DNA from: a virus
IMG/VR virus record: IMGVR_UViG_3300032333_000106
Location: 1-32,327 of that record
Length of the DNA stretch: 32,327 nucleotides
Reading direction: 5' to 3' (one strand)
Part shown: one piece after another, positions 1 through 32,327 of the stretch
Layout: each line of letters opens with the position of its first letter
Position numbering within the stretch: position 1 is the stretch's first letter
The notes under the pieces: generated by a model
Databases searched by the model: none
Told to the model about the DNA's origin: nothing
Seen by the model: the letters and a program-made list of their open reading frames with translations, nothing else
Made by a program: the position numbers and the translations under genes

Positions 1-12
1 ACTGTTCCATAA

Positions 13-504
13 TTAAGAGTTAGATTTTTTTATTACTGAATAAGACCATCCTGTTCTGGTTTTAATCTTATACTTTAAAGCATGCACTACAGAGTTTCTC
101 CAACAAGAAGTTTTCTTAGCTGCATCTCTAGTTCCACTGGCTATAATTTCTCGGCCTGTTTCGTGCCGACAAAGAATAGAATCGCTTTGGTCCTTACGTA
201 CATTATACCGACGCGTAGCCCATTGCAAATTCTCTACATTGTTATTAGCCTTGTCCGAATTGTCGATATGGTCTATATCACTATAGTTATTGGGATTAGG
301 AATAAATGCCATTCCTACTAAACGATGGGCTAAAACTTGTCTGCGATCTTTTAGTTGGTAACAGAGATAACCTGTTTTATTCATTTTAGATCTCATTATA
401 CGCCCATCCACTTTATCGACCACAAAGGATTTTAAACGGCCAAAGGTGGAGATTTGGTAAAGACCTTCGTAATCCTTAACATCTTTCCAGATTTCTGTTT
501 TCAT
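13..504 (-). CDS. Free-standing HNH homing-type endonuclease (NUMOD4 + HNH_3)
   Basis: 163 aa. Residues 3-28 (EIWKDVKDYEGLYQIS.FGRLKS) match the NUMOD4 DNA-binding motif. Residues about 58-96 carry the HNH_3 core: AHRLVGMAFIPNP, then DHIDN, then an Asn-rich turn and ENLQWAT. The C-terminal 50 residues (GREIIASGTRDAAKKT...TGWSYSV) look like a degenerate NUMOD1 module that would help DNA recognition. Such enzymes nick or cut phage DNA and spread with the gene; they often sit between phage transcription units. This one lies past the terminator of the virion operon and has a candidate promoter of its own. All recognisable HNH residues seem present, so it is probably active. The recognition site cannot be read from the sequence. 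Confidence 0.9.
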   Translation of the reverse strand: MKTEIWKDVKDYEGLYQISTFGRLKSFVVDKVDGRIMRSKMNKTGYLCYQLKDRRQVLAHRLVGMAFIPNPNNYSDIDHIDNSDKANNNVENLQWATRRYNVRKDQSDSILCRHETGREIIASGTRDAAKKTSCWRNSVVHALKYKIKTRTGWSYSVIKKSNS

Positions 505-524
505 AATAGATAATTCTTTTGTCC

Positions 525-555
525 ATTATATATCACTGGTCCAGTAAAGTTCCAA
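525..555 (-). promoter_or_regulatory. Possible promoter for the HNH gene
   Basis: On the minus strand a perfect TATAAT lies at 530-525 and a TTGGAA at 555-550, spaced 19 nt apart, 21 nt ahead of the HNH start codon. The -35-like box overlaps the T-run of the upstream terminator. Spacing is slightly long and the Bacteroidota -7 consensus is absent, so this is tentative. Confidence 0.3.
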
Positions 556-586
556 AAAAAAGTCCCAGAGTGTAAACCCTAGGACT
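554..586 (-). terminator. Rho-independent terminator of the virion operon
   Basis: Read on the minus strand: 8-bp stem AGTCCTAG/CTGGGACT (one G-U pair), 10-nt loop, immediately followed by a run of eight T. It lies after the last small gene of the structural operon and before the HNH gene. Confidence 0.85.
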
Positions 587-609
587 AATATAAAAAGAAT
601 ATATGTGAA

Positions 610-628
610 AGCCACGGGTGAGGTGGCT
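610..628. other. Small GC-rich hairpin in operon trailer
   Basis: AGCCAC (610-615) and GTGGCT (623-628) form a perfect 6-bp inverted repeat around a 7-nt loop. It lies between the 38-aa ORF and the terminator and has no T-run. It may protect the 3' end of the transcript. Besides this hairpin and the terminator, 505-651 holds no gene that I can support. Confidence 0.4.
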
Positions 629-651
629 GGAAGCAGATACGTATATTATAT

Positions 652-768
652 CTAATTGGCAGTGCTTTGTTTCTTCTCTAGTAAGTACTTTTTCAGCTTC
701 TTACTATTCTCCTCTGTCTTAGTATAACTCTTAGACAACTTTACAGGTTTAAGATCTTTCTTTGCCAT
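652..768 (-). CDS. Small basic protein, 38 aa, function unknown
   Basis: ATG at 768, stop TAG at 652-654, giving MAKKDLKPVKLSKSYTKTEE... with 12 lysines in 38 residues and no hydrophobic segment. It starts 10 nt after the stop of the 216-aa head-tail gene, with the A/T-rich leader (AATATTTAAACA) seen before other genes here, and it is the last gene before the operon terminator. The position and the ATGGC start favour a real gene; its small size leaves doubt. No family recognised. A small nucleic-acid-binding or virion accessory peptide is possible. Confidence 0.5.
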   Translation of the reverse strand: MAKKDLKPVKLSKSYTKTEENSKKLKKYLLEKKQSTAN

Positions 769-778
769 TGTTTAAATA

Positions 779-1429
779 TTAATATCCCCATAACCACCAT
801 GGAAAGTCGCAAAGTGCATTGCCTTCCGTACCAGTTGGATTGCTACCTAAAGCAAAACCATAACCTCCACGGTTTGCTGTTTGTGCTAGACGTTTTTTCC
901 ATGCGTATGGATAATGACTTGTTACAAGAGGAGCAGTGAAAACATTTCCTAAATCAGGCATTACACCATCAAGAATATTTGCACTGTTAAATAATGGATA
1001 TTCGTTAGAATGGTAAACTATATAACGTTGTAACAACATAGCATATTGCTCAGCCGTGTTTTTTACTTGGGCAACTAAATACTTTAGTTCGTCTATATCA
1101 ATAGAATCTGCTGTCTCACTCTTAGGACTTAGAATAGATTTGTTTAAAATCTTATACTTCAAGAATGGCAAAGCCATCATTAATCCATATTGGAGTACTA
1201 CTTGCCCAATATATTCGTCTAGAATAAAACGATTGGCTGGAGTGACTGAATTAGTTCTAACCTGCAAGTAAAGATCTTTTAAAAAAGTACTTCCGATTAG
1301 ATTAACTAAATAAGTATTTTGTGCATTTAAGATGTAAGGAATTAACAATTGTGGACTAACGTTTTCGTTCACAGTTGTAAAAGCTTTAAGCTTTTCTTCC
1401 GATACCAATAAGACTTCGTTTACTGCCAT
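779..1429 (-). CDS. Probable head-tail connector / head completion protein
   Basis: 216 aa, no signal peptide. Mostly helical in the N-terminal two thirds (SEEKLKAFTTVNENV...LIPYILNAQNTYLVNLIGSTF...), which resembles the DUF6712-type proteins next to portal genes in Bacteroidota phages. The C-terminus is Gly/aromatic-rich (NRGGYGFALG...PWWLWGY). It follows the portal gene by 13 nt, the usual place for the adaptor that joins the portal vertex to the tail. The function is inferred from position and general shape, not from a diagnostic motif. Confidence 0.6.
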   Translation of the reverse strand: MAVNEVLLVSEEKLKAFTTVNENVSPQLLIPYILNAQNTYLVNLIGSTFLKDLYLQVRTNSVTPANRFILDEYIGQVVLQYGLMMALPFLKYKILNKSILSPKSETADSIDIDELKYLVAQVKNTAEQYAMLLQRYIVYHSNEYPLFNSANILDGVMPDLGNVFTAPLVTSHYPYAWKKRLAQTANRGGYGFALGSNPTGTEGNALCDFPWWLWGY

Positions 1430-1442
1430 GTGTGTATTTATT

Positions 1443-2675
1443 TTAAGCCATTTGCGTTACCGCTTCTGGTACATTTGTTTTATTGTCTACAACTTCTGGC
1501 GCTGATGTAGGATCTGCTGAAGGATTATCTGGGAATAAAGAAATAGGAACCACTTTCAGTTTACCTACTCCGCCCATTTTATTAAAGACCCTATTCATTG
1601 TCTTAAGCAGAAGCTTTTCGTCTGGGATTACAACTTGTTGTTTAAATAACTCGTAGTCAATAATCATTTCGTCCTTAGTAGAGTTCTTAATTCCACCTCC
1701 GTTATCTAGGTATAAACCACAGATTTTAGGATTAGTAATACGCAATGCAGAAAGTACACGAGAAGAAATACGTGCTTCCAGATTAATATAGTAATCATCT
1801 CCAACAGGCATAATAGATTGTACTTCTGTTTGTGTGTCTTTGCTTTGGTTAAAGCTTAAGAAAAACTTACCTGCATTTTCCGTTCCAGAAAAACTGGATG
1901 CAATCTCTTCAAAGATTTGTTGACGTTCAATTGGTCCTGGGTCGCCATTATTCATGTTTATAATCATGCTTGGTGTAAGACCTTGCTTAAGATGTGAACA
2001 ATGATAAGAACTTATTTCAACGTCTGACATTACGTCTGTACCACCTGCGATCCAATCTGGTAGACCATAATAGATCTGACCAGGATTATGATCAAAGTAG
2101 TAAAGTATTTGTGATGGGAATTCAGTAGCAAGACTTGGATTGTATTTGTGATACGCTCTTGGCTTCCATTCTGGTTTCTTGTAACGACCCCAATCTGAAC
2201 TTACCCAATAGTATTCTACACGGTCTGAATCTTTATCTAAACAACCAGATCTTACTTTAGAAAAATCTACGTGGTAGATTTCTGCTATTTCTGTTCCAGC
2301 GTTATTCCAAATAACATTCAAGGCATAACCACCAAAGATCTCGTAATCCATTACTACCTTTGCCCAGATATCATTCCATGACTCTTCTGGATTTGCATTT
2401 TCTAGTAAATCTTCGTTGCCTGGTTCTACTGCTTCTAATCCATTACCTTTTACTGCTGTAATTTTAGCTAGCAATCCTGTACGCAAGATTGCTGACTTGT
2501 TCCACATCTCTATAATAAACTGAGGATACAAATTATCTATACCATAATTAATCCATAAATTATTGGGACCTCTAAATTCTACGCCCGCTGGGACAGCAGG
2601 ATCGTTTATTTTATCGAAACGATAGAATCTTTTTTCTTCCTTTGGTTTATTATCTATTGTTGTAATTTCTGCCAT
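1443..2675 (-). CDS. Phage portal protein
   Basis: 410 aa, a normal length for an HK97/SPP1-like portal. Features: N-terminal NLWINYGIDNLYPQFI, followed by a helix-rich region (SAILRTGLLAKITAVKGNG), the DYEIFGGYALNVIWN segment, a GLPDWIAG loop, and a C-terminal FKQQVVIPDEKLLLKTMNRVF stretch. The dodecameric portal forms the DNA channel at one capsid vertex and docks the terminase. Here it lies near the 3' end of the virion operon, about 25 kb from terL, which is unusual because the two are normally adjacent. The connector gene follows directly. Confidence 0.88.
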   Translation of the reverse strand: MAEITTIDNKPKEEKRFYRFDKINDPAVPAGVEFRGPNNLWINYGIDNLYPQFIIEMWNKSAILRTGLLAKITAVKGNGLEAVEPGNEDLLENANPEESWNDIWAKVVMDYEIFGGYALNVIWNNAGTEIAEIYHVDFSKVRSGCLDKDSDRVEYYWVSSDWGRYKKPEWKPRAYHKYNPSLATEFPSQILYYFDHNPGQIYYGLPDWIAGGTDVMSDVEISSYHCSHLKQGLTPSMIINMNNGDPGPIERQQIFEEIASSFSGTENAGKFFLSFNQSKDTQTEVQSIMPVGDDYYINLEARISSRVLSALRITNPKICGLYLDNGGGIKNSTKDEMIIDYELFKQQVVIPDEKLLLKTMNRVFNKMGGVGKLKVVPISLFPDNPSADPTSAPEVVDNKTNVPEAVTQMA

Positions 2676-2698
2676 GAGTTTGTTTTATACTGTATGTA

Positions 2699-2941
2699 TT
2701 ATAGTGAAGAAACGAAGGAATTACCCTTAGAAATTGCTTCATCTATTTGTGCAAGATCATCTGCAGAGAATTCAGATAGATCTATATAAGATCCGCTTTT
2801 TACAATTTGTAAATGCTCTACGTTTCTTTTAACTGTGTCTCGCTTTTCTGAAATAGCATCAGCAGAAGTATCTGCTAATGCCTCATTGATTGCATGAACT
2901 GAATCGAGAGTAATATCTACGTTTGATCTTCCTGTTGACAT
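2699..2941 (-). CDS. Small virion-operon protein, 80 aa, unknown function
   Basis: 80 aa, Ser/Asp/Ala-rich and acidic (VDITLDSVHAINEALADTSA...), predicted mainly helical, with no membrane segment or motif that I recognise. It is placed 14 nt after the large fibre gene and 23 nt before the portal gene on the same strand, so it is co-transcribed with virion genes. The C-terminal part (SADDLAQIDEAISKGNSFVS) looks like an amphipathic helix pair. It could be a small structural or assembly factor; this is inference from context only. Confidence 0.75.
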   Translation of the reverse strand: MSTGRSNVDITLDSVHAINEALADTSADAISEKRDTVKRNVEHLQIVKSGSYIDLSEFSADDLAQIDEAISKGNSFVSSL

Positions 2942-2955
2942 GTTAATTTATTTTA

Positions 2956-5256
2956 TTATAAGGTTGCGTCATTTACTTTTCTCCAAGTACTTCCGTTGTA
3001 GTAAGCAAGTACTGCATCGTCTGTTGAGTACATCATCATACCTGCTACTGGAGACACAATTGCTTTAATGTTTGCTGTAGTGTCTTGCTTCAGTGTAAAT
3101 GGTGTGTAAATTTGTGCTGCTGCTGAACCATCAAATCTAAATCTTAAATTACCTTGTCCGTCTGCAAGATAAATCTGATTACTACCAGTAGGACTAAATG
3201 TGGTAGGATTAGAAAATTCATCTACTTCGTTGCCGATTATGACGTTGTAATTTCCTGTGGTAATACCTCCAGTTGCAGAAGAATAAGTACCTAATTGAAT
3301 ATTACCAGATCCGTTTGTAATTTTGTTACTTGCAGCATAACCTACTGCAGTGTTATTACTACCTGTAGTGTTAGTAGTTAATGCTGAATAACCTAAAGCA
3401 GTATTGTTGTTACCGCCGGTCATTGATCTTAATGCCTGATAACCAAGTGCAGTAAATCCAGAACCGAGAGTTCCCACGTTAGCGGAAACTGCTTGATAAC
3501 CGATAGCAACACCACCAACAATATTATTCTGTGCGGCAGTTGCTCCCAGTGCTTGGAATCCAATAGCTACTGAACCAGTTCCTCCTATTCTAGATCCTGC
3601 TTGGTGACCAACACCAACTGATTGGTTAACTAAAGTTCCTGATACCATTGATAAGTTACCAATAGCTACGTTCTGAGAACCTGTAGCATTAGTAAATAAA
3701 GCTGAATTTCCCAGTGCTACGTTATTACTTCCTGTAGTGTTACCAGTTAATGTTGAAGTACCAATAGCGTAGTTAGTATTACCAAAAGTGTTAGCTGCTA
3801 ATGCTGAGTTACCAATAGCAAAGTTTGAAGTTCCAGTAGTGTTTGCATAAGCAGCAGAAGCACCAATAGCAAAGTTACCATTACCAGTGTTTGAAAATAA
3901 GGCATTAAATCCTATTGCAAAACCATTATTTCCTAAATAAGAATTTAGTGCTTGATGTCCTATAGCAGTGTTATTTGATCCAGTAGAGTTAAGATTTAAA
4001 GCTGAATTTCCTAATACTGTGTTATTAGTACCAGAAGTAAGAGATTGACCAGCACCATTTCCAACTCCAGTATTTGTTCCTGTTGCGTTTGCTGCTAATG
4101 CGTTTGCCCCTAAGGCAGTAATAGTTCCTCCTGAGTTTGCTCTACCTGCTCTATATCCAACAATCGTACAAGTACTATAGTTATTTAAAGAACCTGCATC
4201 TACACCTATAGTTACGTTATTTGATCCTGAACTTATTCCAGATCCGGTTAACCAACCCATTAAAACGTTATTGGTTGCTGATGTTGCTTGATAAGCTGTT
4301 CCAACCCCAACTGCTGTATTATAACCACCAGTTGTTAAACCACTTAAAGCTAATTCACCAACTGCTGTATTTTCTTGTCCTGATAAACTTGCAGAAGTCA
4401 AAGACGAAGCACCAACTGCTGTGGTACGATAAACGTTATTTTGCTTACCTATTTCAACACCATTAACAGTAATGATTTGTCCGTCATAAGTAAAGTTGGC
4501 TTGTCCATTAACAACACCTGATGTTCCAGATCCTGTAATTACATAACCAGAAACGTTGTTATTAATAGTTGAACTAACACCTGAAGAACCTGAAGAACCC
4601 GAGCTTCCATCTGCGCCGTTAGTTCCGGATGTGCCGCTGCTACCTGCTGCTCCACTTTGTCCGCTACTTCCACTCGAACCCGAAGATCCAGATTCCCCGG
4701 ATGAACCTGAAGATCCATTAGCTCCGCTAGAACCTGAAGATCCAGATTCTCCGGATGAACCCGAAGATCCAGATTGCCCGCTAGAACCTGAAGATCCATT
4801 AGCTCCACTAGAACCCGAAGATCCATTAGCTCCACTAGAACCCGAAGATCCAGAACTTCCACTGTTTCCGCTAGAACCCGAAGACCCAGCACTTCCACTG
4901 TTTCCGCTAGAACCTGAAGATCCAGAGCTTCCGCTGTTTCCACTAGAACCCGAAGATCCGTTAACTCCGCTAGAACCTGAAGATCCATTAGCTCCGCTAG
5001 AACCGGAAGATCCATTAGCTCCGCTAGAACCAGATGAACCCGAAGAACCAGATGAACCCGAACTTCCAGAATTTCCTGAAGTTCCTGCTGTTCCAGATGA
5101 ACCGAAAACTACAATTTCACCTTCGTCGTTTTGTGCTTTTAGCACTCCATCTTTGGAATACAAACTCACATAACCGAATTCCGGTGGTGCTGGATCTGTG
5201 TTGTTTTGGCCGAAGATAATTTCACCTTCTCCTTGTATTTTTAATTTTCCGCTCAT
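2956..5256 (-). CDS. Large tail fibre: collagen-like stalk + YadA-head-like beta roll
   Basis: 766 aa. Residues 1-51 form a short N-terminal domain (FGYVSLYSKDGVLKAQNDEGE) shared in outline with the two fibres at 5823-7977, probably the virion-attachment part. Residues 52-228 are about 59 uninterrupted Gly-X-Y triplets, mostly GSS, with GAN, GNS, GES and GQS inserted. Residues ~250-690 carry about 23 repeats of the type NNTAIGYQAL, as in the trimeric YadA/Hia head beta roll. The C-terminus (MMMYSTDDAVLAYYNGSTWRKV) is a small tip domain. Both repeat types trimerise, so a long trimeric fibre exposed for host or polysaccharide binding is expected. Prolines are nearly absent from the collagen part. 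Confidence 0.88.
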   Translation of the reverse strand: MSGKLKIQGEGEIIFGQNNTDPAPPEFGYVSLYSKDGVLKAQNDEGEIVVFGSSGTAGTSGNSGSSGSSGSSGSSGSSGANGSSGSSGANGSSGSSGVNGSSGSSGNSGSSGSSGSSGNSGSAGSSGSSGNSGSSGSSGSSGANGSSGSSGANGSSGSSGQSGSSGSSGESGSSGSSGANGSSGSSGESGSSGSSGSSGQSGAAGSSGTSGTNGADGSSGSSGSSGVSSTINNNVSGYVITGSGTSGVVNGQANFTYDGQIITVNGVEIGKQNNVYRTTAVGASSLTSASLSGQENTAVGELALSGLTTGGYNTAVGVGTAYQATSATNNVLMGWLTGSGISSGSNNVTIGVDAGSLNNYSTCTIVGYRAGRANSGGTITALGANALAANATGTNTGVGNGAGQSLTSGTNNTVLGNSALNLNSTGSNNTAIGHQALNSYLGNNGFAIGFNALFSNTGNGNFAIGASAAYANTTGTSNFAIGNSALAANTFGNTNYAIGTSTLTGNTTGSNNVALGNSALFTNATGSQNVAIGNLSMVSGTLVNQSVGVGHQAGSRIGGTGSVAIGFQALGATAAQNNIVGGVAIGYQAVSANVGTLGSGFTALGYQALRSMTGGNNNTALGYSALTTNTTGSNNTAVGYAASNKITNGSGNIQLGTYSSATGGITTGNYNVIIGNEVDEFSNPTTFSPTGSNQIYLADGQGNLRFRFDGSAAAQIYTPFTLKQDTTANIKAIVSPVAGMMMYSTDDAVLAYYNGSTWRKVNDATL
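4573..5103 (-). repeat. Tandem repeat DNA encoding the Gly-X-Y stalk
   Basis: About 59 consecutive 9-nt units encode Gly-X-Y; a higher-order 27-nt unit (GAN/GES/GNS followed by GSS GSS) recurs. Many units are nearly identical at DNA level (GGATCTTCGGGTTCTAG variants), so the tract should expand or contract by recombination and slippage. Codon variation between GGA/GGT/GGG and TCT/AGT/TCG partly breaks the identity. Confidence 0.9.
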
Positions 5257-5265
5257 TGCTTATAA

Positions 5266-5823
5266 TTAATTTAATGTAAATTGTATTCCTTCTTCTATTA
5301 ACAAGTAACCACTTTCTGTTATAACTAATGGCTGACATGTATTAGTTGTTGGAATTTCTATTAAGTATGGTGAGTTTGTATAATCGATAGTACAATTATC
5401 TGTAACACCAGAATAATATATTATATTTTTAAAAGTCTCATTATCAGAAATGTAGACTACTTCGTTTATTTCAGGAGGCGTATAATTCGCCATTATCATT
5501 TGGCCCTCATCAATCTTTATACCTGTAGAAGGATCTAAAGAAGGATCTTCTAGGTTCCAAACTTTATAAGAAAAATTCCCAGGAGGGAAGACCATTATGA
5601 CAGAATTTAAAGGATCGTCTGCAGTTCCTTTTTGTACTACTGTGATTTCAAACTGAACAAAACGGGAATTTCTTTTAATGACTTCAGGTCTTACATAAGT
5701 CCAATGATTTGTATATAAACTCTTAAATCCAATTAAAAATTCATCCCCAAAAGTTTGTACATCCGATGTGATTGTATCGGCATAAATTACAAACTCGTTA
5801 ACTCCTACGTTTAAATTTATCAT
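5266..5823 (-). CDS. Fibre-associated virion protein, unknown
   Basis: 185 aa, beta-rich and acidic: LNVGVNEFVIYADTITSD, then FLIGFKSLYTNHW, and a C-terminal repeat-like segment ITESGYLLIEEGIQFTLN. No motif that I can name. Its ATG overlaps the stop of the upstream fibre gene (TAATG at 5821-5825), which indicates translational coupling. Sitting between two collagen-type fibre genes, it may be a fibre adaptor, chaperone or capping subunit. Proteins with an N-terminal DTITSDVQTFGD-like strand pattern occur among flavobacterial phage tail genes, but I cannot assign a family with confidence. Confidence 0.75.
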   Translation of the reverse strand: MINLNVGVNEFVIYADTITSDVQTFGDEFLIGFKSLYTNHWTYVRPEVIKRNSRFVQFEITVVQKGTADDPLNSVIMVFPPGNFSYKVWNLEDPSLDPSTGIKIDEGQMIMANYTPPEINEVVYISDNETFKNIIYYSGVTDNCTIDYTNSPYLIEIPTTNTCQPLVITESGYLLIEEGIQFTLN

Positions 5824-6917
5824 TATGTACTAAGTAATAATTTGTATGTGGTACCACCTATAGTAAACGGAAGATATCTGTTTGAAGTATAGGTTGAAGG
5901 ACCTTGTATAAAAGAACTATGAATAGGAATACAAGTACCACCTGTAAGTCCATTTCTTAACATTAAAGCTCCTGTCATTCCACCTGTCGCACCAGAAGAA
6001 CCTCCTATAAAAATATTATTAGAACCACTTGTAATTGGATCTACTAATCTACCTATAAATATATTTCCTTTTCCAGTAGTAAGACTCTGTCCAGCTTGAG
6101 TTCCTATAGCAATATTACTTCCCCCTCCTGTACTAGTATATAATGCTCTGTGTCCTATAGCAATGTTTTGAGTTGCTTCACCAGCTAATCCTACTGGTCC
6201 ATTAAATCTTAATGATTCGTTACCTATTGCTATATTATCACTGCCTGCTCCGGTTGCACTTCCATATAATGATTCGTTACCTATTGCTATATTATTAGTT
6301 GAATAACCAGTTCCTGAAAGAGTATTAAAGTTAGCAAAATTTCCTATAGCAATATTAGGGAAATTAGGATTAGATCCCGTAGGGGCTGTTTGATATCCAA
6401 TTCCTATATTTCTATTTCTATTAAGATCTCTTAGTGCTTCTTTTCCTATTGCTACATTATTAGATCCCGTTGTGTTGTCACTTAATGTTTGATCTCCTAA
6501 TGCTACATTGTTTGATCCTGTTGTATTTAAAAATAAAGCTACTCCACCTGCAGGAGCTGCAGCAGTATTACTAGTAATATTTCCTCCTCCGTGACTCCAA
6601 TAAAGACTATCTTCTCCACTAGATCCACTACTTCCACTACTACCACTTGATCCACTATTTCCGCTTGTTCCTGCTATTCCGTTAGTTCCACTAAATCTAC
6701 TAGATCCGCTTGTTCCACTATTACCACTAGATCCACTATTTCCATCAGATCCTATAAAATCTGTAATAACTCCTTGATCATCAATTAGTCTTAATTGTTT
6801 ATTGCTTCCATAATATAAAGCACCATAACCAGTTGCAGGTGTTCCATTACCTCCAATTCCAGACGTACTAAATAAAGTTTGACCTCCCGTTGTTCCTAAT
6901 TGAATAGAACCTGACAT
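5823..6917 (-). CDS. Tail fibre paralogue B: collagen-like stalk + beta-roll repeats
   Basis: 364 aa, clearly paralogous to the 349-aa fibre that precedes it in transcription. Both share an N-terminal pattern (LGTTGGQTLFSTSG...TPATGYGALYYG..KQLRL.DD.G) and a C-terminal pattern (FTIGGTTYKLLLST). Residues ~57-103 are Gly-X-Y triplets, broken by one SSRFSG where Gly is replaced by Arg. Then come about ten beta-roll repeats (NNIAIGNESL type). Probably a trimeric receptor-binding fibre. The C-terminal 60 residues differ most between the paralogues, which would fit different tips or targets. Confidence 0.87.
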   Translation of the reverse strand: MSGSIQLGTTGGQTLFSTSGIGGNGTPATGYGALYYGSNKQLRLIDDQGVITDFIGSDGNSGSSGNSGTSGSSRFSGTNGIAGTSGNSGSSGSSGSSGSSGEDSLYWSHGGGNITSNTAAAPAGGVALFLNTTGSNNVALGDQTLSDNTTGSNNVAIGKEALRDLNRNRNIGIGYQTAPTGSNPNFPNIAIGNFANFNTLSGTGYSTNNIAIGNESLYGSATGAGSDNIAIGNESLRFNGPVGLAGEATQNIAIGHRALYTSTGGGSNIAIGTQAGQSLTTGKGNIFIGRLVDPITSGSNNIFIGGSSGATGGMTGALMLRNGLTGGTCIPIHSSFIQGPSTYTSNRYLPFTIGGTTYKLLLST

Positions 6918-6927
6918 AGTTTATTTT

Positions 6928-7977
6928 TTAAGTTCCTAATAAAAGGTAATATTGTGTTCCTCCTATAGTTATAGGAAGTCTAAAAGTGTTTGTAGCAGCA
7001 CCTGATACTACGCTACCTGGATCTATCCTTAATTCTGTACTACCGTTTCCGTTTCTTATAAAAATAGTTCCGGTCATATTAGGTTCTCCTAATCCTCCTA
7101 TTGGACCTAAAAGCACGTTATTAGAACCTAAAGTAATATCTTTACCTGTTTCATAACCAATAAAAATATTATTAATACCGCCTGTTAAATTTTGACCAGC
7201 TCTAATTCCTATAGCTATATTATTAGCATTATTGCCTAAAAAAGACTGATTCCAATTAGATAATGAATCGTGGCCAATAGCTATACTGTTATTACCATTA
7301 ACATTTGAATATAAAGCTTCATCTCCTATTGCTATATTATTTACCCCTTGGTAATTACTATATAGTGCCTGGGTTCCTATTGCTATTCCATTTCCATAAT
7401 TTGTACTTTCTGGAGGTGTTGCTTGATAAGAATATAAAGCTTGAGATCCAATAGCAATAGAACCTGTTGTTCCTTGTACTATATTATAAGCTGCTCTATA
7501 ACCAATTGCTATATGATTATTGCCTAAAGTCTTTTTCTGTAAAGCACCTTCGCCTATAGCAGTATTAAAATCTCCAGTTGTATTAGATGCTAAAGCTGTT
7601 GCTGTTATAGATCCTGCAACACTATTAACTGGTGTACTAGTTCCATTTCCGTAAGTTAATCCTATACCATTAATACCAGATGATCCAGAACTGCCAGACG
7701 ATCCAGAACTGCCAGACGATCCAGAACTGCCATTAGCTCCGGACGATCCAGAACTACCAGACGATCCAGAACTACCAGACGATCCCGAACTACCCGAAGT
7801 TCCTGCGTTTTCTCCTATTATAGTAATAGCACCAGTATCATCCTTTAAACGTAATTGTTTATCAGTTCCATAATAAAGAGATCCATATCCAGTTGCAGGA
7901 GTTGCAAGTCCAGATGTGCCACTTGTAGAAAAAAGTATTTGACCTCCTGTTGCTCCTAGCTTTAGTGTTCCTGCCAT
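6928..7977 (-). CDS. Tail fibre paralogue A: collagen-like stalk + beta-roll repeats
   Basis: 349 aa. N-terminal virion-binding type domain (residues 1-55: KLGATGGQILFSTSG, ATGYGSLYYGTDKQLRLKDD), Gly-X-Y stalk about residues 60-107 (GSS, GAN, GIN), then about nine NNIAIGDEAL-type repeats, ending in LPITIGGTQYYLLLGT. It is the first of three fibre genes in transcription order, and it starts after a terminator-like hairpin and a conserved upstream motif, so the fibre block may have its own transcription start. The triplication suggests gene duplication followed by divergence of the tips. Confidence 0.87.
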   Translation of the reverse strand: MAGTLKLGATGGQILFSTSGTSGLATPATGYGSLYYGTDKQLRLKDDTGAITIIGENAGTSGSSGSSGSSGSSGSSGSSGANGSSGSSGSSGSSGSSGSSGINGIGLTYGNGTSTPVNSVAGSITATALASNTTGDFNTAIGEGALQKKTLGNNHIAIGYRAAYNIVQGTTGSIAIGSQALYSYQATPPESTNYGNGIAIGTQALYSNYQGVNNIAIGDEALYSNVNGNNSIAIGHDSLSNWNQSFLGNNANNIAIGIRAGQNLTGGINNIFIGYETGKDITLGSNNVLLGPIGGLGEPNMTGTIFIRNGNGSTELRIDPGSVVSGAATNTFRLPITIGGTQYYLLLGT

Positions 7978-7991
7978 AGTTATCTGTTAAT

Positions 7992-8007
7992 ATACATGAG
8001 TATGTAT
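7992..8007 (-). promoter_or_regulatory. Conserved leader motif ATACATACTCATGTAT (copy 1)
   Basis: Perfect 6-bp inverted repeat ATACAT/ATGTAT around a 4-nt centre; on the minus strand the core TACTCA lies 19 nt before the fibre A start codon. Nearly the same sequence lies upstream of the protease gene (near 12102) and of the first virion gene (near 23102). It may be a phage promoter element, operator or leader structure. Confidence 0.4.
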
Positions 8008-8024
8008 TCATTGAAAACTGACAT

Positions 8025-8051
8025 AAAAAAAGGCCAGAATAATCTGACCTT
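8025..8051 (-). terminator. Terminator after the major tail protein gene
   Basis: Minus-strand hairpin AAGGTCAGA/TCTGGCCTT (9 bp, one G-U) with a 4-nt loop TTAT. The final TT of the stem runs directly into a further five T, giving a seven-T run. It separates the capsid/tail-tube block from the fibre block. Confidence 0.8.
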
Positions 8052-8090
8052 GAAAAACTATCTAAGCGCCTAGACGTTTTGTACATTTAT

Positions 8091-8107
8091 GCGGAGGGTG
8101 CCCTCGC
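8091..8107. repeat. GC-rich dyad motif, outlying copy (GCGGAGGGTGCCCTCGC)
   Basis: A GC-rich imperfect palindrome in the trailer of the major tail gene, containing the core GGTGCCCTC. The same core, with G/C-rich flanks, recurs four times at 28715-29056 around the terminase small subunit gene. The rest of 8052-8113 holds nothing that I can support as a gene. Confidence 0.5.
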
Positions 8108-8113
8108 AGAAAA

Positions 8114-8668
8114 TTAAGTTGCTGCTACGAAAGTAACGTCACCTGCAAATGTTGTTTGTGGTGTAGAAGCTACTTCATAAGCCATTGCTGGTTCTTGAGC
8201 GGTAAGCGTTAGTGTGTATCCGTTAAGATCACCAACTGCTGTTCCAGTTACAGAAGTACCTGCAGAAACTACTGCACCTCTTGTAAGACCCATTAACCAA
8301 TATTTTCCGTTGTTATCTTCAAAAATAACTTTTAGATTTCTGTTACGTGCTATTAAAAGAATTTCATTTCTTTTAGAAGCTTCCATTTTCTGAAGATTTA
8401 GTGAGAACGCTTGCTCGAAGAAAGCTGTTCCGTTTTCGTTGGAGATATTAAAAGTCTCTGTGAATGAACCTACGTTTTTAGCGATTTCGAATTCATACAT
8501 TGTACCTGTTCCTCCAGTTGCAGCAGTAATCAAAGACTGACTACCAGTTGCAGAAGAAACGGTTAGAGTACCAAAATTAACATCAGAACCAATGTAAACG
8601 CTACCACTAACACCACCGATACTATCGATGCAGTCTAAAGGAATACCGTATGTTAAATTACATGCCAT
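8114..8668 (-). CDS. Major tail (tube) protein
   Basis: 184 aa. It is beta-rich, with the pattern typical of tail tube proteins of Bacteroidota phages: an N-terminal LTYGIPLDCIDSIGGVSG, a central KMEASKRNEILLIARNRNL followed by VIFEDNNGKYWLMGLTRG, and a C-terminal GYTLTLTAQEPAMAYEV strand pair. It would form the hexameric rings of the tail tube around the tape measure. It lies directly downstream of the major capsid gene and is bracketed by hairpins on both sides, as expected for a highly expressed gene whose mRNA ends are protected. Confidence 0.8.
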   Translation of the reverse strand: MACNLTYGIPLDCIDSIGGVSGSVYIGSDVNFGTLTVSSATGSQSLITAATGGTGTMYEFEIAKNVGSFTETFNISNENGTAFFEQAFSLNLQKMEASKRNEILLIARNRNLKVIFEDNNGKYWLMGLTRGAVVSAGTSVTGTAVGDLNGYTLTLTAQEPAMAYEVASTPQTTFAGDVTFVAAT

Positions 8669-8691
8669 GGTTGTTGTTATTATTTTTTAAT

Positions 8692-8719
8692 AAGAGTGTG
8701 ACCTAATGATCACACTCTT
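8692..8719 (-). terminator. Strong hairpin after the major capsid gene
   Basis: Perfect 10-bp inverted repeat AAGAGTGTGA/TCACACTCTT around an 8-nt loop. On the minus strand it is followed by ATTAAAAAATAATAA rather than a clean T-run, so it may act as a partial terminator or a 3'-end stabiliser of the capsid mRNA. The plus strand has TTTTATTG after the stem. Confidence 0.6.
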
Positions 8720-8734
8720 TTATTGTTAAGTAGA

Positions 8735-9685
8735 TTAAGCTACTGTTGAGATGAACTGGTTAGCAATTGCTGCAGTTCCCATTCTCCAAGCTGCCAAGAA
8801 TTTAATATCATCTTGACTTGGATCGTAGTAGAACTTAAATTTATCTTGGTCATTATTTAATCCGGTACCAAAAAACGCGTATTTCTTAGGGCCTAAGATT
8901 ACAGTTGGAACTGCTGGAGAACCTAGATCTACGATTCCTGGAGCTGCAAACACCTTAATGTTTGTGCCTGGGAAGATAAAGCTGTTTTCTGGAGATCCAG
9001 ATACGTTGCTGATGTTAGGGTATTGTAACAAGATTGAGTTACCTTTAGCTTGTAAAGCTTGTACTAACTTAGAGTAAGTAGCATAAGACACATAGCAAAT
9101 TAGGTCATCTTCTTGTAAAACTGCTGGGTTTTCGTCAGCTAATTTATCTACTAGTTTGAAGAAACCAGCGTAAGCTGTAGAAGCAGATGTGAAATCAGAA
9201 GCTGCAGAAACGCCAGAGATAGCGCCAGAACCTACTGAAGTTTGGTCGATAAGACCGTCTAGAGAAACACCATCACCAGCCCAGATTGTTTGCTCGATGT
9301 ACTTGTTAATTTCTCTAACTTTCAAATCAGCGATTTGTTGTTCGAAAACTGGTGTTTCGTTTGCATAAGCAGAAGCGCTCATTACAGAAGAAATCCAGTA
9401 TTCTCTAAGTGTTTCCACACACATTACTTCTTTTAATTGCTTAGTAGCAACTACTAAATCTTGTTGTGTGAAGATTGTGGTATTACCAGTTGCACCGGCA
9501 AATCCGCAAGAATAATCTTGCACAGCTACACCAGCACCTAAGATGTTGATTGCTGTAGTTCCTGCAGTTAGGTTTGGTCTAACTGTTAAATTTTGTACAG
9601 ATTGTGGTTTCAATACCGCGCGGATGATCAAGTCTGTTGAAAGCTGATCGGTATACGGGGTTAAACCTGCTACGTTAAATGACAT
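8735..9685 (-). CDS. Major capsid protein (HK97-like fold)
   Basis: 316 aa, a usual size for a compact HK97-fold capsid protein. Visible: an N-terminal arm (NVAGLTPYTDQLSTDLIIRAVL), an E-loop-like segment around TAINILGAGV, a spine-helix region (QQIADLKVREINKYIEQTIW), P-domain helices (GFFKLVDKLADENPAVLQ), then YATYSKLVQALQAKG and a C-terminal QDDIKFLAAWRMGTAAIANQ. It follows the scaffold-like gene and the protease gene in transcription order, the classical capsid morphogenesis set. The strong hairpin downstream fits high expression. Confidence 0.85.
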   Translation of the reverse strand: MSFNVAGLTPYTDQLSTDLIIRAVLKPQSVQNLTVRPNLTAGTTAINILGAGVAVQDYSCGFAGATGNTTIFTQQDLVVATKQLKEVMCVETLREYWISSVMSASAYANETPVFEQQIADLKVREINKYIEQTIWAGDGVSLDGLIDQTSVGSGAISGVSAASDFTSASTAYAGFFKLVDKLADENPAVLQEDDLICYVSYATYSKLVQALQAKGNSILLQYPNISNVSGSPENSFIFPGTNIKVFAAPGIVDLGSPAVPTVILGPKKYAFFGTGLNNDQDKFKFYYDPSQDDIKFLAAWRMGTAAIANQFISTVA

Positions 9686-9708
9686 AGTTGTATAATTTTA
9701 TTGTTTTT

Positions 9709-10308
9709 TTATAAAGAATTTTTAAGCTCTTTGAATCTATCTACAATATCTGTAGATTGATTGAATTCCATTTTAGAATCGTTAATAGTTGTAATCTTGC
9801 CAGCTGCTGGTGCCTTAGCAAATTTTGCATAAGACTCTTCCATTTTAGCCATTTTAGATTTCATTTCTGCTATATCAGTTACTAATGGTTCCATTGCCAT
9901 CATTACCTTTTTCATAGCTTCTTCAATCTTTTCGGAAATTGCTTCCTTAACTGCATCTGCTACTGGTGATTCTGGCTCAGATCCGTCCATCGGACCTTCT
10001 TCTTCCATTTTTACTTTCTCAGCTTCTTTTTCTTCAACTACCTCTTCTACGTCTTCTGCTGCTTCAAGTGGCTTCAAAGACACGATAGCACCAGATTCGT
10101 CAACTAAGACTACTGATCCATCCTCTAAAGTGTGTTCACCTGCTGGAGCTGGAGATTTGCTACCGTCTTCTGCTACTACTACTAGTGCAGCACCTGGTAC
10201 AAATTCTTCCGCCTCAACTACAGTGCCATCCTTTAACTTTGCTGTGGCCAACTTAACTTGCAACCCAAGAACGACACGGATTTGATTAAGTTTGTTTTTG
10301 TAATTCAT
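9709..10308 (-). CDS. Scaffold-like / capsid assembly protein
   Basis: 199 aa, highly charged. The N-terminal half is a small beta domain (KLKDGTVVEAEEFVPGAALVVV, HTLEDGSVVLVDESG). It is followed by an acidic linker (EDVEEVVEEKEAEKV) and a long predicted coiled coil (AVKEAISEKIEEAMKKVM to MKSKMAKMEESYAKF). The tail ends in DIVDRFKELKNSL. This layout and its place between prohead protease and capsid genes fit a scaffolding protein, which guides shell assembly and is then cleaved or released. Cleavage by the neighbouring protease is an inference. The leader 10309-10377 contains no gene. Confidence 0.7.
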   Translation of the reverse strand: MNYKNKLNQIRVVLGLQVKLATAKLKDGTVVEAEEFVPGAALVVVAEDGSKSPAPAGEHTLEDGSVVLVDESGAIVSLKPLEAAEDVEEVVEEKEAEKVKMEEEGPMDGSEPESPVADAVKEAISEKIEEAMKKVMMAMEPLVTDIAEMKSKMAKMEESYAKFAKAPAAGKITTINDSKMEFNQSTDIVDRFKELKNSL

Positions 10309-10377
10309 GAGATTATTTTATTTTGATTTACGCCTATGAATATGTCTTTTTAGAATGTGACATTTCCTAATCCGATT

Positions 10378-12087
10378 TTATGATTGTAAAATTGACATAA
10401 TAGATTCTACTAAGTCTTTTTCACTTTTAATTTGTTCGTAATCCACTTTATCTATAAAATTACCTTCTATAGAAAATCCTTGGTATTTGCCTTGTTTAAC
10501 CATCTCCCAAACTTTAGGATCTGTTACTTTCATTTTAACCATCCAAGTTCCAACCGGTACACCTAGTTTGTATACAGAATTGGCTTTATCGTTTTTGTCT
10601 TCTACCAACCAAGATTCAAAGACAAAACTGCCGCCGTGAACATTATCGTTATGATCCAAATTAGTAGATCCAAGACGTGTTTCACGCATAAACTTTTCTT
10701 GAATTTTTGCAATTGTTTCTTTAGAAAATTTAACATAATATACTTCTCCAGTCTCTTCGTCTCTTCTAAGAATCTCCATATCTGGTACCATTGCTGGTCC
10801 TACTAATATCTGTTGTTCTTTTTCAACTGCAAAAGCAAGTTTAGTTTCTTTAGATTTAACAGGAATACAGTTTGGAGTTCCATCGTCTTTTAAACCATAC
10901 GCTTCGTATCCTTCCCAACATGGATTAGGTTCTAAAAATTCTTCTTCTTCTAATATTGGTCCGCCTGCTATCCAAGCATCACAAGTTCTTGCTGCTGCAC
11001 ATTTAAAATCAAATGCTTCGCAATAACCTAATTCACCAGCTGCAATTGCATCGTAAGGATCTGCGAGGGCTTCCTCACCAACTCCTGCAGCAATACAAGC
11101 AAGCATAGATTTAGTGCGAACAAAAAATCCACAGTTACCGCAAGTTGCACTTTTAGCATCTTTAACTGTAGTGTTAAATTTATCTGCTTTTGCTTGCCAA
11201 TATTCTTCGTTAGATTCGCCTGGATTTAACGGTCCATAATTTGCTTGATCTATTGCATCTTGACGATTAGCAAGATTTAGTTCTATATCTACTGTAGATT
11301 CTGGACATCCATACTCATTAAACTTTGCTAGTTTTTTCTTTTTAGGAGTTTGTTCTACGTAAGGAGGTAAACCAGAAGTATCGTAACTCATTTTTTCCCG
11401 AATGCTTTCTAATTTGTTACTTGCCCATTCTATTCCTGCTGTTCCACCCCATGCATCCCACATAAGTTTACCACATCCTTCAGAGTAAGGTGTATCTGCA
11501 TTTTGTGCATGTCTAGCAAAACTTGCCATACGTGCTATAGTTTCTTCGGAAATAGGTTCACGATTTGCTAACTGATTAGCTCTTGCTTTACCGATTGGTG
11601 TACCGCAATCACCCCAACCATTTTCTTCTGCCCATGCTAATGCTCTTTTGGCTGCTTCAGTAGCAGATTCCGGATAGTCTGTATAAGATTCAAATTGCAT
11701 AGAAGCCATATTAGCACGAATCCATCCACAAAGTCTATTTGCAGATTCTTCGTCTAAACCTCTAGCTGATTGATCTGCAATGCACTCGTCCCAAGGATAA
11801 TCAGCAAATTTTTCTTTAGTGTGTTTTTGTTCGTACATAGAAATGCATACTGCAACTGCTTGATCTTGATCTTTACCTTCGTCTATTAAAACTGGAACGC
11901 ATCTGCTCATAAAATCAGATTCCGATTCACCAGCAGAAGGTTCTACAAATTTTTGATTACGCATGTAAACGAAATACTTTTCGATAGCTGGACTGTCGAC
12001 TAAAGCAATAGCAGAAACGCCAGATTCTTCTAGCTCCTCCATTACTTCTAATTCTATAACACGCTTTTCTTTATTTTTATTTTCCAT
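10378..12087 (-). CDS. XkdF-like prohead serine protease with N-terminal multidomain extension
   Basis: 569 aa, far longer than a bare prohead protease (about 200 aa). The C-terminal part (about 415-545) looks like the XkdF/peptidase S78_2 domain: QQILVGPAMVPDMEILRRDE, a candidate catalytic His479 in NLDHND, and a candidate Ser539 in YQGFSIEGNF. The N-terminal part begins VMEELEESGVSAIALVDSPAI, a segment that belongs to the protease domain in its relatives. Inserted between are helical modules (DFMSRCVPVLIDEG, AAKRALAWAEENGWGDCGT, ARMASFARHAQ) and a Cys-rich segment (ATCGNCGFF...GYCEAFDFKC...RTCDAW). The protein should mature the capsid by cleaving scaffold. Role of the inserted modules unknown. 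Confidence 0.75.
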   Translation of the reverse strand: MENKNKEKRVIELEVMEELEESGVSAIALVDSPAIEKYFVYMRNQKFVEPSAGESESDFMSRCVPVLIDEGKDQDQAVAVCISMYEQKHTKEKFADYPWDECIADQSARGLDEESANRLCGWIRANMASMQFESYTDYPESATEAAKRALAWAEENGWGDCGTPIGKARANQLANREPISEETIARMASFARHAQNADTPYSEGCGKLMWDAWGGTAGIEWASNKLESIREKMSYDTSGLPPYVEQTPKKKKLAKFNEYGCPESTVDIELNLANRQDAIDQANYGPLNPGESNEEYWQAKADKFNTTVKDAKSATCGNCGFFVRTKSMLACIAAGVGEEALADPYDAIAAGELGYCEAFDFKCAAARTCDAWIAGGPILEEEEFLEPNPCWEGYEAYGLKDDGTPNCIPVKSKETKLAFAVEKEQQILVGPAMVPDMEILRRDEETGEVYYVKFSKETIAKIQEKFMRETRLGSTNLDHNDNVHGGSFVFESWLVEDKNDKANSVYKLGVPVGTWMVKMKVTDPKVWEMVKQGKYQGFSIEGNFIDKVDYEQIKSEKDLVESIMSILQS

Positions 12088-12097
12088 ATTAGAATTT

Positions 12098-12113
12098 ATA
12101 TATGTGAGTATAT
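12098..12113 (-). promoter_or_regulatory. Conserved leader motif (copy 2), before the protease gene
   Basis: Minus strand AAATATACTCACATATAT; TACTCA ends 17 nt before the protease ATG, nearly the same spacing as in copies 1 and 3. It lies in the 29-nt gap after the tape measure stop, so capsid genes may have a separate transcription start here. Confidence 0.4.
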
Positions 12114-12116
12114 TTT

Positions 12117-14546
12117 TTAGATTTTTGCCAAATCCATCAACTTCTTATTTGCTTCTTGTTGAGAAGTCATTTCAGAAGCAACCACATAAGTTTTAACAAT
12201 TGGTGTTTGTTGTGCTGACATCATTGCTTGTACAGTGTCCATATTAAACGTCATTCCTCCGTCTTGATATTTTCTATTACCAGCAGAATTTATTGCCGTT
12301 AAGAGTGGTAAGAATGACGCTGTGGATCGTCTATTGATTACATACTCACCACCTTCTAGTTCTCCAAAAGAAGTTTTAATTCCTCCCTCAGAATGTCTTG
12401 GTCCTCTAAGTAAACCGCCTTTTGCAAATGTAGTTCCTATTGCTCCTGAAGGATTTGCTCCTCCACCATTATTTCCTCCTCCCCCAGTATCTGCAGAATC
12501 AATATCTGCAATTCCTTTTGCTGCACCTGCAATAGCACCTACGACCCCAATAGCTGCTCCAATTTTAGTAGTAACAATACTTCTTGCTAAGTTAGCTGCA
12601 ATCAATGGAGCTAACGGAGGAAAAAGCATAGACTGAGCAGAAGCTGCTGAAGTTTGTTGTGCAATAGAAGCCGAAGCACCAATTAAAATCTTAGCAATAT
12701 TTGCACCTTGCTCTAGAATAACACCTGCTTTAGCAAGTCCTTTATTCTTACCTGCAAATTGGGTAAGCAAACTACCAACCATTCCAACAGCATCTGCATA
12801 AGCAAATTGAATTTCTGCTTTAGATTTTGCTGCTGCTTGCTCTACTTCAACACTTGCTTGTGCTAATGCTTTTTGACGATCAAAAGCATTCTGATCTATT
12901 GCTAAACTTGCATCTGTTACTGCAACGTCATTATCTAGTTTTTGTTGGTCGTAAGTTTGTTGATTTATTAAAGAACTTTCGTCATACTGTTTCTGCGAAA
13001 TTGCTTTATTTGCAAGAGCAGTATCTAATGCTAACTTGTTTGTGTTATAAGTTGTTTCGTCATCAGTCTGTTTCTGCTTAGCAAAAGCTAAATTAGATGC
13101 TAATGATTTGTCTTGATATTCTTGTTCTGTTATTAATCCATCAAAAAGTTGTTTAGCTAAACCTTGTAATGCTTTCTGTGACTGGTAGTTTCTTTTACTT
13201 TCTCTTAATTTTTGCTCTTTGTCTAGATATTGTTCTAACTTTTTAAGACGTTCTTCTTGTGCTTTTTCTTCCCTATCTTGATCCTCTTTATTATACTTTT
13301 CTGCAATTTTAGCAAGAGCTGCTGCTTGACCCTTTTTAAGTTGGGTCGTATCCATTCCGTACTTTTCAGCAAGAGCAATTAGTCTTGCATATTTTTCGTT
13401 AACAACACGTTCTTCTTTTTCTTTTTCACTTAATGTTTCTTGTAAAGCTTCTTCGTTACCTTTTTTAATTTCATCTAATTCTTTATCTCTTGCCGCTTTA
13501 TTTTTAGTTCTTTGAGCTTCTGCTTTTTGATTTGCTAGATCTGTAGCTTTTTTAGATGCATTTAATTGGAAATCTGCATAATCTGCTTGAGAGTTTCTTA
13601 AATCAGCTAAAGTATTTTTTGTATTTCTTACTTGATCCTTATAAGCAGTTTCTTGATCGTCTCTTAATTTTTGTGCGGCTGCTAATTCCTCTTTTCTATT
13701 TTTATCTGCTTGTATTATTTTAAGGTTATTAATAGCAGAATTTTTTCTTTCTTCAGCTTTTACTTCGTCTAGTCTAGATTGATTATAAAGTTTTCTAGCA
13801 TTTTCTATATTTGCTTTTAGAATTTCTTCTTCACTTGCACCTTGTTTTTTTAAAGTTGCAATTCTTAATCTATTTTCAGCTTGAATATCATTAGTTCTTT
13901 CTTGTTGAGCTTTTTTATTTCTTTCAAATGATTCAGTTAGTCTATCTGTTGCAGTTGTTGCGTCTTCAGTGTTGCTAGTATATTCCATCAATGCTGAAAT
14001 CAAATAACCAAGACCAACAACTATTGCACCAATTCCGGTTGCAACTAATGCAGCAGAAAAAGCTCTAGCTCCAGCTGCAGCTGCTTGTTCTCCTACTCCA
14101 ACAGCAATAAATGATTTAGAAAGAAAATTATTAACTACAGTATAGACTTTTGTAATACCTGTTAGATTACCAATAGTCGTAGCCATTCCTTTAAAATCTT
14201 GTAAAAGATTACCAATTTGTGCTTTTATATCAGTAACTTTTAAACTACCAAAAATCTTAAAAGCATCGATAGTTTGTTCTAAGGTATTACTAACCTGACC
14301 AATAGGTCCAGGCAATAAACTGAATGTACCGAAAATATCTTTAGACTTCGTATTAACACGATCTAAAGCATCTTTAGTATCATTAAACGTATTATTTAGA
14401 ATGTGCCATTCTTTAGTACCTTCAGGAACGGTTTGCAATTCTCTTTTTAATAACTTAGTCTTTTCAGTCAAAGTTAATGTTCTGTCGGTTGCAAATTCTA
14501 CTGATTCTGAATCTACGTCTATTTTAATTTGAACTTTTCCGGCCAT
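12117..14546 (-). CDS. Tail tape measure protein
   Basis: 809 aa. Hydrophobic segments at about 155-190 (FSAALVATGIGAIVVGLGYL) and about 615-690 (IGAAIGVVGAIAGAAKGIA) flank a very long Lys/Glu/Gln-rich coiled coil (about 200-590). The C-terminus carries the motif KGGLLRGPRHSEGGIKTSFG.LEGGEYVIN, common in tape measures of Bacteroidota phages. It is packed inside the tail tube and sets tail length. Using about 0.15 nm per residue, a tail of about 120 nm would be expected. Unusually, the distal tail genes lie upstream of it in the operon and the prohead protease downstream. Confidence 0.88.
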   Translation of the reverse strand: MAGKVQIKIDVDSESVEFATDRTLTLTEKTKLLKRELQTVPEGTKEWHILNNTFNDTKDALDRVNTKSKDIFGTFSLLPGPIGQVSNTLEQTIDAFKIFGSLKVTDIKAQIGNLLQDFKGMATTIGNLTGITKVYTVVNNFLSKSFIAVGVGEQAAAAGARAFSAALVATGIGAIVVGLGYLISALMEYTSNTEDATTATDRLTESFERNKKAQQERTNDIQAENRLRIATLKKQGASEEEILKANIENARKLYNQSRLDEVKAEERKNSAINNLKIIQADKNRKEELAAAQKLRDDQETAYKDQVRNTKNTLADLRNSQADYADFQLNASKKATDLANQKAEAQRTKNKAARDKELDEIKKGNEEALQETLSEKEKEERVVNEKYARLIALAEKYGMDTTQLKKGQAAALAKIAEKYNKEDQDREEKAQEERLKKLEQYLDKEQKLRESKRNYQSQKALQGLAKQLFDGLITEQEYQDKSLASNLAFAKQKQTDDETTYNTNKLALDTALANKAISQKQYDESSLINQQTYDQQKLDNDVAVTDASLAIDQNAFDRQKALAQASVEVEQAAAKSKAEIQFAYADAVGMVGSLLTQFAGKNKGLAKAGVILEQGANIAKILIGASASIAQQTSAASAQSMLFPPLAPLIAANLARSIVTTKIGAAIGVVGAIAGAAKGIADIDSADTGGGGNNGGGANPSGAIGTTFAKGGLLRGPRHSEGGIKTSFGELEGGEYVINRRSTASFLPLLTAINSAGNRKYQDGGMTFNMDTVQAMMSAQQTPIVKTYVVASEMTSQQEANKKLMDLAKI

Positions 14547-14563
14547 TTTATTTTAAATTATTT

Positions 14564-15484
14564 TTATAAACATCCACTATCTAATGTACCATTAAAACTG
14601 ATGTAACTTCTATATTGATAAGGATCAGGTAATTGGAATGACGGGAAGGTCACTGTGTTACTTCCGCAATATGCATCTTCGATTGGTCCTGGACTAAAGT
14701 CACCAGGTAAAAGAGCGTTATAAGCATTAGCAAAACAAGATCCTCCTAAAGTTTTTGTCACGTCATAATAGTAATAATAACCAGGTGTCCCATTAAAGTT
14801 TTGAATTGCTACTTCATTACCTGTTGTCGTTAAAACTACAACCTGTGTCCATGTACTATTATCCGGTGATTGGTATAATGTAAATGCACCATTTCTATCC
14901 ACCATACCATTCATTCTCAACTCTATTGTATAATAGGTTGGAGGCGGTGTTGGTGGTGGAGGTGTTGGAGGTGTTGGCGGTGGTGTACCACAAGCAACTC
15001 CTGTGCTAACAACTGTAAAACTTGCAACATCAGCCAAAGGAAATCCAGGTAAAAGTGTAGTAGTGTTTATACAATTAGTTAAAGTCGCATTACCTAGACT
15101 TGAAATAAATTGATATTCTGTAGTTTCAGTATCGCAATTATAGTACTTTATGTAACCAGTATCAGTCACATTAATTACCACATTCTCTTTACAATCCTCT
15201 GGTGGAGGTGGTGGAGGTGGTGGCGGAGGTGGTGGAGGTGGTGGAGGTGTTGGACTTCCACATGGATGAAAATCAATAGGAATTGTAATTGTACTTGTAC
15301 ACACACCAGTAGAAGTTACTGTAATTTGTGTGGCAGTAGAATCAGCATTCACTACGTAATTAGCCAATAAAGAAGTACGCGGAACACCAGTTGCTAATAC
15401 ACCAGATACATTATCTGAAATTGTAAAAGGTCCAGCATCCGTTCCTATTGAACTTAAATTTATATTAACTGCTACTGTAGGCAT
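14564..15484 (-). CDS. Modular tail/adhesin protein with polyproline linkers
   Basis: 306 aa built as three Cys-containing beta domains joined by proline linkers. Domain 1 is about 1-77 (VNINLSSIGTDAGPFTISDN...). A linker of about 16 consecutive Pro follows, then domain 2 to about residue 168 (ENVVINVTDTGYIKYYNC...), a second Pro/Thr linker (TPPTPPPPTPPPT), and domain 3 (IELRMNGMVDRNGAFTLYQS...). Rigid polyproline spacers between beta modules suit a surface-exposed tail-tip protein. Domains 1 and 2 share a pattern ending in STGV.C. It lies 17 nt upstream of the tape measure gene. No family name is assigned. Confidence 0.75.
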   Translation of the reverse strand: MPTVAVNINLSSIGTDAGPFTISDNVSGVLATGVPRTSLLANYVVNADSTATQITVTSTGVCTSTITIPIDFHPCGSPTPPPPPPPPPPPPPPPPEDCKENVVINVTDTGYIKYYNCDTETTEYQFISSLGNATLTNCINTTTLLPGFPLADVASFTVVSTGVACGTPPPTPPTPPPPTPPPTYYTIELRMNGMVDRNGAFTLYQSPDNSTWTQVVVLTTTGNEVAIQNFNGTPGYYYYYDVTKTLGGSCFANAYNALLPGDFSPGPIEDAYCGSNTVTFPSFQLPDPYQYRSYISFNGTLDSGCL

Positions 15485-15494
15485 ATTTTATTTT

Positions 15495-18400
15495 TTATGT
15501 ACACGAGAACGATTGTGTTAGATCTGTTCCTGATAATGTAAATGGCGTATTATATACTGCGCAAACTGAACCGTAAGAAACTATCGTTTCTGAATAATGC
15601 CAAGTACCGTTACAATCTTGCCAATCTCCTACCCAGTTATAAGGTTGGTTATTGAAATACTGGAAGCAAGAACTAGAACAAATAAATGTACCTTGCCATG
15701 CATCTGAAACTGGTGTAGTCGGATTTGCTGGCCCTGCTTCTACTTGCAAATACATGTCAGAAGTATAAGGAGCACCAATTGTACCAGTAGTTGGTGTACT
15801 TAATGAAAGTCCCCAAGGACCTGGGTAATTTGCATAACCAACCCAACCGGATGTTGCTACTAATCCAGTACCGTCATAAAGATTAAATCTATTTGGTCTA
15901 TCTAATGCAGACCAGTTAAATTGAATTGTTCCAGTTCCTAAATCGTTACAGATAGGATAATTTTCATAAATGTGATAATCATTACCAGCATAAGATCCAG
16001 AAATGAAATCGTTACATTCGTAACAAACTCCGCCCGTACCACCAGTACAATTACCATTTAAGAATACTTCTGTATCGTTATTAATTCTTGCAAAACCTGC
16101 TGCATAAATGTAAAGTGGATCACAACATACTTCTATGTCGTTATCATAAACATAAACAGAATTACCACCAGTGCCTCCAGTAATATTACAAGAAGGAGTT
16201 GTACACTTCCAAGCAGTTCCGCTTGTTAATCCACAGTCGTAAATAGTACCAGTTAAGTTAACTGAGAATCTATATTCTGTTCCTCCTGTACTTGGAGTTG
16301 TAGGCGTGTAAGTATAAGTACTAAATCTAACTGTGTTTTGTGAATCTAAAACAGATCCACCTTCTATCTTAGTAGTAAACAATCCAGTATCATGTGAAGC
16401 ACCGTAAACTAATGTGCCTTTTACATAAGTGCCTGGAGAAATTGGACCAGTATAATTAAATGTAGTATTAGCAGGAACTGTCACTAAATTCTTAGTGCTT
16501 TCAGGCATGAAATTAATACCATCAAAAGATTTTGTAATTGTAAAAGATCCAGTTCCATTTACATTAGAATTAAAATCAAAAAATACATCAAGTGTTTCGT
16601 TAACACAAGGTAAACAAGTTCCAGGATCTCCTGTAGCACTTATTGCTCCAGTTCCACCAGTAACTTGTACTGCTGCTATTCCATCGTAATACCAACCATT
16701 CGGAACTGGTGTTCCTGACTGATTAGAAAATAGTACGGTAGCAGTATTTAAGTTGTCTGAATCTGCAAAGAAATTATAATTGGAATTATTAACACAACAA
16801 GATGCTTCGCATAGAGTAGATCCTGTACAACCAGTATAAGGAGTTAAATCGTAAATTAAACAATTACAAATATCGCAAGATCCTGATTGTGTTCTAATAC
16901 CGTTGTTAATATAAACATAATTAGAATTATTATAAGCATACCAACCGTTAGCAGGAAAAGCAGAACCAGTAGAATTAGCATAAAATACTGTGTTGTTAAA
17001 CCAAGTTGCAGGATCGTTATCTTGCATCCAAACATTTCCTGTTGCTCCTTGGCAACAACATGCTAAACATGCATCGCCAGTTGCGCCAAAATAGCAAAGA
17101 GGTAATGGATCTAATTCTGGAATACATTCGCAATCTGCTGGTCCAACACCAATAGTGTTGATAACAGTAACTACAGAATTTGTATTAACAGTATAAACGT
17201 AAGTACCGTCTGAATAATAACCAGCTGGTGCAAAGATTGATCCGAATGCATTTAAAAAGAATCTCGTACCAACTACAATATTTTCAGGATCAGCAACAAA
17301 GACTGCGGATATTGTACTAAATTCTTGACAACATACTGCGTTACAAATAGATTCTGACGAATAACAGATATTACCTACTATTTGATTTGGTGCAGAAATT
17401 GCTAAATCAATATTACTAATTTTATAAAGTACTACTTTACATGGACTTTTTTCTCCTACTACATAATCATTAATAGAATTAACTAAATAATATGCATCTT
17501 TAATCCAAATTAGATCATTAAATTTAAGATCTACAATATCAGCATAATCTAAAACAAACTCTCCTTCAAAAGTATAAGCATAATCTCTAATCTGCATTGT
17601 GCCTCCGTTCGGTGAAGGCACTTCAATAATTTGACCGTAAGTTGCGTTGTACCAATCTCCCCAAAATCTTTGGAAATTAGTCTCGTTAGAAAACCCATCA
17701 GGATTACCAGCAAGAGTATTATTCCAGGTAACTGTGGAATTATTCCAGTCTAATAAATAATTTTGATCTGCCCAAGGATTTTTATAATAAGCACTCATTA
17801 AAGGTACTTTATCTTGTATCCTTGCTATTCCTGCATCGTCTTGTAAATACCAAGGTTTAGAAACTGTTGATCCCGGACCAGTTACGCCGCACAGTTGATT
17901 ATACCATGCAAGTCTTAGTTTAGGTTGTAAAGGTTCACGTTTAGTAGGTCCGTCATTAACCGGTGTATTTTTTGCACCGTGTGGAATTAAAAAAGTTTCT
18001 GCTGCAAGTATATCAGCACTAGATGCTCCGGGACCATAACCAATAGGGGCAAGAGGTAAAGTTGCAAAAATTCCTTGTACATCTTTAGTACCCTTAATAA
18101 TTTCTATTTGTGAATCTTGATTTAACTGACCATAAACTTGTTTTGTTGCTTGTTGATAATTGTAGTTTAAATAGTCAGAATCTTCTTGATCTTTATAAGT
18201 AGTAAAACGTGGTTGTGATTGGAATAAAGGTGTTAACTTATAAGATTTTTTATCGTTTAATTTATCTGTCCAATCCCTTACACCTCCTTGTTTAATCCAA
18301 TCTTTCCAAGGTGTAATTATAAAATGTTTAGGTTTTGTTTTACTAGGTTCCCATACAAATTTAAATCTTTCGTTAATAGATCTTATAAAATCAATTTGCT

Positions 18401-19793
18401 TTATATTGTCTGGCAAAATTGCTGTAATATCTAAAACGTTTGTTGGTGTTTGTGTAGTATTAATTTTTAAATCGTAAAACTGAACAGAACTAGCTCCAAA
18501 AGGAGTACCAACAATATTACTATAAAATTGAATTGTATCTCCTGCAGCAAAGGTGTAAACAGCAGTAGCAGTTATAGTTCCACTTAGAGAAGTAGCTGCA
18601 AAAAAGTCTGCACCAGAAGCATAATTAGATCCGCCTCCTACAGTAGAAAGAGAAAAAACAAATATTTCAGATCCAGTAGGCGGAATAATTGGATCCCATT
18701 GGTAATCAGCAGTCAATGTAAATTGATAAGTACCAGCAACAGAGATTGTAAACACCTGCGAAGACACGTTAAAATTGTTTGCAAAATCGTATGCTGCATA
18801 TAAGTAACCTATTCTTTGTACATAATTGGTATATTGATAATAAGAATTAGTAGTTAATTTAGCATTAACGTTCGATACTGCACCAGTTCCACCAGTAAAT
18901 CCTGCATCATATAAAGTTGCTCTTGCATACTTGTCTGAGATAATGTACAAATCTTTAAATTCGTCACCATAACTAGAACCTGTAACGCCATTTGGATTAA
19001 TATAATCCGATCCTTGAATGTATTCAGACTCATAAGTAAATTCTGTCCGATCAAAAATTGCATCCCAAATTGCTTTTACCCGCAATGCCGGTTTCATTTG
19101 TCCTTGGAATAAAGGGAAATTAGGATCACAGAAAGGTTTAGATCCTGTCGCACCAATGGTTCCAGTAGTTGCCATGGTTGGAATAGTAGGAAAACTTCCT
19201 GTACCAGAACCAGTATAGTTGTAACCCCATTCTATTAAAGGATAAACTATATCACCAACGTTTCCTCCTGATCCACCAAATCCTTGTGTCCAAGAAAGAG
19301 TAATGTTGTTGTAATTTAATTCGTGATTGTATTTAGAAAGATCTAAGTTAGTTAAGAATCCACCTTGGTTAGAACCCGTAGAACCAACTGGATTTAAACC
19401 TATTTGGGTAGCAAAGTCAGAAACTTCACTTACAAATAAAATCTCATATTCAATTTTACCGGTAGCATCTTCGCGATATACGTTCATTAATTGAATAATG
19501 CCCATCATCCAAAGTTGACCTTCGTTATTAATGTAAGCTTGTGCTTTTACAGCAGGATCAAATAGTGTTTGGTTAACATTAAATGCTTGTTTAAAAAACT
19601 TACCATTACTAGATGAATGAGGTACTCTAAAAGTTTGTGAATATGAAGCAGCAGTAATAGTTGGATCCATTACATCTTGAACTCTTAAATTCATTTTGAT
19701 AGGATCTGTATCGTAGAGATCTAAAAGAACCCACGGATTAGTAACATTTGCATCATCATATTTTTTAACAAATAACTGCGGTAACGCTTTCAT
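15495..19793 (-). CDS. Giant tail-tip / receptor-binding type protein, 1432 aa
   Basis: The N-terminal ~800 residues form the virion part: VKKYDDANVTNPWVLLDLYD, VMDPTITAASYSQTFRVPHS, GKFFKQAFNVNQTLFDP, then a hub-like region (FVWEPSKTKPKHFIITPWKDW; SFTNDLIWIKDAYYLVNSIND-like strand near residue 765). The C-terminal ~600 residues contain at least four Cys-rich modules near residues 814, 907, 994 and 1222, with CxxxCC or similar, a variable part, and GWY.YNN.NYVY-type strands. It is probably the tail-associated baseplate/adhesin protein. The first gene product of this type in flavobacterial phages is known only as 'tail protein'. It starts 2 nt after the upstream gene's stop. Confidence 0.75.
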   Translation of the reverse strand: MKALPQLFVKKYDDANVTNPWVLLDLYDTDPIKMNLRVQDVMDPTITAASYSQTFRVPHSSSNGKFFKQAFNVNQTLFDPAVKAQAYINNEGQLWMMGIIQLMNVYREDATGKIEYEILFVSEVSDFATQIGLNPVGSTGSNQGGFLTNLDLSKYNHELNYNNITLSWTQGFGGSGGNVGDIVYPLIEWGYNYTGSGTGSFPTIPTMATTGTIGATGSKPFCDPNFPLFQGQMKPALRVKAIWDAIFDRTEFTYESEYIQGSDYINPNGVTGSSYGDEFKDLYIISDKYARATLYDAGFTGGTGAVSNVNAKLTTNSYYQYTNYVQRIGYLYAAYDFANNFNVSSQVFTISVAGTYQFTLTADYQWDPIIPPTGSEIFVFSLSTVGGGSNYASGADFFAATSLSGTITATAVYTFAAGDTIQFYSNIVGTPFGASSVQFYDLKINTTQTPTNVLDITAILPDNIKQIDFIRSINERFKFVWEPSKTKPKHFIITPWKDWIKQGGVRDWTDKLNDKKSYKLTPLFQSQPRFTTYKDQEDSDYLNYNYQQATKQVYGQLNQDSQIEIIKGTKDVQGIFATLPLAPIGYGPGASSADILAAETFLIPHGAKNTPVNDGPTKREPLQPKLRLAWYNQLCGVTGPGSTVSKPWYLQDDAGIARIQDKVPLMSAYYKNPWADQNYLLDWNNSTVTWNNTLAGNPDGFSNETNFQRFWGDWYNATYGQIIEVPSPNGGTMQIRDYAYTFEGEFVLDYADIVDLKFNDLIWIKDAYYLVNSINDYVVGEKSPCKVVLYKISNIDLAISAPNQIVGNICYSSESICNAVCCQEFSTISAVFVADPENIVVGTRFFLNAFGSIFAPAGYYSDGTYVYTVNTNSVVTVINTIGVGPADCECIPELDPLPLCYFGATGDACLACCCQGATGNVWMQDNDPATWFNNTVFYANSTGSAFPANGWYAYNNSNYVYINNGIRTQSGSCDICNCLIYDLTPYTGCTGSTLCEASCCVNNSNYNFFADSDNLNTATVLFSNQSGTPVPNGWYYDGIAAVQVTGGTGAISATGDPGTCLPCVNETLDVFFDFNSNVNGTGSFTITKSFDGINFMPESTKNLVTVPANTTFNYTGPISPGTYVKGTLVYGASHDTGLFTTKIEGGSVLDSQNTVRFSTYTYTPTTPSTGGTEYRFSVNLTGTIYDCGLTSGTAWKCTTPSCNITGGTGGNSVYVYDNDIEVCCDPLYIYAAGFARINNDTEVFLNGNCTGGTGGVCYECNDFISGSYAGNDYHIYENYPICNDLGTGTIQFNWSALDRPNRFNLYDGTGLVATSGWVGYANYPGPWGLSLSTPTTGTIGAPYTSDMYLQVEAGPANPTTPVSDAWQGTFICSSSCFQYFNNQPYNWVGDWQDCNGTWHYSETIVSYGSVCAVYNTPFTLSGTDLTQSFSCT

Positions 19794-19794
19794 A

Positions 19795-21417
19795 TTAAAT
19801 ATTTTGCATTGACTGTTCTGTGCTGAATTCTAGTACAAAATTAGCGGTATACAGTTTAACTTGTTTTATAGTTTTAACAGTGTAAGATTCTTCGCTTACT
19901 TTACACGTATAAGGAAAATCTTCTTGACCGATATACACCCAAGTCTGTGAACTTTTTACAATTCCTTTTAAGAATTCTACTTGTTCTTGAGTTAGGAAAT
20001 CAGAGGTAATTTGCCATTTAGTTTTTACTGCTCTGTTGTACTGACGCACACCACCTCTTAACCAGTTTTGTGTGGTATCGTCAGTTAATGCCACTGGTGT
20101 TGTTGCACTCCAATTAACTTCTGTCTGGTAAAAATCATCTGATCCAGCATCTATTGTCTCTTCTGCTTTCATAGTGAAATTCCAGTAATCTCTACCACCT
20201 AAAGAATTTAGCCAAGCCACTCTTGCACGTGGATACAAATAAGAACTGCAATCTTCTACAATATCAATTGTAAGTAATTCGGAAACTGGTACACTAGGTG
20301 CACCTGTAAATCCGCAACCTCCTGTAATGTTTAATTCATTAAATAACTGAACTGTGTAGTATTCTGGAACTTGTCCTAAAGAAGTAAATACTCCCATATC
20401 TTCTAAATCTTTCGGTCCAACTCTTAGAGATAAAAATTCTTGATTGTTTACACTAGAGAAAGAACCTGTTCCTCCGGTTGCAATAGATCCACCGCACGTA
20501 TATCTAGGACCACCACCAAAATTTACTTCATAGTTACCAATTGGATAGTTTCCTATTTCACCTGTTGCAGAATAGAAAGTAAACCAAGCAACTTTAGGAG
20601 AAGCGTTTTGTAATAAACCGCCTGTTCCGTATACTTCATAAACTGGATTACGGTTTAAAAATGTAACAGTGTAACGATCATAACCTAAAGCATCTGCACT
20701 AATGTTACGTGAAGGTGCAGCAGAAGTAGTTTGCCATGCACCTCCAGTTATAGATCTTGGTGCTTCGGATAAAAATAAACCAGGTCCACCACAGGTAGAA
20801 GGCGGCAAAACTGAATTGTTTTTTAAAACATAAGGTGCCATGTAACCAAATATACCGTAGTAATCTCCATAATTAACTGTAAGTGGAGAACTAACTGTTG
20901 GCATTTGCACTGTTAAATGTGCTTGTTGTTCTCTCCAATCTAAAGAAGAAGGTAAACAAATAACAGGAAGTACATCATTATTATCAGTCGGATCATTAAC
21001 ATCATAAAAGGTTTGGGATCCTAAAGGATAAGAAGGATTACCAGGAGTTGTATTTTGTAAACCGTCGTAAGTTACTGGATCTGCATTAGCAGCCGAACGA
21101 TATTGTTCTCCTGCATATAACTTAACATTACACACTGCATTAGTTCCCATTTTAAAAGGTAAACTAGTAGGCACACCTACTTCATTAGCAAAGTTACCTA
21201 TTTCTAAATAAGGATCTACCATTGAACTAATATCAATCATACCTGCACCAACCGGATTAGGTCTTTGAATAAAACGATTAATATAAACATCGTCTATGTA
21301 CATGTCGAACACATACGAAAAATCTATTTCTGTAGTTTTATCAGATGTTACAGACCAGATGATAGGGTTATATGCTGGTGAATAAAACTTAGGTCTAAAA
21401 TTAACTGCGGTTATCAT
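19795..21417 (-). CDS. Tail protein, probable distal tail/baseplate component, 540 aa
   Basis: 540 aa, beta-rich. Recognisable pattern: NFRPKFYSPAYNPIIWSVTS, DFSYVFDMYIDDVYINR, IDISSMVDPYLEIG at the N-terminus, and SDFLTQEQVEFLKGIVKSS, WVYIGQEDFPYTCKVSEE, QVKLYTANFVLEFSTEQ at the C-terminus. The C-terminal pattern resembles the end of distal tail-type proteins that clamp a jelly-roll to the tail tube. Its ATG overlaps the stop of the tail chaperone gene (ATGA at 21414-21417), so translation is coupled. The exact structural role is inferred. Confidence 0.7.
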   Translation of the reverse strand: MITAVNFRPKFYSPAYNPIIWSVTSDKTTEIDFSYVFDMYIDDVYINRFIQRPNPVGAGMIDISSMVDPYLEIGNFANEVGVPTSLPFKMGTNAVCNVKLYAGEQYRSAANADPVTYDGLQNTTPGNPSYPLGSQTFYDVNDPTDNNDVLPVICLPSSLDWREQQAHLTVQMPTVSSPLTVNYGDYYGIFGYMAPYVLKNNSVLPPSTCGGPGLFLSEAPRSITGGAWQTTSAAPSRNISADALGYDRYTVTFLNRNPVYEVYGTGGLLQNASPKVAWFTFYSATGEIGNYPIGNYEVNFGGGPRYTCGGSIATGGTGSFSSVNNQEFLSLRVGPKDLEDMGVFTSLGQVPEYYTVQLFNELNITGGCGFTGAPSVPVSELLTIDIVEDCSSYLYPRARVAWLNSLGGRDYWNFTMKAEETIDAGSDDFYQTEVNWSATTPVALTDDTTQNWLRGGVRQYNRAVKTKWQITSDFLTQEQVEFLKGIVKSSQTWVYIGQEDFPYTCKVSEESYTVKTIKQVKLYTANFVLEFSTEQSMQNI

Positions 21418-22205
21418 CTTACTGTTTTATATTTTACGAACATTTTTTGAACTTTCTTTTTCAGCTTTTCTGTTTTCATCGTGACGCCAAGCGAGAAAGT
21501 TAAGAGCTTCTTTGATACCCAATTTTGTAACTGCGCCCATCTTAAGTGGATCACGATCTGCAAGATTGGCAATTGTGGTGTACCAGTTTCTTCCAATACT
21601 TTGAGAATTTTGGACATCATCTTTTTGTTCTCCTTCGGAGTCTGATCCGAAAAGATTTTGGTAGCTCCTAAAGATGCTAGTTCGAAAGACAAAAAAAAAG
21701 CAGTAGCTGATTTTGCATGTTTAAGAGGAAGGTCTAAAAACAATTGGCATCTTTCTTTATAATCGTCTGAGTCATATTCTGCAACATCAAAAGAAAAAAG
21801 TCTTTGCTTTGTAATTGGTCGATATAAAATAGCTAACACTTCGTGTAAACGATTATCTGCATTTGGATCATTTACTAAAACATCTAGATCTACAAATTCT
21901 CCTAAAGTCATTTTATCAAAATCTACTAAGCCATAATTCACGCCTTTAAAAGCGATTTTATTAATTACTCCATTATTCTTAACTAGACTTTTTTCTAACA
22001 TTACTTCTAGTAAAGCAAACAGTTCTTTTAGTTCGTTATAAGGAACACGAATAAGATCGTCCATCGGACAACCACTTAATTCGTGAAGAATCTGATACTT
22101 GCCTTCCATGTCATCTAAGATTAAATGGGTTTTAATCTTATAATAATTCCCAATTGTAATTGTTGGAATTGTGTACTTTCTATCTTCGATTCTAAAATCT
22201 ATCAT
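21414..22205 (-). CDS. Tail assembly chaperone, frame-0 product (frameshift gene)
   Basis: 263 aa in frame 0: RIEDRKYTIPTITIGNYYKI, then LGEFVDLDVLVNDPNADN and LHEVLAILYRP, a pattern known for tail chaperones of Bacteroidota phages (TIGEFIDLD-type). At codons 169-172 the mRNA has GCT TTT TTT TTG, a T9 run (21699-21691). After it, frame 0 reads an atypical sequence (GVTMKTEKLKKKVQKMFVKYK), whereas the -1 frame gives a well-formed domain with WYTTIANLADRDPLKMG. Most siphovirus chaperones are made as a short and a frameshifted form that coat the tape measure during tail assembly. Here frame 0 stays open until the ATGA overlap with the next gene. Confidence 0.85.
   Translation of the reverse strand: MIDFRIEDRKYTIPTITIGNYYKIKTHLILDDMEGKYQILHELSGCPMDDLIRVPYNELKELFALLEVMLEKSLVKNNGVINKIAFKGVNYGLVDFDKMTLGEFVDLDVLVNDPNADNRLHEVLAILYRPITKQRLFSFDVAEYDSDDYKERCQLFLDLPLKHAKSATAFFLSFELASLGATKIFSDQTPKENKKMMSKILKVLEETGTPQLPILQIVIHLRWAQLQNWVSKKLLTFSLGVTMKTEKLKKKVQKMFVKYKTVR
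21427..21693 (-). other. -1 frame C-terminal domain of the tail assembly chaperone (T9 slippery site 21691-21699)
   Basis: After a -1 slip on TTT TTT the ribosome reads 88 further codons to TAA at 21429-21427, giving a 259-aa fusion. The domain reads VFRTSIFRSYQNLFGSDSEG..., then NWYTTIANLADRDPLKMG, AVTKLGIKEALNFLAWRHDE and a charged tail. The pattern 'W...I..LA..D..K...VT.L....ALNFLA' is what I expect for the conserved C-terminus of this family. The -1 frame has a stop (TAA at 21723-21721) just upstream, so entry must occur within about 30 nt, where T9 is the only slippery sequence. A homopolymer length error in the assembly would give the same picture. Confidence 0.75.
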
Positions 22206-22609
22206 TAAGCTCGATTTAATTGTTCTGTAATACCTTTTTCTAATTCTTCGGTGATTGCTTTTTCTAATTCTTGGTCTATCATTTCATAAACTGAATCAGA
22301 AAAGTTCATCCAATATCTAGGTCTAATTCCTCCTTCTCCTTTTCCAGGTTTAGGATTCCATTTTTTTCTTAGTAAGTTATAATAAGTTGTTGCATCATCC
22401 GTAGAAGTTGCTGCATCTTTTTCTTCTCCAGTACCGCGATGCAAATACATGCCATAGTCTGTAGGATCATAAATTATAAAACCGTATGCATCATAAACTA
22501 CTGCAATAGAATTTTTTAAATTGCCAGTATCTACTGGAGCCTGGGATCTTAAAATAGATTCTAATTTACGACTGATCTTATTATATGTTGGAGTTAAATC
22601 AATTTTCAT
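22205..22609 (-). CDS. HK97 gp10-like neck/tail-completion protein
   Basis: 134 aa with the family pattern LRSQAPVDTGNLKNSI at residues about 20-35, followed by a strand GFIIYDPTDYGMYLHRGTG, and a C-terminal helix (ELEKAITEELEKGITEQL). HK97 gp10-like proteins sit at the head-tail neck or help complete tails. The stop of this gene overlaps the start of the tail chaperone (TAATG, 1 nt). It follows the 157-aa gene by 2 nt. Confidence 0.78.
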   Translation of the reverse strand: MKIDLTPTYNKISRKLESILRSQAPVDTGNLKNSIAVVYDAYGFIIYDPTDYGMYLHRGTGEEKDAATSTDDATTYYNLLRKKWNPKPGKGEGGIRPRYWMNFSDSVYEMIDQELEKAITEELEKGITEQLNRA

Positions 22610-22611
22610 CT

Positions 22612-23085
22612 TTAACTAGCAAATGCTGCATCACAATTATTAAATGGATTCTTAACTTCCACTACTATTTCTGCTGACCAACCACTTAAGTTATTGTTAA
22701 ATGATTCTACAAATGGTCTACAGGTTACAGGTACTTCTAAGAATATTTCTACTTCTCCCCAAGTTGTTTGACGAATACGACTTAGCAAGTCCTGTAAGAT
22801 CATGAAGGTCGTATTCAACTGATCTTCTTGTACTTGCAGGTCGTAATTCGTAATGTCTTGTACACTTAAAGCAAAAGAGAACTCAACCTTTCCGCCGGCA
22901 TCTAGATCCGCACGTCTCGGAATGAGCATGACCAAAGGGTACTGAGTGGGATTCTGGGTATTCGTTTCGATATCCAAATCACTCAGTTGGCCAAACGTGA
23001 ATTGCTTAACATTTAAATGTGAAAGGGAGAGTTCTCTTAAATATTCCACCACTGACTTGAATGATGATAAAGGACCTGATGCCAT
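22612..23085 (-). CDS. Tail completion / terminator-like protein, first gene of the virion operon
   Basis: 157 aa from the ATG at 23085 (MASGPLSSFKSVVEYLREL). I prefer this start because in-frame upstream codons translate as low-complexity Phe/Cys-rich sequence and overlap the divergent gene. An N-terminal helix and then strands YPLVMLIPRRADL, KVEFSFALSVQDI, a helix TTFMILQDLLSRIRQ, and EVPVTCRPFVESFNNNLSGW / EIVVEV. This alpha-beta order fits tail terminator (gpU-like) or neck proteins. It starts the leftward operon; only 18 nt separate its ATG from the divergent ATG at 23104, so regulatory sequences must lie inside the neighbouring gene. Confidence 0.68.
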   Translation of the reverse strand: MASGPLSSFKSVVEYLRELSLSHLNVKQFTFGQLSDLDIETNTQNPTQYPLVMLIPRRADLDAGGKVEFSFALSVQDITNYDLQVQEDQLNTTFMILQDLLSRIRQTTWGEVEIFLEVPVTCRPFVESFNNNLSGWSAEIVVEVKNPFNNCDAAFAS

Positions 23086-23098
23086 AATCTTGACTTGT

Positions 23099-23114
23099 TT
23101 TACATGAGTATATA
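23099..23114 (-). promoter_or_regulatory. Conserved leader motif (copy 3), divergent gene boundary
   Basis: Minus strand CATATATACTCATGTAAA, with TACTCA ending 19 nt before the ATG at 23085. It matches copies 1 and 2 at AYATACTCAYRTA. It overlaps the start codon of the plus-strand gene at 23104, so a factor bound here could switch between the two directions. Confidence 0.4.
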
Positions 23115-23388
23115 TGGTACAAAAACTGCAGAAGAAATGGGAAAAAAAGCCAAAGAGCACCGTAAAAAAGTCCAAGCACGCAACGAAAAACTAGTTGCTG
23201 CACGTAAAAAATTCGAAAAAATGATGGGAGAAGAGTTTAAATCCCAAATGCAGGCACAGATGCAGGCACAACAAAAACCAATTTATGCCTCTACCGGTGA
23301 CTTCATAGCCAAGAATTACGATAAAATAGCAGAGCATGGAGCAATAGAATATCTAGAAAAGAACAGCGATGTGGCATTTTCAAAATAG
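23104..23388 (+). CDS. Small charged coiled-coil protein, 94 aa
   Basis: ATG at 23104 (MSIYGTKTAEEMGKKAKEHR); an alternative in-frame ATG at 23137 would give 83 aa. Residues about 10-62 are a Lys/Glu/Gln-rich helix (KKVQARNEKLVAARKKFEKMM...QMQAQMQAQQKP) with coiled-coil character, followed by STGDFIAKNYDKIAEHGAIEYLE. No known family. It opens the plus-strand cassette and its end overlaps the next start by 20 nt. The QMQAQMQAQQ stretch comes from a direct 12-nt repeat. Function unknown; the position suggests an early or accessory gene. Confidence 0.7.
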   Translation: MSIYGTKTAEEMGKKAKEHRKKVQARNEKLVAARKKFEKMMGEEFKSQMQAQMQAQQKPIYASTGDFIAKNYDKIAEHGAIEYLEKNSDVAFSK

Positions 23389-23800
23389 TACCTTCAACCA
23401 AGACCCCTTAACAGATGCCTTTACGGACTTCTGTTTCCACCAATACAAGGAATTAGTCAGACATTACAAGCAATTAGACAATAAAAGCGAATGGGGATTT
23501 GCACAATTTTGCGTCCAAAACTTCTTAAACGGGGGTTGTAGAATGGTTAAGTATAAACTTTCACCAATCGAAAAGGCTTATTTGGCAGATGCAATAGCTT
23601 ATTTAGAGAAGCACGCACTCAGTCTGTGGCAGGATTACGAACAAAATCTAGCTTACAGAAAGGAATTAGGGATCTCTTACATTTGGATCCCGCGACTAAA
23701 AGAGCTTTATAGAAAGCCCCCTACCAATCACTGGGAGTTAAATCTAGTTTTCGGTACCTTAGAATGCTTCATGGTACTGGAAGAAAAAAAATTATTGTAA
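23369..23800 (+). CDS. Hypothetical protein, 143 aa
   Basis: ATG at 23369, overlapping the previous gene by 20 nt. Mostly helical and aromatic-rich: DAFTDFCFHQYKELVRHYKQ, LSPIEKAYLADAIAYLEKHA, LSLWQDYEQNLAYRKELG, WELNLVFGTLECFMVLEEKK. No membrane segment or catalytic motif is visible. Possibly a regulatory or inhibitor-type protein; no family is recognised. A promoter for the following genes lies between this stop and 23872. Confidence 0.7.
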   Translation: MWHFQNSTFNQDPLTDAFTDFCFHQYKELVRHYKQLDNKSEWGFAQFCVQNFLNGGCRMVKYKLSPIEKAYLADAIAYLEKHALSLWQDYEQNLAYRKELGISYIWIPRLKELYRKPPTNHWELNLVFGTLECFMVLEEKKLL

Positions 23801-23829
23801 AAACATTTTTTAGTTTCGAGCGGTTGCCA

Positions 23830-23837
23830 TATATTTG
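23830..23837 (+). promoter_or_regulatory. Bacteroidota-type -7 promoter box TATATTTG
   Basis: TATATTTG is an exact match to the Bacteroidota -7 consensus TAnnTTTG. It lies in the 71-nt gap after 23800, 35 nt before the ATG at 23872, which would give a leader of about 25-30 nt. A T-rich stretch (TTTTTTAGTTT) about 20 nt upstream could serve as the weak -33 element. It would be read by the host housekeeping sigma factor, as expected for early genes. Confidence 0.6.
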
Positions 23838-23871
23838 GGTTATTAATTAAACAATTAAAAACATCCCAATT

Positions 23872-24099
23872 ATGGCAAAACAAATTTCACAATTCAATCC
23901 AGGTGACGCAATCGCTTACATGGCAGATGGCGGTTGGAATCACGTAGTAGGTATTATCTTAGGTAAAGACGAACATGGCGTTAGCGTGTGGGTCACTTCT
24001 TTAACCTTTGGTGCAGAAGACGCAGATGGTGTATTTTTACCTAACGACTTTCCTGTTACCAAATGGCAAAGTTCTATTCCTGAAATTTTAAAAGACTAA
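23872..24099 (+). CDS. Hypothetical protein, 75 aa, small beta-barrel like
   Basis: 75 aa: FNPGDAIAYMADGGWNHVVG, IILGKDEHGVSVWVTSLTFG, then AEDADGVFLPNDFPVTKW. The alternation of short strands with a Gly-Asp turn recalls a small SH3/KOW-like barrel, but I cannot place it in a family. It is the first gene after the exact TATATTTG promoter box, with an A/T-rich leader and no Shine-Dalgarno. It is separated from the next gene by 2 nt. Confidence 0.75.
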   Translation: MAKQISQFNPGDAIAYMADGGWNHVVGIILGKDEHGVSVWVTSLTFGAEDADGVFLPNDFPVTKWQSSIPEILKD

Positions 24100-24101
24100 T
24101 C

Positions 24102-24320
24102 ATGACTACAAGAGAAAAAAACATGGCTAACCTAAAAATAGGTACCTCAGGCACAGGCAAAAAACTATTCATTAAATTAGGTGACAAGCTTTATCCGCTG
24201 GCTAAAGATTGGAAACGCACATTCGCTTTAAATATCGACAAAGAAGAATGGGACCCAACTTGGTTACTAAGCACTCGCAATCTAATGGCTTATCAACAAG
24301 ACATTTTAAAAAAGAAATAA
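24102..24320 (+). CDS. Hypothetical protein, 72 aa
   Basis: 72 aa from ATG 24102. A second in-frame ATG at 24123 (MANLKIGTSGTGKKLFIKLG) follows an A-rich stretch and resembles the ATGGC starts of neighbours, so a 65-aa product is equally likely. Basic; a likely beta hairpin GKKLFIKLGDKLYPL, then DKEEWDPTWLLSTRNLMAYQ. No motif recognised. It is co-transcribed with its neighbours. Confidence 0.65.
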   Translation: MTTREKNMANLKIGTSGTGKKLFIKLGDKLYPLAKDWKRTFALNIDKEEWDPTWLLSTRNLMAYQQDILKKK

Positions 24321-24322
24321 CT

Positions 24323-24580
24323 ATGAGAAAAGCATTTTGGAAATTATTCTTTAATTTGTTAACTGACGAACAGTTAATGAGACTACACGTTTGGTCTAAC
24401 TATGTTAATGACAAAGCAGATATGCAAGATCTGCTTAGCGAAATTAAAAAAGTACATCCCCAAATCTTCGACGAGTGTTTAGCAATATTCGAAGAAAGCT
24501 GTCGAAAAATAGAAGCGCATCATGGTTGGGATCGCATTTGGTGGCATCGTAAATTTATCACTCCTGTAATTTTAAAATAA
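24323..24580 (+). CDS. Hypothetical protein, 85 aa
   Basis: Start chosen at ATG 24323 (MRKAFWKLFFNLLTDEQLMR), 2 nt after the previous stop; the frame is open further upstream but overlaps the previous gene in another frame. Helical, with DEQLMRLHVWSNYVNDKADM, DLLSEIKKVHPQIFDECLAIF and a His/Trp-rich end (HHGWDRIWWHRKF). Possible small DNA- or protein-binding factor; no family recognised. Confidence 0.68.
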   Translation: MRKAFWKLFFNLLTDEQLMRLHVWSNYVNDKADMQDLLSEIKKVHPQIFDECLAIFEESCRKIEAHHGWDRIWWHRKFITPVILK

Positions 24581-24581
24581 T

Positions 24582-24647
24582 ATGAGCACTTACTACGAAA
24601 TAGTTCGCACCACTCCAGGTGGCACAGTTAAAAAACCTAAAAAATAA
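24582..24647 (+). CDS. Very small ORF, 21 aa
   Basis: ATG at 24582, TAA at 24645-24647: MSTYYEIVRTTPGGTVKKPKK. It starts 1 nt after the previous stop and ends 4 nt before the ATPase start, filling the only gap in a tightly packed run. The end (GGTVKKPKK) is like that of tiny phage peptides. It may only be a leader peptide that couples translation of the ATPase. Confidence 0.4.
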   Translation: MSTYYEIVRTTPGGTVKKPKK

Positions 24648-24651
24648 TTAT

Positions 24652-25512
24652 ATGTCGGCACCAAAAGTATTTACAAAAGAAATGTGTGACTTTTATATTA
24701 AAGGTCAACAACAACGTACATCTTTAAATTTAATCGGACACGAAATATTAGGATTAACCGGTAAAGAAAGATATCCTCACATCTACATTTATTCCCAACC
24801 AGGATTAGGTAAAAGCTGGACTGTTAATGATGCACTTGCCCGAAGTCCATTTAAAGGAATTATAATTAAGCATACAAGCACATTTAAATTCTTTTTAAAT
24901 TTAGCAGTGCTTAACTACCAAAGACATTTAGATAAAAGCACAGATCCGCTTTTATTCCACATTGAAGATTGTAACGATCTATTTAAAAATGTGGAATCTT
25001 TAAACGATATGAAATCTATTTTAGGTGATGACCGTTGTTACCATTACCAGAAGTTTTCTAATAACTGGTTAAAACGTATGACTGATTTTGAAAAGCGTGC
25101 TATTGAATTCCATAAGAATTTATTTCCGGACGAAATTGGTATTAAGGTTCCTACTGATAATATGGTTTTCATTATTACTTCTAACGATAGATTACCAGAT
25201 AAAAATACAGAAATCAAATCAAATTTAGATCAGCACAAATTAGCTATCCGTTCTCGTATTCAAAACGTTTATGACTTTGATGTCTCTGATAGAATTCTTT
25301 GGGGTAGTATTGTCGACACAGCATTAAATACTAAATTAATTGATGCAGCAGTTCCTAAATCTATTATTGAAGAAGCTGCTTTATTTATGTGGGAACATTG
25401 GGACGTATTAAAAGAAACGTCTAATCGTACTATTGATAATATGTGCGAAGATTATAGAAAATCTCCTAAGAGTTATAAATCAGTTTGGGAAGTAAAATAT
25501 TTGTCATGCTAG
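24652..25512 (+). CDS. AAA+ family ATPase
   Basis: 286 aa from the ATG at 24652 (MSAPKVFTKEMCDFYIKG), chosen because upstream in-frame sequence overlaps the 21-aa ORF. Walker A SQPGLGKS at residues 48-55, Walker B LLFHIED at 100-106, sensor-1 VFIITSND around 172-179, and arginine-finger candidates in AIRSRI (200-203). This organisation fits a small AAA+ motor, as in helicase loaders or phage DNA-handling ATPases. The exact substrate is unknown. It is the most informative enzyme in the plus cassette, and suggests a DNA-replication or genome-handling role for it. The stop overlaps the next start by 7 nt. Confidence 0.8.
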   Translation: MSAPKVFTKEMCDFYIKGQQQRTSLNLIGHEILGLTGKERYPHIYIYSQPGLGKSWTVNDALARSPFKGIIIKHTSTFKFFLNLAVLNYQRHLDKSTDPLLFHIEDCNDLFKNVESLNDMKSILGDDRCYHYQKFSNNWLKRMTDFEKRAIEFHKNLFPDEIGIKVPTDNMVFIITSNDRLPDKNTEIKSNLDQHKLAIRSRIQNVYDFDVSDRILWGSIVDTALNTKLIDAAVPKSIIEEAALFMWEHWDVLKETSNRTIDNMCEDYRKSPKSYKSVWEVKYLSC

Positions 25513-25964
25513 ATCCAAAATATCAAAACTTAGTTAATCAAGTAGAAACTAACTGGGGTAATCTTAGAGATCACGAAATAACTTGGTTAGGTGAATCTAA
25601 ACAGATTTTTCTTTATCATAAGGACGGGACATTTTATAAAGAATTTCAGTCTATTAATAAATTAAGTTCCCAATTTAAAGGCACTTATAATTTTAAATGT
25701 CATAAGACGTACAAAGGTTATATCGTATTAGATCAGTATGTTGAAAAATTATCTCAAGAAAAAATAGACAGTGTGTTGTATCGTAAAACCGGTAAGTCTA
25801 TTATTAGATATGATGCTAATCATAATAAAATAGACGAATGGATTAATGCAAATCAAGCAAGTCAAAAATTAGGAATTTCCCCAAGATCAATAAGTAGTTA
25901 TATGAAACGTCCAGATCTTGCTTTAAAAACAAAAGGTTACTATTTTAAATACTCAGAAGAATAA
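25506..25964 (+). CDS. Double NUMOD1-like DNA-binding protein, copy 1
   Basis: 152 aa from ATG 25506. Two modules are visible: residues ~30-75 (KQIFLYHKDGTFYKEFQSIN...YKGYIV) and ~98-148 (IIRYDANHNKIDEWINANQA, SQKLGISPRSISSYMKRP, TKGYYFKY). Both follow the NUMOD1 pattern (strand pair, then helix-turn-helix, then G-aromatic end) found at the C-terminus of homing endonucleases. No HNH or GIY-YIG catalytic motif is present. The N-terminus MLDPKYQ.LV.QVETNW.NL is almost identical to that of the next gene, showing a tandem duplication. Likely DNA-binding; regulatory or remnant homing role is open. Confidence 0.75.
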   Translation: MLDPKYQNLVNQVETNWGNLRDHEITWLGESKQIFLYHKDGTFYKEFQSINKLSSQFKGTYNFKCHKTYKGYIVLDQYVEKLSQEKIDSVLYRKTGKSIIRYDANHNKIDEWINANQASQKLGISPRSISSYMKRPDLALKTKGYYFKYSEE

Positions 25965-26428
25965 TGTTAGATCCAAAATATCAAAAGTTAGTAGAACAAG
26001 TAGAGACTAATTGGAGTAATTTAAGTAAAAGGGATTTAGCAATAATTGCTAGTTGTAAACCAGTTTATCTTTATAATCAAGATGGAACATTTTTTAAGGA
26101 ATTTGAATCAACAACTTTAGCTACTAAATATCTTTTCGGAGAAGTAAGACCAATTATTAAAACTGCCGTCTCGTTACGCGGTTATATTATTTCTTTTGAA
26201 AAAAAAGAAAAATTAACTGAAGAAGAATTGAAAAAAGCTATCCAACGTTCTAGACGTTTAAGAAAAGTAGATCAATTAGATTTAATGGGTAACTATATCA
26301 GAACTTTTAATAACATAAGTGAAGCAATGGCTTTTATTGGAGAAACCAATAATGCAGGTATTTCAAGGGCAATTGCAAATAGTTCTAAAAAATGTAGGGG
26401 ATTTAAATGGAGATATCATGAAGAATAA
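25964..26428 (+). CDS. Double NUMOD1-like DNA-binding protein, copy 2
   Basis: 154 aa, starting on the last base of the previous stop (TAATG). Same layout as its neighbour: MLDPKYQKLVEQVETNWSNL, first module KPVYLYNQDGTFFKEFESTT ... LRGYIISF, basic linker (KKAIQRSRRLRKVDQ), second module LDLMGNYIRTFNNISEAMAF ... CRGFKWRYHEE. DNA identity is high over the first ~60 nt and falls afterwards. No nuclease domain. The second module's helix (IGETNNAGISRAIANSSKK) differs from copy 1, so the two may recognise different DNA sequences. Confidence 0.75.
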   Translation: MLDPKYQKLVEQVETNWSNLSKRDLAIIASCKPVYLYNQDGTFFKEFESTTLATKYLFGEVRPIIKTAVSLRGYIISFEKKEKLTEEELKKAIQRSRRLRKVDQLDLMGNYIRTFNNISEAMAFIGETNNAGISRAIANSSKKCRGFKWRYHEE

Positions 26429-26687
26429 CATACCACATAATCTAGACTGGGAACGACTGTGTTTAAAGCCCGTAGCTGAACGCGATTTAAAAAAGATGCT
26501 AACATCTATGTGTGTCCGTTTCGCAGCCGTTACGGATACAGGATTAACGTTTATGACTGGTACTAGAATAAAGAAGATAGCTGGCCGTCAGGCCAGGCGC
26601 GTTAGAAACGGATATTGGGAGTGTTACAAAGCCGACGAAGGCTGGGTGGCTCTACCAAAGAATGGACATTATTGGTTACATCCATAA
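26418..26687 (+). CDS. Hypothetical protein, 89 aa
   Basis: Start at ATG 26418 (MKNNIPHNLDWERLCLKP), overlapping the previous stop by 11 nt. Basic, with a beta-rich middle (MCVRFAAVTDTGLTFMTGTR) and an Arg-rich turn (KKIAGRQARRVRNGYWECYK) ending in WVALPKNGHYWLHP. Possibly nucleic-acid binding because of the basic patch. No family recognised. It is followed closely by the SprT-like gene. Confidence 0.68.
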   Translation: MKNNIPHNLDWERLCLKPVAERDLKKMLTSMCVRFAAVTDTGLTFMTGTRIKKIAGRQARRVRNGYWECYKADEGWVALPKNGHYWLHP

Positions 26688-26697
26688 ATGAAAATAA

Positions 26698-27228
26698 ATG
26701 GCAGGATTAATAGAATCAGAAAAGTTAGCTAAGAAGCTAATGCGCAAGCATGGACTACTAAAACAAGGCTGGTCATTTAAATGGGATCATGCTAAACGTC
26801 GTTATGGATGTTGCAATTATACTGAAATGACTATTCAGTTAAGCAAGTACTTAACCCGCACAGTGACAATAGCAGAAGTAGAAGACACAATCTTACATGA
26901 AATAGCCCACGCATTAGTTGGACCTGGTTATGGTCACGGCTGGGAATGGAAAGAAATGTGCATGCAGATAGGAGCAGTTCCTGAACGTTGTAAACAAGCA
27001 GAAGAAAATGGAGTAAAAGTAAAACAACTAAAACCTAATTATAGTGACGGAAGTTACCGCAAAAGAGCTAACAGCAGATATAGGAATTATTACGAGGAAC
27101 CAGAATACTATCCAACATATAAAAAAGAACCAGAACCTTATTTGTATAGAGGAACCCAGCCAGTTGTTAAGTTATCTAAAAATCCAATAGTTAAAACATG
27201 GCAAATTATTAAAGCCATATTTTCATAA
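26698..27228 (+). CDS. SprT-like zinc metalloprotease
   Basis: 176 aa. The zinc-binding helix LHEIAHALVG gives HExxH at His67-Glu68-His71, and the third ligand is probably His80 in GYGHGWEWKEMC. An N-terminal segment (WSFKWDHAKRRYGCCNYTEMTIQLSKYL) matches the usual SprT fold entry. In other systems SprT/Spartan proteins cleave proteins crosslinked or bound to DNA. This one has a Tyr/Pro/Glu-rich tail (YYEEPEYYPTYKKEPEPYLY) instead of a zinc ribbon. As the last gene in the plus cassette it may remove host proteins from DNA during phage growth; that is inference. Confidence 0.82.
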   Translation: MAGLIESEKLAKKLMRKHGLLKQGWSFKWDHAKRRYGCCNYTEMTIQLSKYLTRTVTIAEVEDTILHEIAHALVGPGYGHGWEWKEMCMQIGAVPERCKQAEENGVKVKQLKPNYSDGSYRKRANSRYRNYYEEPEYYPTYKKEPEPYLYRGTQPVVKLSKNPIVKTWQIIKAIFS

Positions 27229-27232
27229 CTCA

Positions 27233-27275
27233 TTGTCCAGCGTAAAGTTGCCGGGATGTTACTAGATCTGGACAA
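27233..27275. other. Inverted repeat in the cassette trailer
   Basis: Perfect 8-bp arms TTGTCCAG (27233-27240) and CTGGACAA (27268-27275) separated by 27 nt, lying between the SprT-like gene and the terminator hairpin. Together they form two consecutive stem-loops at the 3' end of the plus transcript. Confidence 0.6.
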
Positions 27276-27277
27276 CG

Positions 27278-27305
27278 GAACCACTCTTCGGAGTGGTTCT
27301 TTTTT
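27278..27305 (+). terminator. Rho-independent terminator of the plus-strand cassette
   Basis: Perfect 9-bp stem GAACCACTC/GAGTGGTTC with a TTCG tetraloop, followed by six T at 27300-27305. It ends the rightward cassette exactly at the terL stop codon (27304-27306). There is no T-run for the opposite direction, so leftward terL transcripts may continue as antisense RNA into the cassette. Confidence 0.92.
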
Positions 27306-28557
27306 AGAAATCTAACAACGCTCCACGCTTGCCCGAACCAATAAATGTGTAACCAGAACCACTTCCTATTTGTAACTTGGTACCAACTGCGTACCGCAAA
27401 GCATCCATAATATGATTGTAATTGTCTATAGGAGCGTCAGTCTTTTCACGGTAATAGTAGTTGTCGTACTCAAGACGCAGATTAAAACTCATAGCATCAG
27501 CATGTACTTGGTACGAATTGATCGTGTCAATGCCGGCGCGTATAGAATCCGGACCCTTTACGCAAGGTCTTATATTACGCCAACCCAATCGTCTCAAGGT
27601 TTCTATAGATCTAGGATCAGCAGAATCAGCCACAATAACAGAATGCTGTGGGATCTTGGCCTTAGTCATAGCGCGATGCAAGTCATCAATGGTCAGACCA
27701 GTTTGGTAAAGCAACTCGCGCACCCATAATTTGTTACCCCTTTTCTTAACTTCTACTAGTGCTGTAGGATCGTGGGCAAATCCAAAGTCTAGACCTAAGA
27801 TTGTTTCCGCTTCTGCATCTGGTTCGAAATAAGTCCAATCCCAATTCTTAAACACCTGTCCTTCTCCAACATCTTTCCACTTACCTAAGATCTGGTGCTC
27901 ATAGTAACTTGGATCTATTACCCGCATTCTCTCCCATTCTGCGATCTTACTCTCATCTAGATGTTCTGCATTGTCGTGATAGGTTGTGTGCAAGAAGCAA
28001 TGATCTATACTCCACTTAGGATGTGGACTGCCATCTGGTAGATAGAACCTTTGAAAGATCCAATGGTTCTTACTGGTTGGGTTAAAGCAAAGAAAGATCC
28101 TACGCTCAGCGCCCTTGGTACGGAACGAGTCAATTAGCTTGATGTACTCATCTTCACTAGGCATCTCTGTTGCTTCATCTATGAGTAGGTGGGTCACATT
28201 GGAAAGACCTTTACCTTTAGCCGACATCGAGTTCTCTGTCATCTTCATAGCGTGGGTAATGATAAGGTTGCCATTGGCTGGATTCTCGATCTCGTCTCCT
28301 GTGATCCTGATCCTATCCTTAAGTCCCCACTTGTCTATCAGATCTAGGATGTCACGGTAAATGGAGGAGGAGATACTCTTTTGGGTGTATCGGGAAACAA
28401 CGCCTCTGAACCTGTCTTCGCCAAACAGTTTAACCAGAAAGTAAGCGGCGATTTGGGTGGATTTCCCCGATGCTCTGCCACCACTGATAACGAAGTAGTT
28501 CTTGTCTTTCTCGTAGAAGATGGGATGGTAAGCATCTAAGAATTTAAATTCGGCCAT
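27304..28557 (-). CDS. terL: Terminase large subunit (PBSX/phage terminase_3 type)
   Basis: 417 aa, full length. The ATPase domain has Walker A GGRASGKST (26-34), Walker B THLLIDEATEM with D127/E128, and a coupling motif FLCFNPTS (155-162). The nuclease domain has three acidic residues in ILGLDFGFAHDP (D257), VIVADSADP (D311) and NHIMDALRY (D385). It pumps and cuts phage DNA at the portal. The region upstream contains a 325-nt GC-rich spacer, and terS lies beyond it on the same strand. All motifs are intact. Confidence 0.95.
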   Translation of the reverse strand: MAEFKFLDAYHPIFYEKDKNYFVISGGRASGKSTQIAAYFLVKLFGEDRFRGVVSRYTQKSISSSIYRDILDLIDKWGLKDRIRITGDEIENPANGNLIITHAMKMTENSMSAKGKGLSNVTHLLIDEATEMPSEDEYIKLIDSFRTKGAERRIFLCFNPTSKNHWIFQRFYLPDGSPHPKWSIDHCFLHTTYHDNAEHLDESKIAEWERMRVIDPSYYEHQILGKWKDVGEGQVFKNWDWTYFEPDAEAETILGLDFGFAHDPTALVEVKKRGNKLWVRELLYQTGLTIDDLHRAMTKAKIPQHSVIVADSADPRSIETLRRLGWRNIRPCVKGPDSIRAGIDTINSYQVHADAMSFNLRLEYDNYYYREKTDAPIDNYNHIMDALRYAVGTKLQIGSGSGYTFIGSGKRGALLDF

Positions 28558-28882
28558 AAGCTATTTATGTCTTGGATTATCGGAGGAGTTGCCAGGAGAC
28601 CAACCCTATAAGGTTAGAAAAAAAATATAACCTGAGGAATTCTTTTGTCTCACCTTCCCGGGAGGTTCACGCGCAAAACCTGGTTTTCCTGGAGTAGGGG
28701 AGTCCGGGACGGGGGTCGGGGCGCCCTCACCGAATGAAAGAATGTTAACAAGTTCATTTTTTTATCTGGGTGGTTCCCCCATCCCCGGGGATCTCATTTT
28801 TTATTCTCGCGGGGATACCCATCCCCCCTTTGATTGGCTGGGTTATCTAAGAAATCTTTGGCAAATACCACGATGAAAACCG
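28558..28882. other. GC-rich spacer between terS and terL, with palindromes and tiny ORFs
   Basis: 325 nt without a convincing gene and much richer in G/C than the rest. It contains the perfect palindrome ATCCCCGGGGAT (28781-28792), a hairpin GGGGAT-ACCC-ATCCCC (28811-28826), a hairpin AGGTTA/TAACCT (28611-28633) and one GGCGCCCTCACC motif (28719-28731). Two minus-strand ORFs are coupled by ATGA: 28822-28754 (22 aa, MGIPARIKNEIPGDGG...) and 28757-28650 (35 aa, MNLLTFFHSVRAPRPP...). They could be real or chance. A packaging-start (pac/cos) region is possible here. Confidence 0.55.
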
Positions 28883-29056
28883 TTAAAGTTTATCCAGGGG
28901 GAATTCCCTAGAATCTTCCGCAGGGGCGCCCTCACGTAATTCTTGGATAACTTCCTTCTCTGGGAGGAACATAGGAAACTGAGCGGGGGTGCCCTCACCG
29001 ATTGTTTTGATTTCCTCTGCAGGAGAGGTTAACAAAGTAGACGCGGTGCCCTCACC
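28715..29056. repeat. Four GC-rich dyad repeats, core GGYGCCCTC, in and after terS
   Basis: Copies at 28715-28731, 28920-28935, 28983-28999 and 29043-29056, consensus GCGGGGYGCCCTCACC on the plus strand. The last three are about 60 nt apart inside terS and are read as GEGT/EGAPA peptides; the first is non-coding. Copies three and four contain the exact dyad GGTG-CCCT-CACC. A fifth copy lies at 8091-8107. Clustering at the terminase genes suggests a binding site for the packaging enzyme. Confidence 0.6.
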
Positions 29057-29374
29057 AAGATTTATCTTTGGTATGTTGGGTAGGTTAATAGTGATCGGGG
29101 TGAACGCTTGACCTTCCGCCCCAGTGATCTCAGTCCGACTTAGACTTGGGGTAAACCTTTCAGAGATCCTCAGTAGGAGATCGGCAGTCTTTAACGGATC
29201 TTTTTTAGCTCCCGCTTCTAACCATGATTCTAAGTTAGGTAACTGATTGTGCAATAACATAGCAAAGGCAGTCCTTATAGAATTGTTAATCTCGTTAACA
29301 CTCCCGTGGGGTCTTCCATTGGGATTACCTGATTGTCCTGGGACAAAAGCATGTTTGGGCTTCCTTCTGGGCAT
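28883..29374 (-). CDS. terS: Terminase small subunit
   Basis: 163 aa. The N-terminus AFVPGQSGNPNGRPHGSVN is the DUF5681-like pattern common at the start of Bacteroidota phage small terminases, followed by helices (RTAFAMLLHNQLPNLESWLE) and KTADLLLRISERFTPSLSRT, typical of the same proteins. It recognises viral DNA and hands it to the large subunit. The C-terminal ~60 residues are unusual: three degenerate ~20-residue repeats starting GEGTAS, GEGTPAQ and EGAPAE, each encoded by one of the GC-rich GGYGCCCTC motifs. Terminase small genes often contain the pac site themselves. The gap 29375-29472 contains no gene. Confidence 0.75.
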   Translation of the reverse strand: MPRRKPKHAFVPGQSGNPNGRPHGSVNEINNSIRTAFAMLLHNQLPNLESWLEAGAKKDPLKTADLLLRISERFTPSLSRTEITGAEGQAFTPITINLPNIPKINLGEGTASTLLTSPAEEIKTIGEGTPAQFPMFLPEKEVIQELREGAPAEDSREFPLDKL

Positions 29375-29472
29375 ATCTCTGTTTATATTTTAATAACGCG
29401 GGGCGAAAACCCTCTGGACCGGTTAATAAGGGTAGGCTCCTATAGAACTTTTGGTGGGTCCTTAGGATCTTA

Positions 29473-29718
29473 TTACTGGGCGGGTTGCAAGGTCTTCTCT
29501 TCCACTTCGGGGTTCTTTGCCTTGCTCTTTGTAGGGAATCCTAACAAGGTTAATTGGGTCTTCCAACTATTCCCACTTCTTGCATTGTTAACTGTTGCAT
29601 GGGACACGTTCCACATCTTAGCTAATTTCCTACCACTTACATGCTTCAGTTCTGTCACTGCTAAGATTACTTGATCTAGTGTTAATTTAGGTTTGCCTGT
29701 ATGCTTATCTGATTTCAT
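29473..29718 (-). CDS. Small helix-turn-helix DNA-binding protein
   Basis: 81 aa, basic. Helix-turn-helix pattern at residues ~13-55: LTLDQVILAVTELKHVSGRK, LAKMWNVSHATVNNARSGNSWK. The end of this motif (VS.ATV...SG.SWK) resembles the HTH that follows catalytic domains in HNH enzymes, but no nuclease domain is present. The C-terminal tail is polar (SKAKNPEVEEKTLQP). It stands directly upstream of terS, so it may regulate or assist packaging; a free HTH regulator is the alternative. Confidence 0.65.
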   Translation of the reverse strand: MKSDKHTGKPKLTLDQVILAVTELKHVSGRKLAKMWNVSHATVNNARSGNSWKTQLTLLGFPTKSKAKNPEVEEKTLQPAQ

Positions 29719-29721
29719 TCT

Positions 29722-30006
29722 TTATGATTTGCTTAGTTCGTTTATGATCTGGTCTATTCTTGTGTGTACTCTATATAGTTCTTCTAATGCTGCATAAGTT
29801 GCTTTTGCTTGTTCGTTATACTCCTTTAGAACAAGCACTCTTCTATCTGTCATCATCTTTAGTTCTGCAGCTGCTTTATGGTATGGTCTACCTGTTACTG
29901 TTAGTGCTACTGCTCCACCTTCTATCTTCTTCTGGTCTATTAACTCTGCTAATGTACTTGTTCTTTCAATTGGTTCGTCTTGGGCGATTTCTTCTTGTAC
30001 GGTCAT
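29722..30006 (-). CDS. Hypothetical protein, 94 aa, helical
   Basis: 94 aa. Acidic N-terminus (VQEEIAQDEPIERTSTLAEL), then ALTVTGRPYHKAAAELKMMT and a long helix DRRVLVLKEYNEQAKATYAA / LEELYRVHTRIDQIINELSK with coiled-coil character. The ATG overlaps the previous stop (ATGA at 30003-30006), indicating coupled translation. No family recognised. Co-transcription with terS suggests a packaging or early accessory role. Confidence 0.7.
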   Translation of the reverse strand: MTVQEEIAQDEPIERTSTLAELIDQKKIEGGAVALTVTGRPYHKAAAELKMMTDRRVLVLKEYNEQAKATYAALEELYRVHTRIDQIINELSKS

Positions 30007-30248
30007 AACTTAATTGTTTCTATTAGTGTCTTAATATGGTTACTTAACTTGCTGATATCTGTGTGCAATTGTCCTTCTTGATGAATTGTCTGATCTAGTC
30101 TGTGGAGTAAGTTTTGGACTTCTAATAGTGTGTTGTTTATACCATCTAGATCTGGCCAGACTCCTTGTTCTTTTAACCAGGCTATACTCTCTTCTGTCTT
30201 ACGCATCTTCTCCTTGGGAGTGCGATTGTGTACCACTTTAAAACTCAT
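30003..30248 (-). CDS. Hypothetical protein, 81 aa, coiled coil
   Basis: 81 aa. Basic start (VVHNRTPKEKMRKTEESIAW) and a heptad-rich C-terminal half (LLEVQNLLHRLDQTIHQEGQ, LHTDISKLSNHIKTLIETIK) typical of a short coiled coil. Coupled by ATGA overlap to the genes on both sides (30245-30248 and 30003-30006). Function unknown; the arrangement with two other small helical proteins before terS suggests that they act together or are simply co-expressed. Confidence 0.72.
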   Translation of the reverse strand: MSFKVVHNRTPKEKMRKTEESIAWLKEQGVWPDLDGINNTLLEVQNLLHRLDQTIHQEGQLHTDISKLSNHIKTLIETIKL

Positions 30249-30481
30249 TGTGTCTTTTTATATTCTTCATAGATTGCTCTTACCTTATTTACCACTGTGG
30301 TCCGGCAAGCGCCACATCCTTGGTCATATTTGTTCTCTCCAGTGTAAGCATTATAGATGGCGTAAATTGGGGCGAGTTCTCCTGGTTGCCATACACCTTT
30401 GGGTTTCTTTAATAACTCTTCATGCTCTTGGATTAGGGCGAAGACTTCGGATGTCAATCCTGGCTGGGTATACTTGTTCAT
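30245..30481 (-). CDS. Small protein with GCGACR motif, 78 aa
   Basis: 78 aa: PGLTSEVFALIQEHEELLKK, then ELAPIYAIYNAYTGENKYD and QGCGACRTTVVNKVRAIYEE. The two cysteines in GCGAC and the following amphipathic helix form a pattern that I have met in small uncharacterised Bacteroidota phage proteins near packaging genes. Redox or metal binding through CxxC is conceivable. Start is one nt after the 89-aa gene's stop; the stop overlaps the next start by ATGA. Confidence 0.72.
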   Translation of the reverse strand: MNKYTQPGLTSEVFALIQEHEELLKKPKGVWQPGELAPIYAIYNAYTGENKYDQGCGACRTTVVNKVRAIYEEYKKTQ

Positions 30482-30482
30482 G

Positions 30483-30752
30483 CTAGTATTCGTTTAGTTT
30501 CTTCCACATCATTTCACTGATCCATCCCATTAGGAACGGTATTAGTAGATCCAGCCATTCTGTCTCGAAGTGATTCGGGAACAAGATTAGAAGGCACAGT
30601 GTCGTCCAGAACGTTGAGCACAGTGGACAGTTTAGAGGTTTGCGGTTTACTCTTACGCTTTCTAGGAGTTTTATGTACGAATTCTGGCTTATTAGGATTG
30701 CAAACATCGCTGATATAGGCAGCAAGTTCAGGATGAGGGCTAGGTGGTGCAT
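30483..30752 (-). CDS. Small membrane protein, CPLC..FW motif, 89 aa (overlaps previous gene out of frame)
   Basis: 89 aa from ATG 30752. Hydrophobic helix 1 at ~3-22 (HLALILNLLPISAMFAILIS), then LNCPLCSTFWTTLCLLI, and a second or third membrane helix near LLIPFLMGWISEMMW. The CPLC-x-x-FW pattern recalls DUF1360-like membrane proteins. Its first 239 nt lie inside the 128-aa gene in another frame. The two hydrophobic blocks and the motif argue that it is real. A holin-like role is possible but not supported by context; there is no endolysin nearby. Confidence 0.65.
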   Translation of the reverse strand: MHHLALILNLLPISAMFAILISQNSYIKLLESVRVNRKPLNCPLCSTFWTTLCLLILFPNHFETEWLDLLIPFLMGWISEMMWKKLNEY

Positions 30753-30900
30753 AGTCTTTCAGTTCTTTATATTCTGCATACGGAGATAAGCCTAATCTGA
30801 ACTTATCTTCTTGGATCTGGCCTTCTAAACACCAGCGTGGGGATTCTAACACTTCATCGTGTCCTGCTAGAGTGTAATAGACAATTTCTTTTTCTTTCAT
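30514..30900 (-). CDS. Hypothetical protein, 128 aa
   Basis: 128 aa from ATG 30900, coupled by ATGA to the sigma-like gene. The first half (KEIVYYTLAGHDEVLESPRW, QIQEDKFRLGLSPYAEYKEL, YAPPSPHPELAAYISDVC) looks like a normal protein; the basic middle (KTPRKRKSKPQ) and the Asp/Pro-rich end have low complexity. From residue ~50 on, the DNA also encodes the 89-aa membrane protein in another frame. The unique N-terminal half and the coupling support it as real; function unknown. Confidence 0.68.
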   Translation of the reverse strand: MKEKEIVYYTLAGHDEVLESPRWCLEGQIQEDKFRLGLSPYAEYKELKDYAPPSPHPELAAYISDVCNPNKPEFVHKTPRKRKSKPQTSKLSTVLNVLDDTVPSNLVPESLRDRMAGSTNTVPNGMDQ

Positions 30901-31424
30901 AATCTATCTATCTTAGATTTTTGGCAATCGTTTGTTTCGGCTAATGCGGTAGTGATATGCACCTTGATCTTGCGAATGGTGAGATTAATGGATGTGCGTG
31001 GGATCTTAGTTAGGCGGGAGACTAAGGATGCATTGCCGTTATTCTCTGCATACACTTTTAGTAACTCTTGTTCGTACCAACCTAACTCTTGAATTCTATC
31101 TTGGGTCTGAGCCCATAGTGCTTCCCAATCTTGTTCCTCTTCTACCGGTTGTTCTGCATGATCTGGTATTTGACCTTGGAAATTAGGATCGCGATAAGTG
31201 CGATAGAACGGACTTGTGGTACTTTTCCAAGAGTTAGTTGCTATCCTTAAACAATAGAAAAAAGCATTTCCGCTCATAATGATGTTTGAAACATCTTGTT
31301 TTAATAAAAATTCAGATAGTACGTAGTGCAGGAGTTCTTCTGCTAAAGGCGAGTTCTCTGAGATTCTTTCACAAGCCTCTTTTAGCGGAAGATAGTTGTT
31401 ATCTGTCCATTCTTTAATTGTCAA
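30897..31424 (-). CDS. Sigma-factor-like helix-turn-helix protein
   Basis: 175 aa. The N-terminal region (WTDNNYLPLKEACERISENS / PLAEELLHYVLSEFLLKQ) and the C-terminal region (LGWYEQELLKVYAENNGNAS, LVSRLTKIPRTSINLTIRKI) fit the two helical parts of small phage sigma-like proteins, the second being a region-4-like HTH. It could direct RNA polymerase to phage promoters, for instance at the repeated TACTCA leader motif. The start codon is TTG at 31424; no ATG lies before residue 50. The TTG sits inside TACATTTG, an exact -7-like box, so start and promoter assignments compete here. Confidence 0.65.
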   Translation of the reverse strand: MTIKEWTDNNYLPLKEACERISENSPLAEELLHYVLSEFLLKQDVSNIIMSGNAFFYCLRIATNSWKSTTSPFYRTYRDPNFQGQIPDHAEQPVEEEQDWEALWAQTQDRIQELGWYEQELLKVYAENNGNASLVSRLTKIPRTSINLTIRKIKVHITTALAETNDCQKSKIDRL

Positions 31425-31495
31425 ATGTATCTGGAATATTTGTGTTATATATTATTGTGTCTAGACCCTACCAAAATAAACCGTTTCCTGCGTCC

Positions 31496-31897
31496 ATGTA
31501 TGATTGGACTAAAATTCGTTCCAGACATTTCTTTTGTTTCTGGTGTCTGTGTAATGAATTCGATGCAGATGAGGATGGATGGATTTCCATTAAGAGATTA
31601 GATTTTAACAAGAAGATTAACGCTTGTATTCCAGTTCAAACCCATAACCCCACACTGATCTTAGAAACTCTTCAGGAATTAGAATACATCGAACTCCAAA
31701 GATTTCATCTGGATCCCCAAAATAGAAATAGTACTTCTCATTTCCGAATCCGAGTGCGTCCAGATAGTTGGGATCCTAGAATCGTAATTAACAAAACCTA
31801 TTTACAGAACAACGAAAAAGCTGCTGATCGTCGTGCATTCTATCGTAACAGGTATGCTGAACGGAAAGCTAAAAAGTTGGCTGAACAAGCTGGTTAA
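31496..31897 (+). CDS. Hypothetical protein, 133 aa, winged-helix-like
   Basis: 133 aa from ATG 31496 (MYDWTKIRSRHFFCFWCLCN); I reject the longer open frame because it would run into the divergent gene. Alternating helix and strand (DEDGWISIKRLDFNKKIN, THNPTLILETLQELEYIELQ, TSHFRIRVRPDSWDP) resembles a winged-helix domain; the end is basic (RRAFYRNRYAERKAKKLAEQ). It is the only plus-strand gene in this block and its stop overlaps that of the convergent gene at 31894-31897. Perhaps a DNA-binding regulator or replication-initiator fragment. Confidence 0.65.
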   Translation: MYDWTKIRSRHFFCFWCLCNEFDADEDGWISIKRLDFNKKINACIPVQTHNPTLILETLQELEYIELQRFHLDPQNRNSTSHFRIRVRPDSWDPRIVINKTYLQNNEKAADRRAFYRNRYAERKAKKLAEQAG

Positions 31898-32184
31898 TTG
31901 TTTTGTACCTGGTAATTCTCCCATTTAGCCAGGCGATATTCCGCATCGTCTAGAAAAATCTCACTGGAGAAATCTAACACACACCACTGAGCTGGCTTAT
32001 AACTTTCGTATAACCTCGATACGTGCTCGTAGCTGTCCGCAAACCATAATTGCGATAGTATACTAGGGTCACGTTCTAAAGTCTGCTTATAGTGTCTATA
32101 AATGCGATTAACGCGTAACTTGTTTGCTTTCAGTCTCATTAACTTTTCCAGTTCTGATTCTTTCATTTGGTTTGTTATATTCAC
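31894..32184 (-). CDS. Hypothetical protein, 96 aa
   Basis: 96 aa from ATG 32184; an alternative in-frame start at 32166 (MKESELEKLMRLKANKLRV). Helical and basic N-terminal half (LRVNRIYRHYKQTLERDPSI), then LSQLWFADSYEHVSRLYESY and PAQWCVLDFSSEIFLDDAEY. No motif recognised. It converges with the plus-strand gene, sharing a TTAA overlap at the stops. Its upstream region contains the inverted and direct repeats at the right edge, which may regulate it. Confidence 0.65.
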   Translation of the reverse strand: MNITNQMKESELEKLMRLKANKLRVNRIYRHYKQTLERDPSILSQLWFADSYEHVSRLYESYKPAQWCVLDFSSEIFLDDAEYRLAKWENYQVQNN

Positions 32185-32241
32185 TATCTATATTTCTGGT
32201 TTAAGTTGCGAAGCAATAAAGTTTAACTCCTGGTGTCCTAA

Positions 32242-32276
32242 CAATATTTCTTATGAAGAATGAATAAGAAATATTG
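32242..32276. repeat. Perfect 13-bp inverted repeat
   Basis: CAATATTTCTTAT (32242-32254) and ATAAGAAATATTG (32264-32276) with a 9-nt spacer, upstream of the 96-aa gene. No T-run follows on either strand, so an operator, replication element or RNA hairpin is more likely than a terminator. Confidence 0.75.
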
Positions 32277-32310
32277 ATTGGATATGAGTTTAGATTGGAT
32301 ATAAGTATTA
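32276..32310. repeat. Two direct repeats GATTGGATATRAGT
   Basis: GATTGGATATGAGTTTA at 32276-32292 and GATTGGATATAAGTATTA at 32293-32310, head to tail, adjacent to the inverted repeat. They look like iterons or paired operator sites. Confidence 0.6.
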
Positions 32311-32327
32311 GTCTAGACTTTCAGTCT
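32310..32327. repeat. Palindrome at the right edge of the window
   Basis: AGTCTAGACT (32310-32319) is a perfect 10-bp palindrome, and AGACT/AGTCT (32315-32327) forms an overlapping inverted repeat that reaches the last base. The structure may continue beyond the window. Confidence 0.5.

Follow-up and report, generated by a model that had tools for sequence, protein, structure and literature searches.

Does a small phage gene interrupted by a run of nine T's make two proteins with different C-termini from one stretch of DNA, or is the run simply a base too long or too short in the assembly? The question is raised by a marine-phage gene on the minus strand of the window, by which we mean the whole stretch of 32,327 nucleotides analysed here. 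A preliminary description of this DNA had placed a programmed -1 frameshift at the run (T9), with two near-full-length products, and had called the gene a tail assembly chaperone. We refer to it below as the slip gene, and to its parts as the N domain, which precedes the run, the C domain, which follows it in the -1 frame, and the frame-0 tail.

The slip gene in the window

The gene reads GCT TTT TTT TTG at 21701-21690 on the minus strand, with its nine T's at 21699-21691; no other A or T homopolymer in the 32-kb window reaches nine bases. Frame 0 extends from 22205 to a TGA at 21416-21414 that overlaps the ATG of the adjoining 540-aa gene (ATGA), while the -1 frame terminates at a stop at 21429-21427 and yields a fusion product of 259 aa with an 88-residue -1 tail. 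Since the TAA at 21723-21721 closes the -1 frame, the shift must occur downstream of it. On re-reading, the positions first reported for the T9 site, this TAA, the stop at 21427 and the ATGA overlap all hold, and the product sizes of 263 aa (frame 0) and 259 aa (-1 fusion) were reproduced. A change in the character of the frame-0 product at this point, as first described, does not hold in the same way: frame 0 runs on as a conserved, helix-like segment (FFxxLGxxL) and is itself selected. Coordinates are collected in Table 1.

Table 1. The slip gene, its elements and nearby genes in the window
Feature	Position	Strand	Basis or remark
Frame-0 ORF, N domain and frame-0 tail, 263 aa	21414..22205	-	homologues
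T9 slip run; in-phase heptamer T TTT TTT at 21699-21693	21691..21699	-	run kept in relatives
-1 frame extension, 88 codons and stop; C domain FFxFRxSIF..NLF...WY...LGIKEALNFLAWRHDE	21427..21693	-	same domain in a single frame in L030/L031
Dual-coded region, both frames open and under purifying selection	21427..21690	-	substitution patterns
TAA shutting the -1 frame upstream of the run	21721..21723	-	frame reading
540-aa gene downstream, its ATG overlapping the frame-0 stop; bait for relatives	19795..21417	-	
Upstream tail completion/neck gene	22205..22609	-	phrog_5; HK97-gp10-like
phrog_30964 gene (ATG at 23085, 157 aa); also found beside the slip gene in distant relatives	22612..23085	-	
Probable tape measure gene	12117..14546	-	three genes between it and the slip gene

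Relatives share the run and both frames

A contig whose frame-0 protein is 85% identical to that of the window has the same T9, with both frames open. A first set of relatives, found through the neighbouring 540-aa gene and a profile of the fused protein, added 64 further loci in which domain HMMs place the N domain in frame 0 and the C domain in the -1 frame, joined at T9 or T10. This arrangement was recovered in 64 of 66 loci; in the other two, L030 and L031, a single frame encodes both domains and there is no T run, so that the conserved domain of the -1 frame also occurs fused in frame elsewhere. A second harvest, based on the C domain, confirmed at least 308 relatives in the collection and shares at least four contigs with the first set. 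Among the matches listed it gave 80 loci; in all 80, frame 0 carries the N domain and the -1 frame the C domain, and the runs are of 9 (66 loci), 10 (13) or 12 (1) T's. An in-phase T TTT TTT lies within an uninterrupted run of nine or more in 64/64 loci of the first set and in 80/80 of the second among the matches listed. Frame 0 stays open for 54-100 codons past the junction in every one of the 64 loci, and for 54-81 codons in every one of the 80 among the matches listed. The T run and the -1 C domain are present as well in two loci within Flavobacteriaceae genomes (L090 and L091).

A one-base homopolymer error in the window assembly, which the preliminary description had offered as its alternative, or a decayed gene, would appeal to the general proneness of homopolymers to error, but we reject both with near certainty: the identical run and frames recur across independent contigs of many metagenomes as well as isolates and bacterial genomes, and both frames are under selection. 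The outcomes named at the outset as contrary to a shift, namely a run of eight or ten T's forming a simple in-frame gene and homologues matching the frame-0 tail only, were both absent among the relatives.

We also considered a shift elsewhere than at the T run. A first pairwise comparison hinted that some 30 codons beyond the run are constrained in frame 0, but in the wider set the -1 motif FRxSIF..NLF is conserved from the run onward, and hence both frames are used in these first ~30 codons.

Selection on both frames past the run

How often frame 0 would be open by chance was evaluated in 42 nonredundant genes with a null in which the -1 protein is fixed and synonymous codons are redrawn from local usage. 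Given the -1 protein and codon usage, the probability of an open frame 0 had a geometric mean of 0.0017 (~0.002 per gene), and all 42 genes were open where 0.5 were expected; the relatives share descent, and such counts are not counts of independent events. Amino-acid conservation in frame 0 exceeded the -1-only null by 0.6-2.1 BLOSUM units per site, compared with 0.1-0.6 in the single-coded upstream control.

Substitution rates, on a scale relative to neutral, were obtained from 13 disjoint close pairs that share no sequence, several of them from the same clade. In the upstream control, the rate was 0.455 for changes synonymous in frame 0 and 0.06-0.10 for nonsynonymous changes. In the dual-coded region it was 0.149 for changes synonymous only in -1, 0.112 for those synonymous only in frame 0, and 0.615, from only seven changes, for those synonymous in both. 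Sites synonymous only in -1 thus change at roughly a quarter of the rate of those synonymous in both frames, and changes that create a stop in frame 0 are depleted about 20-fold (ratio 0.05). The first 30 codons of the region lean to frame 0 and the remainder to -1. Codon substitution patterns in the relatives consequently reveal purifying selection on each frame, and they indicate that one DNA stretch encodes two selected C-termini. Together with the relatives themselves, this selection strongly supports the original proposal that the T run is the site of a programmed -1 shift and that two near-full-length proteins with different C-termini could arise.

Because selection keeps the frame-0 tail open and conserved, this tail would have a separate role of its own. 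The shift could still be real and the tail functionless, open merely by accident as in a G gene of the lambda type with a distant stop, and the great variation of the tail in length and sequence between clades and its shortness in the Nonlabens phages P12024S and P12024L (see below) would be in keeping with such an accident. This is nevertheless very improbable in view of a frame 0 that is open throughout both sets (64/64 and 80/80, the second among the matches listed), the chance of ~0.002 per gene under the null, the ~20-fold depletion of stop-creating changes and the ~four-fold slower change at sites synonymous only in -1.

Isolated phages and single-frame relatives

When the sequence of the window itself was compared directly with isolated phages, as DNA and as protein, there was no match; only diverged relatives provided the bridge to the cultivated Nonlabens phages P12024S and P12024L. 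These have T9, the N domain (in gp38 of P12024S) and the C domain in the -1 frame, the C-domain HMM matching P12024S down to E 2e-9. Together, gp38 and gp39 of P12024S make up a single slip gene, as do gp40 and gp41 of P12024L (L085:6767-7461 and L086:2767-3461). In the deposited record, part of the -1 C domain is listed as a separate gene, gp39 in P12024S. PHROG families 32199 and 38404 represent, respectively, the N half and the C half in these phages; both are catalogued as 'unknown function' and as two unrelated families, whereas they form one slip gene here. The analysis thereby joins two families of unknown function into one gene and corrects the annotations of the isolates. The two-ended gene was annotated in no database searched, and no report of its frameshift was found in the literature searched.

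A profile comparison (66.9%, E 5e-5) linked the slip gene to the phrog_25418 gene of Duneviridae (gp05 of Cellulophaga phage Ingeline and gp10 of Flavobacterium phage 23T). By sequence, this gene is an apparent two-domain relative; in contrast to the two frames of the slip gene, it is one uninterrupted frame with no T run. The relative is whole in one frame in 23T and in FPSV-D15. In the gp10 region of Flavobacterium phage 6H (L100:1474-2349) the annotated protein is shorter (~191 aa) and the remainder matches as a separate piece, reflecting either a sequence error or a real frame break.

Gene neighbourhood and host

In the window the slip gene does not lie immediately upstream of the tape measure gene, as a lambda-type chaperone gene would. 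The gene order is unusual (12117-14546, 10378-12087, 1443-2675 and 27304-28557): the slip and tape measure genes precede the protease gene, the portal gene sits close to the opposite end of the transcript, and the terminase gene is upstream. For the ORF at 22612-23175, the TTG listed as the start (187 aa) probably lies too far upstream, since the relative in L001 begins at an ATG that corresponds to 23085 (157 aa).

About 150 bases between the terminase and slip genes are nearly identical in L073 (2215-2375) and at the equivalent places in L058, L077, L080 and L081. This spacer, probably a terminator or promoter region, holds a second T9 (AAGTAACTGTTTTTTTTTGGATTTGTTGTA). An Rfam search of L073 (2150-3200) returned no credible match.

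Relatives sit in a Pricia MAG, in other Flavobacteriaceae genomes and in Nonlabens phages, and the window therefore most likely derives from a Flavobacteriia phage.

Function of the two products

The N domain is modelled confidently, with a pLDDT of mostly ~90 for residues 1-165 (78 for the whole model); the -1 tail modelled alone was poor (pLDDT 55). The viral models that resemble the N domain in structure are all of uncharacterised phage proteins, P12024S gp38 and a protein of Flavobacterium phage 6H among them. Foldseek gave no match below E 1 in the PDB, and no solved structure was matched in searches by sequence. The HK97 tail assembly chaperone 2ob9 appeared as a weak structural match (VIA-align Z 2.2, rmsd 4.2 over 70 residues), and weak Pfam matches were obtained to Phage_TAC_7 (E 0.0045) and Phage_Gp15 (E 0.041), each in one member of 41. 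There was no significant match to Pfam or PHROG tail-chaperone families, and no match in profile comparisons with lambda G, lambda T or HK97 gp13.

The preliminary description had named the gene a tail assembly chaperone with the domain expected for that family. This is supported in part. Its slip architecture and its surroundings of tail genes fit, and by analogy they make a G/GT-like role likely; but no significant homology was found and the tape measure gene is not adjacent, and on present evidence we would not class it among the lambda-type tail assembly chaperones. The products could instead be some other head-tail morphogenesis pair, for example a connector or scaffold protein in two forms. 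The many distant relatives in which the slip gene directly follows the terminase large subunit gene point that way, as do the failure to find homology to the lambda and HK97 chaperones and the separation from the tape measure gene. We regard this as possible, though less likely than not, considering that the slip gene adjoins a neck/tail gene, that its single-frame relatives in Duneviridae sit between the adaptor and tape measure genes, and that chaperones do surface among the weak matches (Phage_TAC_7 and Phage_Gp15 in Pfam, 2ob9 at Z 2.2).

Ribosome or RNA polymerase

The heptamer T TTT TTT, in phase, is enough for tandem slippage of the ribosome. By phase, seven or eight T's would do for this heptamer, yet a run shorter than nine was never seen in the loci examined (the second set among the matches listed), and the runs of nine or more occur in different codon phases and with different flanking residues. 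In those clades in which the last T of the heptamer could be replaced by C silently in both frames, it is always T (16 and 49 nonredundant genes); the product of TTT frequencies would be ~0.007 for the 16 and 3e-6 for the 49 were the genes independent, but they are related. As a neutral control for this T we had chosen the Phe codon in the FR motif, which proved to be fixed by frame 0 and hence not neutral.

A stimulatory RNA structure often, though not always, accompanies programmed -1 frameshifts and does not strictly define them. No conserved RNA structure was found downstream of the run (mean z -0.23, against -0.76 in the control), there was no consistent signal of a downstream stimulator hairpin or of a Shine-Dalgarno-like stimulator, and an Rfam search gave no match. 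In many bacterial genomes, moreover, it is from a length of nine that selection can be seen to act against A/T slippage runs (PMC1088944).

The invariant run of at least nine, the fixed last T, the lack of RNA structure and this threshold of nine together make slippage of RNA polymerase a serious rival to ribosomal frameshifting. The polymerase would stutter on T9 or T10, and mRNAs with one extra U would put normal ribosomes in the -1 frame. We rate the chances of this as somewhat short of even. Flanking residues constrained in both frames can by themselves hold the run, and the sequences are related, so that the counts overstate independence. The fixed last T has a ribosomal reading too, in that UUU in the A site favours slipping over UUC by a codon-anticodon argument. 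Overall we lean slightly to the ribosome as the element that slips. The Nonlabens phages P12024S and P12024L offer a ready laboratory system for this question.

It is quite conceivable, if not what we would wager on, that a widespread family of morphogenesis genes in phages of Flavobacteriia encodes two functional and independently selected C-terminal domains over the same 54-100 codons because RNA polymerase slips on a T run whose length is invariably nine or more. If true, this would be a type of recoding with true dual coding that is undescribed for phage assembly genes in the literature searched.

Proposed model and comparison with known systems

Sequence comparison argues with good confidence for a model in which a programmed -1 shift occurs at the T9 run, on the slip heptamer T TTT TTT, with two products that act as a morphogenesis pair and a functional frame-0 tail. 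Most products would be read straight through in frame 0 (263 aa), while a fraction would switch to -1 and gain the different C domain of 88 residues (259 aa), both proteins presumably being made at a set ratio. The N domain would be common to both, and the -1 C domain may bind a second partner. By analogy with lambda gpG/gpGT, the pair would act together in morphogenesis, probably in tail assembly.

In textbook phage frameshifts a domain is added and the normal frame ends shortly afterwards; in the slip gene, by contrast, that frame too is maintained under selection along much of the added domain. Two protein tails would thus come from one DNA stretch across well over a hundred phage contigs and their cultivated relatives.

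In lambda gpG/gpGT, ribosomes that slip by -1 close to the end of a small morphogenesis gene produce a minor fusion protein carrying a second domain (PMC5009743). The slip gene resembles this pair and HK97 gp13/gp13-14 in its fusion by a -1 slip and in its neighbourhood of tail genes. It differs in its site, which is T9 rather than of the GGGAAAG type, in having both tails under selection, in showing no detected homology and in not adjoining the tape measure gene. The extent of frame 0 after the slip also differs. In lambda G the frame-0 stop follows five codons after the GGGAAAG heptamer, and in HK97 gp13 a GGGAAAA heptamer, a candidate slip site, lies five codons before the stop. Against the ~5 codons of lambda G, frame 0 of the slip gene continues for 54-100; in the most divergent members it continues for 25 (P12024S/L) and ~42 (L091), so that long dual coding holds in most, not all, members.

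Genes with transcriptional slippage at runs of nine A or T are known from Thermus dnaX and from IS elements (PMC1088944), and these are alike in that a run of nine bridges two frames. The slip gene, a candidate for such slippage, stands apart from them in the long stretch over which both frames are conserved.

Follow-up and report, generated by a model that had tools for sequence, protein, structure and literature searches.

The window, i.e. the whole 32,327-nt stretch of viral DNA analysed here, carries a gene for an AAA+ ATPase directly followed by two tandem genes, N1 and N2 (Table 1). The ATG of N1 lies inside the 3' end of the ATPase gene, with an overlap of 7 nt, and N1 and N2 are joined by a TAATG overlap.

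Table 1. The ATPase gene, N1, N2 and their parts (positions in the window)
Feature	Position	Strand	Description
AAA+ ATPase, proposed motor, PHROG 1250 / T4 NrdC.10 type	24619..25512	+	297 aa (start GTG 24619) or 286 aa (start ATG 24652)
N1, probable adaptor	25506..25964	+	152 aa; tag and two NUMOD1 modules, no nuclease domain
N1 tag	25506..25595	+	residues 1-30, MLDPKYQNLVNQVETNW...; used, with L009 and L011 proteins, to build the tag profile; limit approximate
N1 NUMOD1 module 1	25596..25730	+	~residues 31-75; second NUMOD1 stretch and alignment with N2; limits approximate
N1 NUMOD1 module 2	25794..25958	+	~residues 97-151; best NUMOD1 stretch 102-132; limits approximate
N2, probable adaptor	25964..26428	+	154 aa; tag and two NUMOD1 modules, no nuclease domain
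N2 tag	25964..26053	+	residues 1-30, MLDPKYQKLVEQVETNW...; model helices 4-15 and 22-30; limit approximate
N2 NUMOD1 module 1	26057..26194	+	~residues 32-77; model strands 34-37 and 42-47, helix 50-58, strand 74-77; limits approximate
N2 NUMOD1 module 2	26252..26422	+	~residues 97-153; NUMOD1 stretch 101-121; VIA-align range 97-153

The first-pass annotation had described two tandem proteins of two NUMOD1-like modules each, and had set a NUMOD1 profile search beforehand as a possible refutation. The profiles do match: NUMOD1 (PF07453) finds two stretches per protein in Pfam, with whole-protein scores of 25.7 bits for N1 and 27.2 bits for N2, both above the curated whole-protein cut-off of 22.8 bits; the best single stretches in a DNA search, at 18.7 and 15.7 bits, are below it. 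The almost identical start reported for the two proteins is also real, since 17 of the first 24 residues are the same, the common start extends over 62 nt at the DNA level (84% identity) and residues 1-76 align with a BLASTP E of 4e-21. In the AlphaFold model of N2 (mean pLDDT 75, pTM 0.45) an N-terminal helix pair is followed by two modules. Its second-module region resembles the regions of I-HmuI (Z 7.2) and I-TevI (Z 5.5) that bind DNA, as well as the stand-alone Paulinella DNA-binding protein sCTP-23166 (PDB 8b6e; Z 8.4, rmsd 1.5 over 52 residues); these VIA-align matches span residues 83-154, so that the first module is barely tested by them. Foldseek with the same model returned nothing at E<=0.001, the best match being again I-HmuI (E 0.042). 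Duplication with a common start and an origin in the DNA-binding parts of homing enzymes, both proposed at first sight, are thus supported by Pfam, by the alignment of the tags and by the fold matches.

No nuclease domain was found in N1 or N2 by a Pfam scan up to E 10, and a tblastn search for a frameshifted one between 24000 and 28700, with a GIY-YIG domain and the HNH enzyme of the window itself as queries, gave a best E of 0.26, in agreement with the absence of a catalytic domain first noted. The PHROG phrog_20162 ('HNH endonuclease', 88 positions) matches residues 63-152 of N1 (E 0.015) and 112-154 of N2 (E 0.016), both weakly; as the match spans the second NUMOD module, we take this label to come from relatives that do have a nuclease. 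The NUMOD parts of proteins next to the ATPase in other loci also match PHROGs with the labels 'HNH endonuclease' or 'homing endonuclease' (L009, E 2e-8; one L011 protein, E 2e-7; gp128 of FLC6, E 1e-16), and these too we read as matches to the DNA-binding part. For 45 ATPase-adjacent proteins, GIY-YIG, HNH and LAGLIDADG are all absent among 25 of the 27 Pfam families listed. Since in the 31 other loci surveyed the proteins next to the ATPase lack a homing nuclease among these families, loss of a nuclease by frameshift in the window, the other refutation envisaged, is not borne out. Direct queries of the viral contigs with N1, with N2 and with an alignment of the two brought up no relative, which indicates that the reach of such searches is short. 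Among phage records there was none for N1 and 72 for N2, the best 20 of the 72 being mostly annotated as homing or HNH enzymes. Enzymes of crAss-like phages, in which a GIY-YIG domain precedes two NUMOD1-like modules, are 28% identical to residues 7-154 of N2 (E 1e-3).

The ATPase belongs to the PHROG 1250 family. PHROG phrog_1250 is matched at E<=0.001 by 29 of 30 aligned ATPases, the sole exception being the window's own copy, which aligns with its PHROG 1250 relatives at 25-38% identity. Residues G51, G53 and K54 (Walker A), D106 (Walker B), T176 and N178 (sensor 1), R202 and W250 are invariant in 32 out of 32 sequences, in a comparison that leaves out four distant ones. Pfam shows no DNA-binding domain in the three ATPases scanned. 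The matches of the 30 ATPases in NCBIfam are weak, with Hda in four, DnaA and Orc1/Cdc6 in three each and DnaI in one (best E 0.0007), next to FtsH, ClpV, RuvB and further families; a clamp-loader PHROG matches 10 of them, and among PDB entries classical AAA proteins come first (VCP-like, E 3e-5). Membership of a known defence system was rejected, PADLOC giving two models with one of the 30 ATPases each (E 4e-4 and 5e-4) and none for the window copy. The structure predicted for the window ATPase (pLDDT 53) led to no credible match in a fold search, and an alignment of three ATPases used as query recovered known contigs only, and no bacterial genome. In the window's own relatives the ATPase is 36-38% identical and more diverged than the neighbouring genes (50-97%: orf143 50-66%, orf97 57-79%, orf86 76-84%, orf72 90%, orf75 97%). 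T4 nrdC.10 is reported in three of six T4-like phages (PMC1524935). We found no mention of phrog_1250 in the literature, the single match being to a different identifier, phrog_12508.

A set of 38 non-redundant ATPase loci, window included, was reached via the terminase and then via the ATPase. Adjacent genes carry the N-terminal tag in 26 of them, 20 by an iterated profile and 6 by score against controls. The profile, trained on five proteins (N1, N2, one of L009 and two of L011) over five rounds at E<=0.01, matches 31 of the 2,604 ORFs of the 38 loci, and all 31 flank the ATPase, 27 downstream within 500 nt and 4 directly upstream (L037-L040). The profile matched nothing at other positions of the loci and nothing on the opposite strand; as all these ORFs come from ATPase-fetched loci, the window, FLC6 and FLC8, the restriction of the tag to the side of the ATPase holds within that set. 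The first round already reached the zinc-finger/HTH proteins of L043, L039, L042 and L037 (E 7e-6 to 0.003), the best non-adjacent ORF being at E 0.019; in the last round N1 and N2, both training members, scored E 6e-10 and 4e-9. For each of the six further adjacent proteins at most one control N-terminus reaches the same score, and the scores of these diverged tags were reached by 0, 0, 1, 2, 3 and 5 of 2,000 shuffled sequences. No tag can be made out in FLC6, FLC8, L063 and L054, where 37 to 192 of 648 controls score equally high, and the link there is one of position and body type only. L048 and L064 have after the ATPase NUMOD1 arrays of about four modules (counted by eye) without the tag.

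Adjacency of the genes is close, with at most 25 nt from the ATPase stop to the start of the next protein in 28 of 32 loci, and ATPase and neighbour are jointly absent from the locus in SURPRISE13 and in the relatives L012 and L020. Around four distant ATPase relatives (L066-L069) the neighbours are unrelated, and no tag was found (best E 0.16) in 12 loci from named phages with more distant homologues of the ATPase (L021-L028 and L030-L033; flanks of 3-3.5 kb), T4-like and jumbo phages among them. The PHROG 1250 / T4 NrdC.10 family is therefore wider than the tagged module, which occurs in a subset of it.

The tag is kept in front of unrelated bodies: NUMOD1 arrays, NUMOD3 with I-TevI-type modules, or a zinc finger with an HTH. 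In Pfam the 45 adjacent proteins gave I-HmuI_NUMOD-like (17), NUMOD1 (12), HTH_SB (6), NUMOD3 (5) and I-TevI_DNA-bd (3). Proteins of the same genome can have like tags and unlike bodies, as in L058 (tag 17/24, best body match 5/13), L061 (18/23 and 8/25) and L044 (13/23 and 9/30); when 13 within-locus tag pairs are set against 848 between-locus scores, the share of the latter that is as high or higher goes from 0.007 to 0.70, so within-locus pairs are not always the better ones. Over 27 loci the distances between tags correlate with those between ATPases at 0.55 (Mantel; 0 of 1,000 permutations as high), against 0.20 for the bodies (p 0.002), a weak and still significant value that is itself lowered by the near saturation of body distances. 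The partial correlations with the ATPase are 0.53 for the tag versus 0.11 for the body. The tag follows the divergence of the ATPase better than the body does. A comparison of FLC6 and FLC8 over 50 kb shows how variable the body can be: the ATPases are identical (283/283) and the flanking helicase nearly so (506/507), whereas the next protein, gp128, retains 57 of 163 residues (35%). It is the sole gene below 60% over its full length among the 62 compared, which have a median identity of 98.7%, with 48 at 95% or more.

The likeliest reading of these data is that N1 and N2 serve the ATPase encoded directly upstream as adaptors for DNA targeting, and we regard it as probable. The physical docking, the DNA binding and the reaction are inferred as follows. 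The bodies would be DNA-binding modules taken from homing endonucleases, with a short helical tag at the N-terminus in place of the nuclease. The tag would dock on the ATPase and the body would bind a chosen DNA sequence, so that the ATPase, in which Pfam finds no DNA-binding domain (three scanned), would thereby be loaded at the site. One ATPase per genome could be served by several adaptors with different bodies, and a body could be exchanged without a change in the ATPase. Our guess for the reaction is an ATP-dependent loading or remodelling at phage sites, perhaps origin licensing.

Parts of this arrangement are known from other systems. In Tn7-type elements the target selectors reportedly dock on the AAA+ protein TnsC. 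There, as proposed here, an AAA+ protein is combined with modular target selectors, TniQ/TnsD coming from various sources (PMC10293859); the present ones differ in deriving from homing endonucleases and in having as common part a tag of ~25 residues. TniQ is absent among 25 of the 27 Pfam families listed for the 45 candidate adaptors, and a transposase among 25 of the 65 listed for 47 neighbour genes. Site-specific recombinases are present in L070 and L071. Homing endonucleases such as I-HmuI, I-TevI and the crAss-like phage enzymes have the same modules (NUMOD1, NUMOD3, I-TevI and I-HmuI type), whereas the adaptors lack a Pfam nuclease, carry the tag in its position and have an AAA+ ATPase as neighbour. 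DnaA, Orc1-Cdc6 and DnaC-DnaI share the AAA+ class and weak profile matches, but in the module DNA recognition would sit on a separate chain. The Paulinella protein shares the fold of the second module of N2 and differs in being eukaryotic and of 52 residues; we know of no ATPase partner for it.

A special case of the adaptor model, somewhat unlikely in our view, is a split replication initiator, in which the adaptors would bind the phage origin and a DnaA/Orc/DnaC-like ATPase would melt it or load the helicase. The weak NCBIfam matches led by initiator-clade proteins, the clamp-loader PHROG, the putative DnaB helicase gene adjoining the locus in FLC6 and FLC8, and the lack of a second replication ATPase among the part of the window ORFs scanned are consistent with it, as is the existence of swappable initiators in lambdoid phages. 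However, the three phages in which the cassette is absent from the locus are all obliged to replicate anyway, L011 has, apart from the cassette, a replication-initiation-like gene (L011 5199-5603; phrog_4707, E 9e-15), and no iterons were found in the window, L009 or L011. The repeats seen in the cassettes of these three were rejected as origin candidates, being traces of gene duplication or short families taken as chance. When the 38 loci were scanned for 10-mers, with 20 shuffles of each as background, L041, L044, L045 and L066 (0/20) and L068 and FLC8 (1/20) stood out; the repeats of L041, L044 and L045 resemble Bacteroidetes-type promoters with what we take to be their TAnnTTTG consensus box.

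An arms race, in which the adaptors would read the DNA of a rival phage, a plasmid or the host and the ATPase would block, strip or exclude it, the bodies changing as their targets do, we consider unlikely. It would account for the replacement of gp128 in otherwise almost identical phages, for the divergence of the ATPase among the relatives of the window, for the number and diversity of bodies and for a cassette that is optional, like nrdC.10 in the T4-like phages. Against it, no PADLOC model fits well and a constant effector is lacking: HNH endonuclease PHROGs occur in up to 5 of the 47 neighbour genes scanned (45 chosen by hand from 142, plus two others), so that a nuclease is nearby in some loci only. 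Rapid divergence is, besides, also known from replication and immunity modules.

It is quite improbable that the pair are plain repressors of transcription, or decoys, whose only tie to the ATPase is a common operon. The fold of N2 alone is compatible with a DNA-binding regulator, and the NUMOD-type I-TevI is described as an autorepressor (PMC3943268), but this leaves unexplained why one tag precedes unrelated bodies beside the ATPase and tracks its evolution. The 'duplicated regulator or decoy' of the first-pass annotation is hence not supported as worded; it missed the AAA+ partner, and in the ATPase loci covered here the shared segment is a tag fronting several DNA-binding bodies, of which NUMOD1 is only one. 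That the pair are decaying remnants of homing endonucleases is hardly credible, in spite of the crAss-like enzymes and of the HNH/NUMOD4 enzyme encoded at 13-504 in the window phage, in view of 31 other loci with open frames and mostly tight spacing, in which no homing nuclease appears among the Pfam families listed and most of which have the tag.

To conclude, the ATPase with its tagged binders recurs in many phages and seems to be a hitherto undescribed means of guiding a motor to DNA sites; our literature search met no module of this kind, which, most subscription journals being outside its scope, is weak evidence for novelty. Whether it amounts to a two-part phage DNA-targeting machine, made of a constant AAA+ motor and interchangeable tag-docked readers recycled from homing endonucleases, where body swaps as between FLC6 and FLC8 re-aim the motor, seems to us evenly balanced. 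If so, the NUMOD1 arrays of L048 and L064 would point to a naturally evolving, modular and nuclease-free targeting system. In this reading two 'hypothetical' genes become the readable half of a recurrent module, and an AAA+ family of unknown function, with homologues in phages as small as 32 kb and as large as the jumbo phages, T4-like ones included, gains a probable partner. The module also shows a possible fate of nuclease-free DNA-binding parts of homing enzymes and, if docking is right, the adaptors could be used as they are to direct a motor to DNA.

The window record, 32,327 bases long, comes from a tailed phage, the terminase relatives of which, among the matches listed, are found at 33–37% identity in Nonlabens, Riemerella, Enterococcus and Bacteroides phages. 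The first-pass annotation had described the tandem genes N1 and N2 as nuclease-free pairs of NUMOD1-like modules with a common start. This description was borne out: both proteins score above the Pfam cut-off for NUMOD1, with two stretches each (see the table), their starts are identical at 17 of 24 residues, and no nuclease domain was found in either by Pfam, nor any nuclease remnant near them by tblastn. A PHROG named 'HNH endonuclease' matches the second module of each (E 0.015–0.016). For N2, the predicted structure (mean pLDDT 75) starts with a pair of helices and continues with two strand-helix modules; the second module is similar to a stand-alone Paulinella protein (8b6e) and to the regions of I-HmuI and I-TevI that bind DNA. 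The start codon of N1 overlaps the 3' end of an AAA+ ATPase gene, and that of N2 the stop codon of N1. Two papers present NUMODs as modules attached to nuclease domains (PMC3943268, PMC1564403).

Coordinates of features in the window and in related loci (L-numbers)
Feature	Locus	Position	Strand	Content
ATPase	window	24619-25512		AAA+ ATPase
N1	window	25506-25964		two NUMOD1 stretches, above Pfam cut-off
N2	window	25964-26428		two NUMOD1 stretches, above Pfam cut-off
HNH enzyme	window	13-504	-	free-standing; NUMOD4 (48.7 bits), HNH_3 (32.6 bits)
HNH counterpart	L011	4168-4689		63% identical in L011/L008
Metalloprotease	window	26698-27228	+	SprT-like (PF10263, E 5e-14); adjoins cassette
Repeat proteins	window	2956-7977	-	three; Gly-Ser-Ser, then NVAIG/NTAVG-type repeats
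Initiation-like gene	L011	5199-5603
NUMOD1 array	L048	1758-2540		about four modules (by eye), one untagged protein after ATPase
NUMOD1 array	L064	4828-5655		as L048
GIY-YIG enzyme	L003	2165-2983		crAss-like phage; C-terminal half similar to N2; in-frame TAG codons
GIY-YIG enzyme	L004	2069-2887		as L003
Terminase large subunit	L012	432-1683		two overlapping frames
Promoter-like sites	L041	522, 2018, 2301, 2548, 2824		near-identical; one ahead of ATPase, four ahead of small genes

Elsewhere in the window, the HNH enzyme may have served as a local donor of homing-enzyme modules, the repeat proteins are probably structural, and none of the six loci retrieved with the terminase matches the metalloprotease at E<=0.01. 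The TAG codons of the two crAss-like homing enzymes are presumably translated as Gln. The gene order of L011 (3281-6142) suggests that the window is a permuted near-complete genome in which positions 1 and 32327 would adjoin; the gap would then contain another HNH gene and the replication-initiation-like one.

A search with four aligned ATPases retrieved 36 viral loci and two in Lutibacter and Algoriphagus genomes; after removal of duplicates (L034, L047, L056) and addition of the window and of the Burkholderia jumbo phages FLC6 and FLC8, the survey comprised 38 loci. A profile of the N-terminal segment, or tag, was seeded with the first 34 residues of five NUMOD proteins (window, L009, L011) and run for five rounds (E<=0.01) on 2,604 ORFs, all from ATPase loci, so that tagged proteins remote from an ATPase are outside its reach. 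Of its 31 final matches, 27 lie within 500 nt downstream of the ATPase and four directly upstream (L037-L040), with none away from it in the 38 loci. The tag precedes unrelated bodies, since round one already matched zinc-finger/HTH proteins (L037, L039, L042, L043), the top non-adjacent ORF being at E 0.019. The profile finds a tag in 20 loci, three of which supplied the training set. Six others carry a diverged tag (L050, L051, L053, L055, L057, L060) and four a protein alike in type or position in which no tag is detectable (L054, L063, FLC6, FLC8), these 10 proteins having been chosen by eye as the next gene and scored afterwards. The remainder are two untagged NUMOD1 arrays (L048, L064), two loci cut by a contig end (L062, L065) and four distant ATPases with unrelated neighbours (L066-L069). 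For each of the six diverged tags, at most one of 648 control N-termini (those of the adaptors taken out; 527 others received a score) scores as high, and their scores were equalled by 0–5 of 2,000 shuffles. No tag was matched in 12 loci of more distant ATPase homologues from named phages (L021-L028, L030-L033). Confidence in the gene association is high.

In the Lutibacter MAG (L070) and Algoriphagus faecimaris (L071), the ATPase and a tagged HTH-like adaptor have a DNA methylase gene on one side and, on the other, a gene for a site-specific recombinase or integrase; these cassettes are probably on integrated elements. The sites of L041 contain a TAnnTTTG-type box; L044 and L045 have similar repeats, which would agree with Bacteroidota hosts.

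Among 45 adjacent proteins from 32 loci (Pfam, E<=0.01), the bodies matched I-HmuI_NUMOD-like (17), NUMOD1 (12), HTH_SB (6), NUMOD3 (5) and I-TevI_DNA-bd (3), with no homing nuclease family among the best 25 of 27 families. Single matches to BglII (E 0.005) and Cas4 (E 0.002) families are weak and were taken as chance. Two loci have two adaptors each, with tags identical at 17 of 24 (L058) and 18 of 23 residues (L061) and bodies without convincing similarity. The arrays of L048 and L064 would be natural repeat-type DNA readers.

Over 27 loci (without L042, L048, L054, L064, FLC8, cut and distant loci), ATPase and tag distances correlated at 0.55, a value reached in none of 1,000 permutations. 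ATPase-body and tag-body correlations were both 0.20 (p 0.002), body distances being close to saturation; the partial correlations were 0.53 for ATPase-tag and 0.11 for ATPase-body. Tags of one genome are not always closer than tags of different genomes, which, like the near-saturation of the body distances, counts against co-evolution. Confidence that the tag docks on the ATPase is moderate.

The terminase search gave six loci, L008 being a repeat of L011. Downstream of its ATPase, L011 encodes two NUMOD proteins, a shorter one (NUMOD1 22.4 bits, just under cut-off) and a longer one (23.0 bits), which have an N-terminal segment of their own in common; L009 encodes a single one there (44.9 bits; three modules by eye). 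These ATPases are 36–38% identical to that of the window; neighbouring genes are closer, not uniformly (orf86 76–84%, orf75 97%, orf72 90%, orf97 57–79%, orf143 50–66%). The 10.8-kb contig L012 lacks the ATPase, the NUMOD genes and orf86, L020 keeps orf86 but has a 169-residue protein without Pfam match where ATPase and adaptors would be, and L010, where virion genes adjoin the terminase, has no match to ATPase or NUMOD genes. L007 stops ~460 nt beyond the terminase and is uninformative. From this comparison, ATPase and NUMOD genes are gained or lost together at the window-type locus. The split terminase of L012 is a frameshift or an assembly error.

In the phage collection, the window ATPase matches only FLC6 and FLC8 at E<=0.01. 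Their next gene product, gp128, combines NUMOD3 (25.2 bits, cut-off 20.4) with a DNA-binding module of I-TevI type (26.9 bits, cut-off 27), lacks any Pfam nuclease domain, and is matched by 'homing endonuclease' PHROG 314 at profile positions 279–393 of 574. The two ATPases are identical (283/283) and the flanks mostly nearly so, whereas the gp128 proteins are 35% identical, divergence beginning and stopping around this gene. Over 62 genes in 50 kb (without gp105 and gp168, which are cut), identity has a median of 98.7% and 48 genes are at or above 95%; gp128 is the only one aligned full-length at below 60%, gp151 aligning in part only. Such replacement would be in keeping with an arms race, or with a gene that contains a DNA site. 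The relative SURPRISE13 has no ATPase match, and its locus has an unrelated 329-residue protein instead of the ATPase and gp128.

All 32 ATPases compared retain the Walker A and Walker B motifs, sensor 1 and a conserved arginine, and PHROG 1250 ('unknown function') is matched by 29 of 30; T4 nrdC.10 is described as an ORF that three of six phages retain and that matches AAA marginally (PMC1524935). No DNA-binding domain was found by Pfam in the three ATPases scanned. The simplest reading is that the motor would be brought to DNA by adaptors docking through the tag; we infer the docking, the DNA binding by adaptors and the reaction of the motor. The ATPases have weak Hda/DnaA/Orc/DnaI matches and a putative helicase gene adjoins the FLC6 locus, which would suggest a role in replication, but the cassette is optional, L011 has a separate initiation-like gene and no iterons were found. 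Nucleases are nearby in some loci, as HNH endonuclease PHROGs match up to five of 47 neighbouring genes; no constant third gene was seen beside ATPase and adaptor. Confidence in any particular biological purpose is low.

The closest working analogue is Tn7 TnsC with its modular target selectors (PMC10293859); neither TniQ nor a transposase was among the best 25 of 27 families for the 45 adaptors or 25 of 65 for the 47 neighbours. The literature searched, of partial coverage, yielded no description of an ATPase with tagged adaptors. To conclude, the ATPase and its adaptors are a real, recurrent two-component phage module, apparently undescribed so far, with N1 and N2 as its putative DNA-reading half.
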